A model generated the notes under the pieces. It was not told the DNA's origin. It saw only the letters and a list, made by a program, of their open reading frames with translations, and searched no databases. 64,000 nt of DNA from Psychrobacillus sp. INOP01 (GTDB lineage Bacteria > Bacillota > Bacilli > Bacillales_A > Planococcaceae): NCBI RefSeq assembly GCF_018140925.1, contig NZ_CP073315.1:930001-994000 (forward strand), read 5' to 3'. The position numbers and the translations under genes are program-made. Of the stretch, positions 1 through 64,000 are shown in pieces. Position 1 is the stretch's first letter. Every line of letters begins with the position of its first letter.

Positions 1-626
1 AAGCAATGATGAATCCACCAAATAGATTAACCACGATAGCCGTAACGACATATCTCGGTTCCACCATTGTCATATAAGCCCCAACAATAGACATCGAAAC
101 TGTAGACATCGCTGATGCACATAGTGTATACAGACGTTGAGACGATAATTGTCCAAGCTGCTTTTTCACCGTGATAAATACTTCCGATTGGCCAACAATA
201 GCAGATGCTACCCCGTTATAAGATTCCAATTTACCCATACCGTTTACTTTACTGATTCCCCAACCCAACCACTTCATAATGAAAGGAAGAACTTTAATAT
301 ACTGTAGAATTCCAATTAGCGCTGATATGAAGACGATTGGAAGTAAAACAGTTAAGAAGAAAGGAGCCTGTCCTTCGTTCGTAATGCCACCAAATACAAA
401 ATTGATTCCTTCAGCAGCGAAATCTAATAATTTTGTAAATACGGCAGCAATTCCCTCAATAATAATTAACCCAAATTTGGTGTTCAGTAATATAAAAGTT
501 AAAACTAATTGCAAAACGATCATCTGGATAATTGGTCTGATTTTTATTTCTTTACGATTGCTACTTGCAATCCAAGCAAGACCCAGAACAACAATTAAGC
601 CAAGGATTGAGATAATATAATTCATT
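1..626 (-). CDS. nupC: NupC-type concentrative nucleoside transporter, N-terminal part
   Basis: Reverse-strand frame open from the ATG at 626 to the window edge, so the C-terminal half is missing. The product starts MNYIISILGLIVVLGLAWIA and has several hydrophobic segments. The stretch with GGITNEGQAPFF, followed by KWLGWGISKVNGMGKLESYN, is typical of the CNT family (Pfam Nucleos_tra2_N and following domain), which imports nucleosides with protons or sodium across the cytoplasmic membrane. A GGAGGC ribosome site lies just upstream (632-637) and a strong sigma-A promoter at 693-721. The plus-strand frame over 279-620 is a shadow of this gene. Family assignment is firm; the nucleoside preference is not visible. 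Confidence 0.85.
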
Positions 627-692
627 GAATGCCTCCACAAAGATGTATTGTTTAAAGGTTGAACGTCTGACAACTATTCAACTCACATAATA

Positions 693-721
693 AGTATACC
701 TGCATTACTCATTATGTCCAA
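693..721 (-). promoter_or_regulatory. Sigma-A promoter of nupC-like gene
   Basis: On the minus strand TTGGAC (716-721) is followed after 17 bases by TATACT (693-698), about 65 bases before the start codon. A weak cre-like site (TGTAAGCGGTTCAC, 762-775) lies some 40 bases further upstream but mismatches the consensus at the last two positions. Confidence 0.65.
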
Positions 722-1033
722 ATACAATGTTTACATGTTGATGAAGGAAAAGTATATTTTTTGTAAGCGGTTCACCATTTTGTAACACCATAACCGGCAT
801 TCATTTGAAATTAACCATGATAGACTATTTTTTTATGACCTGAACTAAAAGTAAGTGATATTTTATTTGCGTTAAAGGAATAAAAATATTTGGAAAATCC
901 GTTTTGATAGGTATTGTACCATCATTGTTCATAGTAGGTGTAACATGGATAGGAAATGCAAATTAGTTCTTGTTTCAAGTGTATGTAATCAACCATCTAA
1001 GCCAAGTAAACAGTAACAAGTAGACAAAGAAAT

Positions 1034-1071
1034 AGGCAACTTCTTGTTCAAGTTGAACAGAAGTTGCCTAA
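1034..1071 (-). terminator. Terminator of the ECF/kinase operon
   Basis: Near-perfect inverted repeat with arms AGGCAACTTCT and AGAAGTTGCCT plus inner pairing of GTTCAA and TTGAAC, just past the stop of the ECF gene. It is followed on the minus strand by a T-rich stretch. The rest of 627-1073 holds only the nupC promoter region. Confidence 0.75.
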
Positions 1072-1073
1072 TT

Positions 1074-1616
1074 TCATGTAACATAGCTGGAATACGCTAA
1101 TAAATTTAATTTTTTTAGTGCAAATACAATCGATGGAATAATCATTATTTGTATTATAAGTCCTGGTAGGGCTGTCACAAAAGCACCCGCAATAAATGCT
1201 TCAAAACCAAAAGGCATGTTTGCTAGTCCCATAAAGAATGTACTTGAAATACCCATGATGATTCTTCCGCCAAGCATTGCTAATAAAAGGGAAGGAAGAA
1301 CTTTTCCCTTCGTCACTTCATATAATATACCCGTTAATAGTCCATAGGTTGCTAGCTCAGCCATCATCGATACCCCGATTGGAAATAGAGGAGGCATCCC
1401 AGTTAAGATGGATGATAAAAACGGTAGAACAATACCACAAATTGCTCCATATTTATAACCACAAATAAAGCCGCAAATTAGTACCGGAATATGCATTGGC
1501 AATAATACCGATCCTACATTTGAAATAGGTAATAGATGAAAAGCTTGTGGTAAAATGATTCCAATGGCAATACAAACGGCTGTATAAATTAATTTCTTTG
1601 TTGTATTATTGTTCAA
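1074..1616 (-). CDS. ECF transporter S component (vitamin or precursor uptake)
   Basis: A 180-residue, almost wholly hydrophobic protein with about six membrane segments. MNNNTTKKLIYTAVCIAIGI at the N terminus, then GYKYGAICGIVLPFLSS and PFGFEAFIAGAFVTALPG, fits the ECF S-component family, which binds a small vitamin-like ligand and docks onto the shared EcfAA'T module. The start is TTG at 1616 with AAGGGAG about 9 bases upstream, and it overlaps the stop of the preceding kinase gene (TTGA overlap), so the two are translationally coupled. The ligand cannot be read from sequence. Coupling to a uridine-kinase-like enzyme suggests a substrate that is phosphorylated on entry (inference). Confidence 0.8.
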   Translation of the reverse strand: MNNNTTKKLIYTAVCIAIGIILPQAFHLLPISNVGSVLLPMHIPVLICGFICGYKYGAICGIVLPFLSSILTGMPPLFPIGVSMMAELATYGLLTGILYEVTKGKVLPSLLLAMLGGRIIMGISSTFFMGLANMPFGFEAFIAGAFVTALPGLIIQIMIIPSIVFALKKLNLLAYSSYVT

Positions 1617-2221
1617 ATTATCTTACTCCCTTTCCTAAAAATGCCCTCTCCATTTGTCGTATCAATTGTTACATCACAATGATTCTCAATAGAGTATTCA
1701 GAAAAATATTTTTCTTCTAAGGGGATCCATTTCTGTTGAAATATCCCTAAACTTTCTATCCCATTTCTTTCTTTTATACGCGTTACCTGTATAGAAGAAT
1801 CTACAGTCATAAATATTTTCACATCATAAATATCTCTTATCTTTTGATACAAGCTATACGTTCCTTCTATTATAAATAAAAATTTTTTTGGTAATTTCTG
1901 AAGTTCTTTAAAAGAATCCGTTGTACAATCATAGGACTGTAAGGCAATATCTTCTCCACGAGTAATAGGGATAATAACTTCTTCATTAAATCTTTCATAG
2001 TGAATATTTTCTCCCGCTTGCTGTAAACGTTCCTTTGTCCGTAACTGGACTGGCAGGAAAAAGTCATCCATCTGCACGATTTGACCGTTTAATTCATTGG
2101 CAAGAGTAGATGCAAAAGTACTTTTTCCACTTCCACATCTACCATCAATCGCTATAATAACAGTTTCCTTAATGGTAAGTTGTTGTTTAATATAGTGAAC
2201 TAATTTATCATAACTCTCCAT
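1613..2221 (-). CDS. Uridine-kinase-like P-loop kinase
   Basis: A 202-residue protein with Walker A GRCGSGKST near residue 28 and MDDFFLP, a motif of the uridine kinase/phosphoribulokinase superfamily (substrate site). A hydrophobic strand before EGTYSLY corresponds to the EG(T/P)Y element of the family. Length and layout resemble small nucleoside or pantothenate-like kinases. It starts at ATG 2221, lies 14 bases after the hydroxyacid dehydrogenase stop and overlaps the ECF gene downstream. The true substrate is unknown. Given the coupled ECF gene it may trap an imported nucleoside-like vitamin precursor; this is inference. Confidence 0.75.
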   Translation of the reverse strand: MESYDKLVHYIKQQLTIKETVIIAIDGRCGSGKSTFASTLANELNGQIVQMDDFFLPVQLRTKERLQQAGENIHYERFNEEVIIPITRGEDIALQSYDCTTDSFKELQKLPKKFLFIIEGTYSLYQKIRDIYDVKIFMTVDSSIQVTRIKERNGIESLGIFQQKWIPLEEKYFSEYSIENHCDVTIDTTNGEGIFRKGSKII

Positions 2222-2234
2222 TTAAATAGTCTCC

Positions 2235-3224
2235 TTAAAACTTCGATGGCTGATATATATCCTTATTCACTGTAAATAACATTTCTTTTCCTTCTAACGC
2301 ATTTACAATATTATTCATAGTAATATCTAGCATTCTCAAACGTGTTTCAATGGTAGCACTACCTATATGTGGTGTTGTCACTACATTTGGCAATGTTAAT
2401 AATTCATGTGTTGCTTTAATAGGCTCTATTTCAAACACATCTAAGCCTGCTGCAAAGATTTTATTTTCCTTTAATATTTGAAATAAATCCTTTTCATTTA
2501 CAACGGGACCTCTTGATACATTTATAAATATAGCTGTATTTTTCATCATGCTAAATTCCTCATATCCTAGCATATGTCTTGTTTGGTCTGTTAACGGAGC
2601 TAGCATTACAATAACATCCGATTGCTTCAGTAATTCTTCTAAGGAACAATAACGCGCCTCATATCGCTCCTCGCTCTCGTGATCTCTCCTACGATTGTGA
2701 TATAGAATCTTCATTCCTAAACGATTTACTATATCTGCCAGTTCTTTCCCAATACGCCCCATACCGATTATGCCAATTGTAGAACCCTTAATGCGACTGC
2801 CTGCAAACATAAATGGTCCCCAAGCTTTCCATTGTCCATTCCGTATAAAATCCATACTTTCTCTGATTCTTCGGGAGCATGTATACATCAATGCTACAGC
2901 GAGCTCAGCAACTGCCTCGGAAAGTACATCTGGTGTATGACCAACTGGAATACCTTTTTCAGTTGCTATATCAATTGCTATATTGTCGTAACCAACCCCC
3001 ATTGTTGCAACTGCCTTTAGATTTTTAGCTACATTAAAAAATTCTTCATCGAGCTGATCTGCAACATTCGTATAAATTGCTTCTACATCAGCTACTTTTT
3101 CTAATAATAGCTGGCGAGGCATCGGAATATTCTCTTCCTCCCACATTACAACCTCATATTTCCCCTCAATATATGGCGCTAACAATTCTCTTTGAAATGC
3201 TCTCGTGAACAATATCTTTTTCAT
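2235..3224 (-). CDS. D-2-hydroxyacid dehydrogenase (glyoxylate/hydroxypyruvate reductase type)
   Basis: NAD(P)-dependent D-isomer-specific 2-hydroxyacid dehydrogenase, 329 residues from ATG 3224. GGAGGAA (3228-3234) is well spaced for this start and overlaps the more upstream ATG at 3236. Visible motifs: Rossmann GMGRIGKELA near residue 150, catalytic Arg in NVSRGPVVNE, Glu in FEIEP, and His in TPHIGSAT. Such enzymes reduce glyoxylate, hydroxypyruvate or 2-keto acids. It is the first gene of the three-gene operon ending at 1074. Exact substrate unknown; the neighbouring hydroxy-acid operon could feed it. Confidence 0.85.
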   Translation of the reverse strand: MKKILFTRAFQRELLAPYIEGKYEVVMWEEENIPMPRQLLLEKVADVEAIYTNVADQLDEEFFNVAKNLKAVATMGVGYDNIAIDIATEKGIPVGHTPDVLSEAVAELAVALMYTCSRRIRESMDFIRNGQWKAWGPFMFAGSRIKGSTIGIIGMGRIGKELADIVNRLGMKILYHNRRRDHESEERYEARYCSLEELLKQSDVIVMLAPLTDQTRHMLGYEEFSMMKNTAIFINVSRGPVVNEKDLFQILKENKIFAAGLDVFEIEPIKATHELLTLPNVVTTPHIGSATIETRLRMLDITMNNIVNALEGKEMLFTVNKDIYQPSKF

Positions 3225-3280
3225 ATGTTCCTCCATCGATTAATATTCTTTAGCCACAATACACGTTAGAACAGGCTTAT

Positions 3281-3318
3281 AAAAAAAGCTCACTTAGATT
3301 TTTTTCCAACTAAGTGAG
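3281..3318 (-). terminator. Terminator of the hydroxy-acid operon
   Basis: Arms CTCACTTAG (3289-3297) and CTAAGTGAG (3310-3318) with a 12-base loop, followed on the minus strand by seven T. It lies 10 bases after the alcohol dehydrogenase stop and separates the two operons. Confidence 0.85.
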
Positions 3319-3328
3319 TTCATTATGA

Positions 3329-4534
3329 TTAAAATGCTTCATCTAATAATGCTACTAAATTATCTTTTGTCAGCACACGTGGATTATTTCGAGCTAGACG
3401 TTTAATTTCCAACGTTTTTTCTGCAATTCCTTCTAACTCATCCTGTTTAATCCCGATTTGTGATAACTTGATTGGTAATCCAATACTTTCATTTAAAGAA
3501 ATCAGGTAATTATATAAAGCTTTAATTTTCTCATCTAATATTAAGTTTTCGTCACCTTTAACTAGTAAGCTATATAGTTGTGCAGTTTTGTCAGGATTCA
3601 TTTTTGCATTAAACTTCACCACATAAGGTAACAGTAAGCCAATAATTTCTCCATGTGGAGATTTTGTTTTTCCACCGATAGGATAAGCAATTGCATGGGC
3701 TAGTGCTGTACCAGAATTTGAAAATGAAATACCTGCTAATAGGCTACCAAGAAGCATGTTGTCACGTGCATGAATATTGCTTCCTTGATGAACAGCAATT
3801 TCCAAATTTCCTCCAATTAGGTCAATAGCCTTTAACGCAAGCGGCTCTGTTAATGGAAAAGCACCTTGGAACACTGCTCTTTCTCCCTGTTCAAATGTAT
3901 AGAAAGGCTTTGCTGTATAAGCCTCAATGGCATGCGCTAATGCATCAATCCCTGAACAGGCTGTTACATAAGGGGGTAATCCTAATGTTAAGGTCGGATC
4001 AATTAGCGCGATTCTCGGTCTCAAATAGTTATCAGTTAGTCCTACCTTTAGCTCAAGCTCCACATCATTAATAACTGCAACTGTAGTTACTTCAGAGCCT
4101 GTCCCTGCTGTTGTTGGGATTGCGATGATAGGAATTACTTCTCCTGGCACCAACTTTTTCCCATCATAATAATCACGCGGTGAGCCACCATATTTCAATA
4201 ATAGTGAAACAATTTTAGCAAAATCAATTGAGCTACCTCCACCAAGTCCTATTATTAAGTCAAAACTTGTTTGCTCTCTTAATTTTTCATACGCTGTTAC
4301 AACCGCCTCTAATGTTGGCTCTGGAATCGCCTCATCAAATACAGTTACTATAAATGATTCATTTTTTAATGGCGCTAAAACCTTTTCTAATATCGGTGTA
4401 CTTGCTATGCCTTTATCTGTAATAACTAAAATACTTTTATAGTTAAAACGCTTTAATACTTCTGGAATTTCTAATACAGCCTCATTCCCAAAAATAATTT
4501 GTTGAGGTCCCAAAAACTCCCAAATACTTTTCAT
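3329..4534 (-). CDS. Iron-containing alcohol dehydrogenase
   Basis: A 401-residue group III (Fe-ADH) alcohol dehydrogenase. Visible: GLGGGSSIDFAK (nucleotide binding), IPTTAGTGSEVT (family signature), and the metal-binding Asp/His set around SGIDALAHAIEAY, ALAHAIAYP and GKTKSPHGE. Members interconvert alcohols and aldehydes with NAD(P). It is the last gene of the GntR-linked operon (9165-10610 first) and lies 18 bases from the aldehyde dehydrogenase upstream. It could start or end the pathway by oxidising an alcohol to the aldehyde handled by the two aldehyde dehydrogenases. Substrate not determinable. Confidence 0.85.
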   Translation of the reverse strand: MKSIWEFLGPQQIIFGNEAVLEIPEVLKRFNYKSILVITDKGIASTPILEKVLAPLKNESFIVTVFDEAIPEPTLEAVVTAYEKLREQTSFDLIIGLGGGSSIDFAKIVSLLLKYGGSPRDYYDGKKLVPGEVIPIIAIPTTAGTGSEVTTVAVINDVELELKVGLTDNYLRPRIALIDPTLTLGLPPYVTACSGIDALAHAIEAYTAKPFYTFEQGERAVFQGAFPLTEPLALKAIDLIGGNLEIAVHQGSNIHARDNMLLGSLLAGISFSNSGTALAHAIAYPIGGKTKSPHGEIIGLLLPYVVKFNAKMNPDKTAQLYSLLVKGDENLILDEKIKALYNYLISLNESIGLPIKLSQIGIKQDELEGIAEKTLEIKRLARNNPRVLTKDNLVALLDEAF

Positions 4535-4552
4535 GACTTCTCCCCTCTCGAA

Positions 4553-5998
4553 TTAGTTAACATGAATATTAATTAATTTTAAATCTGTCATTTCTTCAAT
4601 AACATATTTTGGACCTTCTTTTCCAATTCCACTGTCTTTAACCCCACCGTATGGTAAGATATCAACTCGATATGTAGAGGTCTCATTAATATTAACTCCA
4701 CCTACTTGTAGCTTTTTCACTGCTTCCATTGCTACAGATAGATTTTCAGTAAATATACCTGCTTGTAAACCGAACCGAGAATTATTGGCATTTTTAATCG
4801 CTTCATCTATAGTTTTATAAGGAATAATTGTAATGACAGGAGCAAAAACTTCCTCACAAACAATCTTCATCATATGATTTACATTCGTTAAAACAGTAGG
4901 TGCAAAAAGAGCACCAATTCTCTTATCTCCTGTTACAATAGTTGCTCCTTCTTTTACAGCTGCTTCAATCCACTGTTCTGTACGAATTGCTTCATCCTCA
5001 TTAATCATTGGTCCGATATCCGTATCCTCTTCCAGTGGGTCACCAACTTTAATTGTATTCACAATTTTTTTAGCCAGTTCTAAACTTTTTTCATATAAAT
5101 CCTCATGCACATAAAGACGTTGAACCGAAATACAAGCTTGTCCTGCATTTGAAAAGCCTCTGCGAATGCAAGCATCCATTGCATAGTTAAAATCTTTCAC
5201 ATCATGATGAATAATATTTGGCGAATTGCTTCCAAGCTCTAATACGACATGGCGAATACCTGAGTTATTTTTTAAAAATTGCCCAACATCAGGACTTCCC
5301 GTAAAAGTATAGAAGTCAATGCGAGGATCTTTGACTAATTGCTGTCCAATTACACTACCTTTACCATTTACAATATTTAAAAACCCTGCAGGCAGTCCTG
5401 CTTCAAGTAAAGCTTCCCCAATGAATGCAGCAGAAACTGGCGTTGCTTGTGCTGGCTTTAGTACAATTGTATTGCCAGCAGCAATTGCAGGTGCAATTTT
5501 GTGACAAGTTAAATTGAATGGGAAATTAAACGGGGTAATCGCACAAACTACCCCTTTCGGAACACGAATACTAAATGAGACTTTCCCTTCATTTCCTGGC
5601 TGTCCTTCAATCGGCATTCCCTCACCAACAATACGTTTTGCTTCCTCAGCTGAAGCAATGAATGTTTGAATACCCCGGTCTACTTCCTGACGTGCTTCCT
5701 TAATTGGCTTTCCAACTTCTTGTGCAATAGCTAAGCTAATTTCCTCTTTACGACGAGCAAATACCTCTGCTGTTCTCATTAAAATTTCATAGCGCTGTAC
5801 TATGGACAAAGTTTCTTTTTCAAATGTTTCTTTTGCAATGGTGATTGCATCATCAATAGTTTTTCCATCTGCATAAGACACTTTTGCGATAATATTTTTA
5901 TTGTATTTATTTTGAACGTCAAAAGTTTCTGCGCTAAAACACCATTCACCATTTAATAGATTTCCAACTTCCTTTACACTTCTAGCAACTATTTTCAC
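4553..5998 (-). CDS. NAD(P)-dependent aldehyde dehydrogenase (copy 1)
   Basis: ALDH superfamily enzyme, about 481 residues. VVCAITPFNFPFN (cofactor site), VLELGSNSPNIIH (general base Glu) and GQACISVQRLYV (catalytic Cys) are all present. The GTG at 5998 is preferred because AAGAGGTG lies 7-8 bases upstream; a GTG at 6007 is inside that ribosome site. It is closely similar to the aldehyde dehydrogenase at 9165-10610, so the operon carries a paralogous pair. The ELGSNS form of the motif differs from the common ELGG(N/K) form. Substrate unknown; probably a hydroxylated aldehyde. Confidence 0.85.
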   Translation of the reverse strand: MKIVARSVKEVGNLLNGEWCFSAETFDVQNKYNKNIIAKVSYADGKTIDDAITIAKETFEKETLSIVQRYEILMRTAEVFARRKEEISLAIAQEVGKPIKEARQEVDRGIQTFIASAEEAKRIVGEGMPIEGQPGNEGKVSFSIRVPKGVVCAITPFNFPFNLTCHKIAPAIAAGNTIVLKPAQATPVSAAFIGEALLEAGLPAGFLNIVNGKGSVIGQQLVKDPRIDFYTFTGSPDVGQFLKNNSGIRHVVLELGSNSPNIIHHDVKDFNYAMDACIRRGFSNAGQACISVQRLYVHEDLYEKSLELAKKIVNTIKVGDPLEEDTDIGPMINEDEAIRTEQWIEAAVKEGATIVTGDKRIGALFAPTVLTNVNHMMKIVCEEVFAPVITIIPYKTIDEAIKNANNSRFGLQAGIFTENLSVAMEAVKKLQVGGVNINETSTYRVDILPYGGVKDSGIGKEGPKYVIEEMTDLKLINIHVN

Positions 5999-6028
5999 AT
6001 CATTCACCTCTTATCTTATGGTTAGATA

Positions 6029-7282
6029 TTACATAAAAATATCCCGATATGTGAGTTGTTCTAAAACCTCATAATGCTTCTTTCCTTGCATGTCTAGAAG
6101 TACCTGCTCTGAGACATACATCTCTTCTAAGTTAAGTGTATTCGGTATTTGGATCAACTTTAAATCAGATGGGTCTTCCCTTTTCAATAGCTGAATGCTC
6201 GTTTTCAATGCTTCATGGACGTCTTTTAAGACCATTGGAATATAAGCTCTCTTTAAGAAAGTAGTTGTAATTGTATTTTCATTCATTTTTTTAAAATCAA
6301 TTTTATGAAATAACTTTTCTGTCACAAAATCAGCTAAACCTATACCTAGTGCATTTCCATGGGATGATTCAGATAAATCATCCACAATAATAAATTCAAT
6401 CATAGGCTTTAAGGGATCTTGCTGATTTTTTATATTAATTCGACCAATGACGTTTGTATCCATTCCTGTACCACTAAAGTTTTTTCCTATTTCGTTAATT
6501 ACTAAAATATCAATCTCATCAACTGGTAACGTTGGGAGATTATTATTTGCTATTTCTAGTAATTTTGGCTCTGTCGAAATAATTTCATGAGTATGAACAG
6601 TTTTAATAGCACATGTATGCTCATAAGCATCTTCAATAATTGCAAGACCAAACAAGATTTTCCCAGAATTAAATACGATTTCCGCAGCATCTTTAATATG
6701 ATTCTTCAAACCTTCCACACCATAAGAATGAATCGTCTTTGCCATTGCATGGTTCCCTAAGCCAATTGTCGACATTTTACTTAAACCGCTTTCATAAATT
6801 GCTGTGAAATCAGTGTGTTTTTTTATACGATTAATGATAATTACGCCATCACTTTCATAGCCAATTTTATCTGTATAAACCGGCACTCCATTTTTAGTTT
6901 CACCAAGTTTTACTACTTCCATTGATGAAAGAATTGGTACTCCACAGCTTTTTTCTGTAATTCCTAAGCTTTCTAATACTTCCAGTTGTCCTTCTGCTGT
7001 TGCACCACCATGACTTCCCATGGAAGGAATAATAAAAGGTTGTGCTCCATTTTCTTTTAAAAATTTGATAACCGACACAACGATTAGCCTTAAATTATTT
7101 ATCCCTCTACTTCCCACGGTTAAGCCAATCTTTTTATCTCTTAAATGTTTCTCAGATAAATTCAATGCAGCTAATTGAAATAAAATTTCTTCTTCTAAAT
7201 TCAATAACTCTTTATCTAAAAATATGTTTTTTATTTTATACATTTTTAATTCGCTAATCGCTTGAAATCGGGAATCTATCAT
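6029..7282 (-). CDS. LarA-like nickel-dependent racemase/epimerase homologue
   Basis: A 417-residue protein of the lactate racemase LarA/DUF2088 family. Visible: SMGSHGGAT (His near 91), NRIKKHTDF (His 156) and ESGLSKM (Lys 169) followed by GLGNH (His 178), matching the region that in LarA holds the nickel-pincer nucleotide lysine and its histidines. LarA homologues racemise or epimerise 2-hydroxy acids. Start ATG 7282 overlaps the stop of the upstream dehydrogenase (ATGA), so they are coupled. No larB, larC or larE cofactor genes are in this window, so activity would depend on genes elsewhere. Specific substrate unknown. Confidence 0.75.
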   Translation of the reverse strand: MIDSRFQAISELKMYKIKNIFLDKELLNLEEEILFQLAALNLSEKHLRDKKIGLTVGSRGINNLRLIVVSVIKFLKENGAQPFIIPSMGSHGGATAEGQLEVLESLGITEKSCGVPILSSMEVVKLGETKNGVPVYTDKIGYESDGVIIINRIKKHTDFTAIYESGLSKMSTIGLGNHAMAKTIHSYGVEGLKNHIKDAAEIVFNSGKILFGLAIIEDAYEHTCAIKTVHTHEIISTEPKLLEIANNNLPTLPVDEIDILVINEIGKNFSGTGMDTNVIGRINIKNQQDPLKPMIEFIIVDDLSESSHGNALGIGLADFVTEKLFHKIDFKKMNENTITTTFLKRAYIPMVLKDVHEALKTSIQLLKREDPSDLKLIQIPNTLNLEEMYVSEQVLLDMQGKKHYEVLEQLTYRDIFM

Positions 7283-8337
7283 TTTTCCTTTAATCTCTTT
7301 ATTAATTCTTCAGTAAAATCTGTTGTTCCATATTTTCCACCTAGGTCAGGAGTTTTAATGCCATCAACTAATAAACTTTCAATTGTATCTAAGAGCAATG
7401 TAGCAATTTCTTTATGACCATAGTGATCTAACATAAGTTTTGTAGTCCATAATTGTCCAATCGGATTAGCAATATTTTTTCCTGCGATGTCTGGTGCTGA
7501 ACCATGAACTGGCTCAAACATGGATGGGTATTTTCCGTTTACATTGATATTGGCCGCTGGTGCAATTCCAATGCTACCCATGATGGCTGCACCAATATCA
7601 GTTAAGATATCTCCAAACAAGTTACTTGCCACGATGACATCGAAAGATTCCGGTTTTGTCACAAAGTAGGCACTTAACGCATCAATATGAATTAGCTCTG
7701 TCTCCATATTTTGATGCTTTACTGCTACTTCACCAAATACCTTATTCCAAAACGGCATACTGTAAAATAAGCCGTTTGATTTTGTTGCACTTGTTAGCTT
7801 ATTGCCACGCGTTTTAGCTAATTCAAATGCATAATTAATCACATGCTCAGTTGCTTTTCGAGTAAACACATTTGTTTGAATTGCGATTTCATCTTCATCT
7901 TGGTGGATCAACCCACCAACTTGACTATATTCTCCCTCACTATTTTCACGTACAACCACAAAGTCAAATGGTACATCACTTCTAAGCGGAGACTGAATAC
8001 CCTTTAAGCTTTTTACGGGGCGTAAGTTAATAACCTGCTGAAATTCACGTCGAATATTAATTAGTGCTCCCCACAATGCAATATGGTCTGGTACACGTTT
8101 TGGATCACCAATCGCTCCTAAAAAAATGGCATCATGATTCCTTAATTGATCGTAGCCATCATCTGGCATCATTTTCCCATGCTCCATATAATAATCACAG
8201 TTCCATGGATAAATTATTTTTTCAAACTCAATTCCACCATGAATATCTGCTAATACATCTAGCACTTTTAAACTTGCTGGCACAACCTCTTTACCAATAC
8301 CATCCCCTGGTAAAACGGCTAAATTAATTTTCCCCAT
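7279..8337 (-). CDS. Tartrate/D-malate-type decarboxylating dehydrogenase
   Basis: A 352-residue isocitrate/isopropylmalate dehydrogenase family member, closest in motif to the DmlA/TtuC group (tartrate dehydrogenase, D-malate dehydrogenase). LPGDGIGKEV opens the protein, and YPWNCDYYMEHGKMMPDDG is characteristic of this group. VVRENSEGEYSQVGG, ASNLFGDILTD and EPVHGSAPDIAGK are the catalytic and NAD sites. These enzymes oxidise and often decarboxylate a 2-hydroxy acid carrying a 3-carboxylate or hydroxyl. Strong AAGGAGGA before ATG 8337. It is coupled to the LarA-like racemase, which suggests the racemase sets the stereocentre needed here (inference). Confidence 0.8.
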   Translation of the reverse strand: MGKINLAVLPGDGIGKEVVPASLKVLDVLADIHGGIEFEKIIYPWNCDYYMEHGKMMPDDGYDQLRNHDAIFLGAIGDPKRVPDHIALWGALINIRREFQQVINLRPVKSLKGIQSPLRSDVPFDFVVVRENSEGEYSQVGGLIHQDEDEIAIQTNVFTRKATEHVINYAFELAKTRGNKLTSATKSNGLFYSMPFWNKVFGEVAVKHQNMETELIHIDALSAYFVTKPESFDVIVASNLFGDILTDIGAAIMGSIGIAPAANINVNGKYPSMFEPVHGSAPDIAGKNIANPIGQLWTTKLMLDHYGHKEIATLLLDTIESLLVDGIKTPDLGGKYGTTDFTEELIKRLKEK

Positions 8338-8385
8338 CCCATATATCCTCCTTATATTTTCCTAAATAAGTTTAATAGATAGTTA

Positions 8386-9147
8386 TTATAGACCTCGTCC
8401 ACCATCAACATTAAATATAGAGCCTGTTATAAACGAAGCATCCTCTGAAGCTAAATAAGCAATCATTTTAGAAATATCCTCTGGAGAACATAATCGGCCA
8501 ATTGGCACAGAATCCTCATAAATTTTGCGTCCTTCAATTGGATCTAATCCACTATAAAATTTCTCTAGCATCGGCGTTTCCGCAGGTCCTGGATTAATAA
8601 CATTCGCTCGTACCCCGTGTGGAGCAAGCTCCAACGCTAATGAACGTGTGAACTCAACTAACCCGCCCTTTGATGCACAATATGCTGATAAACCTGGACG
8701 CGGACGAACTGATGCAATCGAAGAAATATTAACGATATTCCCTTTCGTTACTTTTAAATATGGCACAGCATATTTTGATAATAAAAATGGCGCTTTTATA
8801 TTGACCGCCATTTGTTTTTCCCAGAAGTCCTCTTCAACTTTTTCAATCTCAGTAAACGCCATTGGCATCCCTGCAATATTCGCTAAAACATCAATTTGTC
8901 CAAATTCTTCTACTGTTTCATCGATAATTTTTTTTGCAACTTCTTGCTTTGAAATATCTCCTGTAATGACTTTGCATTTCGCACCAAGATTTTCTACTAA
9001 TACCTGTGTTGCTAATGCATTCTCCTCGTTAATATCTGCAATAACTACTGCTGCTCCTTCTCCTGCAAGCTCTAGCGCTGTTGCACGTCCCATTCCTGAT
9101 CCTGCTCCAGTAATAATAACTACTTTATTCTCATATTTTTTCCCCAT
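8386..9147 (-). CDS. Short-chain dehydrogenase/reductase
   Basis: Classical SDR of 253 residues: TGAGSGMGRATA (cofactor), NIAGMP, and catalytic Ser with YCASK. The C terminus GSIFNVDGGRGL is typical of 3-oxoacyl/glucose dehydrogenase-like SDRs. The Asp in VIADIN after the second strand suggests NAD(H) preference. It is the second gene of the GntR-linked operon, after the first aldehyde dehydrogenase. It likely oxidises a secondary alcohol in the same pathway; substrate not visible. Confidence 0.85.
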   Translation of the reverse strand: MGKKYENKVVIITGAGSGMGRATALELAGEGAAVVIADINEENALATQVLVENLGAKCKVITGDISKQEVAKKIIDETVEEFGQIDVLANIAGMPMAFTEIEKVEEDFWEKQMAVNIKAPFLLSKYAVPYLKVTKGNIVNISSIASVRPRPGLSAYCASKGGLVEFTRSLALELAPHGVRANVINPGPAETPMLEKFYSGLDPIEGRKIYEDSVPIGRLCSPEDISKMIAYLASEDASFITGSIFNVDGGRGL

Positions 9148-9164
9148 AATTCTTTCCCCATTTC

Positions 9165-10610
9165 TTAGTTATAATTTATAATAATTACTTTTTCATCTGT
9201 CATTTCCTTAATCGCATAAATTGGACCTTCTTTGCCTAGTCCACTATCTTTAACCCCTCCGTATGGCTGCCAGTCAGAACGATATGTTGATACATCATTA
9301 ACAATAACGCCACCAAACTCTAATTCAGCAGACGCACGCATCACAAAATTTAAATCCGATGTAAATAATCCAGCTTGGAGACCGAACTTAGAGTTATTCG
9401 CTTCTTTAATTACTTCATCAATCTCCTCGTATTCAATTAGGCTAATAACTGGACCAAAAATTTCTTCACATACAACCTTCATTGAAGGAGTTAAATTCTT
9501 TAAAATAGTTGGCTCTATGAACGCACGATTACGCTTTCCACCTGTCACAACGATTGCGCCGTTTACAACTGCCTCCTCTATCCAACTTTCAACTCGTTCA
9601 GCCTGTCGTTCCGAAATTAAAGGTCCTACATCAGTAGTTACCTCTTCTGGATTTCCTACTACAAGAGCTCGAGCAGCATCCGTTAAATATTGTTCAAATT
9701 CTGCAAAAATATCTTTATGCGCATAAATGCGTTGAACAGAAATACAAGCTTGACCATTTAGTGTTGCTAAGCCTCTTGTTGCACAGAGTTGTGCAATATT
9801 TTTTAAATCCTCTGCATCCTTATGGATAATATTTGGAGAATTGCTACCTAACTCTAATGTTACTTTTCTTACACCTACAGAGTTTTTAATATGCGTTCCT
9901 ACACCAACGCTGCCTGTAAACGTATACATATTAATGCGTTCATCATGAAGTAAATACTCGCCCGTTTTATGACCGTATCCATTTACCAAATTAATAAAGC
10001 CATTTGGTAAACCAGCTTCTTTGAAAATATCAATAATTTGAGCAACTGTAATAGGTGCTAACTCCGCTGACTTTAGAACAACTGTGTTTCCTGCTGCAAT
10101 GGCTGGGGCTATTTTGTGTATTGCTAATGTGAACGGTAAATTAAATGGTGTAATGGCTGCTACCACACCAACAGGTACACGAACTGTATAAGCAAGCTTT
10201 TTTTCCTCCATTGTTTTGTTCGGAAGTGGTACACCTTGACCAAAAATTCTTCTAGATTCCTCCGCAGAGATGATTAAGGTTTCAATACCTCGATCAATTT
10301 CCACATATGAATCTTTTAAGGATTTCCCCACTTCTCTCGTAAGAGACAATGCTAACTCTTCTTTCCTTCTTCGAAGAATATTCGCTGCTTTAGATAAAAT
10401 CTCATAACGATCCTGTGCAGAAAGTTTTATATTTTGAAAAGTTTCCTTCGCATTTGTTACCGCTTTCTTTACCATTTCTTCATCTGCACAATAAATTGTT
10501 GCCAAATGCTCATTTGTAAACTTATTTTCGACTATTAACGTTTCGCCCTCATAAATATGCTCGCCGTTTATAACATGGCCAATTTCTAGTAGCTTTGTTT
10601 GTTTAACCAA
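9165..10610 (-). CDS. NAD(P)-dependent aldehyde dehydrogenase (copy 2, first gene of operon)
   Basis: ALDH superfamily, 481 residues, with VVAAITPFNLPFT, LELGSNSPNIIH and the catalytic Cys in NGQACISVQRIY. It resembles the enzyme at 4553-5998 throughout, including the unusual GSNS motif and the C-terminal end (GVKDSGLGKEGPIYAIKEMT), so the two arose by duplication. TTG start at 10610 with an AGGAGAGAGG ribosome site. Sigma-A promoter at 10650-10678 and GntR operator candidates upstream. First gene of the operon that ends at 3329. Confidence 0.85.
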   Translation of the reverse strand: MVKQTKLLEIGHVINGEHIYEGETLIVENKFTNEHLATIYCADEEMVKKAVTNAKETFQNIKLSAQDRYEILSKAANILRRRKEELALSLTREVGKSLKDSYVEIDRGIETLIISAEESRRIFGQGVPLPNKTMEEKKLAYTVRVPVGVVAAITPFNLPFTLAIHKIAPAIAAGNTVVLKSAELAPITVAQIIDIFKEAGLPNGFINLVNGYGHKTGEYLLHDERINMYTFTGSVGVGTHIKNSVGVRKVTLELGSNSPNIIHKDAEDLKNIAQLCATRGLATLNGQACISVQRIYAHKDIFAEFEQYLTDAARALVVGNPEEVTTDVGPLISERQAERVESWIEEAVVNGAIVVTGGKRNRAFIEPTILKNLTPSMKVVCEEIFGPVISLIEYEEIDEVIKEANNSKFGLQAGLFTSDLNFVMRASAELEFGGVIVNDVSTYRSDWQPYGGVKDSGLGKEGPIYAIKEMTDEKVIIINYN

Positions 10611-10649
10611 ATTCCTCTCTCCTTTATTCGGAATTTTCTATCTAATTCA

Positions 10650-10678
10650 ATTATATTTTATGTGTATCCTTACGTCAA
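10650..10678 (-). promoter_or_regulatory. Sigma-A promoter of the hydroxy-acid operon
   Basis: Minus strand TTGACG (10673-10678), 17-base spacer, TATAAT (10650-10655), about 40 bases before the TTG start. Confidence 0.75.
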
Positions 10679-10695
10679 TACACATTGTATACAAT
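10661..10695. promoter_or_regulatory. Probable GntR operators
   Basis: Two dyads sit between the divergent genes. ATTGTATACAAT (10684-10695) is a perfect 12-bp palindrome just upstream of the -35 box. TGTGTAT (10661-10667) pairs with ATACACA (10678-10684) across the -35 element. FCD-type GntR repressors often bind TTGTATACAA-like palindromes. Placement on the promoter supports control by the adjacent regulator; binding is inferred. Confidence 0.6.
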
Positions 10696-10785
10696 TTGTA
10701 TTAATGATAAGATAACTAAAACATGTATAATATTTATTATATTGCTATTTTATAATTATAATTTCAGAAGTGAAGGAGTGCCTAA

Positions 10786-11418
10786 ATGAAGAAACTTTCA
10801 TTAAAAGAACAAGCTTATCAGCAAATTAAACAATTAATTATAGATGGAAATTTTAAGCCCGGTGAGTCGTTAACTGAACGAGAACTCACAGAAAGTTTAA
10901 GCATGAGTCGTACACCGATTCGATCAGCATTAGAGAAATTAGAAGCTGATGGATTTATTCAGAATTTCCCTAATAAAGGGCCTGTCGTTTCAAATATTTC
11001 CTTTCATAAACTTGTAAATATTTATGATCTACGAATTGCTATAGAATCCCATAGTGCGAAGCAATATTCTCATTTTGTATTGACCGAAGAAATGAAAATG
11101 AGCTTTATAGAAAATTTAGCTGCGCAAAAAAATGCCATGGATGAACAAGACTCTATAAAATTCTCTTATTTTGATAGAGAGTTTCATTATTTAATATTGA
11201 AGTTTTATGGAAATGAAGAAATCATAAAAGTTTTTGACCAAATTCAAAATCAATTACTACTTTTAGCTTTAGAGGTATTCAAAAGCAAACAAGGAAATTT
11301 AGAGTTATTTTTCAATGAGCACCAAATAATTTACAATTTAATTTTAGAAGGAAACGGTGAGGAAGCTGCAAATATCATAACCAAACATTTAGAATACGGA
11401 AAGCAAACCTTATTATAA
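10786..11418 (+). CDS. GntR-family transcriptional regulator (FCD type)
   Basis: A 210-residue protein with an N-terminal winged helix (AYQQIKQLIIDGNFKPGESL, then TERELTESLSMSRTPIRSAL and LEADGFIQNFPNKG) and an all-helical C-terminal FCD ligand domain with candidate metal ligands in YFDREFHYLI and NEHQIIYNLI. Divergent from the dehydrogenase operon, with palindromes between them, so it most likely represses that operon and releases on binding a hydroxy acid. GAAGGAGTG ribosome site before ATG 10786. Confidence 0.85.
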   Translation: MKKLSLKEQAYQQIKQLIIDGNFKPGESLTERELTESLSMSRTPIRSALEKLEADGFIQNFPNKGPVVSNISFHKLVNIYDLRIAIESHSAKQYSHFVLTEEMKMSFIENLAAQKNAMDEQDSIKFSYFDREFHYLILKFYGNEEIIKVFDQIQNQLLLLALEVFKSKQGNLELFFNEHQIIYNLILEGNGEEAANIITKHLEYGKQTLL

Positions 11419-11439
11419 AATAATTTATCAGATTGAAAT

Positions 11440-11485
11440 AAGCTCTGTTATGTGTAGTAAAAAATAACTACACATAACAGAGCTT
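11440..11485. terminator. Bidirectional terminator between gntR and the transaldolase gene
   Basis: Perfect 19-bp arms AAGCTCTGTTATGTGTAGT (11440-11458) and its complement (11467-11485) with an 8-base A-rich loop. It lies after the + strand regulator and after the - strand transaldolase, so it can end both transcripts. Confidence 0.85.
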
Positions 11486-11502
11486 ATATTTATCTCATTA
11501 AT

Positions 11503-12153
11503 TTAAACAAGAGCTTTATAGTTTTCCCAATCTTTCATGAAATTTTTTATTCCTACATCTGTTAATGGATGTTTCGATAAAGCTCCAAATAATGAGTCTG
11601 GAATTGTTGCAATATGACCACCTGCTTCAGCACACAATTCCAGGTGTTGGTTAGTTCGGATACTTGCACAAATAATTTCAGTGTCAAATTGATAATTAGT
11701 TAGCACTTTTTTTAGCCGTTCAATTAATTCTACTCCAGTGGCACCTACATCATCTAAACGCCCAATAAACGGACTAATATAGGTAGCACCTACCTTTGCA
11801 GCTAATAAACCTTGAGCAACTGAAAAAATTAACGTAACATTCGTCTTAATATTTTCTTTTGATAAGATGGAAACTGCTTTTAGACCCTCCTCTGTCATCG
11901 GAATTTTAACTACAATGTTGTCAGCCCATGTTGCTATGTCACGTGCTTCTGATAGCATCCCATCACAATCTAGCTCTGTTACTTCAGCACTTACAGGGCC
12001 TTTCACAATATTGCAGATTTCTTGAACTACTTCTTTAAAAGGTTTTCCCTCTTTTGCAATTATTGAAGGGTTTGTAGTAACACCGTCTACTAAACCTAAC
12101 TCATTTAATTCTTTTATTTTCTCTACATTTGCACTATCTACGAAAAATTTCAT
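11503..12153 (-). CDS. tal: Transaldolase, small TalC/FSA-like type
   Basis: A 216-residue short transaldolase. [20 protein letters not shown] and [14 protein letters not shown] open the protein, [15 protein letters not shown] contains the Schiff-base lysine, and [18 protein letters not shown] holds the conserved C-terminal signature. It moves a dihydroxyacetone unit between sugar phosphates. As the last gene of the erythrulose operon (19033 to 11503) it would use erythrose 4-phosphate formed by the upstream isomerases. Whether it acts as transaldolase or fructose-6-phosphate aldolase cannot be read with certainty. Confidence 0.9.
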
Positions 12154-12166
12154 CTATTTCTCCTCC

Positions 12167-14161
12167 TTATAATGCCTTTACTTTTTTCACCACATTATTA
12201 ACAGTGAAGCCATAATTTTCAATGACTATTTCTCCTGGAGCAGACGCACCGAATTTATCGATTGATAGCACTCCTCCTTCATGGCCTACATATTTATGCC
12301 AACCGAATGAAACGCCCATTTCGATTGCTAAACGTTTTGTTACTGCTTTCGGGAGAATAGCCTCTTTGTATTCTGCTGATTGAGCATCAAAACGTGCCAT
12401 TTCTGGCATCGAAACAACTGCTGCATCCATACCTTCTGCTGCTAATTCTTTTTGTGCTTCTATCGCAAGTGCTACTTCAGATCCAGTTGCTATTAAGAGG
12501 ATATCTGCTACTTCTTTCGTTGCTGGAGAAATCACGTAAGCACCACGTTCAACACCTGCACGAACAATTTCAATTGGCACATCAAGCACTGGCAAGTTTT
12601 GACGAGATAAGATTAATGCAGTTGGAGTTGATTGACTCTCTATGGCTAATTTCCAAGCAACTACTGACTCGTTCGCATCTGCTGGACGAATGACGCTTAT
12701 ATTTGGAATTGCACGTAATGCGGCTAAATGCTCTACTGGTTCATGTGTGGGACCATCTTCCCCAACGGCTACTGAGTCATGTGTGAACACATATGTCACT
12801 GGTAAGCCCATTAGAGCAGATAAACGAACAGCAGGACGTACATAGTCCGAGAAGACGAAGAATGTACCTCCGAATACGTTTACACCACCGTGAAGCGCCA
12901 TCCCATTCATCGCAGCACCCATTGCAAATTCACGTACACCAAACCAAATGTTTCGGCCTTCTGGTGTTTCCAGTGAGAAGTCACCTCCGCCTTTAATTGT
13001 AGTCTTGTTGGAACCAGCTAAGTCGGCTGAACCACCGAAGAAAGATGGTGTTTTTTTCGCTATGGCGTTAATTGCATCACCGGAAGAAGAACGAGTTGCA
13101 ACAGATTTACCTGCTTCGTATACCGGTAATTCAGACGCGAAATCTTCTGGTAGTGTCCCTTCCATTGCGTTCACGAATTGTGCTGCAAGCTCTGGGAAGT
13201 CCGCTCTATAATCGCTCAATTTTTCATTCCAAGCTGCTTCTTCTTGTACACCTTGTACAACCGCCGCTGCTTTAAATATGTCATATACTTCAGCAGGAAT
13301 ATCGAATGGTTCATGAACCCAACCATAAACTGCTTTTGTTAAAATGACCTCTTCTATACCAAGTGGTGCGCCATGAGAATCTGATTTCCCAGATTTGTTG
13401 GGTGAACCAAAACCAATAACCGTTTTTACTTCAATGATGGTTGGACCACCTGTATTTTGTTTTGCTTGCTCAATCGCGGTATTGATTGCAGTAATATCTG
13501 TGCCGTCGTACACTTTTAGGTAATTCCAGCCGTATGATTCAAATCTTTTTTGAATGTTTTCTGAGAATGTTTTTTCTAAATCTCCATCTAGTGAGATATC
13601 ATTTGAATCATAAAGAACTATTAATTTTTCAAGTTGTAAGTGACCTGCTAGAGAAATAGCTTCAGCAGCAACACCTTCCATTAAGTCGCCATCACCACAC
13701 AAAGCAAATGTGTAGTGATTCACTATGTCATGACCTGGCTTATTGTAAGTTGCAGCTAAATGACGTTCCGCCATTGCCATACCAACTGTCATGGCGATCC
13801 CTTGACCTAGTGGGCCTGTTGTTGCTTCCACGCCAACTGTAAAACCATATTCTGGATGTCCAGGTGTTTTTGACCCCCATTGACGGAAGTTTTTAATTTC
13901 TTCCATCTCCAAACCATATCCACCTAGATGTAATAAGCTATATAAAAGCATCGAACCATGACCAGCAGATAAAACAAATCGGTCACGGTTAAACCATTTT
14001 GGATTTTGTGGATTGTGACGTAGTTGTTTTGTCCAAAGCGTATATGCCATTGGTGCAGCGCCCATTGGTAATCCCGGATGTCCTGAGTTTGCTTTTTCGA
14101 TTGCATCAATTGATAATGTACGTATGGTATTAATAGCTAATTGATCCATTTGTTGCGTCAT
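12167..14161 (-). CDS. tkt: Transketolase
   Basis: Full-length transketolase, 664 residues from ATG 14161, which has AAAGGGTGA 6 bases upstream; an ATG at 14200 would add 13 residues and lacks a ribosome site. TPP-binding signature: [13 protein letters not shown] through [32 protein letters not shown] and [14 protein letters not shown] are standard. It transfers two-carbon units among pentose, tetrose and triose phosphates. Placed between the RpiB-like isomerase and transaldolase genes, it appears to be a pathway-dedicated copy that routes erythrose 4-phosphate. Confidence 0.92.
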
Positions 14162-14241
14162 TTGAGTCACCCTTTCTATAAAAAAATAGCCCTGTATCAC
14201 AAACGAAGCAAGTCCACAAAAGTCTGTAATATATTTATTAT

Positions 14242-14709
14242 TTATAGACCTAGCTTATTTTCTAAGTACTCTTTTTCTCGATCAGTAATTTGCTGAACCT
14301 TTCTAGCTGAATTTCCACCTGGAAAACTTGATTCTAAATAAATTTTGACAACATGCTTAGCTAGCTCAGGTCCTATAATCTTTGAGCCTAATGTAATAAT
14401 TTGCGCATCATTACTTTTTTGAGCTCGCTCTGCTGAGTATGTATCGTGACATGTTACAGCCCTAATACGTGGAACCTTTCCTGCTGCAATAGCCATTCCT
14501 AATCCCGTACCACACACTAAAATACCGCGCTCAACCTCTCTCGAATTAATAGCTTCTGCTACTTTAAAGGCTATACCTGGGTAATCTATTTCAGTGCAAG
14601 CTGAATCTTCACCATATTCAATTACCTCATGGCCTAAATCTATGACATACTTTTTTAATTCATCCTTTAATTCAATTGCATTGTGATCTGCACCTATACC
14701 AATCTTCAT
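14242..14709 (-). CDS. RpiB/LacAB-type isomerase, likely D-erythrulose 4-phosphate isomerase (DerI)
   Basis: A 155-residue RpiB-fold isomerase: [20 protein letters not shown], then [17 protein letters not shown] (catalytic Cys), [18 protein letters not shown], and C-terminal [10 protein letters not shown]. Homologues EryI/DerI in erythritol and threitol pathways interconvert D-erythrulose 4-phosphate and D-erythrose 4-phosphate. The same operon holds dihydroxyacetone-kinase, TIM and transketolase/transaldolase genes, so the tetrose role is favoured over ribose 5-phosphate isomerisation. Family call is firm; substrate is inference. Confidence 0.8.
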
Positions 14710-14727
14710 TATTACCCCTCCTTTTAT

Positions 14728-14823
14728 TTAAAATAAGCTCTTGTAATCTTCACTTCTAATACAGATGCTTTCTATAGATGTACCATTCATCGCTTCCATC
14801 AACCGATAAACATCTAAAATGGA
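14728..14823 (-). pseudogene. C-terminal remnant of a lost gene inside the operon
   Basis: Between the ApnO-like and RpiB-like genes a minus-strand frame with no start and a TAA stop (14728-14730) encodes about 31 residues including ILDVYRLMEAMNGTSIESI. The composition is protein-like and in operon order, and it resembles the C-terminal helix and strand of Gfo/Idh/MocA oxidoreductases. I read it as the tail of a deleted gene; the family guess is weak. Confidence 0.35.
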
Positions 14824-14824
14824 T

Positions 14825-15670
14825 TTAAGTTAACTTAAGCATTTTTTGAATCGTTAGATCGAGATGTTCTTTTTCAAAAACCTTTTTCCATTCTGGCTTA
14901 ATAATTGCTTCTTTTCCTAATTCAATTGCTATTAGACATGCATCAGAGAATGGATTTGTACCTTTTAAGGCGACAGCTAGGGCAATATTTATATGACCAT
15001 ATAGCATAGCCTTTGCAGCCTCCTCTGGAACACCAAGTTTAATCGTTTCGTCTAAGCTCTCCTTGAAAACTGTACCAATCATACATGTAATTGTTTCTAC
15101 TAATGTTGGCTCTAGAATAGCCATTTGCTCAACCGTTATAACATGGCATTGTATTACAGGTGCATACATTAGCTTAATAATTTCCAACGCTTCTATAAGT
15201 TTTTTATCATCTCCTGAATGGACAGCTACAACAACATCTTGAGGAGCTGCTACTCCACCAAATGAATCCTCATACTCTTCTTTTGTACTGCGTTCTAAAA
15301 AAACGGATGGATGACATGGATGGGCAACAATCGATGTATTATAATCATTTATAACAAGCTGATTTGCATAGGCCGCAGCTGGATCTAATGTAATAATTAC
15401 AGCACCTGACTTTAATAAGGGTGATACCTGAGCAGACACATCCTTAATATAAATATCTGGAACTGCTAAAATTACATAATCGCTTTCTGGAACAGCGTGC
15501 TCTAATGAAACTACCTCCAAATTTCGTTCCTGTAAGTTCTTTAAATTTCGTTCAGAGCTTTCAACACAATTTAATTGGAAGGGTGCATTTACTAAATTGT
15601 TCGAAATTCGCGTTCCCATTTTTCCTCCTGCCCCTACTAAAGTTATCTTTAAATCTGCTAAATTTCCCAT
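14825..15670 (-). CDS. ApnO-like D-apionate oxidoisomerase (6-phosphogluconate dehydrogenase superfamily)
   Basis: A 281-residue NAD-dependent enzyme from ATG 15670, with GGAGGAGAGG at 15676-15685; an ATG at 15778 would overlap the preceding gene and adds an unlikely leader. N-terminal Rossmann motif GAGGKMGTRI (residues 13-22), DYVILAVPDIYIKDV in the middle, and a helical C-terminal domain of the PGDH_C type. ApnO converts D-apionate to 3-oxo-isoapionate by oxidation with hydroxymethyl migration. The call rests on superfamily plus operon partners (OiaC-like enzyme, erythrulose kinase, two isomerases); it is not proven by sequence alone. Confidence 0.6.
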   Translation of the reverse strand: MGNLADLKITLVGAGGKMGTRISNNLVNAPFQLNCVESSERNLKNLQERNLEVVSLEHAVPESDYVILAVPDIYIKDVSAQVSPLLKSGAVIITLDPAAAYANQLVINDYNTSIVAHPCHPSVFLERSTKEEYEDSFGGVAAPQDVVVAVHSGDDKKLIEALEIIKLMYAPVIQCHVITVEQMAILEPTLVETITCMIGTVFKESLDETIKLGVPEEAAKAMLYGHINIALAVALKGTNPFSDACLIAIELGKEAIIKPEWKKVFEKEHLDLTIQKMLKLT

Positions 15671-15755
15671 TTTTCCTCTCCTCCTCAAATTAAACGATAA
15701 AATATCAACACCAAAGCAAAACAATAGATTCCATAAATCCGTATTTAGTTTTTGC

Positions 15756-16562
15756 TCATTGTTTCGAGAATAGGTCACTAATATTCCCTATACTTTTTTC
15801 AATCCACTGCTTCTCTAGCTGAACCGTTTCTTCCATTGTTTCTTGTAACGGAAGCCAAAACTCTATTATGGCATTCGGCTTTTTATGACGTTCATTTAAA
15901 ATCTCCAACATTAATGTGGCATCCAATTGTCCCTCACCAAATGAAGTACCTACTAAACTAAAGCCTACCCAACCATCTTTTCGAGTAAATTTGAAATCTT
16001 TCAGATGTAGATTGTTAACATATGGAGCACTTAGCTTCATTACGTCTTCAGGTAGTTCTAAATTAGCAATACAATTGGCAGGGTCTAAACAAATACCTAA
16101 AAACTGGCTATCCACTTCTTTTATAATTTCAATGAGTTCTGCTGTTTTTCGTTGCTCATATGTTTCTAGTGAAATTTGTATGCCTTTCTGCTCGTAGGCA
16201 GGAGTCATTTCCTTTAATAACTGAATAGCTTCATCTTGACTCGGTTCAAATGATGCATCATTCAACATTGTCCTAAGTGTTTTACTCTCCAATAAATTAC
16301 ATATTTTCAAATATTCAGTTAACTTAGAAAAAGAAATACCTCTAGTACCTACTTCCAATTTAACTCCATGCTCCTTAGCTATATTCGAAACTTCGATTAA
16401 CTTTTCATCACTATACGTCTCTAGTTCAGGAAAATCACAAATTTGCAATAAATTTAAACCATAGGCTTTTGTCTCTTTAATAATGTCCTCTAAGGTTAAG
16501 GCATTTGGATTATTCTTTGAAATTTGCCAGAAAAATGAGTAGGTGCTCAATCCTAGCTGCAT
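15756..16562 (-). CDS. Xylose-isomerase-like TIM-barrel enzyme, likely OiaC (3-oxo-isoapionate decarboxylase)
   Basis: A 268-residue AP-endonuclease-2/sugar phosphate isomerase fold protein. The expected metal ligands are in place: Glu133 (ISLETYE), Asp160 (GICLDPAN), His186 (NNLHLKDF) and Glu234 (AIIEFW). In the D-apionate pathway OiaC decarboxylates 3-oxo-isoapionate to L-erythrulose. It overlaps the stop of the TIM-like gene by 10 bases and precedes the ApnO-like gene. A sugar epimerase role (as for EryC) is the main alternative. Family is sure; reaction is inferred from neighbours. Confidence 0.6.
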   Translation of the reverse strand: MQLGLSTYSFFWQISKNNPNALTLEDIIKETKAYGLNLLQICDFPELETYSDEKLIEVSNIAKEHGVKLEVGTRGISFSKLTEYLKICNLLESKTLRTMLNDASFEPSQDEAIQLLKEMTPAYEQKGIQISLETYEQRKTAELIEIIKEVDSQFLGICLDPANCIANLELPEDVMKLSAPYVNNLHLKDFKFTRKDGWVGFSLVGTSFGEGQLDATLMLEILNERHKKPNAIIEFWLPLQETMEETVQLEKQWIEKSIGNISDLFSKQ

Positions 16563-17350
16563 GACCTTACCTTCTTTCTGTGCTCAACAAATTTTTTTAC
16601 TTGAAGTAAAATATCTTTAAATGAATCTAGATCCCATGCCGCTCGCCCTATGAATAATCCACTTACATGCTTGCATTTCAGATAAGGAATGGCATTTTTA
16701 GAATTTACACTTCCTCCAAATAGAATAGGAACCGTTTTGCCAACTTCACCTAGAATTTCTATTAACAAATCTCTCAGACATTCGTGTACTTCCTCAATAT
16801 ACTTAGGCTCAGCAACTTTTCCACCTTCTCCTATTGCCCAGCGTGGTTCGTATGCAATCCAAAGTTGTTGTGCATCATGCACTTCAATCTTTTGAAAAAT
16901 CGTTTTTAGCTGTGTTGCTAATACTTCTTTTGTGAGAAAGAGCTCTTTTTCTTCTCTTGTCTCACCAATGCAAATTAAGGGTTTTAGTCCATGCTTAAGT
17001 GCTGCTTTTACTTTCTTATAAAGAATTTCATCCGTTTCATTAAAATACTCTCTTCTTTCTGAATGGCCTAATTCAATTATCTGTACACCTATTTCTTTTA
17101 AATGAACTGGAGAAATTTCACCTGTATAAGCTCCCTCATCTTGCCAATGCATATTTTGTGCCCCTAATAGAATAGTAGAATCTTTCACAATTTCTTGCAC
17201 TGGATGGAGGCTCGTAAAGGATGGAATGATAAATAGTTCAATATCAGTTGAAAAGTTTTCAAAAAATGCTTTCAATGCAGTCGTATATTCCTTAGCCTCT
17301 GCAATAGATTTGTACATCTTCCAATTGGTTCCTATTAAAATCTTATGCAT
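16553..17350 (-). CDS. Triosephosphate isomerase homologue, likely L-erythrulose 1-phosphate isomerase (LerI/EryH)
   Basis: A 265-residue TIM-family protein with catalytic residues kept: NWKM (Lys11), ELGHSERR (His96) and YEPRWAIGEGG (Glu168). The last motif differs from the glycolytic YEPVWAIGTG, as expected of paralogues acting on tetrulose phosphates. In erythritol, threitol and apionate pathways such enzymes convert L-erythrulose 1-phosphate to D-erythrulose 4-phosphate. Coupled to DhaL upstream (8-base overlap) and to the OiaC-like gene downstream. It is unlikely to be the housekeeping TpiA, which in Bacilli sits in the gapA-pgk cluster. Confidence 0.75.
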   Translation of the reverse strand: MHKILIGTNWKMYKSIAEAKEYTTALKAFFENFSTDIELFIIPSFTSLHPVQEIVKDSTILLGAQNMHWQDEGAYTGEISPVHLKEIGVQIIELGHSERREYFNETDEILYKKVKAALKHGLKPLICIGETREEKELFLTKEVLATQLKTIFQKIEVHDAQQLWIAYEPRWAIGEGGKVAEPKYIEEVHECLRDLLIEILGEVGKTVPILFGGSVNSKNAIPYLKCKHVSGLFIGRAAWDLDSFKDILLQVKKFVEHRKKVRSCS

Positions 17351-18032
17351 TTAATAGTTCTCCTTTATTTTCAAGTTCCACAACGTAATTTTGCATGGAT
17401 TCGAAAATAATTGAAATGGTAGTAGCACCTGCGTCTTGATGACCGATTGCTCGTTCCCCTAAGGATTTTGCACGTCCAAATTTCGCAACTAATGCTTTTG
17501 AATTTTCTACGCCTTGCTTAGCTGCTTTCGTTGCATTTGTAAATGTAGCGACTAATCCAAGCTGGTTTTTATTCGCTTCTCTTAGAGCATCAACAGCAGG
17601 TGATAATGCATCAATCATCGTTTTATCACCAACCTCAGCCTTTCCACGAGATTGAACTCCTAATAAACCATTTCCGAATATTGTCCCTAGTATTGCCACA
17701 TCCAATTGCTCTATTTTCTCAAGTCCTTTAACACCCGATAAAAACAAAGTTCCAAATAAAACACCAGAAGCCCCCCCCATGTTTCCAATCATTGCTTTTC
17801 CTATTTCAGCAAAAACATCATTTATCTTGTCGTAATTATTTGCTTTCAATTTTTCTAGCGCATGTTTAAATCCCACTTCCATTCCAATACCATGATCTCC
17901 ATCACCAATAGCACAATCAATATCTGTTAACCATGCCTTTGCTTCAATTACTTTTTCTCCAACATATATAAACATGTCGTTCACTTGTGCTACCGTCAAT
18001 ATACTACTCACATTGTTTATTTGATTTGTCAT
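17343..18032 (-). CDS. Dihydroxyacetone-kinase L subunit (DhaL), likely erythrulose kinase
   Basis: A 229-residue DAK2-domain protein, the ADP/ATP-binding subunit. DCAIGDGDHGIGMEVG holds the Mg-binding aspartates, followed by GKAMIGNMGGASGVLFGTLF, GDKTMIDAL and IGHQDAGATTISI. ATG 18032 is preferred over a TTG at 18041 because AGAGAGG is correctly spaced for it. DhaK lies 5 bases upstream. No DhaM/EI-type phosphoryl donor gene is in the operon, so use of ATP or a donor encoded elsewhere is open. Substrate in this setting is probably L-erythrulose. Confidence 0.85.
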   Translation of the reverse strand: MTNQINNVSSILTVAQVNDMFIYVGEKVIEAKAWLTDIDCAIGDGDHGIGMEVGFKHALEKLKANNYDKINDVFAEIGKAMIGNMGGASGVLFGTLFLSGVKGLEKIEQLDVAILGTIFGNGLLGVQSRGKAEVGDKTMIDALSPAVDALREANKNQLGLVATFTNATKAAKQGVENSKALVAKFGRAKSLGERAIGHQDAGATTISIIFESMQNYVVELENKGELLNA

Positions 18033-18037
18033 AACTT

Positions 18038-19033
18038 TCAACCTCTCTTAAAATAATATGGTGAATAGGCTGGTTTATCATAATACGTCTTCAGCTCCCT
18101 ATCGACCTTCATTAAAGTAATAGAGAATCCTGCCATCTCTTGTGTTGTGCAATAATTATTTACATCGGCATGATGGACTTTAATTCCTTTATTCAATAAT
18201 ATTTCAGTAACTTTACGATTTACGATAAAAAGCTCCATTAATGTTGTTGAACCTAGGCCATTGACTAAAACACAAACTTCTTCACCTTCATTAATTTCAA
18301 AATCATCAAAAATATATTGCATCATTATTTGTGTAAGTTCGTCTGCCTCCATAAATTTTTCTGTACGTATACCAGATTCTCCATGAATACCCATTCCAAA
18401 TTCAATCTCATCTTCGGCGATCTCAAATGTGTAGCGTCCCGTGCTTGGAATCGATCCTGGTGAAAGTGCTACACCAATGGAACGTGTTGCATCAGCAGCC
18501 TTTTGTGCAATGTCTGCTACCTTTTCCAAAGGTAATCCTTCTGCCGCCGCCGCTCCTGCTACCTTCAAAACAAAAACATCCCCTGCAATTCCTCGGCGAT
18601 TATGAGCTTCTTCCTTAGAAGCTGATGCAATATCGTCATTTACTAAAACTGTTTTTATTTGAATATCTTCATATTCCGCAAGCTCTGTAGCCATATCAAA
18701 ATTTAATATGTCTCCAGAATAATTTCCGTAAATATATAAAACGCCTTTTCCTGCATCAACAGCTTTTGTTACTTCTATAATAGTATTTGGCGTTGGTGCC
18801 GAAAACACATTTCCTACAGCTGCCCCCATTGCTAAGCCCTCTCCTACAAATCCGAAGAATAACGGCTCATGCCCACTTCCACCACCTGTAACAATGGCTA
18901 CTTGCTTCTTTTCATTTTCTATATAAATTCCATTTTCATTGGGCGTTTTCTTGTAAACGCTTCCATACGCATCCAAAAATCCTTCTAGCATTTCTTGCAC
19001 AACTTTATCTGGATTATTTATTATCTTTTTCAA
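18038..19033 (-). CDS. Dihydroxyacetone-kinase K subunit (DhaK), likely erythrulose kinase
   Basis: Substrate-binding DAK1-domain subunit, 331 residues from the TTG at 19033, which has AAAGGGGA 8 bases upstream. A longer frame from 19072 has no ribosome site and would begin almost at the transcription start. VTGGGSGHEPLFFGFVG and GMGIHGESGIR are family signatures; the His of GIHGE (residue 217) matches the histidine that holds the ketose as a hemiaminal. First gene of the eight-gene operon ending at 11503. Phosphorylates a small ketose; context favours L-erythrulose to L-erythrulose 1-phosphate. Confidence 0.85.
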   Translation of the reverse strand: MKKIINNPDKVVQEMLEGFLDAYGSVYKKTPNENGIYIENEKKQVAIVTGGGSGHEPLFFGFVGEGLAMGAAVGNVFSAPTPNTIIEVTKAVDAGKGVLYIYGNYSGDILNFDMATELAEYEDIQIKTVLVNDDIASASKEEAHNRRGIAGDVFVLKVAGAAAAEGLPLEKVADIAQKAADATRSIGVALSPGSIPSTGRYTFEIAEDEIEFGMGIHGESGIRTEKFMEADELTQIMMQYIFDDFEINEGEEVCVLVNGLGSTTLMELFIVNRKVTEILLNKGIKVHHADVNNYCTTQEMAGFSITLMKVDRELKTYYDKPAYSPYYFKRG

Positions 19034-19083
19034 AAGTTCATCCCCTTTAAACGAAAAATTCTGATAACTCAATCATTAAAGTA

Positions 19084-19113
19084 AGAATACCATTTAATAC
19101 TATTTCAAATCAA
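19084..19113 (-). promoter_or_regulatory. Promoter of the dhaK operon
   Basis: Minus strand TTGATT (19108-19113), 18-base spacer, TATTCT (19084-19089), about 50 bases before the TTG start of dhaK. Confidence 0.6.
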
Positions 19114-19124
19114 GAGGTTAATGC

Positions 19125-19172
19125 TTACTTTTTTTTATTTATTTTCATTTATTTTTATTTGTTTTTAAAAAA
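19125..19172. promoter_or_regulatory. T-rich direct repeats upstream of dhaK promoter
   Basis: The plus strand reads as repeated TTTATTT/TTTNTTTT units immediately upstream of the -35 box. A similar tract lies at 22283-22328 upstream of the TRAP genes. DeoR/LacR-type repressors of Firmicutes often bind T-rich repeats of this kind. A shared operator for the DeoR protein at 22448 is suggested but low-complexity sequence is a caveat. Confidence 0.3.
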
Positions 19173-19255
19173 CAGTAATTTATTAATTTATTTCATTAAT
19201 TATCCTCACATATTAATACTCCCTTTTACTCATGTATGGAAGTAAATAATGATTC

Positions 19256-19300
19256 AAAAAAAAAGTAGTACAAATCCTTTTAGATTTGTACTACTAAAAA
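19256..19300 (-). terminator. Terminator of the TRAP operon
   Basis: Perfect 13-bp arms AGTAGTACAAATC (19264-19276) and GATTTGTACTACT (19283-19295), followed on the minus strand by nine T. Six bases after the dctM stop. Confidence 0.9.
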
Positions 19301-19305
19301 GAAAG

Positions 19306-20583
19306 CTATTTATCTAAGAGAGTGGGTAACCACATCGTAATAATTGGGACATAACTAATTAACATTAACACTAGGAATAAAACGAAATAGAACGGGATCA
19401 ATCCTCTAGTGATACTGGTCAGCTTTATATCGGCAATTCGACAACTTATAAATAGGTTTACACCTAGTGGAGGTGTACACATACCTAACGCTAAGTTCAC
19501 AATCATAATAATACCAAAGTGAACTGGATCAATACCCATTGCTACTGCTACCGGTGCTAATAATGGAGCTAAAATAATTACCGATGCGCTTGTCTCCATA
19601 AACATACCTACAATGATTAAAAGGAGATTGACTAATAGTAGGAAGACTAATGGATTATCTGTGATACTTGTAAAGAAGGTAGCTACCATGGCAGGAATTC
19701 CCTCACGACTTAGTATTAAGCCAAATATTCCCGCATTTGCAATAATAAACATGACAATCGCTGAAGTAATTCCAGCATTTACACACATTTCATATAGGTT
19801 TTTTAATTTAATTTCTCTATAAACAAAAGTTCCAATGATAAATGCATAAAACACAGATACTACAGCTGCTTCTGTTGGAGTGAATACCCCCCCATAAATA
19901 CCACCTAAAATAATTATTGGCATTAATAGCGCTAAAATCGCATCTTTAAAAGTTGCCCATACTTCTGCACGAGTTGCCTTTACTTCCTTAGGATAATTTC
20001 TCTTTTTAGCAATTACATACACTAAAATGATCAGTGAAATTACTATAACAATCCCTGGTGAAATACCAGCCATGAATAGGTCGCCGATAGAAGTATTCGT
20101 TGTTACTCCGTATAAGATTAGCGGTACAGAAGGTGGAATAATAATTCCTAACTCCCCTGACACAGCAGTTACAGCACCTGCAAAATTACGATGATACCCA
20201 CGTTTAATCATCGAAGGAATAAGTATTGATCCAACTGCTGCTACTGTGGCTGCACTCGAACCTGAAATTGCAGCGAAGAACATAGACGTAAGAATTGTTA
20301 CTATTGCTAAACCACCCGTACGATGACCCGTTAAAGAATTCGCAAAGTTTACAAGTCTTTGCGAAATTCCGCCCGTTTCCATCAGCTTCCCAGCTAAAAT
20401 AAAGAATGGGATTGCCATTAATGAAAACGAATCAATCGAGGTGAAAATACGTTGTGCAACTAGTAGTAGAGACACATCTCCTCCGTACATTAATGTAAGT
20501 ACAGCTGATAAGCCTAACGCTATTGCAATTGGCACCCCAATTATAAAGAAGGAGAATAATGAACCCATTAAAACTGCTGTCAT
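19306..20583 (-). CDS. dctM: TRAP transporter large membrane subunit (DctM)
   Basis: A 425-residue very hydrophobic protein with about 12 membrane segments. AIPFFILAGKLMETGGISQRLV, SAATVAAVGSILIPSM and LNLALG/NLALGMCTPPLGVNLF-type stretches are hallmarks of the DctM/IT superfamily. It forms the sodium-coupled channel with DctQ and receives substrate from DctP. Starts at ATG 20583, overlapping the dctQ stop by four bases. Last gene of the three-gene TRAP operon. Confidence 0.92.
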   Translation of the reverse strand: MTAVLMGSLFSFFIIGVPIAIALGLSAVLTLMYGGDVSLLLVAQRIFTSIDSFSLMAIPFFILAGKLMETGGISQRLVNFANSLTGHRTGGLAIVTILTSMFFAAISGSSAATVAAVGSILIPSMIKRGYHRNFAGAVTAVSGELGIIIPPSVPLILYGVTTNTSIGDLFMAGISPGIVIVISLIILVYVIAKKRNYPKEVKATRAEVWATFKDAILALLMPIIILGGIYGGVFTPTEAAVVSVFYAFIIGTFVYREIKLKNLYEMCVNAGITSAIVMFIIANAGIFGLILSREGIPAMVATFFTSITDNPLVFLLLVNLLLIIVGMFMETSASVIILAPLLAPVAVAMGIDPVHFGIIMIVNLALGMCTPPLGVNLFISCRIADIKLTSITRGLIPFYFVLFLVLMLISYVPIITMWLPTLLDK

Positions 20584-21062
20584 TCTTTAACATCTCCTTT
20601 AATCGCTACGGTTATTGCTGCTACTGCATTAATAATAAGTAGGAAGGCCCCTAACGGGATCGAAAAATATGGTATTGACATAGAAATTTGTAGAGCCGGT
20701 GATTTTTGGACACTTACATGGCTTACTAAGTTCCAGCCTTGTACTAACAAAATCCCGAAAAATATAATAGATATAATCAATCCTATAACTTTCAAAACTT
20801 TTTTCCCTGTTGGCTTTAATAAATCTGGCACTACTTCAACCGCTATTAGCTCATTGTAGCGTACCGCTAAAGCTGCTCCAAAAAATACTGCATATATCCC
20901 TAAATATCGCGTTAATTCCTCTGACCAATGAAGTGGAAGGTTAAAAACAAAACGTGAAAATACTTGCATAACCATAATTATTGTCATTACAATAAGAGTA
21001 ATCATTAGTGCAATTTTCACAATTTTATTAATTCCATCAACACTTTTTACAATTGAATTCAT
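20580..21062 (-). CDS. dctQ: TRAP transporter small membrane subunit (DctQ)
   Basis: A 160-residue protein with four membrane segments. FVFNLPLHWSEELTRYLGIY and FGAALAVRYNELIAVE are typical of DctQ. It pairs with DctM in the cytoplasmic membrane; overlap with dctM indicates coupled translation. Confidence 0.9.
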   Translation of the reverse strand: MNSIVKSVDGINKIVKIALMITLIVMTIIMVMQVFSRFVFNLPLHWSEELTRYLGIYAVFFGAALAVRYNELIAVEVVPDLLKPTGKKVLKVIGLIISIIFFGILLVQGWNLVSHVSVQKSPALQISMSIPYFSIPLGAFLLIINAVAAITVAIKGDVKE

Positions 21063-21100
21063 TCTCTAGTTACCCCTCTCTAAAACACATTCAGGCTCTA

Positions 21101-22114
21101 TTAGTTAGCACTTTCTTTAATTTTGTTATAAATCTCTTCATATTCCCCTTTATATTTATCTATTGTCGGCTGTACTGCTGCTTGGAATGCTGCTGTATCT
21201 ACTTCGTTAATTTCCATACCTTTTGATTTTAGCTCTTCCATTTGTTTAGCCTCGTTATCATCGATAAATGTAAAGTTTGCTTGTTTCGCTTCCTCTGATG
21301 CTTCACGAATAATTTCTTGGTGCTCCTTAGAGAACTTCTCTAATGTAGCTTTTCCAACTAGTAATACCGCGGGTGAATAAACGTGACCGGAAAGTGAGAT
21401 ATATTTTTGAATTTCTTCAAATTTTGAAGAATAAATTATCGCAATTGGATTTTCTTGAGCATCTATTACACCTTGTTGTAAAGATGTAAACACTTCACTC
21501 CAAGCCATTGGAGTTGGACTCGCTCCAAATGCACTGAATACCTCTTGATGTAAAGGCACTTCCATTGTCCGAATCTTTAATCCTTCTAGATCTTCTGGTT
21601 TTTCAATTGGACGAACGCTATTCGTAATATGACGAAAACCATTCTCAGCAAATGCTAAGTTTACAATTCCATTCTCTTCTAATTTAGAGTTTAAAATGTC
21701 ACCAACTTCACCACTTAATGTTGTACGTGCGTGCTCAACATTATCGAATAGGAATGGGAAGTCTAGTATACTGAAATCTTTTACAAAGTTACTAATTACT
21801 CCTGTTGAGATAAATGTTCCATCTAAAGTTCCAAGCTGAACTGACTCTAACATGTCACGTTCATTTCCGATTTCACTGTTATAGTGAATAGTAACTGAAA
21901 TTTCTCCGTTTGAATCAGCTTCTATTTTCTCTTTAAATGTCTTTAAAAATGCTCCGTAATGTGAATCTTCTGTTTGAGTTGTACCAACAGTCATCTTGCT
22001 TACTATGCTCTCCGCCTCAGCATCCGAACTACCTGAATCTGAATCTGAGTCTCCACATGCAGCTAGCACTATCGTTAAAATCGAAATAAAAACTAATAAC
22101 ATTAACTTTTTCAT
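21101..22114 (-). CDS. dctP: TRAP transporter solute-binding lipoprotein (DctP), probably for a sugar acid
   Basis: A 337-residue DctP-family binding protein. A lipoprotein signal ends at VLAAC (Cys20), followed by an acidic Asp/Ser-rich linker. GLKIRTMEVP places the conserved Arg (residue 182) that grips the ligand carboxylate in nearly all DctP proteins, and SLQQGVIDAQENP is the downstream signature. A carboxylate ligand fits D-apionate better than a neutral polyol. First gene of the operon, preceded by a GGGGGA ribosome site, a perfect cre box and an inverted repeat. Confidence 0.9.
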   Translation of the reverse strand: MKKLMLLVFISILTIVLAACGDSDSDSGSSDAEAESIVSKMTVGTTQTEDSHYGAFLKTFKEKIEADSNGEISVTIHYNSEIGNERDMLESVQLGTLDGTFISTGVISNFVKDFSILDFPFLFDNVEHARTTLSGEVGDILNSKLEENGIVNLAFAENGFRHITNSVRPIEKPEDLEGLKIRTMEVPLHQEVFSAFGASPTPMAWSEVFTSLQQGVIDAQENPIAIIYSSKFEEIQKYISLSGHVYSPAVLLVGKATLEKFSKEHQEIIREASEEAKQANFTFIDDNEAKQMEELKSKGMEINEVDTAAFQAAVQPTIDKYKGEYEEIYNKIKESAN

Positions 22115-22148
22115 TATTTTTCCCCCTATTTTTTAATTTCCACCCGAA

Positions 22149-22163
22149 AGATAACGCTTACAT
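22149..22163 (-). promoter_or_regulatory. CcpA-binding cre box before dctP
   Basis: Minus strand ATGTAAGCGTTATCT matches the Bacillus cre consensus WTGNAANCGNWNNCW at every position. It is 35-49 bases upstream of the dctP start, so CcpA would block or repress transcription when preferred sugars are present. Confidence 0.75.
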
Positions 22164-22213
22164 TTTATTTTAAAAATAACCGCCTCCCTCAAGTGTTAAA
22201 GATAAGCACTAAT

Positions 22214-22245
22214 AAATATCTGAAATTCATAATTTTCAGATATTT
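22214..22245. promoter_or_regulatory. Inverted repeat, candidate operator before dctP
   Basis: Perfect 12-bp arms AAATATCTGAAA (22214-22225) and TTTCAGATATTT (22234-22245) with an 8-base spacer. A minus-strand TATAAT lies next to it at 22249-22254, so the repeat would sit at the transcription start of the TRAP operon. There is no T-run, so an operator is more likely than a terminator. A further dyad, ACTATAC (22358-22364) and GTATAGT (22383-22389), lies close to the divergent regulator gene. Confidence 0.5.
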
Positions 22246-22447
22246 GTTATTATATTAACATCTGTTTACGTTCTTTTCCATAATTATTTTTATTTTTTTT
22301 TATTTTTTATTGTTTTGTATGTTTATTTAACTATTTTTAAAATTAACTGAAAGTTTTACTATACGTTTTCAATTTAATTGTTGTATAGTAGAGGTATTTA
22401 ACTAACGAATTTATTACAAATAGTACTAGCATGAGAGGAAGAACTAA

Positions 22448-23227
22448 ATGAGTAAAATGTTTGTTGAGGAAAGAAGACAGCAAATTTTAGATTTGCTTAG
22501 CGAAAATAAACGTATAACCATTCAGGAATTAGTTGAAAGAATCAATGTTTCAGATGCCACCTTAAGAAATGATTTAGCAAAAATGGAAAAGGATCATTTA
22601 CTAAAACGTACACACGGTGGGGCAATTTCACTTGATTATTTAGAGCAAGAGTTAACTTTATCTACTCGTGAATCTACAAATAAGAATGAAAAATTGTCTA
22701 TTGCTATGAAAGCGTTTGAATTTATACAGGACGATCAAAGTATTATGCTAGATGCTAGTTCTACTGCTCTTGAATTAGCAAAATTGTTATCGAAAACCCA
22801 AAAACGTTTAACCATTGTAACAAACGGTATCAATACTGCACTTGAACTAAATCAGAATAGGGATATAACCGTAATTTTACTCGGTGGGATACTGCAGAAG
22901 TCATCGCCTATTTTAGAAGGAAGCCTTGGCATAGATTTATTATCTAAAATAAATATTGATACATTTTTTGTTTCTGCCAATGGCTTCACGATAACAAATG
23001 GAATGCAGGACTTTAGTGTTTATGAAGTCGAGTTAAAAAAATATATGATTAAAAATGCAGCAAAAGTTGTTGGCCTACTTGATTATTCGAAATTCGGCAA
23101 AAACTCTATCGCTACCTTTGCATCGATTACCGATATCGATATCATTATTACGGATCAAAAAATTGCAGATAATATCAAGCAAGAAATTCTGACTGCAAGT
23201 CCAAATTTAAACATTATTATCACATAA
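22448..23227 (+). CDS. DeoR-family transcriptional regulator of the sugar-acid regulon
   Basis: A 259-residue DeoR protein. The N-terminal helix-turn-helix RRQQILDLLSENKRITIQEL, then RINVSDATLRNDLAKME and RTHGGAIS, is the family signature. The C-terminal sugar-phosphate sensor domain includes MLDASSTALELAK, VTNGINTALEL, LLGGILQKSSPILEG and FSVYEVELKKYMI. Divergent from the TRAP operon. The effector is probably a phosphorylated intermediate such as erythrulose phosphate (inference). AGAGGAAG ribosome site before ATG 22448. Confidence 0.88.
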   Translation: MSKMFVEERRQQILDLLSENKRITIQELVERINVSDATLRNDLAKMEKDHLLKRTHGGAISLDYLEQELTLSTRESTNKNEKLSIAMKAFEFIQDDQSIMLDASSTALELAKLLSKTQKRLTIVTNGINTALELNQNRDITVILLGGILQKSSPILEGSLGIDLLSKINIDTFFVSANGFTITNGMQDFSVYEVELKKYMIKNAAKVVGLLDYSKFGKNSIATFASITDIDIIITDQKIADNIKQEILTASPNLNIIIT

Positions 23228-23232
23228 AAAAT

Positions 23233-23276
23233 AAGCCTTTCCTTCTCAAAGTTCGAGCAAGGAAGGCTTCTTTTAA
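23233..23276 (+). terminator. Terminator of the deoR-type gene
   Basis: Arms AAGCCTTTCCTT (23233-23244) and AAGGAAGGCTT (23259-23269) with one bulge, then TTTT, directly after the regulator stop. Confidence 0.8.
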
Positions 23277-23367
23277 TATTCATATTATAATGAACAACTT
23301 CTGTTTTAAATTCACTTGCAACTCATTTTTAGTATTGTGCTAAAGAAAATGGAAATAGTTTTATCAT

Positions 23368-23562
23368 TAAAAAGTAATTCAGTTGCTATTAGTTTATATG
23401 AGTTTCTTCGGTCTTCGGTAGAATAGGTAATTATATTCAGCATAATTTCATCTACTTTATAAGGCTTTTAACTAAAATAAGTTCTATTTTATTTCTTGTC
23501 GATTACCGACAATTATATTCTTTTCGATTTTACTGAATATACCTTCCTTACGATCATCTATT
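23368..23562 (-). pseudogene. Decayed fragment of a luciferase-like flavin oxidoreductase gene
   Basis: This intergenic stretch aligns by eye with the 3' end of the intact gene at 31195-32199. Shared words include CAGTTGCTATTAGTTTATATG against CTGTTGCTATTAG-type sequence, CAGCAT-ATTTCATCT, and AATTATATTCTTTT. Several small indels and stops destroy the frame. It is a relic of a paralogue, or of a duplication of that gene's C-terminal end. Confidence 0.65.
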
Positions 23563-23574
23563 AAACAACCAAAA

Positions 23575-23611
23575 AGCTGCGATCACTGAATCATCATCAG
23601 TAATCGCAGCT
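23575..23611 (-). terminator. Terminator-like hairpin after sstT (repeat copy 1)
   Basis: Arms AGCTGCGATCACTGA (23575-23589) and TCAGTAATCGCAGCT (23597-23611), one mismatch, loop ATCATCA, followed on the minus strand by five T. A close relative lies at 48846-48882 with the same ATCATC loop and flanking AACCAAAAAGC. Confidence 0.7.
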
Positions 23612-23697
23612 ATTACACATTCAATCAAATGAATACCTTTTCGGAAATTTGGATCATTACTTAGGCTTCTATTTTCATTCTACTATTATCATAGTTT

Positions 23698-24930
23698 CTA
23701 GGAAATCATAGTAACCTCTTTACCTTCTTTGCGATCTTTAGCTTGCTCAGCTGTTGCTGTGAATAGTACGTCAGAAGATGAATTCAGTGCTGTTTCACAA
23801 GAATCTTGAATAACCCCAATGATAAAACCAACACCAACAACTTGCATGGCAATATCATTTGGAACACCAAATAGATTACAAGCTAGTGGGATAAGTAAAA
23901 GTGATCCCCCTGCAACACCTGATGCACCTGCTGCAGAGATTGCTGCTACAACACAGAGCAGAAGTGCAGTGACAAAATCAATTTCAATACCAAGCGTATT
24001 TACTGTTGCAAGAGTTAATACAGCAATAGTAACGGCTGCACCAGCCATATTAATCGTAGCGCCTAGAGGGATTGACACTGCATAAGTATCTTCATCTAAG
24101 CCAAGTTTTTCACATAATTTCATATTTACTGGAATATTTGCAGCCGAACTACGTGTGAAAAATGCCGTAATACCACTTTCTCTTAAAACCATTAAAACAA
24201 GCGGATAAGGATTTTTTCGCGTATAGATAAACACGATTAACGGATTCACTACTAGTGCGATAAACAGCATACATCCAACTAAAATTACAATTAATCTACC
24301 GTACTCAAGTAAAGCAGAAAGACCACTCGTTACAATAGCATCGAATACAAGCCCCATTATACCAAGCGGAGCCAAATTGATCACCCATTGTACTACTTTA
24401 GTGATTGCATCCGAAAAATTACCTAACATGTCCTTTGTACTTTGATTTGCATTTTTTAGTGCAAGCCCAAGAACAATAGCCCACATTAATATACCGAGAT
24501 AGTTTGCATTTACTAAAGCATCGATTGGATTGGCAACTAAATTAAATAGTAATGATTCAATAACTTCTAAAATACCCTCTGGTGGAGTGAGGTCATCTGC
24601 TCCAGTTGTCAGTGTTAGAGTAACTGGGAACAGAAAACTTGCAACTACAGCGACAGCCCCCGCTAGAAATGTACCAATAGCATAAAGGCCAAGAATCGAT
24701 TTCATATTCGTTTTCTTACCACTTTTATGTGCAGCAATCGCATGCATAACTAGGAATAATACTAATACTGGTGCAACTGCCTTTAATGCACCGACAAATA
24801 AAGATCCAAAAATGGAAATCCAGCTTGCGCCACTTGGAACGGTTAAAGCCAAGATTACACCGACAATAATACCAATAACAATCCTTTTTACTAGGCTCAC
24901 TTGATTCCATTTAACTAATAAATTTTTCAT
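23698..24930 (-). CDS. sstT: Serine/threonine:sodium symporter SstT
   Basis: A 410-residue dicarboxylate/amino acid:cation symporter family protein. ATG 24930 is preferred because GGGGGA lies 8 bases upstream; an upstream ATG at 24972 has none. [53 protein letters not shown] and [20 protein letters not shown] are SstT signatures. Imports serine and threonine with sodium. Monocistronic. Confidence 0.92.
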
Positions 24931-25178
24931 TATACTATCCCCCAATGTTTCTCCATTTATAAAAGAATGCAAAAATCAATTCTCCCTAGTAAAAATAATA
25001 TGTACTTATTTTAACTTTAAGTAGACTGATATTTTATTTTAGCACAAATTTTTAGAATTTTGCATTGTTATTTTTTGTTAGGAAATCTTCCGGAATTTCT
25101 TATGTAAGCTTTCCATATTAGAGGGAATTGTTTTGATTGTATTAACTTTTAAGTTCAAGTACAACATTTCTAATCCAA

Positions 25179-25212
25179 TAAAAAAACGATGGGAGTTTAT
25201 GCTCCCATCGTA
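25179..25212 (-). terminator. Terminator of the gamma-SASP gene
   Basis: Perfect arms ACGATGGGAG (25186-25195) and CTCCCATCGT (25202-25211), then seven T on the minus strand. Confidence 0.9.
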
Positions 25213-25218
25213 ATTATG

Positions 25219-25605
25219 TTAGTTTTTGTTTCCTTGATTATTTGCGTTTTGTTGTGCTTTACGATTAGCTTGAGCATTTTGTTGTTTAACTTCTTGGGCA
25301 TTTGTTTGGCTTTCAATAGATACGCCAAATTCTGATCCAAATTCATTAAACTTGTTTTGTGTGGCACCTTGTCCATTTTGTTGAGCTTTTTGATTAGCTT
25401 TAGCATTTTGTTGTTTGACTTCTTGGGCATTTGTCTGACCTTCAATTGATACGCCAAATTCTGATCCAAATTCATTAAACATGTTTTGTGAGGCACTTTG
25501 TCCATTTTGTTGAGCTTTTTGATTAGCTTGAGCATTTTGTTGTTTAACTTCTTGTACATTTGTTTGGGCTTCAACTGGAACCTTGTTATTATTTTTGTTT
25601 GCCAT
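25219..25605 (-). CDS. sspE: Gamma-type small acid-soluble spore protein
   Basis: A 128-residue Gln/Asn-rich protein without Cys or Trp, containing two copies of NEFGSEFGVSIE, each preceded by a Gln/Asn-rich linker, and three copies of a QTN-QEVKQQNA-AN-KAQQN block. The EFGVSIE element corresponds to the cleavage site of the germination protease GPR in SspE proteins. Gamma-SASPs are amino-acid stores degraded at germination. At 128 residues it is longer than the usual SspE (about 85-95), by addition of a repeat. GGAGGTGA ribosome site before ATG 25605. Shows that the host sporulates; expression in the forespore under sigma-G is expected from the family. Confidence 0.88.
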   Translation of the reverse strand: MANKNNNKVPVEAQTNVQEVKQQNAQANQKAQQNGQSASQNMFNEFGSEFGVSIEGQTNAQEVKQQNAKANQKAQQNGQGATQNKFNEFGSEFGVSIESQTNAQEVKQQNAQANRKAQQNANNQGNKN

Positions 25606-25752
25606 TCTTCTTCACCTCCATGAATTATGATTGCCAAAACGGAGGTAAATATTATTAGCAATTATTGGAGATGGTTGGACAAATTATTTAACAGTACATA
25701 CTATTTTATATTTCGTTTATAATATTTAACAATGTGTTTAAATTGAATTTGT

Positions 25753-25798
25753 CCCTGTGTCCAAAACAAACATGAAAATCATTACACAATTCACAGGG
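25753..25798. repeat. Palindromic intergenic repeat, copy A (short form)
   Basis: Starts CCCTGTGTCCAAAACAAACA and ends TCACAGGG. It matches both ends of the 76-bp family seen at 29152, 37582, 48922 and 51283 but lacks about 30 internal bases. It overlaps the stop codon of the small frame at 25791-25958. Confidence 0.65.
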
Positions 25799-25958
25799 TA
25801 GCTGTGTTAAACTTCACCGCAATAATCTTTAATTGATCACTATACTCTAGGCATACAACTTTTCTTGCTTGGATCGAAGTCCTCGCTGTCACGGGAATCG
25901 TTTGCAACTTGCCATTAACTTCAGCCTGCACAACAAAGCATCTTGCTCCGCATTTCAT
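25791..25958 (-). CDS. Small hypothetical protein, 55 residues
   Basis: ATG 25958 is preceded by GGAGAG at a good distance, and the frame encodes a 55-residue protein starting MKCGARCFVVQAEVNGKLQT and containing IPVTARTSIQARKVVC. It has a plausible beta/alpha pattern and three cysteines. The last codons (TLATCC-side) read into repeat copy A, so the C-terminal end may have been rebuilt by the repeat. I do not recognise a family. The opposite-strand frame at 25909-26136 looks like chance. Confidence 0.45.
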   Translation of the reverse strand: MKCGARCFVVQAEVNGKLQTIPVTARTSIQARKVVCLEYSDQLKIIAVKFNTATL

Positions 25959-26212
25959 GTGTATCTCTCCTCAATATTCATTTGTGTTTCCCTTATATCG
26001 GTCTCTTTCTGACCTGACACTATATGAAAAATTAAACATTAGTTTTCCGCTTCATTTTGGTAACAAACTTCGGCTGAATATCTATAAACGAAAAGGCTTA
26101 AAACCTATTATTAAATTCTTTTCAGCATATGTTTAACAAACCTTTTATAATAAGTCTGCTTCTATGAGGTTACATAGTTTTATATGATTTGTTCATGAAC
26201 TTATTTCGTTTC

Positions 26213-26614
26213 TTAAAAAGCTTGTATACCAACAGAGAAATATCCATTGTCCTTGATTTTCTGAACGTTGTTTAGTTCATTTGCAAATAAAAGAAATGAC
26301 TCCTTATCATGTTCATCGAGTGCTTTATTCACATTAAGATTCAGATGAATAATTTTTAGTTCTAAATCCAAGACGGAGCAAATCTTGCCTTCGTTGCACA
26401 GTTTCTCAATATCATCCACTTGAATAAGAAATTGAAACTCTCTGTTGACAGTTACTAGAAAGTGCCATCCAAGCAAATCGTCGTACTTCTGCTCATTTAT
26501 AATTGTCCAAACATCACTTTTATGGAACTCAATCATATGTTTGTGCTTTTGTCCCGGACAGCAGCAGCTTACTTCATGTTGAAACATTTCTAGTATTATA
26601 AAATTTTCATTCAC
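26213..26614 (-). CDS. IDEAL-domain protein with Cys cluster, Fur-controlled
   Basis: A 133-residue soluble protein. GTG 26614 is chosen because GGGAGG lies 8 bases upstream; the ATG at 26674 has no ribosome site. The N-terminal half carries QHEVSCCCPGQKHKHMIEFH, a cluster of three Cys and three nearby His that could bind a metal. The C terminus NVNKALDEHDKESFLLFANEL matches the IDEAL domain found in small Bacillales regulatory or adaptor proteins (YpiB and others). Its promoter is overlaid by two Fur-box-like sequences, so it is expected to be made under iron limitation. No known function. Confidence 0.65.
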   Translation of the reverse strand: MNENFIILEMFQHEVSCCCPGQKHKHMIEFHKSDVWTIINEQKYDDLLGWHFLVTVNREFQFLIQVDDIEKLCNEGKICSVLDLELKIIHLNLNVNKALDEHDKESFLLFANELNNVQKIKDNGYFSVGIQAF

Positions 26615-26730
26615 TAGATGGTCCTCCCTCGTTTTGGTTTTTTCTGAAAGATCCAAATTGTATTTTTTGTTCATACAATACTGTCAATTGTATTATTCCT
26701 TCTTTTTAACATGTTAAAGTAAAAATTAAA

Positions 26731-26787
26731 TGATAATGATAATCACTTTCATTTATTATTGTATATGAAAATCATTATCGACGTCAA
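26731..26787 (-). promoter_or_regulatory. Fur-controlled promoter
   Basis: Minus strand TTGACG (26782-26787), 18-base spacer, TACAAT (26758-26763). A Fur-box-like TGAAAATCATTATCG (26766-26780) fills the spacer, and TGATAATGATAATCA (26731-26745; one mismatch to the 7-1-7 Fur consensus) lies just downstream of the -10. This layout is that of an iron-repressed promoter. Confidence 0.75.
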
Positions 26788-26919
26788 TTCAATTTAATTC
26801 GAACTTTCTTGATAATTGTTTTGTTCGCTAGTTCATTCCTTCAATGCATATTACTTACTTCCATTCTCCAGGGGCAGCTAGATAATAAATAAGTGCTATT
26901 GCTTCATTTCCATTAAGAA

Positions 26920-26947
26920 AACCTCCAAAAAAAATAATTTGGAGGTT
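26920..26947 (-). terminator. Terminator of the yibE/F pair
   Basis: Arms AACCTCCAAA (26920-26929) and TTTGGAGGTT (26938-26947), followed by a T-rich stretch on the minus strand. Otherwise 26788-27007 shows nothing. Confidence 0.75.
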
Positions 26948-27007
26948 AAAGTATGGTATTTGATGCTTACCTATCACAAGGAATAACGCACTTTTTATCT
27001 AATATTC

Positions 27008-27772
27008 TCAGATATTTTCTTTGTTCTTCACAAAAAAGTAGGCAGTAATCCATGTGGTAATCGGGATAACCAGTGTTACACCAATTCCAGCACAAATAAT
27101 GGTTATCATTTCTGCACTAAAAATCTTTGAATTTACAACTTCCCCAACAGAATACGATAAATCTTTAAACCATATGAGCAATGCTAAATAGCCTCCAAAG
27201 AAGGCAAAAAACAGCGTATTCGTACTTGTTCCTAATATATCTCTGCCAATATTTAATCCAGAGAGAAACAAATCTTTTCGACTAATATTCGGATGATGAA
27301 AATGGATTTCCCGCATAGGAGATGAAACAGCTATAGCCGTATCCGTAATAGCGCCTATCGTACTCATAATAATCACAGATACCGTAATTTTCACAAAATC
27401 TACTTCGACCAATAAGGAAAACATTCCAAGTTCCCCTATTTCTTCTTCCCCGAATCCTTGAATCATAGCCTGGTTAGTGATAAAGATAATAAACAACAGT
27501 AAGATAACAGTACAGATAATCGTTGAAAGAAAAGCTGTTTTTGTTTTGCTGTTTACTCCATTAATATAGAAAAGATTGATGCAGCTGATCACTCCACATG
27601 CAATTATTGTTAAAATCACTGGATCAATAATCGGGTCGTTCATCAAAATGACAGTTATAATAATGACACCAAAGTTGAAAAATATAGCTAGAAAAGATCG
27701 TACTCCTTTTCTTCCGCCAATAAGGGTCATCAATAGGAATAATATCCCGGCCAGTATCACTAATACATTCAT
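27008..27772 (-). CDS. YibE/F-family membrane protein, second of pair
   Basis: A 254-residue integral membrane protein with about seven membrane segments. GAITDTAIAVSSPM and GRDILGTSTNTLFFAFFGGYLALLIWF are conserved elements of the YibE/F family (PF07907). Start overlaps the stop of the 378-residue partner by four bases, so the two are coupled and may form a heteromeric complex. Biochemical function of the family is not established. Confidence 0.85.
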   Translation of the reverse strand: MNVLVILAGILFLLMTLIGGRKGVRSFLAIFFNFGVIIITVILMNDPIIDPVILTIIACGVISCINLFYINGVNSKTKTAFLSTIICTVILLLFIIFITNQAMIQGFGEEEIGELGMFSLLVEVDFVKITVSVIIMSTIGAITDTAIAVSSPMREIHFHHPNISRKDLFLSGLNIGRDILGTSTNTLFFAFFGGYLALLIWFKDLSYSVGEVVNSKIFSAEMITIICAGIGVTLVIPITTWITAYFFVKNKENI

Positions 27773-28905
27773 TGTCTTGCCCTCTTTCTATTCATGAAAA
27801 ATAATGTGGTATAGAGACCTATCGGAATAGTTAACACAATACCTATTCCCCCAGCTAACGCACGAGCCAATTCCAGTGAAAGAGTTAAGGAAAGCGTATA
27901 ACCAAACGGAGCCGCGTTCTTAAAATAGAGAACAAGAGTGGGAATTGAACCACTTACATAAACAAAAAACAAAATATTAGTCATCGTTCCCATAATATCT
28001 TTTCCAATTTCCATCCCTGATGTAATAAGTGCTTTTACTGAAATATCATTATTTTTCTCATACAATCCAAAAATCGAAGAAGACATGGTTATAGCTACAT
28101 CCATCACAGCTCCTAAAGAACCGAGAAACAGCCCTGCCATAAACACCATTCGATATGGTCGAGTAATAAACTGCATTTCCTCATATCGAAGTCCCTTTTC
28201 GCCTGTTACTAATAGAACGAGATAAGTAATCAATAGTGAAATAAAAGTTCCAAGCAGAGTCGCTATAATTGCTGCATATGTTTTATCATTTAAACCGTTT
28301 GCAAGTAACAACGAAATAACCGTAAATAAAATAGCACTTATTCCGCAAATCCATAAAAGACTTTGATTGGAAGTGTGAATATAGATATCCAATGCATATG
28401 ATAGAATTACGGCATTAAAAGCTAAACTAATGAACGAAAACAGCCCCTGCTTTTTTCCTACGATTAATAAGACAAATATAAATACCCATCCAGCTAGCAA
28501 CAAATACTTATCACGTTTGACATCCAGAATGGTCCCAGTTAATTCCGCACTATCTTCCATGTGCTCATCTATTTTAATAAATAGCTCATTTCCAATTTGA
28601 AACTGATGGTCATAGGCTTTAGATTGAGAGTATTCATTTGTTAAATGAATCTCCTTACCTTTATCCTCTCCATTTCTCAATTCTGCAATTATATGTTGTG
28701 TATATAATTTATCTTCATTACCATTAATATCATTTACTTTCGTCACATCTTCTATAGTTGTTTTTACGACCCTAGCTAGTGGTCGTTCATATAAAGAATG
28801 GTTATTAAAAACAAAAATAACTGAACCTATAAAACTACATAAGAGTACGGTGAAAAAGATTTTATGCTTGAAGCTCATCTTATATATGCTTCCAACGAAA
28901 TTCAT
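27769..28905 (-). CDS. YibE/F-family membrane protein, first of pair
   Basis: A 378-residue YibE/F protein with an N-terminal membrane anchor, an extracytoplasmic domain of about 100 residues (rich in Asp/Glu/Lys), then about seven membrane segments. GAVMDVAITMSSSI and GKDIMGTMTNILFFVYVSG match the family core of its partner downstream. GGAGG lies 7 bases before ATG 28905. Function unknown; transport is often suggested. Confidence 0.85.
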   Translation of the reverse strand: MNFVGSIYKMSFKHKIFFTVLLCSFIGSVIFVFNNHSLYERPLARVVKTTIEDVTKVNDINGNEDKLYTQHIIAELRNGEDKGKEIHLTNEYSQSKAYDHQFQIGNELFIKIDEHMEDSAELTGTILDVKRDKYLLLAGWVFIFVLLIVGKKQGLFSFISLAFNAVILSYALDIYIHTSNQSLLWICGISAILFTVISLLLANGLNDKTYAAIIATLLGTFISLLITYLVLLVTGEKGLRYEEMQFITRPYRMVFMAGLFLGSLGAVMDVAITMSSSIFGLYEKNNDISVKALITSGMEIGKDIMGTMTNILFFVYVSGSIPTLVLYFKNAAPFGYTLSLTLSLELARALAGGIGIVLTIPIGLYTTLFFMNRKRARQ

Positions 28906-29111
28906 GAATAGACCTCCGATACTAACGTATCCAAATTATAATTTTAGTATAGCTGTTTAACATGCCAATGGGCTACATTGAGAGTATTAATCAATTTGGT
29001 TCGTTTCTTATTTCTTCACATAAGTATACATCTGATACATATCCGACATAGTTGTGAAAAGTAAAGATAAAGAGTGGACGAAACATTACAAGTAAAATAA
29101 TTTAGGGCAAG

Positions 29112-29138
29112 AAAAAAGCACCCTTATAGATGGATGCT
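29112..29138 (-). terminator. Terminator downstream of the HAAS gene
   Basis: Minus-strand stem AGCATCC (29132-29138) / GGGTGCT (29117-29123), one G-T pair, then six T. It lies beyond repeat copy B. The remaining part of 28906-29235 shows no gene. Confidence 0.6.
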
Positions 29139-29151
29139 CTTTGCTACTGTT

Positions 29152-29227
29152 CCCTGTGTAAGAAACAATCATGAAAATCGCAATATTCACGTTTGTTTGA
29201 ATTAACATGAATGTTTCTTACAGAGGG
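29152..29227. repeat. Palindromic intergenic repeat, copy B
   Basis: 76 bp from CCCTGTGTAAGAAACAATCA to GTTTCTTACAGAGGG, complementary ends, with inner GTTTGTTTGAATTAACATGA identical to copies C, D and E. Ends 8 bases from the stop of the HAAS-domain gene. Confidence 0.85.
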
Positions 29228-29235
29228 TAGAGTAA

Positions 29236-30243
29236 TTATTTCGTATTACCTTTTCGAAATCCTTGCACAATGTCAAGAATGCTTAAGAATAACCATAGCA
29301 CAATAACAATTATGATAGCTGAATTTTTGAGCTCAAATGGCAAATCAAACAAATCCTCTAAATACATATAAAATTCTTTATTAATAAGCTGATCAGTACT
29401 AATAACTACGATAAATACAATGGTAGATACTATATTTCTTACCGTATTCATAATTGCCAATTTAGATGTCCATTGACGAACGATGAGTTTATAAAATACA
29501 AAAGCAATTTCTATTATTAAAGCAACTATTACAATAAGCCAATACGAATGTAATACCTCCTGATCGAATGTAGGAATTATTAGCTGTATTTTGCCTTGTA
29601 CTTTTTCATAAACACCTAGTAAATGACTAGCATTAAAGTAGACTGCAATAAAAACAGCAATCCAAAACAGGCTACCAAATATATCCCCAGTGGAAATTTT
29701 CTTCTCTTTTGAAATCAGTGGTGTGCTTTTTAAATCATCAGGTGTCCATTCTGTCCAACCCGGTGTGAGCGGTGATTTTTCTTTCGAAGTATCCGTGCGC
29801 TCCAAAATGGCAAAAACTAGCGTAATCCAAAAGAAAGTCTGAATCGTTGCACTGATTATACCCCAAATACCATGGCCAAGGATTAAGATGATTACGTTAA
29901 TAATTCCGTTGACTATGTCTTCTTCGCCACTATAAGTAATGATATTTTCTACAATAATAACAAAAAATGCAATTATCGCCACAATTGGTATAACTATTTT
30001 CAATAGAGTCATATACGGATCAAAGTATCTTGGACCTATTAAATACATTGGTCGTTCTGAGTATTCACTAGCAAGTGATGCTGGATTTCCTAGATTTTTG
30101 AGAACCTCTTTTACTTCTTTCTCTGAGTAGTTTTCCGGGAGCATATCTTCAATAGTTGACCTTAATTCAAGCGCAATGTCATCACGACTTTTTACTGGAA
30201 GTCTGCGTGTCACTTCCTGTATATAAATATCAATCAGGTGCAT
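29236..30243 (-). CDS. HAAS-domain membrane protein, PadR partner
   Basis: A 335-residue protein. Residues 1-65 (MHLIDIYIQEVTRRLPVKSR, then LRSTIEDMLP and VKEVLKNLGNPASLASEYS) form a HAAS/permease-prefix domain. About seven membrane segments follow. HAAS proteins are commonly co-transcribed with PadR regulators in Firmicutes and are thought to act in envelope stress sensing or as anti-regulators. The start overlaps the end of the PadR gene by 14 bases. Confidence 0.8.
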   Translation of the reverse strand: MHLIDIYIQEVTRRLPVKSRDDIALELRSTIEDMLPENYSEKEVKEVLKNLGNPASLASEYSERPMYLIGPRYFDPYMTLLKIVIPIVAIIAFFVIIVENIITYSGEEDIVNGIINVIILILGHGIWGIISATIQTFFWITLVFAILERTDTSKEKSPLTPGWTEWTPDDLKSTPLISKEKKISTGDIFGSLFWIAVFIAVYFNASHLLGVYEKVQGKIQLIIPTFDQEVLHSYWLIVIVALIIEIAFVFYKLIVRQWTSKLAIMNTVRNIVSTIVFIVVISTDQLINKEFYMYLEDLFDLPFELKNSAIIIVIVLWLFLSILDIVQGFRKGNTK

Positions 30244-30577
30244 TTTTCACATCTCCTTCTAATAAATTTTGAAGTTCTTTCGTTGATTTTTCCCATTCGG
30301 CTTTTAGCTGCTCCAAAATTCCGATTCCATATTCGCTTAATACGTAATATTTCCTCGGTCTGCTCTCCGTTGTATCCCAGCTGCTCTCGACTAATTCCTG
30401 TTTTTCTAAACGCCGTAGCAAAGGATATAAGGTGCTTTGCTCGATGGAAACACTCGACTCTTCTAGAAGTTGCACTAAAGAGTATCCATATTGAGGCGTT
30501 CTGAGCTGGCTCAATACAGCAAGCGTCAATGTTCCTCTCCGTAGCTCTGTTATTAATGAACTTAGCAATTTTTCCAT
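30230..30577 (-). CDS. PadR-family transcriptional regulator
   Basis: A 115-residue PadR protein: RRGTLTLAVLSQLRTPQYGYSL, then IEQSTLYPLLRRLEKQELVESSW and RPRKYYVLSEYGI, is the winged-helix signature, followed by a dimerisation helix. GAGGTGAAAT precedes ATG 30577. It likely controls its own operon: the upstream region (30590-30650) is rich in TATAC/GTATA dyads, including TACAC/GTGTA arms near 30610-30630. Confidence 0.88.
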   Translation of the reverse strand: MEKLLSSLITELRRGTLTLAVLSQLRTPQYGYSLVQLLEESSVSIEQSTLYPLLRRLEKQELVESSWDTTESRPRKYYVLSEYGIGILEQLKAEWEKSTKELQNLLEGDVKNAPD

Positions 30578-30727
30578 ATTTCACCTCACTAATGTATACT
30601 ATGCGTCGTACACTATCTTATACTGTGTATAATACACTATTATAAAATTAATAACAATTTTTATTTACATTATAAAAAATCTGAATATAATTAGGCTTTC
30701 TTTTAAAAGTATATTAAATAGTGAAGT

Positions 30728-30985
30728 CCAAATAACGTTGATTTCTGCTCCAACGAACTTTCATGTTTCGAAGCTAGCGCAGCGATGCAGAAACAGGCAG
30801 ACGCTTTCCGCGGGCACGGCTTCAATCTCCTCGTCACTACGAAAACATATGCTCCTGCGGTTACTCGTCGCAAAGACATTGGTCAAACAAAGTTTGACCA
30901 ATGTCTTTCCTGCGGGGCTTTCAGGTCGCGCTGGTCCCGCTGGAGTCGCCGCCCTCCGCTCCAATCAACTGAATCAACCTTATTT
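30728..30985. repeat. GC-rich Bacillales intergenic repeat, long copy
   Basis: About 260 bp that are clearly richer in GC than the surroundings, starting near CGTTGATTTCTGCTCCAACG and containing GACGCTTTCCGCGGGCACGG, CTCCTCGTCACTACG, CCTGCGGGG and GGAGTCGCCGCCCTCCGCTC. This is the layout of a repeat widely dispersed in Bacillaceae genomes. Inside it lies a perfect 17-bp inverted repeat, AAAGACATTGGTCAAAC (30872-30888) and GTTTGACCAATGTCTTT (30892-30908). All long frames here are chance. Confidence 0.7.
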
Positions 30986-31060
30986 ATTACTAATAAAAAA
31001 ATTGTGTAATCAAGTGAACTTCCGTGTTTTTAATTGAGATATTAATTATTAAATTAATTC

Positions 31061-31097
31061 AAAAAATGCTCGCGAAGTTAATAACTTCACGAGCATT
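31061..31097 (-). terminator. Terminator of the luciferase-like gene
   Basis: Arms AATGCTCGCGAAGTT (31065-31079) and AACTTCACGAGCATT (31083-31097), one mismatch, then six T on the minus strand. Confidence 0.85.
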
Positions 31098-31194
31098 CTT
31101 ATCGTAATTTTCTTGTGAGTATGGGTTGTTGTTCACTTAGTCCATCAAAAATCATACTTAATGTTTCTAACAATGGGTAGCTGCATCACACTAT

Positions 31195-32199
31195 TTAATC
31201 TTTGAAGAGCAATTCTGTTGCTATTAGTTTATATGAATTTCTTCTTGCTTCAGCAGAATATGTAATTGTGCTCAGCATGATTTCATCTGCTTTATATGTA
31301 GCTTGCAATTCGAGCAGTTTCTGTTTTACTTCCTTTGGGTTACCAATAATTATATTCTTTTTCATATTTTCGAATGTATCTTTCTCTCGATCGTCCAACT
31401 TATATTGCTTGGCCTCTTGAATAGAAGGAACTCCACGATGCCCTTCTCCTTTAGCTTTTTCCAGTTCCCATATGAGCGCACTTAACGAAATTTCATTTGC
31501 TTTTTCAGTTGTTTCTGCACAAATGACTGAAACAGTTACCATGACTTGTGCTGTTTGTCCTTGTTTTCTAGGAGTAAAAGCATCTAGATATTCCTGAATA
31601 ATAGATTGCCCATCATTGTCACTCATAAATTGACCGAATGTATAAGCAATCCCATTTTCCGCAGCTAGTAAAGCGCTCTTTTTACTAGTCCCAAGAAGCC
31701 AAGGAACCGGCGACACTTCTGGAATTGGTGAGGCAGAAATTTTAGAATACTCGTGTTCAGCTGGAAAATCATCGTCCAGAAAATGGAGTAAATCCTTCAC
31801 TAAGCTAGGCATTTTATAGACATTTTGCAAAAAATTATCCGATAGAGCATTGGTTGCTTCAGCAGAACCCCCTGGAGCTCGCCCTATACCTACATCAATA
31901 CGATTAGGAAATAAAGTAGCGAGTGTATTATAAACTTCTGCAACCTTAAATGGCTTATAGTGAGGCAACAAAACAGCTCCCGAGCCGATGCGAATTGTAT
32001 TGGTATTTGCTCCAATATAACTTAAAATCACTTCTGGAGCTGAACTTGCTAGTCCAGGTAAATCATGATGCTCTGTAACCCAATAGCGAGTATACCCCAA
32101 TGCCTCTCCAGCTTGTGCTAACTTCAAAGACTCATTTAGAGCCTCTTTAGCTGTTTGATATGAAGAAATTGGCGATTGATCCAGAATACTTAACTTCAT
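31195..32199 (-). CDS. Luciferase-like (LLM class) flavin-dependent oxidoreductase
   Basis: A 334-residue TIM-barrel protein of the bacterial luciferase superfamily, YceB/MsnO8-like subgroup. LSILDQSPIS, YWVTEHHDLPGLASSAPEV, RIGSGAVLLPHYKPFKVAE and PNRIDVGIGRAPGG are group signatures. Uses reduced flavin, possibly with oxygen; substrate unknown. Its 3' end has a decayed partial copy at 23368-23562. Confidence 0.88.
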   Translation of the reverse strand: MKLSILDQSPISSYQTAKEALNESLKLAQAGEALGYTRYWVTEHHDLPGLASSAPEVILSYIGANTNTIRIGSGAVLLPHYKPFKVAEVYNTLATLFPNRIDVGIGRAPGGSAEATNALSDNFLQNVYKMPSLVKDLLHFLDDDFPAEHEYSKISASPIPEVSPVPWLLGTSKKSALLAAENGIAYTFGQFMSDNDGQSIIQEYLDAFTPRKQGQTAQVMVTVSVICAETTEKANEISLSALIWELEKAKGEGHRGVPSIQEAKQYKLDDREKDTFENMKKNIIIGNPKEVKQKLLELQATYKADEIMLSTITYSAEARRNSYKLIATELLFKD

Positions 32200-32215
32200 C
32201 TCTCTAGCCCCTTCC

Positions 32216-32524
32216 TTATATCTGCGTTTCCAGCAAGCTCAATCTATATTCTCCAACTTGCCCTTCCTCATATAAGTTAGTAATGGAAGTAGAGTATTTA
32301 TTGATAGTCCCCCGAAAAAATAAAACAGAGTCTGGAACAGTAACTTCAAAAGTACCTTTATACAATAAAGTTGCAATATCATGATATTCTTCACTTGTTA
32401 CGTTAAACACAATTGAAATTTGGTGTAAACCATTTACTGTTTCTTCTTCATAATAGTTTACTTTAATTAACTTATTATCTAGTATAATTTCTTTCACCAT
32501 GTTATCTTCTGCGTTTTTGCTCAT
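32216..32524 (-). CDS. DUF3219 (YkvR-like) protein
   Basis: A 102-residue protein from ATG 32524, preceded by GGAGGG; an upstream ATG at 32602 adds 26 unlikely residues. NGLHQISIVFNVTSEEYHD and TLLYKGTFEV are consistent with the DUF3219 family typified by B. subtilis YkvR. A small mostly beta-strand protein of unknown role. It is 16 bases from the LLM oxidoreductase start and probably co-transcribed. Confidence 0.65.
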   Translation of the reverse strand: MSKNAEDNMVKEIILDNKLIKVNYYEEETVNGLHQISIVFNVTSEEYHDIATLLYKGTFEVTVPDSVLFFRGTINKYSTSITNLYEEGQVGEYRLSLLETQI

Positions 32525-32654
32525 GCCAAACCCTCCGTATTTAAGTATTGGATTTAGTGTAACATCTTCGAAGGTATTTATAGTGATTAAGGATTTATAC
32601 AATTAATGCTTCAAATACAGTCACCGGCACCACCTATTCTAGTTGTTAAATTAT

Positions 32655-33245
32655 CTAAGTTGATTTAGTAATTGTGGGTTGATTTTCACTTAGTACGTCA
32701 ATAAAATAATCGGATGATATATACAAGTGATGTTCTAGATGAGAATCTTCAGGTGATGGCAAAGAAAAATCAATAGTCTTATACCAAGATTCAAAACTTG
32801 AATTTTCTATTTTGTAAAAAGTGGGATCGTACTCGAACTTAGGCAATCCCTCAGCTTCCCTTTCCTCTCGTAATTTACTAATAAGGATTTCAATATCACC
32901 TCTTGTCCATTCCTTAAGAATACGGAAATGACGAATGGCATAAAAACTAGGATCATTTTGCCTGTATGTGAATTTGAATTCTTCTTCACTGTTGAATGCC
33001 GAGAAGGTTAATACAAAATCTTCACCATCATAATTCAAAGATACTAAGTTCATTGGTTCATGAAAGCGATCAAATGGATTATTCTTAAGTGGTTCCCAAA
33101 TAATAAAATCACCAGATTCCAAGATCATGTCCCCTCCCATATTTAATCTACAAATCTCAACTTTATCGTTTTTATGTATTGCATTAAGTATACATTTTTT
33201 TCTTTCTAGCAGCTCACGATATTCATTAATTAAAGAACTTTGCAA
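32655..33245 (-). CDS. Hypothetical protein, 196 residues
   Basis: Starts at TTG 33245 with GAGGA 7 bases upstream. Soluble, acidic, with helical N terminus (INEYRELLERKKCILNAIHK) and a beta-rich centre (GDFIIWEPLKNNPFDRFHEP and FVLTFSAFNSEEEFKFTYR). No membrane segment or signal peptide. I recognise no family. Codon use and ribosome site support a real gene. Confidence 0.6.
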   Translation of the reverse strand: MQSSLINEYRELLERKKCILNAIHKNDKVEICRLNMGGDMILESGDFIIWEPLKNNPFDRFHEPMNLVSLNYDGEDFVLTFSAFNSEEEFKFTYRQNDPSFYAIRHFRILKEWTRGDIEILISKLREEREAEGLPKFEYDPTFYKIENSSFESWYKTIDFSLPSPEDSHLEHHLYISSDYFIDVLSENQPTITKST

Positions 33246-33597
33246 GCCATCCTCATTACTTCTTTAAAAGATCTTAATCCTTCTTGGATCAACGCATCCG
33301 TTAGCTAAAGTATTATTTCATAAAATATTTAATTGAAACCAATTTAAGCGAAGTTATTTATCATTATCCTCTTCCTCAATTAGCTCCGATATTAGTAAAA
33401 TAATTTTGTTTTAATCTTCTCAAATTTGCGATATATAAAAATAGTATGATAAAATAAATTGAAATTAATTCCAGAATAAAGCATAAGAGTTTACCTTTTT
33501 ATTCAAGTATTTGAAATAAAAGAAAAATCATTTGCTTATAAAGTCTTACGACGTGTAAACGTACTCGTTTTGAAAATTTAATAGATTAAGAGGTGAT
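33246..33597. other. Intergenic region without recognisable gene
   Basis: AT-rich 350 bp between divergent genes. A short minus-strand frame ends in a charged stretch near 33355-33410 but is too short to support. The end holds AGAGGTGA, the ribosome site of the oxygenase gene. Confidence 0.5.
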
Positions 33598-34242
33598 TTG
33601 AAGTTGATAACGAAGAATAAAGAGCAAACTATATTTGATCACGTTGGAAGTAAAATAATTACAGATAGAGAGATTGACATAGTCACTAGATTAGAGGAGC
33701 CACTGATAGTGGTTTTAGGAAATGTTTTAAGTAACGAAGAGTGTGATGAGCTAATCAGATTATCTAAGGACAAATTGAAACGTTCAAAAATTGGTACGAC
33801 ACGCGAAGTAAATGAACTTAGAACAAGTAGTAGTATGTTTTTTGAAGAAAGTGAAAACGAAATTATTGCTAGAGTCGAAAAAAGGGTCTCATCTATTATG
33901 AATATACCCATTGAACACGGAGAAGGCCTTCAAATACTTCAGTATACCCCTGGTCAAGAGTATAAAGCTCATAATGATTTCTTTTCATCAACTAGCAAAG
34001 TAGCAAACAATAATAGAATTAGTACACTCGTTATGTACTTAAATGATGTAGAACAAGGTGGAGAAACTTATTTCCCTAAACTAAACTTTTCAGTAACGCC
34101 CAAAAAAGGTATGGCAGTTTATTTCGAGTATTTCTATAACGATCAAAGTTTAAACGATTTAACTTTACATGGTGGAGCACCAGTTATTACCGGTGAAAAG
34201 TGGGTCGCAACGCAATGGATGAGGAAGCAAAAAGTAAGGTGA
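33598..34242 (+). CDS. Prolyl 4-hydroxylase-like 2-oxoglutarate/Fe(II) oxygenase
   Basis: A 214-residue P4H-domain enzyme. The iron triad is visible as His and Asp in YKAHNDFF and His in LTLHGGAPV; GEKWVATQW supplies the lysine for 2-oxoglutarate. VLGNVLSNEECDELI is the N-terminal family element and QGGETYFPKL is conserved. Resembles the B. anthracis and B. cereus prolyl hydroxylases that modify collagen-like or translation proteins. TTG start with AGAGGTGA just upstream. Confidence 0.88.
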   Translation: MKLITKNKEQTIFDHVGSKIITDREIDIVTRLEEPLIVVLGNVLSNEECDELIRLSKDKLKRSKIGTTREVNELRTSSSMFFEESENEIIARVEKRVSSIMNIPIEHGEGLQILQYTPGQEYKAHNDFFSSTSKVANNNRISTLVMYLNDVEQGGETYFPKLNFSVTPKKGMAVYFEYFYNDQSLNDLTLHGGAPVITGEKWVATQWMRKQKVR

Positions 34243-34327
34243 AAAAGTGCTTTAACTTAAATACTTTTCAACTGAATCAATTTAGTAACTCTGAGCATTT
34301 ATAACACAAGGGTTTTTAGCAGCAAAA

Positions 34328-34440
34328 AAGAGGTCCTCCCTTAAATGTCTAAATAAGTAAGTGCGAACAAACTTTCAGACAAGAAGGAGGACTCTTTATG
34401 TACATTAGCAGACGACAGCTTATAAAAAAAGATACCTAGT
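34328..34440 (+). mobile_element. Possible insertion-sequence remnant
   Basis: AGAGGTCCTCCCTT (about 34329-34342) and AAGGAGGACTCTTT (34384-34397) are inverted copies with one bulge. An ATG follows directly at 34398 and opens only 13 codons (MYISRRQLIKKDT) before a stop. The layout looks like the left end and first codons of a transposase gene, now deleted. No complete element is present. Confidence 0.25.
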
Positions 34441-34451
34441 TCTAATAGAAT

Positions 34452-34643
34452 TCAAAATTCAACTAGCACCTGCTCCAGATAACGGTAAACAGTAATTATT
34501 TTATTATCATTTTTCGTAATAAGAGCTATACCGTTGCTCCCCGTAAAGCCAGTAACATATCTTCGATTCCAGTCACCATTAATCATCAAACCATCAATGT
34601 CCAATTCGTCCAATTTACTTTGAATCTTCGTTATTCTTTCCAT
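34452..34643 (-). pseudogene. N-terminal fragment of Xaa-Pro peptidase gene
   Basis: A 63-residue frame starting MERITKIQSKLDELDIDGLM and containing NRRYVTGFTGSNGIALIT, the creatinase N-terminal domain of Xaa-Pro dipeptidases (normally about 355-365 residues). It ends soon after the YRYLEQ motif, which normally reads DFRY-EQA. No metallopeptidase (M24) domain follows. A second broken relative lies at 36519-37216 on the other strand. Confidence 0.75.
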
Positions 34644-34775
34644 TTAATTTCCTCCTTTATGATAACTCGAGCCGTCCTACAAGTTAACATGGATGCAATT
34701 TATCATGCCATCTAATCGTGTTTTAGCGATAAGCTATGCTAACTCTTCATGCAGAGAATTACTCACTTCATTGAT

Positions 34776-34905
34776 GGTAGTGGTAGGCGGCGACTCCAAC
34801 AGAATGAGTGGAGAGAAAGGAGACATAACAGAAGTTCGTCCAAGCGGCGGTGATGGCTCCAGGCTCCCTGGTGGAAAGTGTCCGCCTGCAAGGAAATCAA
34901 ATGTA
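34776..34905. repeat. GC-rich Bacillales repeat, degenerate inverted copy
   Basis: GGCGGCGACTCCAACAG, GGTGATGGCTCC and GGAAAGTGTCCGCCTGCAAG are the reverse-complement counterparts of the elements in the 30728-30985 copy, in the same order. The sequence between is diverged. The plus-strand frame over 34693-34938 is therefore not a gene. Confidence 0.6.
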
Positions 34906-34984
34906 TCGATGAATCAATACTTTCTTCAAAACATCTAAAACACCGGTATTATGGAGCAGAAAATTATATACTTTATTATTCTAT

Positions 34985-35024
34985 TAAAAAAGGCATCTGA
35001 AATTGGATCTTCAGATGCCTTTTA
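34985..35024 (-). terminator. Terminator of sigL
   Basis: Arms AAAAGGCATCTGA (34988-35000) and TCAGATGCCTTTT (35011-35023), with a T-run on either strand; 5 bases after the sigL stop. Confidence 0.85.
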
Positions 35025-35028
35025 TCCG

Positions 35029-36336
35029 CTAAACGGAAATTTCTTTTCTCTTGCTGGAAGAAGGGATGTTCAATTCTTCCCTATATTTGTTTATCGTTCT
35101 TCTAGAAATTGAAATTCCTTTTTCAACATTAAAATATTCAGCAATTTTTTGATCAGAATATGGATTTAGTTTATTTTCACTAGCGATTATATTTTGCAAT
35201 AACGCTTTTACTTTCGTTTGTGAAATACTTTCACCATCTGCAGTTTCTAGTTTTGATGCAAACAAAGTTCTAATATCAAAAGTGCCAAATGTAGTTTGAA
35301 TTATTTTATTGGTTGTTGCACGGCTAACGGTAGATTCGTGCATTTCGATAGCATCTGCCACCTCTTTTAATGTTAACGGTTGCAAGTATAAAAAACCTTT
35401 CTTGAAAAACTCTTCTTGTCTTTTTATAAGTATGTTCATAATTTTATTAATGGTATTACGACGCTGTTCAAGGCTATTTATTAACCACTGAAAATGTTGA
35501 TAGTGAGGCTGTATATATTTTGCAGTTTCGCATTTGTTCTTGCGAAAAGCAGCATAATAATCATTCATCCGTATAGTAGGCAAAAAGCGATCATTCAATT
35601 GAAAGATAATATGCTTGTCTTTTTGTTCCACAATAATATCAGGGCATATATACTCTGTTACATGGGTATCAAATGCAGCACAAGGTTTAGGATTTAAAAG
35701 TTTAATAAAATCGTTTAATTCTTTTACTTTAGTCAATGAAATATTCATGCCAGCAGCTATGTCATTCCATTTATGATTTGCGAGAAAATGTAAGTAATCT
35801 GCTACTAAAATTTTAGCTAACGTCTCTCCGGGATACTGGTATGTAATTTGTAGTTGGAGACATTCTTTTAAATTGCGAGCACCGATGCCAAGTGGACCAA
35901 TTTGTTGTAATAAATGGATCCCATTTTCTATTTCCTGCTCATTTAATGAGAAACAATTCTTTTCAGTAGATGTTTCAACATGTAAATAACCGCTATCGTC
36001 CAGATTAAAAATAATCGTTTTTAATAATCTTTGCGTTGGGATATCTGAAAATGTAAACTTTACCTGTTCAAACAATTCATAGCGAAAGTCAATACGCTGG
36101 TTTTGCACGTAATCGTTTTGTTTACTCTCAGTATGAATAGAAGAATGATTTGTTTTTTCTACAAAGTATTGTTCTTCCTCTTTATATTCTAACTCAATAA
36201 GCGGATTTTCTAATTCTTGCTGTTGTATAAATTGTTCCAGTTCTAGCGTGGAGTATTGAAGTAATTCAATAGACTGTCTTAACTGAACGGTCATTAGCAT
36301 TTTCATTTCTTGCCGTTGCTGAATAAAAAGATTCAT
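35029..36336 (-). CDS. sigL: RNA polymerase sigma-54 factor SigL
   Basis: A 435-residue sigma-54 protein from ATG 36336 (GGATGA 6-8 bases upstream). Region I is Gln-rich (MNLFIQQRQEMKMLMTVQLR, then LELEQFIQQQELENPL), the core-binding part follows, and the C terminus has the RpoN box SRRTINKYREELNIPSS that reads the -24 element. It works only with enhancer-binding AAA+ activators such as the one at 46866-48260. A perfect cre box overlies its promoter. Confidence 0.93.
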   Translation of the reverse strand: MNLFIQQRQEMKMLMTVQLRQSIELLQYSTLELEQFIQQQELENPLIELEYKEEEQYFVEKTNHSSIHTESKQNDYVQNQRIDFRYELFEQVKFTFSDIPTQRLLKTIIFNLDDSGYLHVETSTEKNCFSLNEQEIENGIHLLQQIGPLGIGARNLKECLQLQITYQYPGETLAKILVADYLHFLANHKWNDIAAGMNISLTKVKELNDFIKLLNPKPCAAFDTHVTEYICPDIIVEQKDKHIIFQLNDRFLPTIRMNDYYAAFRKNKCETAKYIQPHYQHFQWLINSLEQRRNTINKIMNILIKRQEEFFKKGFLYLQPLTLKEVADAIEMHESTVSRATTNKIIQTTFGTFDIRTLFASKLETADGESISQTKVKALLQNIIASENKLNPYSDQKIAEYFNVEKGISISRRTINKYREELNIPSSSKRKEISV

Positions 36337-36356
36337 AAAAATCATCCTTTTCTATC

Positions 36357-36376
36357 ATTATATGTAAGCGCTTTCT
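36357..36376 (-). promoter_or_regulatory. sigL promoter region with cre box
   Basis: ATGTAAGCGCTTTCT (36362-36376, plus strand) matches WTGNAANCGNWNNCW perfectly. It abuts a TATAAT -10 element (36357-36362, minus strand) about 20 bases before the sigL start. In B. subtilis sigL is known to be repressed by CcpA through a cre in its promoter region; the same control is expected here. Confidence 0.75.
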
Positions 36377-36518
36377 CCGTAGCTATCACTTTAATTAGTT
36401 TGATAATTTTTTATTGTTATATAAAATACTACTTTTAGTGTAGCATAGTATTGAATAGACGAAAATACGAAAATAGAATTTTCTGATTATTTAAAAATAA
36501 AAGTTTTTGAGGTTTGGA

Positions 36519-37216
36519 ATGGAAAAATTACTAAAATTGAGAGAAACGTTTGAAGAACAAGGCATTGATGGTATTAATCGAAGATATCTAACGGACTTTA
36601 CGGGAAGTGCCGGTACAGTGCTTGTTACCAAAACGAAAGCGTATCAACTTGTAGATTTTCGTTATACTAGCCAGGCGAATGCTCAGACTAATGGTTTTAC
36701 TGTGAAAGAAATAGATCGGGCCATTATCAGTGAAGAAATTGCTCATCTAGTAAAAAGTCTAGAGATAAATAGTTTAGGACTCGAACAACAGCATGTTTCC
36801 TTTCAATACTACACACAACTCAGTAAGTGCATAAAAGCAGAGCTAGTAACACTTTCCAACGCAGTAGAAAAGTTACGTATGATTAAAAATGAAGCAGAAA
36901 TAGCTGCAGAAATTTCGGATGCTGCGTTTTCACATATCTTAACGGTAATTCGTCCTGGAACATGAAAGCTGAAATGACTGGGAAAGAGGCAGATGTATTA
37001 ACCCGTGACTATATTAGTGAAAGAGGATATGGAGAGTATTATGGACATGGTATGGGTCATAGAATTGGTCTATATATACACGAAGATATTTTCATGAATC
37101 CGAAGTGTATGCAGCTGGTTGAAGAAGGAATGGTTTTAACGATAGAACCTGGCATCTATATTCCAAATCTTGGAGGAGTACGCACAAAATCCAATAAAGA
37201 GTTAATTATTTTATAG
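36519..37216 (+). pseudogene. Xaa-Pro peptidase gene with internal deletion
   Basis: The N-terminal part (ATG 36519, MEKLLKLRETFEEQGIDGIN) runs into a stop at 36965 after VIRPGT. A second frame (36962-37216) resumes with EMTGKEADVLTRDYI, HGMGHRIGLYIHED and GMVLTIEPGIYIP, the end of the M24 peptidase domain. The section with the first metal ligands, about 100 residues, is missing and the two parts are out of frame. A few residues are also missing near the N terminus. Cannot be an active peptidase. Confidence 0.8.
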
Positions 37217-37581
37217 CCGGTTTATACTGAAGTCCCCCTGTAATTCCTTATAACCTAGGGTGTACAGGGAGGAACTTTAATTCTGTCCATCCTGCTGTGG
37301 TTGAAGGAAAACGGAAATTACAGCAGTACTGGGAGAATCATATGAGTTCTAAGGGAATTGAAATACTCAGCTAAAGAAAATATGCATTGTAGAATATCTT
37401 CATGCATTTAGACTATCTTCGAAATCAACTTTTGAATTTAATGATAGTCTTTGCTTTTGAAAAGCATTTACTACTGATATCAAGTATGAAAATCTCTTCT
37501 AAACCTTCCAAATTTCCCAAACTGGCAGACATTGTATGGAAATTAAAAGAACAGAGCCAGGTAGAATACCGTGGCTTTGTT
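37217..37581. other. Intergenic region with a possible C-terminal gene remnant
   Basis: Plus-strand frame near 37272-37374 reads NFNSVHPAVVEGKRKLQQYW and on to a TAA, without a start. It is protein-like and may be the tail of a deleted gene. I do not recognise the family. Confidence 0.3.
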
Positions 37582-37656
37582 CCCTGTGTCAGAAACAAAC
37601 ATGAAAATCACAACATTCACGTTTGTTTGAATTAACATGAAAGTTTCTACACAGGG
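37582..37656. repeat. Palindromic intergenic repeat, copy C
   Basis: 75 bp from CCCTGTGTCAGAAACAAACA to AAGTTTCTACACAGGG, with the shared core. Directly downstream (8 bases) of the rocB-like stop. Confidence 0.88.
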
Positions 37657-37663
37657 TAGTAAG

Positions 37664-39316
37664 CTAACCAATTAGAGTTTTAATGATTTCCTTCGTTATT
37701 GCTGGAATAACCTCGGTAGAATATTCAATCTCCATACGCTCAAGGCGTTTATGTGCATCATATCCATAAGGTCCAATATTAATGGCAGGGACATTGATTT
37801 CTCTAATATCTTCATAATTCACATAATGCTTAGTCCCCCAAGCCGGGTTATTATTAATCACTGATTGGATAGATTTTTCATCATCTTTTAAAGCAACACA
37901 ACTCATATCGCAAATATACGGGAAGTAATTTTTTGAAACGATTGGGTATTTGTATTGAGGTTGCACTGTTTCTATAGCTTTATCTAAGGCCGAAATCAGC
38001 TTTTCCTCTTGCTCATTCCTCCCGGTAAGGTCTAAGCAAGGTGAATATAGGGATGAATATAGTAAAATAATTGCTGGGCTTTGATCCTTCATCCATTTCC
38101 ATTCCTCTTCTACAACTCTAGCCGCGAACATTCTAGTATCTAAGTTTTCATCCAGTAGTAGATTCGCTTTAAAATTGTTCATATGCTCTACAAAAACTGA
38201 CCCATGTTCTTCTTTTAATATTTTATTCATGTCTTCATACAAGATTACCCGTGATTTCCATGGTAATTGCTTGAAAGGTTGCTCACTTAGTTTACAAAAA
38301 CTTTCATATCGTTCGTTTATTGTTTTGACGGCGTTTTCAAAAGCGATATTCGCTTGTTCCGTGAGCTTAGTTAGAACCTCTTGTGGAGTCCATGAATGCA
38401 CGAATAAATTAAAATACACGTAAGCAGATAGAGCAGTTTGCACCGTATAGTTAGGTTTTAAATCCATCTGTTTTAAAGAAAGTGGTGGAGCAGGTGTTTC
38501 CCCTAAATGACGATCACATAATTCCGGGTTATAGCTAATTTGTCTCGTCAATTCTGCTGCGATATAATTCGGGTCCAACCCTTCGAAGGCAGAGCCAACA
38601 TGCGTTTCAGCTCCCGTAATGAAAAAAGAAGGAAGTAATTTCCCAACAGTTCCTTTATAAATATAACGATTCACATCTCCGTCGTATAAAGGAGCTACGA
38701 AATCTGAATTTATTAATGCTATATAGTCAAAATCACGCTCTTCCTTCCATTTTTTCAAATCTTTTAGACCAGATAAAACACCTTTGGAGCTTACTTCTTC
38801 ATCACATTCTGAAAAGAAAACAAGATTTCCTGCTAGTTCTTCAGGATGTTCAGAGAAATACTTTAAAAGCGACATATGGCTAGCTACACCACTTTTCATA
38901 TCTAATACGCCTCTACCAAAATACCATTCTCCTGAGTTGAGCTGCTCTTTTACTAAACGAGGAAGTTGCTCATCGTGTAATTTCTTCATTAGTTCATCTG
39001 GATTACATGCAACATCTTTTAAATTTGTATAATCATCAATACCAACAGTATCCAGATGGCCCATTAAGATAATTGTCTTTTTGTTACCGCTCTCTTTTGT
39101 ACCTTCTATAAATGCCAGTACATTATATCTTTCGAATTGGTCATCACTTGTTTTAGAAAGAATTACTTGGTCAGGTTTTTGGATAAAGTAACGCATCTCG
39201 GCAATCATTTCATATATTTTCTTAGCAGCATCGATTTCACCTGGTGTTTCTACTATACTTTCAATACGAACAAGTTCTTCTGTCAATTTCAGTACTTCAT
39301 TTTTTGTAGTAATCAT
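37664..39316 (-). CDS. RocB-like M20 peptidase/amidohydrolase
   Basis: A 550-residue M20-family metallohydrolase, close in length and layout to RocB of the B. subtilis arginine utilisation operon. Metal-site motifs: ILMGHLDTVG, FGRGVLDMKSG, FFSECDEEVSSKG and the C-terminal NIGPYGYDAHKR. RocB is sigma-L-dependent in B. subtilis although its reaction is not established. Here it is the last gene of the sigma-54 operon with an amino-acid transporter and GcvP-like subunits. It may release the imported amino acid from a conjugate (inference). Confidence 0.85.
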   Translation of the reverse strand: MITTKNEVLKLTEELVRIESIVETPGEIDAAKKIYEMIAEMRYFIQKPDQVILSKTSDDQFERYNVLAFIEGTKESGNKKTIILMGHLDTVGIDDYTNLKDVACNPDELMKKLHDEQLPRLVKEQLNSGEWYFGRGVLDMKSGVASHMSLLKYFSEHPEELAGNLVFFSECDEEVSSKGVLSGLKDLKKWKEERDFDYIALINSDFVAPLYDGDVNRYIYKGTVGKLLPSFFITGAETHVGSAFEGLDPNYIAAELTRQISYNPELCDRHLGETPAPPLSLKQMDLKPNYTVQTALSAYVYFNLFVHSWTPQEVLTKLTEQANIAFENAVKTINERYESFCKLSEQPFKQLPWKSRVILYEDMNKILKEEHGSVFVEHMNNFKANLLLDENLDTRMFAARVVEEEWKWMKDQSPAIILLYSSLYSPCLDLTGRNEQEEKLISALDKAIETVQPQYKYPIVSKNYFPYICDMSCVALKDDEKSIQSVINNNPAWGTKHYVNYEDIREINVPAINIGPYGYDAHKRLERMEIEYSTEVIPAITKEIIKTLIG

Positions 39317-39363
39317 ACTTCATACTCCTTTTCTTGCCACACTACGTATTGGACTTTTTATAA

Positions 39364-40062
39364 TTATGAAGAGAAAGCATTCTTTTTTAACTTTCTACCT
39401 ACTACACCCGTATCTAATCTTTTCTCAACATAATTGAGTAAGAGAGTGAATATCAAGACTAACGCTAAGTAGTAGAATCCTACCACCAAGTATGTTTCAA
39501 ATGGCATATAGTTTTCAGCTGAAGCAGTTAAGGCATGACTGAATAGCTCAGTAACGGCAATATAAGCAACAAGGGATGAATCTTTAAGACCAATGATAAA
39601 CTGATTACCTAATGCAGGAATCGCTCGTTTGAAAGCTTGCGGCAAAATAATCGTACTCATTGTCAAAGGAGCAGTCATACCAAGCGATCGTGCTGCCTCG
39701 TTTTGACCTCTATCAACAGATTGTATTGCCCCCCTGAAAATTTCCGCTAAATATGCACCGGAATGAATACCTAATGCAACCGCACCGGCCACAAAATCAC
39801 TTAGGACAATAACACTGGAAATTCCGTAATACAAAAACATGATTAAAACTATTAATGGAAGACCGCGAACTATAAAGATGTAGAGATCCGCAAGTTTTTC
39901 AAGTATCCAAATATTCGATACTTTAAAGAAGGCAAATACTAAACCTATAACAGTTGCAATTATTAAAGAGACAGCTGTTATAGATATCGTTATAGTAGTC
40001 GCTTCTAGAAAAGCAATTCCATGTTTTTGGATAATGGACGCAATACTTTCGATGAAACTCAT
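39364..40062 (-). CDS. Amino-acid ABC transporter permease
   Basis: A 232-residue HisM/GlnP-family permease with about five membrane segments. GIHSGAYLAEIFRGAIQSVD followed by GQNEAARSLGM is the EAA loop that docks the ATPase. Same operon as the ATPase and binding protein; probably works as a homodimer. Confidence 0.9.
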   Translation of the reverse strand: MSFIESIASIIQKHGIAFLEATTITISITAVSLIIATVIGLVFAFFKVSNIWILEKLADLYIFIVRGLPLIVLIMFLYYGISSVIVLSDFVAGAVALGIHSGAYLAEIFRGAIQSVDRGQNEAARSLGMTAPLTMSTIILPQAFKRAIPALGNQFIIGLKDSSLVAYIAVTELFSHALTASAENYMPFETYLVVGFYYLALVLIFTLLLNYVEKRLDTGVVGRKLKKNAFSS

Positions 40063-40105
40063 TGTAAGTTATCTCCTTTACTAAGGGAACCTTATAGTCG
40101 CTAGT

Positions 40106-40921
40106 TTAGTCCTCCATAATATTTACGCCAAACCATTTCATACTTATTTTTTCATATGTGCCATCTTCTATAATTTCTGCGATGGCTTCATTAATCTTGT
40201 CTAGTAAAGCTTGATGATCTTTATTAATTGCTACAGCAATTTCTTCTCTATTTAGAACACCATCAACTGTTTTTATTTTCATTCCCTGTTCCTTTATTGC
40301 AGAGACTCCAACGATTTTATCAGTAATGACTGCATCGATACGTCCTGGTATTAAATCTTGCAAAGCAAATATTTCACTTGGATATCCTTTCACTTCGTTC
40401 GATAACTTCTCTGCTACTTCTTTATGAGTGCTTGCTTGCATTACACCAATTGATTTCTCACCCAAATCATCCTTTGTTTGAACGGTGTCGTTTGTTTCTG
40501 CAACGAAAATTTGCGCTCCAGAAATATAATATGGGTCTGAAAAGTCAACCTGTTTTGATCGTTCTTCTGTGGCAGTCATACTTCCTATGATTACATCGTA
40601 TTTTTTCCCTTTTAATCCTTGAAGTATTGTTTCCCAAGGATTCGTTACTGGGTTTGGCTCTAGCCCGATACGTTTTGCAATTTCGGTACCAATTTCAACG
40701 TCAAAACCAACAAGTTTGCCATTATCCTTATAGTTTAATGGTTTAAGTAGCCCACTCATCGCAAAAGTTAGTTTTCCATCATGCACTAATTTCAAATCCG
40801 CTTCACTTTCTTGCTCGGTAGCACTAACATTCGTAGAAACTTCCTTGTTTCCACATCCTGCTAATAACAAAATAAGAGATGTGCATAAGATTATCACAGC
40901 AAATAAAGAATTCTTTTTCAT
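40106..40921 (-). CDS. Amino-acid ABC transporter substrate-binding lipoprotein
   Basis: A 271-residue family 3 solute-binding protein. ATG 40921 has GGAGGAA upstream. Signal with lipobox LLAGC (Cys near 23). GKLVGFDVEIGTEIAKRIGL, IGSMTATEERSKQVDFSDPYY and the C-terminal DGTYEKISMKWFG are family signatures. It binds an amino acid or similar zwitterion; exact ligand unknown. Confidence 0.9.
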   Translation of the reverse strand: MKKNSLFAVIILCTSLILLLAGCGNKEVSTNVSATEQESEADLKLVHDGKLTFAMSGLLKPLNYKDNGKLVGFDVEIGTEIAKRIGLEPNPVTNPWETILQGLKGKKYDVIIGSMTATEERSKQVDFSDPYYISGAQIFVAETNDTVQTKDDLGEKSIGVMQASTHKEVAEKLSNEVKGYPSEIFALQDLIPGRIDAVITDKIVGVSAIKEQGMKIKTVDGVLNREEIAVAINKDHQALLDKINEAIAEIIEDGTYEKISMKWFGVNIMED

Positions 40922-40965
40922 AATTTTTTCCTCCATCTCTATTTTTACAAACTATTTGTTATTTC

Positions 40966-41688
40966 TTATAAAATTTTCGATAGAAACGCCTTTGTACGCT
41001 CATGTTGAGGTTTACTAAATAATTGGGATGGGTGAGCTTCCTCGATGATATAGCCTTCATCCATAAAAATTACACGATCCCCTACTTCACGCGCAAACCC
41101 CATTTCATGGGTAACAACAACCATTGTCATTCCTTCTTTGGCAAGTTCTTTCATCACATTAAGAACTTCTCCAACCATTTCAGGATCTAGTGCAGAAGTC
41201 GGTTCATCAAAAAGCATTACTTTTGGTTCCATTGCAAGCGCTCTAGCTATTGCAATCCTTTGTTTTTGCCCCCCGGAAAGCGAGTCGGGATATGCCCCTG
41301 CTTTATCAACTAAGCCCAACTTTTCCAGTAGATTAAATGCAATTTTTTCTGCTTCTTTTCTACTTTTTTTTCGTATTCTCATAGGGGCGATAATAATATT
41401 CTCTAAAACGGTCTTGTGAGGAAATAGGTTGAACTGCTGAAAAATCATTCCGATATCTTCTCGCACTTTATTGATATTAATTTTTTTATCTGTGAGGTTA
41501 ATATTATTTAATAGAATTGTTCCGGAAGTTGTCTCTTCTAACTTGTTTAGACAACGTAGGAATGTTGACTTTCCTGAGCCAGAAGGACCTATGACAACTA
41601 CTACTTCTTTTTGGTTTATTTCCACATTGATATCTTTTAGAACTTCTAAATCCCCAAAAGATTTTTTCAAATTCTTTACTATTATCAT
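40966..41688 (-). CDS. Amino-acid ABC transporter ATPase
   Basis: A 240-residue GlnQ-type ATPase. ATG 41688 is preferred (AAGGTGG 8 bases upstream) over the GTG at 41700. Walker [11 protein letters not shown]-loop [16 protein letters not shown], signature [15 protein letters not shown] and Walker [13 protein letters not shown] are intact. Powers the permease at 39364. Confidence 0.93.
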
Positions 41689-41765
41689 GTAAGATACCAC
41701 CTTACTTTTAATATCAATGACTCCCCATTAACAAGCTATTTAGATGCGTTAACGAGGAGAAAACC

Positions 41766-43349
41766 TTACGATCTTATTTTTTCTATTTCTTTACTCTTTT
41801 TTAAATACGATCTCCATGTAACCGCCCATTTTTCAGGGTTTTCAAAGAAGTCTTGCTCATCTACTCGGTGAATAGAGCTATTATAAGGTGCATTTTTTAC
41901 TTTTTCAGGTTTTTCATAAGCTTCGTTTGCAATATAGGTTAAAGAGGCAATATATTCATCTAAATCTGATTTTGAAGTTGACTCTGTTGGTTCAAGCGTA
42001 AAAGGTTCAGGAACAACATATGGATGATGACTAGTCCAGTATTGGTGTGCAAAGTCGGCCATTCTTCGTGAAATATCATCGGTTGTAACTCCCGTTTCGC
42101 GAGTTAACTGCTCCCAGCTATAGCGCACTTGCTCCAATCTCTGCCCTTTAATATATGGAGCACTTGCACCACGAATTTTTAAAATATGGTGATACAAGTA
42201 ATTGTTATTTAATACAGCGATTTCAGCAACATCCTTTAATCCTTCTGCACCAAGTGCTCGAATCCAAGCATATGCACGTATTATCATTTGAGGTACCCCT
42301 TGAAACGAACGAACTTTTCCAATGCTATGCTTCATATCACTTTTTAACGTGTATTGATCACCTTGTTTTTCAACTATTGGACCAGGCAAAAACTCTTTAA
42401 GTTTCTCAGCAACTCCCAGTGCCCCAGTAGCTGGACCACCACAAGCGTGTGGTGTAGAAAATGTTTTATGGAGATTGAAGAAACACATATCAAATCCTGC
42501 TTCTTTAGCTCTAGTAATTCCTAGCAAACCATTCGCATTTGCTTGATCGTAATAGCAAATCCCTCCTACATCATGAACAACTTTTGTAAATTCTCTTATA
42601 TGTGTATTATATATTCCAGTATCCTCTGGATTTGCTACTACAAATCCGGCTGTACGGTCAGATACTACCTCCTTTAACTTTTCAAGATCAGGGAAACCAT
42701 CTTTATCAGGATACAGTGTTATAATTTTATATCCCTTTACAGCCGCAGTTGCTGCCTGAGATGGGTGTGAGAAAATAGTTGTAATAATTTCATCTCGCTG
42801 CTCACCCTCCCCATTGCTCTCATGATAAGCTCGAACGATGGAAGCCATTGTAAACAACGACTGTGTTCCACTGCCTGGTTGGAAAGAAAAGTAATCCATA
42901 CCGGAAATTTCTCTCAAACATAGATCTAATTTATGTGTTATTTCTAAAGTGCCTTGCACGGTGCTTTCGTCTTGTAAAGGATGAAGCTCTGTCATTTTAG
43001 GAGATGAAGCAATTTCTTCATTTATCTTAGGAGAATATTTAATCGTACAAGTACCCTGACCTATTTCAACATTCAGAGCGCCCCCTAGCATTTCTTGAGA
43101 AAGTCTTAAATAGTGACGAAGAACTCTGTTTTGTGAAATTTCAGGTAGTTTAGGGGCTGATTTTCTGATCAAAGACGCTGGTAAAACTGATAGCCCATCG
43201 CCTACACAATCTACAATTTCACTTTCCACTTGCGGTAGTAAAACCCCTCTTTCACCACTGTTATGAAGTTCAAAAATAATCGGTTCATCCCATTTTGCTT
43301 GATGAAAATTTCGTACTTTATGTTCGCGGTTAATTTTTTTCATAGCCAT
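41766..43349 (-). CDS. Divergent glycine dehydrogenase P-protein subunit 2 homologue (GcvPB-like PLP enzyme)
   Basis: A 527-residue fold-type I PLP protein, longer than the usual GcvPB of about 485-490. Shared with GcvPB: PIIFELHNSGERGVLLP, GTCTIKYSPKINE, and LHKTFSTPH with the PLP lysine (Lys295). But canonical sites are changed: the HGTNPAS motif is SHPSQAAT, YYDGANLN is YYDQANANG, the QPAAGAHGE region reads QPGSGTQS, and the Gly-rich HGGGGPG is HACGGPATG. These suggest a PLP decarboxylase with a different substrate or acceptor. Start ATG 43349 (a second ATG at 43343 is possible). Follows the GcvPA-like gene. Confidence 0.78.
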   Translation of the reverse strand: MAMKKINREHKVRNFHQAKWDEPIIFELHNSGERGVLLPQVESEIVDCVGDGLSVLPASLIRKSAPKLPEISQNRVLRHYLRLSQEMLGGALNVEIGQGTCTIKYSPKINEEIASSPKMTELHPLQDESTVQGTLEITHKLDLCLREISGMDYFSFQPGSGTQSLFTMASIVRAYHESNGEGEQRDEIITTIFSHPSQAATAAVKGYKIITLYPDKDGFPDLEKLKEVVSDRTAGFVVANPEDTGIYNTHIREFTKVVHDVGGICYYDQANANGLLGITRAKEAGFDMCFFNLHKTFSTPHACGGPATGALGVAEKLKEFLPGPIVEKQGDQYTLKSDMKHSIGKVRSFQGVPQMIIRAYAWIRALGAEGLKDVAEIAVLNNNYLYHHILKIRGASAPYIKGQRLEQVRYSWEQLTRETGVTTDDISRRMADFAHQYWTSHHPYVVPEPFTLEPTESTSKSDLDEYIASLTYIANEAYEKPEKVKNAPYNSSIHRVDEQDFFENPEKWAVTWRSYLKKSKEIEKIRS

Positions 43350-43368
43350 TCATCCTTTTCAATTTATT

Positions 43369-44769
43369 TCATTTTTCGTTTATGCACTGCTTAATTACAG
43401 AAACGAGTTGGTCGATATCTTCTTTCGTATGAATTTCTGTAACACAAAATAAAGAACTTTGTTGTAATTCTGGAAAATCTTCTGAAAGGTCTTTACCACC
43501 AAAAATTCTATTGTCCAGAAGATACTTATTAATCTCTTTCACTGATTTCCCAGTATAGGAGAAGTCTACAACGAACTCTTTAAAACTAGTTGACTCAAAT
43601 CGTGAAGCTACTACATTTGGAATACTGCCAATCTGTTGCATTGCATATTGCGATTTTTGCAGGATAGATTTCCCAAGCTCATACATTCCTTCAGGACCCA
43701 GAAGTGATAAATAAACTCCTGCGGTAATTCCCCATAATGCCGTCTGGGTGCCTACCGATTCTTTTCCATTTTCTCTTTGTGCAAAGGAAGTTCGATCATA
43801 ATAAACATCACCAAACCCATATTCACCTTCTACAACCGTAGGTGCAATTCCAAATAATCTAGATGGGTATTCTTGCACAAATTTAATATCATCGTGGGTT
43901 GCAATAAACCCTGATTGACCACCACCGTAATTCATATGCATGCCTAGCGGTTGAAGATCGCCACAAACAATTTCAGCACCATAGTGACTAGGTGGCTCGA
44001 CAATACCTAGAGAACTAGGATCGACTCCCACAATCGTAATTGCCCCATGTTTTTTTGCTAGTTTACTAATTTGTTGACCTTGTGTTTCTAAAAAGCCTAA
44101 ATAGGATGGATTTTCAAAATAGATAGCTGCTGTATTTGACGATAATTTATTTTTCAAATCTTCCAAATCAATTTGTCCAGTATCTTCCTTATAATCAATC
44201 AAACTAACATTTATATATGGCGAGCAATAGTTTTTAATAACTTTCAGACGATCAGGTGAGGTTGTTTTAGGCAGTAATATATCTGTACGATTGGTGATTC
44301 TGGTTGCCATACGAATAGATGTTGATGCTGCTTGTGCCCAATCAAATGTCGGAACGTTAACAACATCCATATCTACTAACTCTGCCATTAAACTCTGGTA
44401 TTCAAAAAGAGCTTGGAAGCGACCATGATCTTCGTATGGATCTCCTGCATACCCAGTTAAAAACTCTGCACGTGAATTAATTTCATCACAAACAGCTGGG
44501 ATAAAATGATTCCAACAACCAGCACCCAAAAAGTTCAGATATTCTGATGTACTCGTATTTTTAGATAACAACCCATCCATATATCTGCGTAATTCATATT
44601 CTGAAAGCGCTTTCGGAATATTCATTGTTTCACGGTAAAGAAGCTCTTCAGGAATTCCAGCGAATAACTCTTCAACCGTCTTTACTCCAATCTCTTTTAA
44701 CATTTGCTCTTTGATTTCCGGTACAGTATTTGGGATATAAGGATGTGCAATTTTTTTCGATTCTTTCAT
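43369..44769 (-). CDS. Divergent glycine dehydrogenase P-protein subunit 1 homologue (GcvPA-like)
   Basis: A 466-residue protein of the GcvPA family, standard in length. Retained: YLNFLGAGCWNHFIPAV, RAEFLTGYA, GRFQALFEYQSLMAELVDMD. The canonical TPYQ-E-SQG segment is replaced by AGDPYEDHGR, and the MYDG-TA segment by TFDWAQAAS, both near the active site shared with subunit 2. AGGAGGAAATTGTT precedes ATG 44769. In the usual glycine cleavage system the P-protein works with the lipoyl H-protein; no H or T gene is near. A palindromic cre-like site (44602-44614) lies inside the coding region. Confidence 0.8.
   Translation of the reverse strand: MKESKKIAHPYIPNTVPEIKEQMLKEIGVKTVEELFAGIPEELLYRETMNIPKALSEYELRRYMDGLLSKNTSTSEYLNFLGAGCWNHFIPAVCDEINSRAEFLTGYAGDPYEDHGRFQALFEYQSLMAELVDMDVVNVPTFDWAQAASTSIRMATRITNRTDILLPKTTSPDRLKVIKNYCSPYINVSLIDYKEDTGQIDLEDLKNKLSSNTAAIYFENPSYLGFLETQGQQISKLAKKHGAITIVGVDPSSLGIVEPPSHYGAEIVCGDLQPLGMHMNYGGGQSGFIATHDDIKFVQEYPSRLFGIAPTVVEGEYGFGDVYYDRTSFAQRENGKESVGTQTALWGITAGVYLSLLGPEGMYELGKSILQKSQYAMQQIGSIPNVVASRFESTSFKEFVVDFSYTGKSVKEINKYLLDNRIFGGKDLSEDFPELQQSSLFCVTEIHTKEDIDQLVSVIKQCINEK
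44602..44614. promoter_or_regulatory. Possible intragenic cre
   Basis: TGAAAGCGCTTTC, a perfect CcpA core palindrome about 155 bases into the GcvPA-like gene; the outer W positions do not match. Intragenic cre sites acting as roadblocks are known in Bacilli. Confidence 0.4.
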
Positions 44770-44788
44770 AACAATTTCCTCCTATTTT

Positions 44789-45574
44789 TTATGCTAGACC
44801 TCCGCCATCAACCGTAAGAACCGTTCCCGTGACCCAAGAAGCCATATCACTAGCCAAGAACAGTACACCTTTACTGATATCTAGCGGGGTTCCAATTCGA
44901 TTTAGTGGTCTATCAACTGCTGAAGTTGCTAAAAAAGCATCTTCATCCTGTTTTAATTGTTTTGCCTCATCTCTTAGAAGAGGTGTGTCTGTATCTCCAG
45001 GGCAAATACAATTCACTCGAATATTTTGTGGTCCATGATCAATAGCCATTGCTCTTGTTAAATTCACAACGCCAGCTTTCGCGGCACAATAAGATGCTGC
45101 CAGATCCCCACCTTTCAATCCCCATCCAGATCCGGTGTTAACAATGCTTCCTCCACCGTTTTTATACATAATAGGAATAATATACTTAGATAATAGAAAT
45201 GCTCCTTTTAACGAAACATTTAGTACTAAATCCCAATCTTCTTCAGTATGATCGACAACTGTTTTTCGCCGGATGACTCCTGCATTATTGAAAAGTACAT
45301 CAATTTTACCGAAGTCATCTTCGATTCTCTTAGCAGTTGCTTTGCAATCTTCCGAAGATGTCACATTGCATTTGTAAAATTTTGCGTTTACGTCTTTATC
45401 ACTTAACTCCGCAGCAACCTTTTTTCCTTTTTCTTCATTAATATCTATTAACGCTACTGAGGCCCCAAGTTCTGCAAATAAATTTGCAGTAGCTAAACCT
45501 ATTCCTGATGCAGCACCTGTAATAGCAACTACTTTGTTTTTTACCCCTAATAAGTCTTCGTAATTCAAATGCAT
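44789..45574 (-). CDS. Short-chain dehydrogenase/reductase, first gene of sigma-54 operon
   Basis: A 261-residue classical SDR: TGAASGIGLATA, NNAGVIRR, catalytic Ser in NTGSGWG and YCAAKAG (Tyr and Lys), C-terminal TVLTVDGGGLA. Asp in LIDINE suggests NAD(H). Twenty-seven bases upstream of its start lies a perfect sigma-54 promoter. Shared operon with the GcvP-like subunits suggests it oxidises or reduces an intermediate of that amino-acid pathway. Confidence 0.88.
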   Translation of the reverse strand: MHLNYEDLLGVKNKVVAITGAASGIGLATANLFAELGASVALIDINEEKGKKVAAELSDKDVNAKFYKCNVTSSEDCKATAKRIEDDFGKIDVLFNNAGVIRRKTVVDHTEEDWDLVLNVSLKGAFLLSKYIIPIMYKNGGGSIVNTGSGWGLKGGDLAASYCAAKAGVVNLTRAMAIDHGPQNIRVNCICPGDTDTPLLRDEAKQLKQDEDAFLATSAVDRPLNRIGTPLDISKGVLFLASDMASWVTGTVLTVDGGGLA

Positions 45575-45600
45575 CTCTCCCTCTCTACGTAAATTAATAT

Positions 45601-45616
45601 TGCAATTTGTGTGCCA
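45601..45616 (-). promoter_or_regulatory. Sigma-54 promoter of the GcvP-like operon
   Basis: Minus strand TGGCACACAAATTGCA, a perfect match to TGGCACNNNNNTTGCW, with GG and GC ten bases apart. Confidence 0.88.
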
Positions 45617-45701
45617 ACTATTTTAAAGTAAAAAACTCATATAAAACAAAGAGTATTGCTAACGTGTAGTAAATAATTCTATAAATAACTAGTGTCATAG
45701 A

Positions 45702-45725
45702 TGACAAAGTTTGTCTGTTTTGTCA
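45702..45725. promoter_or_regulatory. Enhancer (UAS) of the GcvP-like operon
   Basis: TGACAAA (45702-45708) and TTTTGTCA (45718-45725), an inverted pair centred about 105 bases upstream of the sigma-54 promoter. The same TGACAAA palindrome occurs at 46755-46780, again about 109 bases from a sigma-54 promoter. Likely site of the activator at 46866-48260. Confidence 0.65.
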
Positions 45726-45754
45726 TTTACGTCATCTCTTTAAAACTAGTGAAG

Positions 45755-46501
45755 TTATGCTAGTTCTCCACCGTCAATTGGAATATGTTGTCCTGTAATA
45801 TACTTCGCTTCTGAAGATGCTAAGAAAGCAAATAATCCAGCAACTTCTTCGGGTTGGGCGTGGCGTTTTAATGGAATTTTTTCATTTACTTGTTCTAATG
45901 CTTCTGGGCTATATTCTGCCATTTGCATTGGAGTAAGTACATATCCCGGACAAACCGTATTTACACGAATTGTAGGTGCTAATTCCAATGCCATCGTTCG
46001 TGCTAAAAGATTTACACCAGCTTTTGAGGCATTGTAATCCGCATAATTTGGATGTCCTACTAAACCGTTAGTAGAAGCTGTCATTAAAATTACTCCATTT
46101 TCCTGTTTAATCATTCTCTTCGCCGCTTCTTGTGCTGCATAGAAAGTACCATTCAGATTAACGCCGATTACTTTATTCCATTGTTCTGGCGTAATATCTA
46201 GAAAACTAGATCTAACGCTTATGCCGGCATTTGCAATAAGGATATCAATACCACTAGCCAAGTCATCTATCTTTAGAAACGCATCTTGTACACTCTCGTA
46301 ATTGCTTACATCCGCGACGATACCATGTTTAATATCCGGATATTCACTCAATACTCTATCTAATGATTCTTTATTGTTATCAATTATAGTGACAATTGCA
46401 TTTTCATCTGCAAATCGAAGAGCCGTAGCAAGCCCAATGCCACTAGCACCTCCAGTTATAACAACACGTTTTTCACTTAGACTATCTTGATAGTTACTCA
46501 T
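45755..46501 (-). CDS. Short-chain dehydrogenase/reductase with its own sigma-54 promoter
   Basis: Classical SDR of about 248 residues: TGGASGIGLATALR, NAGISVRS, catalytic Ser in TASTNG and YNASKAG, C-terminal GQHIPIDGGELA. ATG 46501 or 46513 are possible starts; GGAGGG touches the latter too closely. A sigma-54 promoter lies at 46651-46666. Only moderately like the SDR at 44789, so probably a different step. Confidence 0.85.
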   Translation of the reverse strand: MSNYQDSLSEKRVVITGGASGIGLATALRFADENAIVTIIDNNKESLDRVLSEYPDIKHGIVADVSNYESVQDAFLKIDDLASGIDILIANAGISVRSSFLDITPEQWNKVIGVNLNGTFYAAQEAAKRMIKQENGVILMTASTNGLVGHPNYADYNASKAGVNLLARTMALELAPTIRVNTVCPGYVLTPMQMAEYSPEALEQVNEKIPLKRHAQPEEVAGLFAFLASSEAKYITGQHIPIDGGELA

Positions 46502-46650
46502 TTTTGAATCCATCCCTCCACTTTCAACCTATTGATTGTTTAAAGGTCTCATTTGTTTAAAGTTTCTACATATCTATCCTCCTTACTAATTCAAGAAGCA
46601 AATTATTAACATCCCTGAATTTTCCATACTCTACTTATACTTATTAATCT

Positions 46651-46666
46651 TGCAATTTCCATGCCA
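46651..46666 (-). promoter_or_regulatory. Sigma-54 promoter of the second SDR
   Basis: Minus strand TGGCATGGAAATTGCA: one mismatch (T for C) to TGGCACNNNNNTTGCW, correct spacing. Confidence 0.8.
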
Positions 46667-46754
46667 ACTATAGTAAATGGACTACAAATTGGATAAAGAC
46701 TAGGAAAATGTGTAAACATGAAAAAAGATATTAATTAATTGCATATGACACTTT

Positions 46755-46780
46755 TGACAAATGACATAACATATTTGTCA
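46755..46780. promoter_or_regulatory. Enhancer (UAS) of the second SDR
   Basis: TGACAAAT (46755-46762) and ATTTGTCA (46773-46780), perfect 8-bp arms, centre about 109 bases upstream of the sigma-54 promoter. It ends 18 bases before the -35 box of the activator gene, so it may also mediate autoregulation. Confidence 0.65.
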
Positions 46781-46797
46781 CAATAATCATTTTTAAA

Positions 46798-46826
46798 TTG
46801 ACTATTCAGAATCTTATAAATATAAT
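46798..46826 (+). promoter_or_regulatory. Sigma-A promoter of the activator gene
   Basis: TTGACT (46798-46803), 17-base spacer, TATAAT (46821-46826), 40 bases before the ATG. Confidence 0.8.
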
Positions 46827-46865
46827 TTTGATAGAAGATGAATAAGTTAAATGAGAGGTGATTGA

Positions 46866-48260
46866 ATGATTTTATTAAGTTCTATTTCGAAAGTAATTCA
46901 AGCTTTTTCAGGACTTTTGCAAGTCGATATTGCCTGTTTTGATAAAAATGGACGTATAATAGCCGCAACCGAGGATTATATAACACTTAAGGGTATGAAG
47001 GTCCATGTTCCTTTTTTTGATAAAATATATGGAAATCACATTACTCTACTTCACCAACCTGGAGATATGAATATGTGTGAGGGTTGTCATTTTTTTAATA
47101 AATGTCCATCAAAAGCGGAACTCATTCAAGATATGATGTTTAATGGGGAAAAGTTTGGATATCTTTCTTTTGTTAGTCTATCCAGTCATAATAAAAGTGT
47201 TTTAATTGAACAAAAAGATTTCTACACAGAGTGGTTAACCCGTTTAAAAGATATTATCATTTCAATTTTAAGGGATTCAAATGAATTCAAAAGTAATCTT
47301 TCACCTGTTTATTCTTCCGGAAACTACATTTTCGGAGATAGTAATGCGTTTAAATATATTACTAAATTGGTCAAAAAAATGCGTAATAGTACATCAACAG
47401 TTCTTATTACCGGAGAGACGGGGACTGGCAAAAGTATGCTCGCAAAATACATTCATGAAAATAGCACAGTGAGTGATGGTCCACTAGTAGAAATTAACTG
47501 CGCAAGTATTCCTGAGAGTTTATTTGAAAGTGAATTATTTGGATATGAAAGTGGTGCGTTTACTAACGCTAGGAAGGGTGGAAAAAAAGGTTATTTTGAA
47601 TCCGCAGATAACGGCACGTTATTCTTAGATGAAATTGCGGAGATTCCAATTCACTTGCAATCGAAGCTATTAAAGGTTTTACAAGATGGGATAATCCAAC
47701 GGGTTGGCGGAACTAGTGTTAAAAAGGTAAATGCTAGAATAATAGCTGCTACAAACCAACCACTGGAAAAATCTATACAAGAAAAGAAGTTCCGGTCAGA
47801 CCTATTTTATCGTTTAAATGTAATCCCTATTAATATCCCCCCTTTAAGAGAAAGGCTACTTGATTTACCTTTACTTGTAGAAGAAATGATGGAAAACTTA
47901 AAACATCGATCTGGTAAGTATTTCAACTCTTATACAAGTGGATTTATGGAAGCCCTTTCTTCTTATCACTGGTCAGGTAATTTGAGAGAACTTGAAAACG
48001 TTATTGAATATAGTATGAATTTTGAAAATGACAGTACTTTAACTGAAGCGTCTCTTCCCCCTTACTTATCAGACAATTACAATTTAAATCTGAGTTTATG
48101 CAAGAACATAGAATTAGTAGGAATGGAGAGAGAAATTATCATTCAAAAACTCAATCTCTACGGGAACAGTTACAATGGCAAACAAATGGTAGCTAAAGAC
48201 TTAGGAATTAGTGTTAGAACGCTTTATCGAAAGTTGGATAAGCTAAAAATAGAGTCTTGA
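46866..48260 (+). CDS. Sigma-54-dependent enhancer-binding activator
   Basis: A 464-residue AAA+ activator. Residues 1-135 form a sensor domain resembling a PAS/GAF fold, with Cys23 and a cluster Cys71, Cys74, Cys80 in MCEGCHFFNKCP. The AAA+ domain has Walker A GETGTGKS (183-190), the sigma-contact loop GAFTNA (230-235; consensus GAFTGA), Walker B GTLFLDEIAEI and RLNVIPINIPPLRER. A Fis-type helix-turn-helix (MVAKDLGISVRTLYRKLDKL) ends the protein. Divergent from, and almost certainly the activator of, the two sigma-54 promoters. GAGAGGTGA ribosome site. Confidence 0.9.
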   Translation: MILLSSISKVIQAFSGLLQVDIACFDKNGRIIAATEDYITLKGMKVHVPFFDKIYGNHITLLHQPGDMNMCEGCHFFNKCPSKAELIQDMMFNGEKFGYLSFVSLSSHNKSVLIEQKDFYTEWLTRLKDIIISILRDSNEFKSNLSPVYSSGNYIFGDSNAFKYITKLVKKMRNSTSTVLITGETGTGKSMLAKYIHENSTVSDGPLVEINCASIPESLFESELFGYESGAFTNARKGGKKGYFESADNGTLFLDEIAEIPIHLQSKLLKVLQDGIIQRVGGTSVKKVNARIIAATNQPLEKSIQEKKFRSDLFYRLNVIPINIPPLRERLLDLPLLVEEMMENLKHRSGKYFNSYTSGFMEALSSYHWSGNLRELENVIEYSMNFENDSTLTEASLPPYLSDNYNLNLSLCKNIELVGMEREIIIQKLNLYGNSYNGKQMVAKDLGISVRTLYRKLDKLKIES

Positions 48261-48489
48261 ATCAATTACAAATTTATGTAATTACGCCTAATTTTGAATT
48301 ATTCTTTCCTTAGTCTTCGAGATGTAGGCTTTGCAACTGTAGTAAAAAAATATGAATGATATAATCTTTTTAGTCTGGATGGTAACGTTATTGAACCATT
48401 TGGAGGACGTTTATTTAAAGGGTTTTCTTTAGGTAAAAATTAAATTTATAGATTTTGCGGTTGTTCTAAGAACTAAAAGAAAATTATTA

Positions 48490-48517
48490 AGAGCTTGGAA
48501 TTTCCAAGCTCTTTTTG
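48490..48517 (+). terminator. Terminator-like hairpin
   Basis: Arms AGAGCTTGGAA and TTCCAAGCTCT followed by TTTT. It could end the activator transcript 230 bases upstream or a lost gene. Confidence 0.7.
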
Positions 48518-48599
48518 AATCACATGCAACATTTCGTGTTCTTGGTAAGAGCATGAAATGTCCCATCATGGAACTATATACGTTTAGTACAGCTAGTGT

Positions 48600-48800
48600 T
48601 TTGAGCGAAAAAAATTTAATCAAGATCTTACCGAGATGCTGCAAAAGTATGAACAACATCTTGAAAATCCAATTTTGCGGGATAAACCTCCTGCTAATCT
48701 CCTAGAAAATGTAATAAAGGGTAGCATAGGATTTAAGATTAAGGTGAAAGAAATCTATTATAGGGTTCCTTCATTATTTACCTCAACTTCAGCGAAGTAA
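48600..48800 (+). pseudogene. Gene remnant without start, about 66 codons
   Basis: Open plus-strand frame after a stop at 48594-48596: reads NQDLTEMLQKYEQHLENPIL and VKEIYYRVPSLFTST to a TAA at 48798. The residues look protein-like but no start or ribosome site is seen. Probably the 3' end of a deleted gene. The rest of 48261-49109 holds terminators and repeat copy D; the minus-strand frame over 48429-48659 looks like chance. Confidence 0.35.
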
Positions 48801-48845
48801 AACCAGACTCCACTTCCGTGTCAAAAAATTTTACTTAAACCAAAA

Positions 48846-48882
48846 AGCCACGATTACCGAATCATCTTCGGTAATCGTAGCT
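48846..48882. repeat. Terminator-like hairpin (repeat copy 2)
   Basis: Arms AGCCACGATTACCGA (48846-48860) and TCGGTAATCGTAGCT (48868-48882), one mismatch, loop ATCATCT. Sister of the hairpin at 23575-23611, sharing the flank AACCAAAAAGC and loop. Confidence 0.6.
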
Positions 48883-48921
48883 TTTAGATCTTCATAAATC
48901 GCATTCAAAATTGTGTTTGGT

Positions 48922-48998
48922 CCCTGAGATAGAAACAAACATAAAAATCACAACATTAACGTTTGTTTGAATTAACATGAATGTTTCTGACACAAGGA
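48922..48998. repeat. Palindromic intergenic repeat, copy D
   Basis: 77 bp from CCCTGAGATAGAAACAAACA to GTTTCTGACACAAGG; slightly decayed outer arms, intact core. Confidence 0.82.
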
Positions 48999-49056
48999 CA
49001 TAGTTTTAAAAAGTTACAGTTTCTCCAAGAATACTAACTACTCTTGCTAAATTAAC

Positions 49057-49100
49057 GCAAAAAAGAGGACCCTCTAACATATCACTGAGTAATCCTCTTC
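49057..49100 (-). terminator. Terminator of the HelD-like gene
   Basis: Minus strand AAGAGGA (49093-49099) pairs with TCCTCTT (49063-49069), then six T; directly after the gene. Confidence 0.6.
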
Positions 49101-49109
49101 AAACATATA

Positions 49110-51206
49110 TTATTTACTTTCATAAAATTCTTCTGGAATTCCTTGAATTAATGGTGATGCTTCACCAGAATAGAAAATACGTAAATCGTGGAGAGACCTC
49201 GTGCAGCCTACATATAATAATTTGGCATCATACTTTGAATCTTTATAGTGACTTGCGTCCACATCGATAAGTAGCACTGCATCAAATTCCAAACCTTTAG
49301 CTAAATACACCGGTACCACTGATATACCACCTGCATATTTACTTTGATTTGCTTCAATGACATTCGCATTAATCCCTGCAGTTAGTAACTTTTCATGTAT
49401 CGAACGGCATTCAGCATCTGTTCTACCTATAATCGCAATCGTCTTGAGATTTCCTTTTCGTAAATCTTGTAATACTTTAACGATTTCGGTAATTTGATCA
49501 TCCGTAGCAATCACTTTCACTTTTTCACCACTACGAAAAACTGGTGTTGCAAGACCTACTGGAACTTCAGCATGCTTAATGACCTCATTTGCAAATTCGA
49601 TAATTTCCTTTGTAGAACGATAGCTTCTCGTCAGTTCATAATAACCCGTTTGTTGAAACAATTCTTTAAAGTCATTCCAGTCCTCAATACCTTGATAATT
49701 ATAAATTGCCTGAGATAAATCGCCCAAAATGGTAAAAGAATTTCCCAGTGTAATCTCTTTTAAAACATAAATTTGAAATGGTGAAAAGTCTTGTGCTTCA
49801 TCGATGACAACATGATGAAATTTTTGCTTGCCTTCTATTCCCGTTAATTGATGATGAATATATAGGAGTGGCGCTAAATCTTCTACATTTACTTCTTTCT
49901 TTTGGCAATTCTTTTCTGTTTCTCGTACAAGCGCTTCTGGCAATAGTTCTACTATTTCTTTTCGTTTCATCAAAGATTTATAAAATGATAAAGCGCTTAT
50001 TTTCGGCCAAAACTTCATATATGCATTTAATCTTATATTAGCCTCTTTTTTCAATAGCTTTTTCTCATTGGTTCCTTCGATCTTTTTAAGTTCTATTTCT
50101 ATCCAACGCTTGATTCGTGCAACTAATCGTTCCCTGCGCTTTGTTAATGGATAATGCTTATATTCAACCAATAACCACTTCTTAATTTCATCTACTGTTA
50201 TCACAGCTTGATCCCATAGTTCTAAATTAGTTGTTGGTACTAGATTTTCTTCAAATTGAATGAGACTTCTTTCAATAAATGACTTAAACTTGATTGACCC
50301 TTTTAATTTACCCTGCATAACTTTATTATTGTCACGATTAATTGAAAAAGCTTCTTTCAACTTTTCTTCTGGTTGTTTTAATTTCACCGCATTATCTAAG
50401 AGACGTAACGCCCACTCTGGAAAAGTAGTTTGTTTAATATTACCTACTCCCAGTTCAGGAAGTACACCAGAAATATAGTCTAAAAACAAACTGTTTGGAG
50501 CGAAAATGATCATTCTATCTGCTTGTAGCTGTTCACGATATTCATAAATTAAAAAAGCAAGGCGATGTAAAGCGACAGTTGTTTTCCCACTCCCTGCAAC
50601 CCCTTGGATCAATAATGGCATATTTTTCACAGCTCGGATAATTTCATTTTGCTCAGATTGTATCGTTGAAACGATATCTTTTAATTTATTATCTTTATTT
50701 TCACCTAATCGGTATAAGAGAAATTCGTCTGTCAGGGATACATCTTCACTTCCCTTTACATACGTATCAACCACACGCTCTAGTTCTCTTTTACGAATGG
50801 CTATGTTTCTTTTTAAATAGACTTCTCCTTCTACCAATCCATCAGGCGATTGATAAAAAGCCAGTTCTTCTCCACCATTGAAGGAATAAAACATACTCGC
50901 AACTGGTGCACGCCAATCAATAACTATTGGTTTCTTCGCTTCCTCATCAGATACACCGACTTTCCCAATATATAAAGAATTTGGCTCTAAATGGCCATCC
51001 TCCCTAAAATCTAACCGACCAAAGTATGGCTCTTGTACACCAATTCGTAAGTTTTGCCGATTTAACTCCCTCATACTTTCAAGTACTTGCTCGGTATAGT
51101 TATCTCCATGATAGACCGGAATACTTTCTAGCTTGTGTATTCGGTCATCCAGTGTAGATAAAACCTCTTGCAATCTCTTAAATTCCTCTTCATATATAGT
51201 GCTCAT
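49110..51206 (-). CDS. helD: HelD-like RNA polymerase recycling ATPase (UvrD/Rep superfamily)
   Basis: A 698-residue superfamily 1 ATPase. The N terminus is a charged helical arm (EEEFKRLQEVLSTLDDRIHK), typical of HelD rather than of true UvrD. Then IVIDWRAPVASMFYS, Walker A GVAGSGKTTVALHR, VVIDEAQDFSPFQ, LTRSYRST and the final VPVYLAKGLEFDAV and LYVGCTRSLHDL. HelD binds RNA polymerase and releases stalled or post-termination complexes using ATP. Shorter than B. subtilis HelD (YvgS, about 774). A broader UvrD-like helicase role is the alternative. Confidence 0.82.
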   Translation of the reverse strand: MSTIYEEEFKRLQEVLSTLDDRIHKLESIPVYHGDNYTEQVLESMRELNRQNLRIGVQEPYFGRLDFREDGHLEPNSLYIGKVGVSDEEAKKPIVIDWRAPVASMFYSFNGGEELAFYQSPDGLVEGEVYLKRNIAIRKRELERVVDTYVKGSEDVSLTDEFLLYRLGENKDNKLKDIVSTIQSEQNEIIRAVKNMPLLIQGVAGSGKTTVALHRLAFLIYEYREQLQADRMIIFAPNSLFLDYISGVLPELGVGNIKQTTFPEWALRLLDNAVKLKQPEEKLKEAFSINRDNNKVMQGKLKGSIKFKSFIERSLIQFEENLVPTTNLELWDQAVITVDEIKKWLLVEYKHYPLTKRRERLVARIKRWIEIELKKIEGTNEKKLLKKEANIRLNAYMKFWPKISALSFYKSLMKRKEIVELLPEALVRETEKNCQKKEVNVEDLAPLLYIHHQLTGIEGKQKFHHVVIDEAQDFSPFQIYVLKEITLGNSFTILGDLSQAIYNYQGIEDWNDFKELFQQTGYYELTRSYRSTKEIIEFANEVIKHAEVPVGLATPVFRSGEKVKVIATDDQITEIVKVLQDLRKGNLKTIAIIGRTDAECRSIHEKLLTAGINANVIEANQSKYAGGISVVPVYLAKGLEFDAVLLIDVDASHYKDSKYDAKLLYVGCTRSLHDLRIFYSGEASPLIQGIPEEFYESK

Positions 51207-51282
51207 TATGATACTCCCCCCAACTTTCTAAAATTTCAGTCGAGTTACAATTGTATAAAATATGTATGTACAAAGTCAATTG

Positions 51283-51360
51283 TTCTCTGCGTTAGAAACA
51301 AACGTGGAAATCACAACATTCACGTTTGTTTGAATTAACATGAATGTTTCTGACACAGGG
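51283..51360. repeat. Palindromic intergenic repeat, copy E
   Basis: 78 bp with core AACATTCACGTTTGTTTGAA and end GTTTCTGACACAGGG; left arm has several changes (TTCTCTGCGTTAGAAAC). Confidence 0.85.
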
Positions 51361-51496
51361 AAGGTATTTAATTGTTAGACTACGCTTGATAAAATTTACA
51401 TTGCGGGGCAAGTGCTGCTAGTTGAGGTTTAGTGAGATTTAGACTTCAGCTGGTGGTATGAAACACAAACATGCTTAATAGCCACCTTTAAAAACA

Positions 51497-51748
51497 CTAA
51501 TTCAGAAGTCTATTATGTGCACTTAATACTAATTCATTAAAAAAATCAAACGCCTCATTCTCACTACCAGTTTCTTTAATTATATAGTGGCCTCCACGTT
51601 CTTTTGTTTTATAAACTTTCCACATACCTTGATCAAATGCACATCCAATTACAAGAGGAGCATTTGATATCTTATCCAGTATCATAATGTATTCACCTAA
51701 TTTTAGTTTTTCAGATTCAAATTTATTTAGAAACTCTTGCTTTGTCAC
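51497..51748 (-). CDS. Probable immunity protein of a broken toxin module
   Basis: An 83-residue soluble protein starting at GTG 51748 with GGGGG upstream. LKLGEYIMILDKISNAPLVI and GGHYIIKETGSENEAFDFFN have the look of small SUKH/Imm-type immunity proteins (Imm59-like; family call is tentative). It begins 11 bases after the stop of a toxin C-terminal remnant, the usual toxin-immunity order. It may remain as protection against related strains. Confidence 0.55.
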   Translation of the reverse strand: MTKQEFLNKFESEKLKLGEYIMILDKISNAPLVIGCAFDQGMWKVYKTKERGGHYIIKETGSENEAFDFFNELVLSAHNRLLN

Positions 51749-51759
51749 GTTATTACCCC

Positions 51760-52205
51760 CTAGTATTTCGGAATGGTTCCGATCATTTCTAACATTTCAG
51801 CATTTAATGGTGTTACAATTTGCTCTGCTCCCCCATCCATTAATCTTTCTCCTGAAGAAATTTTCTTCCATGGAGCAGCAGTACCTTTCAGTCCATATGT
51901 GGCATTTGTATTTCAATCACTTTTTTACATTATCTCGAAAATCATTGTAATGTGCCTGAAAATCCGTAAAATCCACATTAGAAATTGGATTCTTTCCATT
52001 AGCCACTACAATTTTATTCAACTCTTCAATACTTCCACTTTTTATGGCATCAATAGCATTAAAATAGGATTCATTATCAAAAGTTCCTTCATGCCTTGCA
52101 GTTGGGTTTTCTAAGTAAGGGATCGCACGTTGATTATATGTGCGTGGAATACCATTATCAGGTATAACAGTGAAATTTTCTCCACCCTTTCCACCGACTC
52201 TATCC
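51760..52205 (-). pseudogene. Frameshifted C-terminal toxin domain remnant
   Basis: Two adjoining minus-strand frames encode parts of a secreted polymorphic toxin. The first contains NFTVIPDNGIPRTYNQRAIP and DESYFNAIDAIKSGSIEEL-like sequence; after a frameshift near 51920 the second has NATYGLKGTAAPWKKISSGE and ends GGAEQIVTPLNAEMLEMIGT before the TAG at 51760. The N-terminal delivery part is absent (a stop lies just before 52205). The immunity gene follows directly. Confidence 0.6.
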
Positions 52206-52318
52206 CTTTAAATGGATCTATTTTAGTATAGCATTTACATATAATTTGCAATATGTAGGAAAAAACTATGAAATTGTGTTGTATAATGTATATAACTTTA
52301 ATACTAAAGAGGTGCAAT

Positions 52319-53497
52319 ATGTCTGATAAGAGATTTGAACTACATTTTGTAAGAACAGTAAATGAAGTATTTGACCCCTGGGAACTTTCAAATTTTATAA
52401 ATGACTTTGGTAATGAATATTATAAATTTGACCTTTTAAGAAATATAGCTTTAGAATTAGAGAAAGGTGAACTTCCAGAAAATATTTTAATTTTAAACAA
52501 TTCTATAAAGAGAAAATATATTAATTATGAATACATTGACTTAAAAAATTCTTCTATGTTTAATAGTTTTCAAAGCATAGGTTATCCTATAAGTCTGTAT
52601 CCTAATAAAGAAATTCTAAAAATGTCCCTTGTTATTAGGCTTTATAAGAGATTAAACAAAATACTTAACAAAAACATCTCAAGTAATATATTAACGTCTG
52701 AATATCAAAAATTACATAATGGGTCACTTTCTTCGACACTAAATAATTTATATGAAGCAGCCTTAGAAAAATTACCTAAAAATGCTAGTATAACAATTAA
52801 AAATAATATAATTAATATAAAAAATGAAATTGAGAAAGAATATACTAATTATCTATCACACGAAGAAGAGATAAATAAACTCATTCAACAATTAAAAAAT
52901 AATGAAGCAATAGATACTACTAATCTATTAGATCAATATTTTAATTATTTTTTCGAATTATTCTCAAAAACCAGCAAACCTCTAGTTGGTATATATTTAG
53001 AGGAAGAAAAGAAAATCAAAATTATCTGTTCAAAACACCTTAGAAAACGAAAAGAAACATTGCCAGAGTTAGACTTTAAGAGATTTGGACACAATAGCCC
53101 TCCCTTTTTTGATATTCTTACTGGTGCAGCACAAATAGGAAAAACCATATATGATTCAAAAAAAGAACAAGAACTAAGAGATGAACAAATTAAAACTGAA
53201 AAACTTAATCAAATATATGTGAATACAAAAGTTGCTACAGAGATTGTTAAGAAAGAAACTATCTTAGTAAGAAAACAAATTCTTGAAGAGCAACTTATTC
53301 AATTAAAAGAAAAAAGATCTTCTGAAAGTAATAACATTAATACAATAGAAGATGAAATTGCAGAAATACGAAATACCCACGTTAAACTCAATGTAATGGA
53401 ATTATATAACAACCAAACTCTAAACATGAATTTATTACTTAAAAGAAATAAACTAAATTTAAAAGATATAAATTCTAAAATAGACAAAAAGGCATAA
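52319..53497 (+). CDS. Unknown coiled-coil protein, 392 residues
   Basis: Starts at ATG 52319 (GAGGTG 5 bases upstream; an ATG at 52268 adds an unlikely leader). The gene is more AT-rich than its neighbours. N-terminal part is mixed (ELHFVRTVNEVFDPWELSNF); the middle is Asn/Lys/Glu-rich; a hydrophobic short stretch FFDILTGAAQIGKTIYDSKK precedes a long charged coiled coil (residues about 290-385). No signal peptide. I recognise no family. Its composition and position beside a mobile island suggest horizontal origin. Confidence 0.6.
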   Translation: MSDKRFELHFVRTVNEVFDPWELSNFINDFGNEYYKFDLLRNIALELEKGELPENILILNNSIKRKYINYEYIDLKNSSMFNSFQSIGYPISLYPNKEILKMSLVIRLYKRLNKILNKNISSNILTSEYQKLHNGSLSSTLNNLYEAALEKLPKNASITIKNNIINIKNEIEKEYTNYLSHEEEINKLIQQLKNNEAIDTTNLLDQYFNYFFELFSKTSKPLVGIYLEEEKKIKIICSKHLRKRKETLPELDFKRFGHNSPPFFDILTGAAQIGKTIYDSKKEQELRDEQIKTEKLNQIYVNTKVATEIVKKETILVRKQILEEQLIQLKEKRSSESNNINTIEDEIAEIRNTHVKLNVMELYNNQTLNMNLLLKRNKLNLKDINSKIDKKA

Positions 53498-53792
53498 ATA
53501 ATATACTGAAGTGTGTATTAGAATATCTCCACCGGTTTTTTGCCTAATGTAACGAAAAATCGTTTAAATTCGCCCTTTCTATTTTCCATAGAAAATTATT
53601 AATTCCTTACTTATCTACAAAATCTTTTGAAAGAACTGGCATTAGTCCAGTTTATCTAATTACTATTTATTACTAAAACAATTCGTTTGATGAGTATTCT
53701 CCCATTATTTTGTACCGTTGCGTTAAGCAATATAATAAAAGCAAAATTAGTGGTAAAGGATAGATATTCAAAAAGCGTTCATTATACCAAAT

Positions 53793-53838
53793 AAAAAGTC
53801 GCTCAACCCCTGATTTTTCGAGAGGGAGCGACTTTTTT
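53793..53838. terminator. Bidirectional terminator at the island edge
   Basis: Arms AAAAAGTCGCTC (53793-53804) and GAGCGACTTTTTT (53826-53838). Runs of A before and T after allow function on both strands. It touches the left att repeat. The rest of 53498-53792 shows nothing recognisable. Confidence 0.75.
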
Positions 53839-53855
53839 ATATGGAGACGGCGGGA
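53837..53855. repeat. Left attachment site of the island (ssrA 3'-end repeat)
   Basis: TTATATGGAGACGGCGGGA is identical to 61874-61892, where it forms the 3' end of the tmRNA-like sequence. Beyond it GAACCCG is shared after three differing bases. Such end-of-ssrA repeats mark tyrosine-recombinase integration. Confidence 0.8.
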
Positions 53856-53928
53856 GTAGAACCCGACTTTTTCATTAACGGCTCAAAACTAGTGTCCACA
53901 CAGCTTTTTTGTACATTATAAAGTTTAC

Positions 53929-53951
53929 TAACATCGGTTTTAGCATCGGTT
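53929..53951. repeat. Probable integrase arm-type site, left
   Basis: TAACATCGGTTTTAGCATCG, matching 61758-61781 with two or three differences. Each copy itself is a tandem of AACATCG-like units. Confidence 0.55.
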
Positions 53952-54051
53952 TAATAAAAAAGCCTATTCGGAGGCAAGGACCTAAAAAGATCAATATTAT
54001 TCATCTGTATTATTTGTTTTAGAGGTACTCATTGCCTCACTAACTTATCAA

Positions 54052-54456
54052 TTATGTTTTTATTGATACTAAACTCTTCAATAACTTCTTCTTTTGATTT
54101 AACATTTTCATGACATAGCCACCAAGTAGTATAGATGCAAAGCACTGCGCATTAAAAGCTTGTTGCATAAACCACTGCCAACAATTTTCCGATTCATCAT
54201 AGTGATAATCTGACTTCCGGACTTCAAATTCAGCTTCAACAGCAACATCAAATTTTATTTTCATGTCCTGTAAGTCATTAACAGACACAAACTTTACTTC
54301 TATATCTGACAATTCTATGCCGCCAATGTTTCGAACTCTATATAGCCGTAAACCTAAGTCATTGTAGTTATCTGCGGTGTAATCTTGTATGGCGGCAAAC
54401 ATCTCATTATAAAATCTATCTGCCACATAATCCTTAAATGAACGATTGCCTGCCAT
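54052..54456 (-). pseudogene. Truncated ImmA/IrrE-type protein gene
   Basis: Residues 1-92 (NRSFKDYVADRFYNEMFAAI, then LYRVRNIGGIELSDIEVKFV and VEAEFEVRKSDYHYDESENC) look like the intact N-terminal domain of a longer protein common beside LlaJI/BsuMI-type systems. After WQWFM the sequence jumps to what resembles the very end of an ImmA/IrrE peptidase region, and reads out of frame; another frame gives HENVKSKEEVIEEFSINKNI to a TGA near 54030. I infer an internal deletion plus frameshift. A short intact protein cannot be excluded. Confidence 0.5.
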
Positions 54457-54477
54457 ATTACCCCCTCCATACCCACT

Positions 54478-55935
54478 TTAGAAATAAAGTAACCCTATAT
54501 CCATTTTTTCACTAGATAGATAGTGTGAGTACATCATTTCAGCTGGTAATTGTCTTATTTTGATGCTCTGTAACCCCATAGCATCTAACATTTCCAAACT
54601 GACATATCCCTTGACAATAATTCCTTGTTGTTCAGTTGGCAACAAAAAGCAATTCTGTACATCTTGAATGCCATGGTCATTAACAAACCTTTTAAACGCT
54701 AACTGATAGAGATACTGCTTTGTAATATCTACAATTCCAGGTTGTCCTCGCAGTTTTTTTCCTTGCTCAAGTTGAATGGTATAATACTTGGCATCAAAAA
54801 TGATGAACTGATGTGAGTTATTCACCTTATGGATTGATACAAGGTCTGGAATAAGGGTCTCATTGGCAATCTTTTGAAATTCTGTACCGTCTTGCGTATA
54901 ACCATTCCACTTTGGTTTTTCTATTAGTGAAATGAGTAAATCCTGAGGATTGTATCCATTTGCTAAAGATATAGGGAGTGAGCCGAGCGGAGTCTGCAAT
55001 TGATTGTCTAAAACTTCCGCACACACCTTTTCCCATACCAGATTAAAACTATTTGTACCAAACATAGTGAAACAATCAATATCTACAAGAGTGCTACTAT
55101 GAGCGATATAGGCATATAACGTCTTTAATAACAGTTGCTTTCTTGTATTAAACTGTAAATTTAATTCATTCTGTATTCGATAGAGTATATAATCTGTTTC
55201 TCTAAAATCATCTAGTTCTTCATCAGACACTTCAACCGGTAGTATGTCAAACAAATCCAATAAATCTGCATCTTGTAGTTCTCTTGAGCAAATACTGATA
55301 ATTGATTCGTGGATCCTTTTAAAGTAATCAAAATCATCATTAATACGTTTTTGTGTAAACAGTTCTGGGTAATATGGGCGATTATTGCTGAGATAAGTAA
55401 AGGTCTCATTTATCGTCTTGTCCCACAGTATTTCACCCGAACCATTAGTTTCAATTATATCTTGTGTATTCGTGTAAGCGCCATTTTCATGGTAGTCATT
55501 CAAAAGATAAATCATCACAGAGAGTAGGTTAAATGAATTACCTTCTTCGCTATCATTGTACATCCGAATAATTTGTTCCTTGGAATTATATCTTTCCAGA
55601 ACTTTTATGATTTGCTTTAATTCTGTTTTAGGAGCAACGTTACTTATATATTTCGGATAGCATTTTAAGATGCAATCCAAAACCGTAATGACACCCACAA
55701 ATGTAAAAACATAAAGATGCTCATTTTCTCCAACCTCAACATCGATTACTTCAATATCTTTTTCGATTAGGTCAGACATATCCTTCTGCACATCAGTTGC
55801 TTTTACAGCTTTCAAGACACCGTATTCCTTCAGTTTTTTTATGATAGCAACGGTCTTTTCGGCTGTACAATCAAAAATGTTTCGCAAGTTTTCCTGTGTA
55901 TATCGTTTCTGTTCACGTACAAACTTGGATATCAT
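54478..55935 (-). CDS. LlaJI-family restriction endonuclease subunit (McrC-like)
   Basis: A 485-residue protein of the LlaJI restriction family. The N terminus has a winged-helix-like part (YTQENLRNIFDCTAEKTVAI). The C-terminal nuclease core has PD-(D/E)xK residues in IPDLVSIHKVN and FIIFDAKYYTI. It works with the McrB-like GTPase encoded directly upstream (1-base overlap at 55935). B. subtilis BsuMI uses a similar set of subunits. Cuts DNA lacking the methylation made by the two methyltransferases. Confidence 0.85.
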   Translation of the reverse strand: MISKFVREQKRYTQENLRNIFDCTAEKTVAIIKKLKEYGVLKAVKATDVQKDMSDLIEKDIEVIDVEVGENEHLYVFTFVGVITVLDCILKCYPKYISNVAPKTELKQIIKVLERYNSKEQIIRMYNDSEEGNSFNLLSVMIYLLNDYHENGAYTNTQDIIETNGSGEILWDKTINETFTYLSNNRPYYPELFTQKRINDDFDYFKRIHESIISICSRELQDADLLDLFDILPVEVSDEELDDFRETDYILYRIQNELNLQFNTRKQLLLKTLYAYIAHSSTLVDIDCFTMFGTNSFNLVWEKVCAEVLDNQLQTPLGSLPISLANGYNPQDLLISLIEKPKWNGYTQDGTEFQKIANETLIPDLVSIHKVNNSHQFIIFDAKYYTIQLEQGKKLRGQPGIVDITKQYLYQLAFKRFVNDHGIQDVQNCFLLPTEQQGIIVKGYVSLEMLDAMGLQSIKIRQLPAEMMYSHYLSSEKMDIGLLYF

Positions 55936-57986
55936 TATTTATACTCCTCTGCAGATTCAGCAACTCCTGCTATAGCCATAGCCCTTGGAAACTTGTCCCT
56001 AATCTCCTTACAGAAAATTTCTACACCACGCTTATCAAATTCCTCGCAAATAGAGGAATATTTCGTTGCGTCCTTACATCCATCAAATAGAGATGCCCTT
56101 TTCTGTTTTGCAGCATCATCAAATAAATACATTAGAACTTTACTCTTGAAGGCAGAAATAAAGATATCAGCGTTAATTTTATTACCTGAACTTGGAACTA
56201 CGATTTTTCTTGAAAGGAAATAAGGTCCTAATAGCTTATCCTCATTAATTTTATAAGAAGAAAGTGTATTATTGATTGCCTTACGCAGTTCATTCCATTC
56301 TATCTCACGATGATAGACCTCGCTACCCATAGTAACAAAGTTCCCCTTAATGTCATTCTCATTATGATTTATACCAAGATAGTCAAAATTCCATCTACGT
56401 TTGAACGCAGTATCCATAGGGTATACGCCTTGGTCAGCACTATTCATAGTTGCCCATATAAACATATTATCTGGAATTTTGATTTCAGAATACTCTTGTG
56501 GCTTACCACCTAATTCCTTAGCAAGGTACTTTTTAATATCTTCAGATGTTTGGATAGCATATTCACTAACATTATCGTCATCACGGTCTAACAACTGGAA
56601 TACATCACCAAATACGGCTGCAACGTTTGCTCTGTTGATTTCTTCAACAATTAATAAATATGGCTTAGGATTATCTGTCTGAGCATTTTTAAGTGCTTTA
56701 ACATACGTCCTCATAAATGGGCCAGGGACGTATTCATATGTAATTTCACTAGCAGACTTTTTATTTGAAATCAGATTTACATATGGCCTAATCGCACGAC
56801 CATGATTTCGTTCAACGCTATTATCACCACTAGCATCAGAGCCATCTTTTTTCTTAGTTTTAAACTTGTCATCATTATATAATCCCAGTAAAAGTGGCAG
56901 GCGAGTTAAATCGCCCTCTTTAAACTTGTCATATAGCAAATCATATTTTTCTTGGGCCGTCTTATCATCCAATAGAACAGATAAAACCCCCTTCTCATCT
57001 TCGCTTACAATGAGATCATTTACAGGATCCAACATCGTAGGCTTGTAAGTTCCCACAAAGTTTGCATACGAATAGTCGGGATGGAAAGTCACACGCCCAT
57101 ACTCACCACCATTTTTAAGCAAGGTATCCTTATCTCGATTTAGATCATAACTTTTACCTGTTCCTGGAGCACCAAAGATAATTCTATTACGGTGGAAATC
57201 TGATTTGATACTTGTCTTGTAAATACTCTGCACTGGGTGCACAAGCAAGTCATCGTCGACAATAGGTTCAGCAACGTCCATATCGATATTGTATATTTTC
57301 AAATTTTTCAGGCGAGTTTCGTACTTGCGAAGTATTTCCGGTTTAATAATTATATGTTTACCACCCGATTTGTCAGCGTCTTCATCCAAGAATCCCCAAC
57401 GCATCAGTATCATAATTGGCTTACAATCTGCATATCTATTAGCCTCTTCACTCAATGTAATAGGACCTTGATTTCTTAGTTCCCTTAATTCAGCTAAAGT
57501 ATCTGTATAGTTACCGCCTACATCTTCGAGTTTCCAAAGTAAAAATGCAAATTCCCTATATGTCAAATAACCCAAATCCATTATAGCTCTAATATACAGT
57601 GCAGGAGGTTCCACATCAGAGTTACTTTCAGGACAGCCATAGTTGTGCCGACCAAACCTCACAGTTTCTAATGCATTCATTAATACTTCTTGTATTTTAT
57701 CAGTATTACTTTCTGTTATTGCTTCATACATTTTCTTACCGGATTCAGTAATCCTTCTTCTTGACTGAGGGTTATTAATATCTTCCCAGACTGTAAAGCC
57801 AAAGTAAGATGTAATCTGGGCCTTTTTAGTATAAGAAGATTGGTATTGATCAGACCCAATCATTGCCTTTAAATGTTCTTTATATATGGCATTTGTCAAC
57901 CAATCGTTAGCTTCATGGTATATGTGCAAAACTGATTCAATTTCGTTCAACAGTGCACTATTTTTTGGCATCACTATCTTTCCCAT
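55935..57986 (-). CDS. McrB-like AAA+ GTPase restriction subunit
   Basis: A 683-residue protein from ATG 57986 (AAGGAGGA 6 bases upstream). Residues 1-250 form a DNA-binding or specificity region; the AAA+ domain starts at RIIFGAPGTGKSYDLNRD (Walker A). LLIVEEINRANVAAVFGDVF is the McrB-type Walker B with EINRAN, and ATMNSADQGVYPMDTAFKRR supplies sensor 1 and the GTP-specific region. Drives translocation for the nuclease subunit. Same gene order as LlaJI R1/R2. Confidence 0.88.
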   Translation of the reverse strand: MGKIVMPKNSALLNEIESVLHIYHEANDWLTNAIYKEHLKAMIGSDQYQSSYTKKAQITSYFGFTVWEDINNPQSRRRITESGKKMYEAITESNTDKIQEVLMNALETVRFGRHNYGCPESNSDVEPPALYIRAIMDLGYLTYREFAFLLWKLEDVGGNYTDTLAELRELRNQGPITLSEEANRYADCKPIMILMRWGFLDEDADKSGGKHIIIKPEILRKYETRLKNLKIYNIDMDVAEPIVDDDLLVHPVQSIYKTSIKSDFHRNRIIFGAPGTGKSYDLNRDKDTLLKNGGEYGRVTFHPDYSYANFVGTYKPTMLDPVNDLIVSEDEKGVLSVLLDDKTAQEKYDLLYDKFKEGDLTRLPLLLGLYNDDKFKTKKKDGSDASGDNSVERNHGRAIRPYVNLISNKKSASEITYEYVPGPFMRTYVKALKNAQTDNPKPYLLIVEEINRANVAAVFGDVFQLLDRDDDNVSEYAIQTSEDIKKYLAKELGGKPQEYSEIKIPDNMFIWATMNSADQGVYPMDTAFKRRWNFDYLGINHNENDIKGNFVTMGSEVYHREIEWNELRKAINNTLSSYKINEDKLLGPYFLSRKIVVPSSGNKINADIFISAFKSKVLMYLFDDAAKQKRASLFDGCKDATKYSSICEEFDKRGVEIFCKEIRDKFPRAMAIAGVAESAEEYK

Positions 57987-57997
57987 CAATATCCTCC

Positions 57998-59137
57998 TTA
58001 TAATTGCTGAATTAATGCTTTCATGATTTCTTTGATAAGTTTTGAAGGTATGCCCTCACCAATCGCCCTTCTAATAAAAGTTTCATTAGGCCAATCTGGA
58101 ATTGGCCAATCAAGAGGCAAAGACATAACAATTAACAGCTCATATATAGATAAAACTCTGGCATCAGAGTATAAATCTTCACCTGATTCATTCTGGTACA
58201 ATCGCCCTGGATGAACACAAGCTAAAGATGAGATAACGCCATTATTCTGTATGATAGTTCTACAAGGCATGTCCCATTTCAATCTACGATAATGATTATG
58301 ATGAGCTTTAACAGGAACACCATCTGCCTTTTGTGGATAGTAAACATCATTGTAAATAGCCGATTTCCCTGTAGGTGTATGCATCATCCATTCCACTTGT
58401 TTCCACGAATGGGTTGGTGGAAAATGCCACTTCGATATCTCAAGTGCTTCTTTTCGCTTACTTTCATAATTCGGAAATTTTTCTAAAGTAAATTCTACCC
58501 CCTCTCTTAGTTTAGGGTCAAGAGAAGGCAAGTTTCCAATGGCTTCAAAAAGAGTGATTTCCTTCTGCTTTTCTGGAAACTCCCAAACATATGGTAGGTC
58601 GTTTCTGACAAGCAAGAATATATTCCTTTCTCTTAATTGGGGTACACCATAATCCTTTGCCATAACAAGTGTGTCCTTATTAAAACGATAGCTGTCTCCA
58701 AGTTCCTTTTTTATATATTCTGGAATCAAGATAATCTCATCACCGTATTTAATACGAGTAGTCAATTGTCTTGGGACATTTTCTAATAATACAAACTTCG
58801 GTTTAACCCTTTTGATTACATCAATTGCATACGAAATAAGCTGATTACGTGGATCAAATTCTAATCTTAATCCAGCCTCACTCATTCCTTGACATGGTGG
58901 TGTGGCTATTAAGAAGTCCACATTTTTTTCAATAGCTTCTTCTACAAGAGAACTCCGGATGCTATCGTCCGTAATGTCTCCGCAAATCATATGTGTATCT
59001 TTATATACATCTTGATAAAATCTAGCTCTATCTTCATCTATCTCATTTGCAATTTTTATTTCAATATCTAGTTCATCCATGTAAGCTTCTGCAATTCCAA
59101 CATTAGCAAACAATGAAATACCATTTAACTTTCCCAT
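57998..59137 (-). CDS. DNA (cytosine-5-)-methyltransferase, R-M subunit B
   Basis: A 379-residue m5C methyltransferase. Motif I LFANVGIAEAY, motif IV TPPCQGMSEAG (catalytic Cys), motif VI LLENVP, motif VIII PQLRERN, and the C-terminal motif X region RRAIGEGIPSKLIKEI. Paralogue of the enzyme encoded next at 59150. In asymmetric-site systems such as LlaJI each enzyme methylates one strand. AGGAGA ribosome site before ATG 59137. Confidence 0.9.
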   Translation of the reverse strand: MGKLNGISLFANVGIAEAYMDELDIEIKIANEIDEDRARFYQDVYKDTHMICGDITDDSIRSSLVEEAIEKNVDFLIATPPCQGMSEAGLRLEFDPRNQLISYAIDVIKRVKPKFVLLENVPRQLTTRIKYGDEIILIPEYIKKELGDSYRFNKDTLVMAKDYGVPQLRERNIFLLVRNDLPYVWEFPEKQKEITLFEAIGNLPSLDPKLREGVEFTLEKFPNYESKRKEALEISKWHFPPTHSWKQVEWMMHTPTGKSAIYNDVYYPQKADGVPVKAHHNHYRRLKWDMPCRTIIQNNGVISSLACVHPGRLYQNESGEDLYSDARVLSIYELLIVMSLPLDWPIPDWPNETFIRRAIGEGIPSKLIKEIMKALIQQL

Positions 59138-59149
59138 TGATTTAATCTC

Positions 59150-60556
59150 CTAGTTAATATTTTCAAATACTCTTTTCACAAATAGTGGTGGTATCCCTTC
59201 GCCAATTATTCTTCGTAAAAAAGCTTCTGATGTATTTTCTGGTACAGGCCAACTTTCTGGCAAACTCATAACAATCAGTAACTCATAAAGAGTCAAAGTT
59301 CTTGCATCCGAATATATTTCTTCTCCATTATCATCTACATATTCTAATCTTCCTGGATGAACATTGTTTTGTGATGAGATTTTCCGATTATCCATAGTTA
59401 CGGTATAAGCGGCTGTATTCCATTTTTGTCTTTTATAGGTGTTGCGAAAACCTTTTACAGCTTCTCCATCGGCTTTCTTGGGATAAAAAACCGTATTATC
59501 AAATGCTGTACAGCCGGTACGGGTATGTTGCATTGCTATGACCTGCCTCTTTACATGATGGGGAGGAACATGCCATTTTGAAATATTAGCCGCAACTTCC
59601 TGCCGCTCATAAAAATGAGGAAAGATTTCTAACAACTCATCTTCTGAGACATCTTTTATATAAGGATCTAATTTAGGTAAATCCCCAATCGCATCTTGCA
59701 TAGTAACAATTTTTGAATCTTTCTTTGGAAGGCCCCATTCTTTTATATCCTCTGTTCTGCGGGTCATTAAAATAATTGCCCGTTCTCGTGTCTGTGGAAC
59801 TGAGTAATCCTTTGTATCGATAATATCTTGTGAAATCTTATATTCAGATCCCAACTCTTTTTCTAGTAAATTAGGAATTAAAACTTGCTCGCCATTTACT
59901 TCTATACTGGTATTTAAAAACATGGGGACATTTTCTAAAAATACGTATTGGGGTCTAATCTCTTTAACTGCCTCAATCACAGGGATAATAAGTTTGTTTC
60001 TTTCATCGTTTTCTTCTTGCTGTCCAGCGGTACTCATTCCTTGGCATGGAGGTGTCGCCATTATAATATTAACACCAGCTTTTCTACTTTCTTTGACTAT
60101 GTCGTCAAATACATTTTTTTTAGTGATATCCCCACAAATCATGTGAGTATCAGGATAAATTTTTGAATATAATTTAGCCCGTCGTTCTACAAGTTCATTA
60201 GCAACGGAAACCTCTATGCCCATATCTTCAAAATAAGACTCTGCTACACCAATATTTGAAAACAACGATAGTACTTTCATATTACTTCCTTTCGAAGTTA
60301 CAGATGCCATTACAGAATCTTGTTTTATATAATCGAAATAAAGCTTCACAGATTTTTTTATTTGTGAGCGCACGGAAACAGATAGGGCTTGATAAGCCAA
60401 TTCTTGTTCCAGCCGAAACTGATAAACAATGTCATTAAACCAAGGCAAAATATTATCTGCCCTTTTCATTCTTGAAACCGTATCGCTTATCGTTTCTTTA
60501 CAATAATCCTTATTTGCCGCCAACCACATCTTAAATCCATTTAAATTTAAACCCAT
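59150..60556 (-). CDS. DNA (cytosine-5-)-methyltransferase, R-M subunit A
   Basis: A 468-residue m5C methyltransferase with an extra N-terminal helical domain of about 110 residues (FKMWLAANKDYCKETISDTV) before motif I VLSLFSNIGVAESYF. Motif IV ATPPCQGMSTAG, motif VI FLENVP, motif VIII PQTRERA and motif X RRIIGEGIPPLFVKRV are present. First gene of the R-M operon; its promoter contains two inverted GACGC sites, so methylation by this or its partner enzyme may control the operon. Confidence 0.9.
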   Translation of the reverse strand: MGLNLNGFKMWLAANKDYCKETISDTVSRMKRADNILPWFNDIVYQFRLEQELAYQALSVSVRSQIKKSVKLYFDYIKQDSVMASVTSKGSNMKVLSLFSNIGVAESYFEDMGIEVSVANELVERRAKLYSKIYPDTHMICGDITKKNVFDDIVKESRKAGVNIIMATPPCQGMSTAGQQEENDERNKLIIPVIEAVKEIRPQYVFLENVPMFLNTSIEVNGEQVLIPNLLEKELGSEYKISQDIIDTKDYSVPQTRERAIILMTRRTEDIKEWGLPKKDSKIVTMQDAIGDLPKLDPYIKDVSEDELLEIFPHFYERQEVAANISKWHVPPHHVKRQVIAMQHTRTGCTAFDNTVFYPKKADGEAVKGFRNTYKRQKWNTAAYTVTMDNRKISSQNNVHPGRLEYVDDNGEEIYSDARTLTLYELLIVMSLPESWPVPENTSEAFLRRIIGEGIPPLFVKRVFENIN

Positions 60557-60601
60557 AGTATCATCCTTCTTTTATGTACAAACATATATTCTCTCGGACT
60601 A

Positions 60602-60644
60602 ATTATACTCAACTCGAATGTAGGCGTCAAGTTTTTGACGCCTA
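60602..60644 (-). promoter_or_regulatory. R-M operon promoter overlapped by inverted GACGC sites
   Basis: Minus strand TTGACG (60625-60630), 17-base spacer, TATAAT (60602-60607). The -35 lies inside a 10-bp inverted repeat: TAGGCGTCAA (60621-60630) and TTGACGCCTA (60635-60644). Each arm contains GACGC/GCGTC, the recognition sequence of LlaJI. The LlaJI operon is known to be controlled by methylation of such sites in its promoter. Confidence 0.8.
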
Positions 60645-60738
60645 ATCGAAAATTTTACAATTGTTCTATTATTAATACTCACATCCATCCTATCTCCACA
60701 CCCTAAAAAATTATCCATTCTATCTCCTCAACCCTACA

Positions 60739-60773
60739 CCCAGAGTAGTCATGTCGCTACCTCTGGGCTTTTG
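60739..60773 (+). terminator. Terminator hairpin of a lost plus-strand gene
   Basis: Arms CCCAGAG and CTCTGGG followed by CTTTT. No plus-strand gene precedes it inside the island. Just before it are two imperfect copies of ATCCAT-CTATCTCC-CA-CCCTA (about 60683-60737). Confidence 0.5.
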
Positions 60774-60875
60774 TATATGAAACTAGGCTGAAAATAGCCT
60801 AGACGCAGTATTTGGCAATAATGTAATATCAGATTCCATAGGCAATAGCACTGGATTGATTCCTTCTTTGCAAAG

Positions 60876-61745
60876 ATGCTCCCTAACCATATTTTGCCTG
60901 CAATGGGTGACTATAAAATTGAGAAAATCAATATTGATGTTTGTCAAAAACATGTCGATGAATGGGCATTAAAGCTGAAGAAATTTCGCATGGTAAAAGC
61001 ATACGCAGCTAAGGTACTTGATTTTGCGATTAAACGAGGATATCTACAAACTAATCCTTTTGCCTATGTAAACATGCCAGCAACTGCTAAGAAAGAAATT
61101 GTAACCGATGAAGAAGTAGAAAACTTCTATACTCGTGAACAACTAATAGAATTTTTATCATGCCTAGAAAAAGAAAGTAACTACAAAGCATACGTCCTAT
61201 TTCATTTACTTGCTTTTAGTTGTATGCGTAAAGGTGAAGCACTTGCACTTACTTGGAATGACCTTAACTTCAAGACAAATGAAATTCGTATTAATAAGGG
61301 CATTGCAAGAGGTAAAGATAATAAGTTATATGTAAAGTCTACAAAAACTGGTACTGTACGTACAATCAAAATGGATGATAAAACGATGGCAATATTAAAA
61401 GATTGGAAGAAAAAGCAGAAACAGGATTATTTAGCGCTAGGTTACAATACAATGCAGCCAAAACAGCTTGTATTTAGTAATGATAAAAATGAGTATCTAC
61501 AACCTACAAAAACTCGAAAATGGATTTTACATGTGCAGGAAAAATATAATCTTGGCACTATCACTACACACGGCTTGCGACATACACATTGTTCGTTGTT
61601 ATTTGAAGCTGGGGCTAGTTTAAAGGAAGTCCAAGAGCGTTTAGGTCATAGCGATGTACAAACAACTATGAACATTTATACTCATGTCACTAAGAAGGCA
61701 AAAGAAGAAGCAATCAATAAATTTGCTACCTTCATGAGCATCTAA
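60876..61745 (+). CDS. int: Tyrosine recombinase (integrase), N-terminally truncated
   Basis: A 289-residue phage-type integrase. The core-binding domain starts abruptly at NHILPAMGDYKIEKINIDVC; the arm-binding N-terminal domain (usually 60-90 residues) is missing, and a TAG stands in frame at 60846. The catalytic set is complete: Arg in SCMRKGEALAL, Lys in VKSTKTGTVRT, His-x-x-Arg in THGLRHTH, His in LGHSD and Tyr in MNIYTHV. It points at the right att site about 130 bases downstream. Probably unable to recognise arm sites, so the island is likely stranded. Confidence 0.85.
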   Translation: MLPNHILPAMGDYKIEKINIDVCQKHVDEWALKLKKFRMVKAYAAKVLDFAIKRGYLQTNPFAYVNMPATAKKEIVTDEEVENFYTREQLIEFLSCLEKESNYKAYVLFHLLAFSCMRKGEALALTWNDLNFKTNEIRINKGIARGKDNKLYVKSTKTGTVRTIKMDDKTMAILKDWKKKQKQDYLALGYNTMQPKQLVFSNDKNEYLQPTKTRKWILHVQEKYNLGTITTHGLRHTHCSLLFEAGASLKEVQERLGHSDVQTTMNIYTHVTKKAKEEAINKFATFMSI

Positions 61746-61757
61746 GAACAGATTTAT

Positions 61758-61781
61758 TAACATCGCTTTTAACATCGGGTT
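61758..61781. repeat. Probable integrase arm-type site, right
   Basis: TAACATCGCTTTTAACATCG directly after the integrase stop; partner of 53929-53951 in the same orientation. Confidence 0.55.
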
Positions 61782-61819
61782 GTTGCAATTAACTGAGATT
61801 TAATGAAACAGTGCAAAAG

Positions 61820-61848
61820 AAAAAACCCTTGATTATCAAGGGTTTTGA
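61820..61848 (+). terminator. Integrase terminator
   Basis: Perfect arms AAAACCCTTGA and TCAAGGGTTTT with a 3-base loop, 75 bases after the integrase stop; symmetric, so it may work on both strands. Confidence 0.85.
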
Positions 61849-61873
61849 CACTGTATGAAATCATATGATCTCA

Positions 61874-61892
61874 TTATATGGAGACGGCGGGA
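61874..61892. repeat. Right attachment site of the island
   Basis: TTATATGGAGACGGCGGGA, identical to 53837-53855, coinciding with the acceptor and T-stem end of the tmRNA-like sequence. Confidence 0.8.
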
Positions 61893-61992
61893 TTTGAACC
61901 CGCGTCCAGAAACTCTAACACTTAAGCTTCTACGCGTGTATCTTGCCTATTTAGGTTTCGCGTAGCACTATGCCGACATTAGAGTCCCAACG
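61879..61992 (-). ncRNA. ssrA: 3' part of transfer-messenger RNA (ssrA), partial
   Basis: On the minus strand GCGTAGAAGCTTAAGTGTTA, then GTTTCTGGACGCGGGTTCAA and ATCCCGCCGTCTCCA, is the classic tmRNA 3' end (helix 2 strand, T arm, acceptor). ACTCTAA (about 61977-61983) can pair with TTAGAGT as a helix-2-like element. The universal 5' part (GGGGACG...GGATTCGACAGG) and the tag-coding region are not found in the window, so this is a 3' fragment, left by integration events, not a full gene. Confidence 0.65.
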
Positions 61993-62170
61993 GTTTATGC
62001 CATTTCCATAATTTTATATTCAAAAGTTTTCTCCGCTAGGGAGTATTACATATTTACGAACTTGGTTCAAAGACCTTCCGAAGTCTAGTATATAACACAT
62101 GTTTGTAAAATAAAAAGAGTAGTATGGTTTATTTAAGTTCAACTTTTAAATTTGTTTTAGCTTAAGATTA

Positions 62171-62836
62171 TTAAGATAACAATGAATATTGTTTCCCTAA
62201 TAAATAATTTAATGCATACTTATTTCTGTGAAATGAATTATCGACTACCTCTAAATTATTGATAATAAATAATTTATTTAATATTTTAAACAAATCTAAT
62301 GTTTGATTCATTCGATTTGCTTTATTTCTTTTAGTAATATCATTTACACCATTCACACATTCTTCAAAATTAGCAACTAAATGATTAGCTAGAATATTAC
62401 CGCCATGAATATACGAACATGAAATTTTATACTCATTCATTATTTTACTGTACTCTGATTCATTTAAAACCAACCTATTTTGTTCTTTTAAATCTACAAA
62501 GGATTGCGAAGTAATATGAGATATGTATTCATCTTTTTTTAAAATTAACCTAATGTAGTTCTCTATAATAGATCTTTCATTTAAATATAGATATCTAGTT
62601 GATTCATTTATATCATTTAAAATAAAATTAAAGAAATCTGAAATTAAAACTTCTACAAAATAAGTTTGTGGATATGCGTTCAATATATGTTTAAAAAACA
62701 ATGTTTGTTTAGCTATTACTCTATAATATTCAATTGTTTTTTTATCTAATTGTGAGAGTTGTTCAATATAAGTTATAAGATCATTTATTTCCTCTTTACA
62801 AATTTTTAAGCCTACTTCATTCATACTTTTATCCAT
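62171..62836 (-). CDS. Hypothetical protein of a ParA-linked operon, 221 residues
   Basis: Largely helical, soluble, AT-rich gene. FFKHILNAYPQTYFVEVLIS and ENYIRLILKKDEYISHITSQ are helical; SCSYIHGGNILANHLVANFE has the [S/Y]-x-H-G-G pattern seen in some HEPN-like domains, but this is only a suggestion. It overlaps the 116-residue gene upstream by 16 bases, so they are co-translated. Last gene of the ParA operon; no family recognised with confidence. Confidence 0.6.
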   Translation of the reverse strand: MDKSMNEVGLKICKEEINDLITYIEQLSQLDKKTIEYYRVIAKQTLFFKHILNAYPQTYFVEVLISDFFNFILNDINESTRYLYLNERSIIENYIRLILKKDEYISHITSQSFVDLKEQNRLVLNESEYSKIMNEYKISCSYIHGGNILANHLVANFEECVNGVNDITKRNKANRMNQTLDLFKILNKLFIINNLEVVDNSFHRNKYALNYLLGKQYSLLS

Positions 62837-63171
62837 CCATCAAAAGTATTACCGATCTTTGATTTCGAATTTTCTAGCCGTTTATCAATCTCTTTATCAA
62901 TAAATTTATACAGGTTATTCTTATACTCCAAATAAACTTTATCTTCACAATCTTCAATTAACCTTATTGTTCTAGAAACTATCGTTGTTCTTGAAGCATA
63001 AACATACTCATTAAATTCCTTATTAAAAACTTCCATCAAGAAAGATTTAGTATCTATATTTTTATCAAACAACTCTGTTGATAAAATTATTTCACTTACA
63101 ATTCCTATCAACTTATATTTTGGGGGTTTTGAATTTTTCAATTCATTTCTATAAATTTTTAATTCATCCAT
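62821..63171 (-). CDS. Small hypothetical protein of the ParA-linked operon, 116 residues
   Basis: Charged helical protein starting MDELKIYRNELKNSKPPKYK, with TIVSRTIRLIEDCEDKVYLE. Placed 20 bases after the ParA gene, the usual place of a ParB-like or centromere-binding partner, though no helix-turn-helix or ParB motif is evident. Family unknown. Confidence 0.6.
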   Translation of the reverse strand: MDELKIYRNELKNSKPPKYKLIGIVSEIILSTELFDKNIDTKSFLMEVFNKEFNEYVYASRTTIVSRTIRLIEDCEDKVYLEYKNNLYKFIDKEIDKRLENSKSKIGNTFDGWIKV

Positions 63172-63191
63172 TTTGCATCTCCAATACCCAT

Positions 63192-64000
63192 TTAATTCAC
63201 TGCTTCCAATGTAAATGCAATTTTTTCTAACATTTCATGACTAATAGATTCAATATCCTCTAATGAAGATTTATATTTTGTAGGTAAGGTTCCACTATAA
63301 CCATACTGAATATGGTTAACTATATGACTAATTGAGTCAAAAATATCTATATCATTTACGGATTTCTTTGATTCAAAATCATTTTTTATTTTTAGTTGTT
63401 TTGTATTCATATTTTTATTTACCATTGTATAAACAATTCCCAGACATTTTAAATCTATTCCTTCCGAAGCTATTAAATTACCTACTGCTGTTTGTAAAGA
63501 ATCAATACCTATAATAGAGTATCGGTCAATTCTATTAGGAATTATGTAAAAGTCTGAGGCTAAAAGTGCACTATCAGTATAGATAGTTAATGTAGGTGGA
63601 CAATCAATTATTATATAATCATATTGTTTCCTTAATCTACTTTCTGAAATAAAATTTTTCAATCGCTTAACTAAGCTAAAATCACTATTTTTATTTGCTA
63701 AAACTAAATTTAAATCACCACACAATAAATCTAAACCATCTTTCAAGTTAATTATTAAGTCTTCTGCTTTTGGTAAGGAATATCTTTTAGACATATCTAA
63801 TTGAGGTTTGAATAATTGGAAAATAGTTTTATTCTTATTCAATACTTCTAAAGTATAAAAGTTATTACTTACTTCTTCGTCTTCATCTTCATCGTCTGCA
63901 TTTCCCAGAAAAACTTCTTCTAGTGTAGTCCTAAGATCTACTTTTTCATCGTCTATAATTGTATCATCAATAACACTTTTCTTTTTATATGCATCTATCA
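63192..64000 (-). CDS. ParA-family ATPase, C-terminal part (runs off the window)
   Basis: The reading frame continues without stop to position 64000, so the start and Walker A are outside. Within the window YDYIIIDCPPTLTIYTDSAL is the ParA/MinD Walker A' - Walker B stretch, FYIIPNRIDRYSIIGIDSLQ follows, and the C terminus is helical. The part beyond 63842 contains an unusual acidic run (ADDEDEDEE), which the plain ParA fold does not need. Likely partitions or positions a plasmid-like or integrative element, or drives an associated effector. Confidence 0.75.
   Translation of the reverse strand, partial: IDAYKKKSVIDDTIIDDEKVDLRTTLEEVFLGNADDEDEDEEVSNNFYTLEVLNKNKTIFQLFKPQLDMSKRYSLPKAEDLIINLKDGLDLLCGDLNLVLANKNSDFSLVKRLKNFISESRLRKQYDYIIIDCPPTLTIYTDSALLASDFYIIPNRIDRYSIIGIDSLQTAVGNLIASEGIDLKCLGIVYTMVNKNMNTKQLKIKNDFESKKSVNDIDIFDSISHIVNHIQYGYSGTLPTKYKSSLEDIESISHEMLEKIAFTLEAVN

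What the first reader, a model, noticed from the sequence alone, without database searches (positions are those of the whole stretch)
60602..60644. Inverted GACGC pair over the -35 box predicts target site and epigenetic self-control of the R-M system
The LlaJI system recognises GACGC, has two m5C methyltransferases plus McrB-like and nuclease subunits, and is controlled by methylation of target sites in its own promoter. Here an orphan-looking island has the same four genes, and the promoter carries TAGGCGTCAA/TTGACGCCTA with the -35 TTGACG inside one arm. This predicts from sequence that the system cuts GACGC and uses the same feedback. A conserved promoter architecture across genera would be notable.
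Basis: partly seen in the sequence, partly recalled or inferred. Interest (0 to 1): 0.7.

Follow-up and report, generated by a model that had tools for sequence, protein, structure and literature searches.

The report
Self-targeting promoter switch in R-M operon
A bacterial DNA-defence operon carries two mirrored copies of its own probable target sequence on its promoter, and related defence systems pair this same arrangement with a small DNA-binding-like domain that resembles part of recombinases, which suggests a portable self-regulating switch.

Summary
Window 60621-60644 is a perfect inverted repeat, TAGGCGTCAA-N4-TTGACGCCTA; on the minus strand one arm is the -35 box of a TTGACG-17-TATAAT promoter in front of M1-M2-R1-R2. 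The LlaJI comparison holds: the pNP40 LlaJI promoter has the same core, GGCGTCAA-N4-TTGACGCC, and spacing, and M1 and M2 are 64% and 74% identical. Six of seven LlaJI-type lineages whose M1 has the N-terminal domain keep the pair; the seventh keeps only the -35 copy. GACGC is the probable target; methylation feedback was not tested. And the M1 N-terminal domain, predicted to fold like a tyrosine-recombinase core-binding domain, also occurs C-terminally on HindV-type (GRCGYC) methyltransferases and as small separate proteins, often with an inverted pair of GRCGYC sites on the -35. Over 135 de-duplicated methyltransferase loci an exact pair lies upstream in 9 of 14 with a strong domain hit and 0 of 121 without; relatedness and the way some loci were found inflate this contrast.

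The parts
60621..60644 (.). Inverted pair of TTGACGCC (GACGC) arms with a 4-bp spacer; probable operator
   Evidence: same core in pNP40 and in L150, L076, L077, L078
60625..60630 (-). -35 box TTGACG, inside one arm
60602..60607 (-). -10 box TATAAT, 17 bp from the -35
59150..60556 (-). M1, C5 methyltransferase, 468 aa; 64% to M1.LlaJI
60281..60556 (-). M1 residues 1-92, N-terminal domain predicted to fold like a tyrosine-recombinase core-binding domain (last residues disordered in the model)
57998..59137 (-). M2, C5 methyltransferase, 379 aa; 74% to M2.LlaJI
55935..57989 (-). R1, McrB-like AAA+ subunit; likely start ATG at 57986
57240..57986 (-). R1 recognition domain, predicted two winged-helix repeats, resembles type IIS recognition domains
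54478..55935 (-). R2, nuclease of the RE_LlaJI family; nearest relatives in gut phages

Best explanation
This is the promoter of an LlaJI-type restriction-modification operon that probably modifies and cuts GACGC. Shown: two inverted TTGACGCC arms overlap the -35 box, and this layout is conserved in related lineages at a fixed distance from the -10. Inferred: the pair is an operator that M1 binds, through its recombinase-core-binding-like N-terminal domain, its own target-recognition domain, or both, and so blocks RNA polymerase. In a new host the near-consensus promoter is free, and M1 and M2, first in the operon, are made first. While the chromosome still has unmethylated GACGC sites these compete with the promoter for M1; once they are methylated, M1 settles on the operator and expression falls. 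Methylation of the cytosine inside the -35 box would tune the binding of M1 or of polymerase. Titration and methylation tuning are inference, modelled on what later papers report for LlaJI.
For: Same core and spacing in pNP40 LlaJI; M1 64%, M2 74% identical. Seven lineages have M1 with the N-domain; six have the pair, and all seven have TTGACG 17 bp from a -10-like hexamer. Of 398 genomes of the class the operator pattern occurs in two, the window's and G588, and both have the operon. M1.LlaJI is reported to repress its own gene (PMC3978073, PMC3695355, passages), and recognition sites in the LlaJI promoter to control transcription (PMC11779793, passage). The domain occurs with inverted self-target pairs in a second methyltransferase family.
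Against: Nothing was measured. L079-L081 have the domain but one GACGC only. L166 has a separate domain protein beside a HindV-type methyltransferase and no pair. LlaJI-type arms (TTGACGCC) also fit GRCGYC, so a shared operator read by the domain alone is not excluded. The fold match rests on one small helical model whose Z values (8.4 and below) the tool calls ambiguous for helical folds.
Confidence: 0.65

Rival explanations
1. The pair is an operator for the core-binding-like domain alone, which reads TTGACG(C/T)C. Overlap with the methyltransferase target is a constraint or a coincidence, and methylation plays no part in control.
For: The inner part TTGACG is shared by LlaJI-type and HindV-type promoters and by L164, whose methyltransferase is of another family. 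All LlaJI-type arms also fit GRCGYC.
Against: Arms follow the enzyme: 13 of 13 LlaJI-type arms contain GACGC, while 10 of 16 HindV-type arms are GACGTC, which is no GACGC site (my count; arms of one promoter are not independent). Later papers speak of recognition sites in LlaJI control.
Confidence: 0.22
2. Control is by methylation only: m5C in the -35 box changes polymerase binding, and M1 does not act as a bound repressor.
For: The target cytosine lies in the -35. Control by methylation of a promoter target site is known for CfrBI (title of a cited paper seen).
Against: The far arm, which lies outside the promoter hexamers, is kept in six of seven lineages including its outer bases. M1.LlaJI is listed as a repressor of its own gene.
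Confidence: 0.1
3. The inverted repeat is not regulatory: a chance palindrome or a terminator of a neighbouring gene.
For: Perfect 10-bp inverted repeats occur at 11 places in this window. Of 28 viral contigs with the exact operator pattern, 25 have no LlaJI-type genes.
Against: 0 of 20,000 shuffles give the pair; fixed place on the -35 in related lineages.
Confidence: 0.03

Closest known systems
LlaJI of Lactococcus lactis plasmid pNP40
   Same: Gene order M1-M2-R1-R2, both methyltransferases, the R1 recognition part, and the promoter core with -35 and -10 spacing
   Different: R1 motor (34%) and R2 (23%) are of another lineage; flanks of the operator differ
HindV/BsaHI-type (GRCGYC) systems of enterobacterial plasmids that carry the domain
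   Same: Same small domain, at the C-terminus; inverted pair of own target sites on the -35, 17 bp from a -10-like hexamer
   Different: One methyltransferase, divergent restriction gene, other target; regulation not studied in what I saw (PMC2413257, passages)
SsoII/Ecl18kI-type autoregulated C5 methyltransferases
   Same: A methyltransferase represses its own gene through an added terminal domain (PMC3978073, passage)
   Different: There the regulatory site differs from the methylation site and the domain is predicted HTH; here the pair contains the probable target and the domain model resembles a core-binding domain
McrBC
   Same: AAA+ motor subunit with a partner nuclease
   Different: Orphan and specific for methylated DNA (PMC1459862); here two methyltransferases are in the operon

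Membership tests
LlaJI-type restriction-modification system | Operon of two C5 methyltransferases, an McrB-like subunit and a nuclease | tested here: met
LlaJI-type restriction-modification system | R2 belongs to the RE_LlaJI nuclease family | tested here: met
   PF09563 E 1.6e-52, but only 23% identical to R2.LlaJI
LlaJI-type restriction-modification system | Promoter with inverted GACGC sites on the -35, as seen in pNP40 | tested here: met
LlaJI-type restriction-modification system | Recognises GACGC/GCGTC | not testable with these tools
   Inferred from recognition-domain conservation and the promoter
LlaJI-type restriction-modification system | Expression controlled by methyltransferase and methylation of the promoter | not testable with these tools
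   Needs reporter and methylome
H. pylori LlaJI.R1 with an N-terminal B3 domain | B3 fold in the R1 recognition domain | tested here: inconclusive
   Model gives two winged-helix repeats, best N.BspD6I Z 13.2; no B3 row was listed, which excludes nothing
Tyrosine-recombinase core-binding domains | Fold of M1 residues 1-92 | tested here: inconclusive
   First 11 VIA rows are recombinases or integrases, Z 8.4-5.7; Foldseek E 0.45 at best; no Pfam family over its cut-off
BsuMI | Methyltransferases and target of BsuMI | not tested
   BsuMI sequences were not compared

The most novel reading that the evidence does not exclude
A family of restriction-modification controllers not yet named in anything I saw: a small recombinase-core-binding-like domain that moves between methyltransferase families (N-terminal in LlaJI M1, C-terminal in HindV-type enzymes, or a separate protein). 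It acts on inverted TTGACG(C/T)C sites that are at once the methyltransferase's own target and the -35 box, so that the promoter senses how many unmethylated target sites remain in the cell.
Probability: 0.5. Interest if true: 0.75.

Novelty: new variant of a known kind. Interest (0 to 1): 0.6.

Why it matters
It turns what was reported for one system (LlaJI) into a comparative rule that can be tested: where this domain appears, the promoter pair is predicted to be its operator and to contain the methyltransferase's target. If right, it adds a controller type beside C proteins and HTH-fused methyltransferases, and helps to predict targets of uncharacterised systems from promoter DNA. The chimeric R1 suggests that target recognition and the McrBC-like motor with its nuclease are exchanged as modules.

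Tried and rejected
Excess of GACGC sites in the window: none. Relaxed operator with -10 in viral contigs: 22 contigs, 3 already known; none of the 19 new ones has LlaJI-type genes in the stretch held. The other phylum genome with the operator pattern (G315, L046): no such genes in the 3-kb locus, taken as chance. The M1 protein scan of viral contigs found nothing; the M1 alignment found 68 loci. In 398 phylum genomes M2 (E <= 1e-60) was found in the window's own only. Pfam on the small domain: no family over its cut-off, one weak integrase-SAM row for L030 (E 0.16); PHROGs: nothing convincing. Phage records for the C-terminal domain: no match. Terminator reading: judged unlikely from the fixed place on the -35. 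For R1-N no B3 row was listed, which excludes nothing.

Results against my reading. L079-L081 have one site only. L166 has a separate domain protein and no pair. L189 and L190 have the two sites in the opposite order (TTGACGCC-N9-GGCGTCAA) ending at the start codon, so the scripted test did not count them. In L157 and L159 the far arm is GACGTCTA, not GACGTCAA. L171 has a 3-bp spacer. The -10 is poor in L170 (1 of 6), L164 (3 of 6) and L189/L190 (2 of 6). Weaker domain hits (E above 1e-10: L119, L192, L193, L197, L198, L200-L204) were counted as lacking the domain and have no such pair in the scripts. With one mismatch allowed the counts are 10 of 14 and 3 of 121; the three are L095, L205 and L159, and L159 (Morganella) is a relative whose sibling record shows the domain.

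Limits of the association test. Loci came from two methyltransferase-alignment scans (the second listed the best 80 of 154) plus ten others: L006 and L005 by M1 protein, L150 and L151 by M2 protein, L157 and L158 by the domain itself, L159-L162 by a HindV-type protein that carries it. Three contigs first seen by operator pattern, and L171 first seen by the domain (as L156), came back in the protein scans and are counted. Leaving out L157-L159, HindV-type enzymes at 50% identity or more give 3 of 6 with the domain and 0 of 19 without. LlaJI-type gives 5 of 6 and 0 of 9; L086 among the nine is cut off before the start of M1, so 0 of 8. The window itself was not counted. Near-duplicates were merged by shared 12-mers; no tree was used, so p-values overstate.

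Full report
OBSERVATION. On its minus strand the window reads TTAGGCGTCAAAAACTTGACGCCTACATTCGAGTTGAGTATAAT upstream of an operon of four genes. The inverted repeat 60621-60644 is perfect over 10-bp arms. TTGACGC-N16-TATAAT occurs once in the 4.30-Mb genome. GCGTC-N8-GACGC appeared in 0 of 20,000 shuffles of the upstream 300 bp.

GENES. M1 and M2 are C5 methyltransferases, R1 has an AAA domain and matches McrB structures, R2 is an RE_LlaJI nuclease. Against pNP40 LlaJI (L006): M1 64%, M2 74%, R1 N-terminal 340 residues 36%, R1 motor 34%, R2 23%. R2 matches six phage records, four of them at 62-67% identity; in L008-L010 the R1 motor is about 68% identical too, while the methyltransferases are distant. 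The viral contig L078 combines LlaJI-type M1 and M2 with this kind of motor and R2 (53% and 62%). The closest methyltransferases I found (L150: M1 74%, M2 81%) go with an R1 (52% to R1.LlaJI) and R2 (55%) of the pNP40 kind. So the window's R1 looks put together from two sources near residue 250; this is inference.

PROMOTER ACROSS LINEAGES. pNP40 has GGCGTCAA-ATTC-TTGACGCC with TTGACG-17-TAGAAT. The exact operator pattern was found in 28 viral contigs; 3 of 28 carry LlaJI-type genes (L029, L030, L042), and in all three it lies directly upstream of M1. A scan with the M1 alignment, which does not use the operator, gave 68 loci, among them the same three contigs (as L077, L076, L078) and L079-L081. 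In all I know seven lineages of LlaJI-type M1 with the N-domain: window, pNP40 (with pLLNCDO702C), L150, L076, L077, L078, L079-L081. Six of seven have the pair with a 4-bp spacer; L079-L081 keep only the -35 copy. In all seven TTGACG is 17 bp from a -10-like hexamer. Flanks differ; perfect arms run from 8 bp (L078) to at least 24 bp (pNP40), so TTGACGCC is the shared arm. In 398 genomes of the class M2 at E <= 1e-60 was found in three and the operator pattern in two, the window's and G588; G749, the third, has neither the N-domain nor the pair.

RELATIVES WITHOUT THE DOMAIN. L082 has M1 fused to a ribbon-helix-helix-like segment and L083 a separate small gene of that look; both promoters have three direct TGGCGT repeats (Pfam support is weak). 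L005 has an XRE-type gene upstream, and its R1 recognition part is fused to HNH. L084, L085 and L089 have small XRE-type genes upstream; L084 and L151 have a PLD-helicase protein after M2. In the scripted test none of the nine LlaJI-type loci without the domain has the inverted pair, L086 being cut off. By eye, the core of the recognition domains is kept in the lineages with the same R1 recognition part and altered in L084, L085, L087, L089 and L151.

THE N-TERMINAL DOMAIN. An alignment of six sequences gave an all-helical AlphaFold2 model, pLDDT 88, pTM 0.78. Foldseek's first five rows are XerA chains (E 0.45-0.80, probability 0.97-0.99). VIA-align's first 11 rows are all recombinases or integrases, Z 8.4 to 5.7, 76-87 residues aligned; row 12 is a retroviral matrix protein at 5.6. 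The tool warns that such Z values can be chance for helical folds, so the match is suggestive.

THE SAME DOMAIN ELSEWHERE. The domain alone matched 37 plasmid records at E <= 10. Those with E <= 0.003 are five Lactococcus, one Citrobacter, one Morganella and twenty Escherichia or Salmonella records that look near-identical. In the enterobacterial ones it is the C-terminus of HindV-type methyltransferases. Specificity GRCGYC is documented for BsaHI, HgiDI and HgiGI, and HindV is a putative member of that group (PMC2413257, passages). Their promoters read GACGTCAA-TTTA-TTGACGTC (E. coli plasmid L158), GACGTCTA-TTTG-TTGACGTC (Citrobacter L157), GACGTCTA-TTTA-TTGACGTC (Morganella L159) and GGCGTCAA-TAA-TTGACGTC (viral contig L156/L171), each with TTGACG 17 bp from a -10-like hexamer (4 or 5 of 6). 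In L169 and L170 the domain is a separate protein just downstream of a HindV-type methyltransferase, with the pair. In L164 it is a separate protein upstream of a methyltransferase of another look, with the pair. HindV-type Calothrix and Rhizobium plasmid enzymes, whose match stops before the domain, have no such pair on a promoter-like site.

ASSOCIATION TEST. Of 158 methyltransferase loci, 135 remained after merging near-duplicates. An exact CGTCAA/TTGACG inverted pair lies upstream in 9 of 14 with a strong domain hit (E < 1e-10) and 0 of 121 without. HindV-type at 50% identity or more: 4 of 8 against 0 of 20 (p = 0.003). LlaJI-type: 5 of 6 against 0 of 9 (p = 0.002). These p-values ignore relatedness, and some loci were found through the domain; see Tried and rejected for the reduced counts. 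Among promoters that have sites, 13 of 13 LlaJI-type arms contain GACGC, and 16 of 16 HindV-type arms fit GRCGYC, 10 of them GACGTC (my count). But TTGACGCC fits both targets, so only the HindV-type GACGTC arms separate the families.

R1 RECOGNITION DOMAIN. The model (pLDDT 84) has two winged-helix-like repeats. VIA-align gives N.BspD6I Z 13.2 over 206-210 residues, BpuJI recognition domain 11.3 and FokI 11.0; many single winged-helix proteins score 9.5-11.4 over about 80 residues. Foldseek's best E is 6.8e-4 for BpuJI. Papers give a B3 domain for the H. pylori LlaJI.R1 (PMC7680126 and PMC12707154, passages). The pNP40 kind, homologous to the window's, may thus use a type IIS-like recognition domain; this is a prediction.

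LITERATURE. The primary paper on LlaJI control (O'Driscoll 2005, Mol Microbiol 57:1532), the 2004 LlaJI paper and the H. pylori structure paper were not held. What I say of them comes from other papers. I saw part 1 of 6 and passages of PMC1459862, passages of PMC11779793, PMC12707154, PMC3695355, PMC3978073, PMC3990576, PMC7680126 and PMC2413257, and mainly reference-list lines of PMC3695507, PMC3874152 and PMC6237814. I saw no description of the domain or of its sharing with HindV-type systems; searches were made, in an open-access library that lacks most subscription papers. The 2005 paper may well treat the pNP40 pair and the M1 N-terminus, so I claim no novelty for those.

VERDICT. The promoter architecture is real and conserved, and GACGC is the likely target. 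The feedback is plausible by homology and untested. The new element is the portable domain and its co-occurrence with inverted self-target pairs in a second methyltransferase family.

Noticed in passing
window 53837-53865, 61874-61902 and 60876-61745; G000:C1:998073-998427: A 29-bp repeat (93%) like the 3' end of tmRNA flanks the 8-kb R-M island, beside an integrase that seems to lack its N-terminal part; the intact tmRNA lies 6 kb further on, so islands seem stacked at ssrA.
   Followed up: partly
window 54052-54456: A 134-aa protein after R2 has relatives near R2 in gut phages L008 and L009 (about 41% over 96 aa) and in viral contigs L119, L126, L127 (58%) and L129; it may belong to the phage-type nuclease module.
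   Followed up: no
L082 6968-8266 and L083 about 5780-6020: Relatives replace the M1 N-domain by a ribbon-helix-helix-like segment, fused or separate, and their promoters have three direct TGGCGT repeats instead of the inverted pair.
   Followed up: partly
L005 7859-9082: The R1-type recognition domain is fused to an HNH nuclease, a third kind of nuclease attached to the same recognition part.
   Followed up: partly
L017, L018, L023-L025, L031-L034, L036, L038, L040: A group of viral contigs shares the palindrome GGGCGTCAA-N4-TTGACGCCC with conserved flanks and no LlaJI-type gene in the stretches held; looks like an unrelated conserved element.
   Followed up: no
L119 6850-7000 and 8283-8627: Two methyltransferases with a weakly matching separate domain protein; the promoter has CACGTCAAC and GTTGACGTG arms around a TATAAT, perhaps a variant operator with another target.
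   Followed up: no
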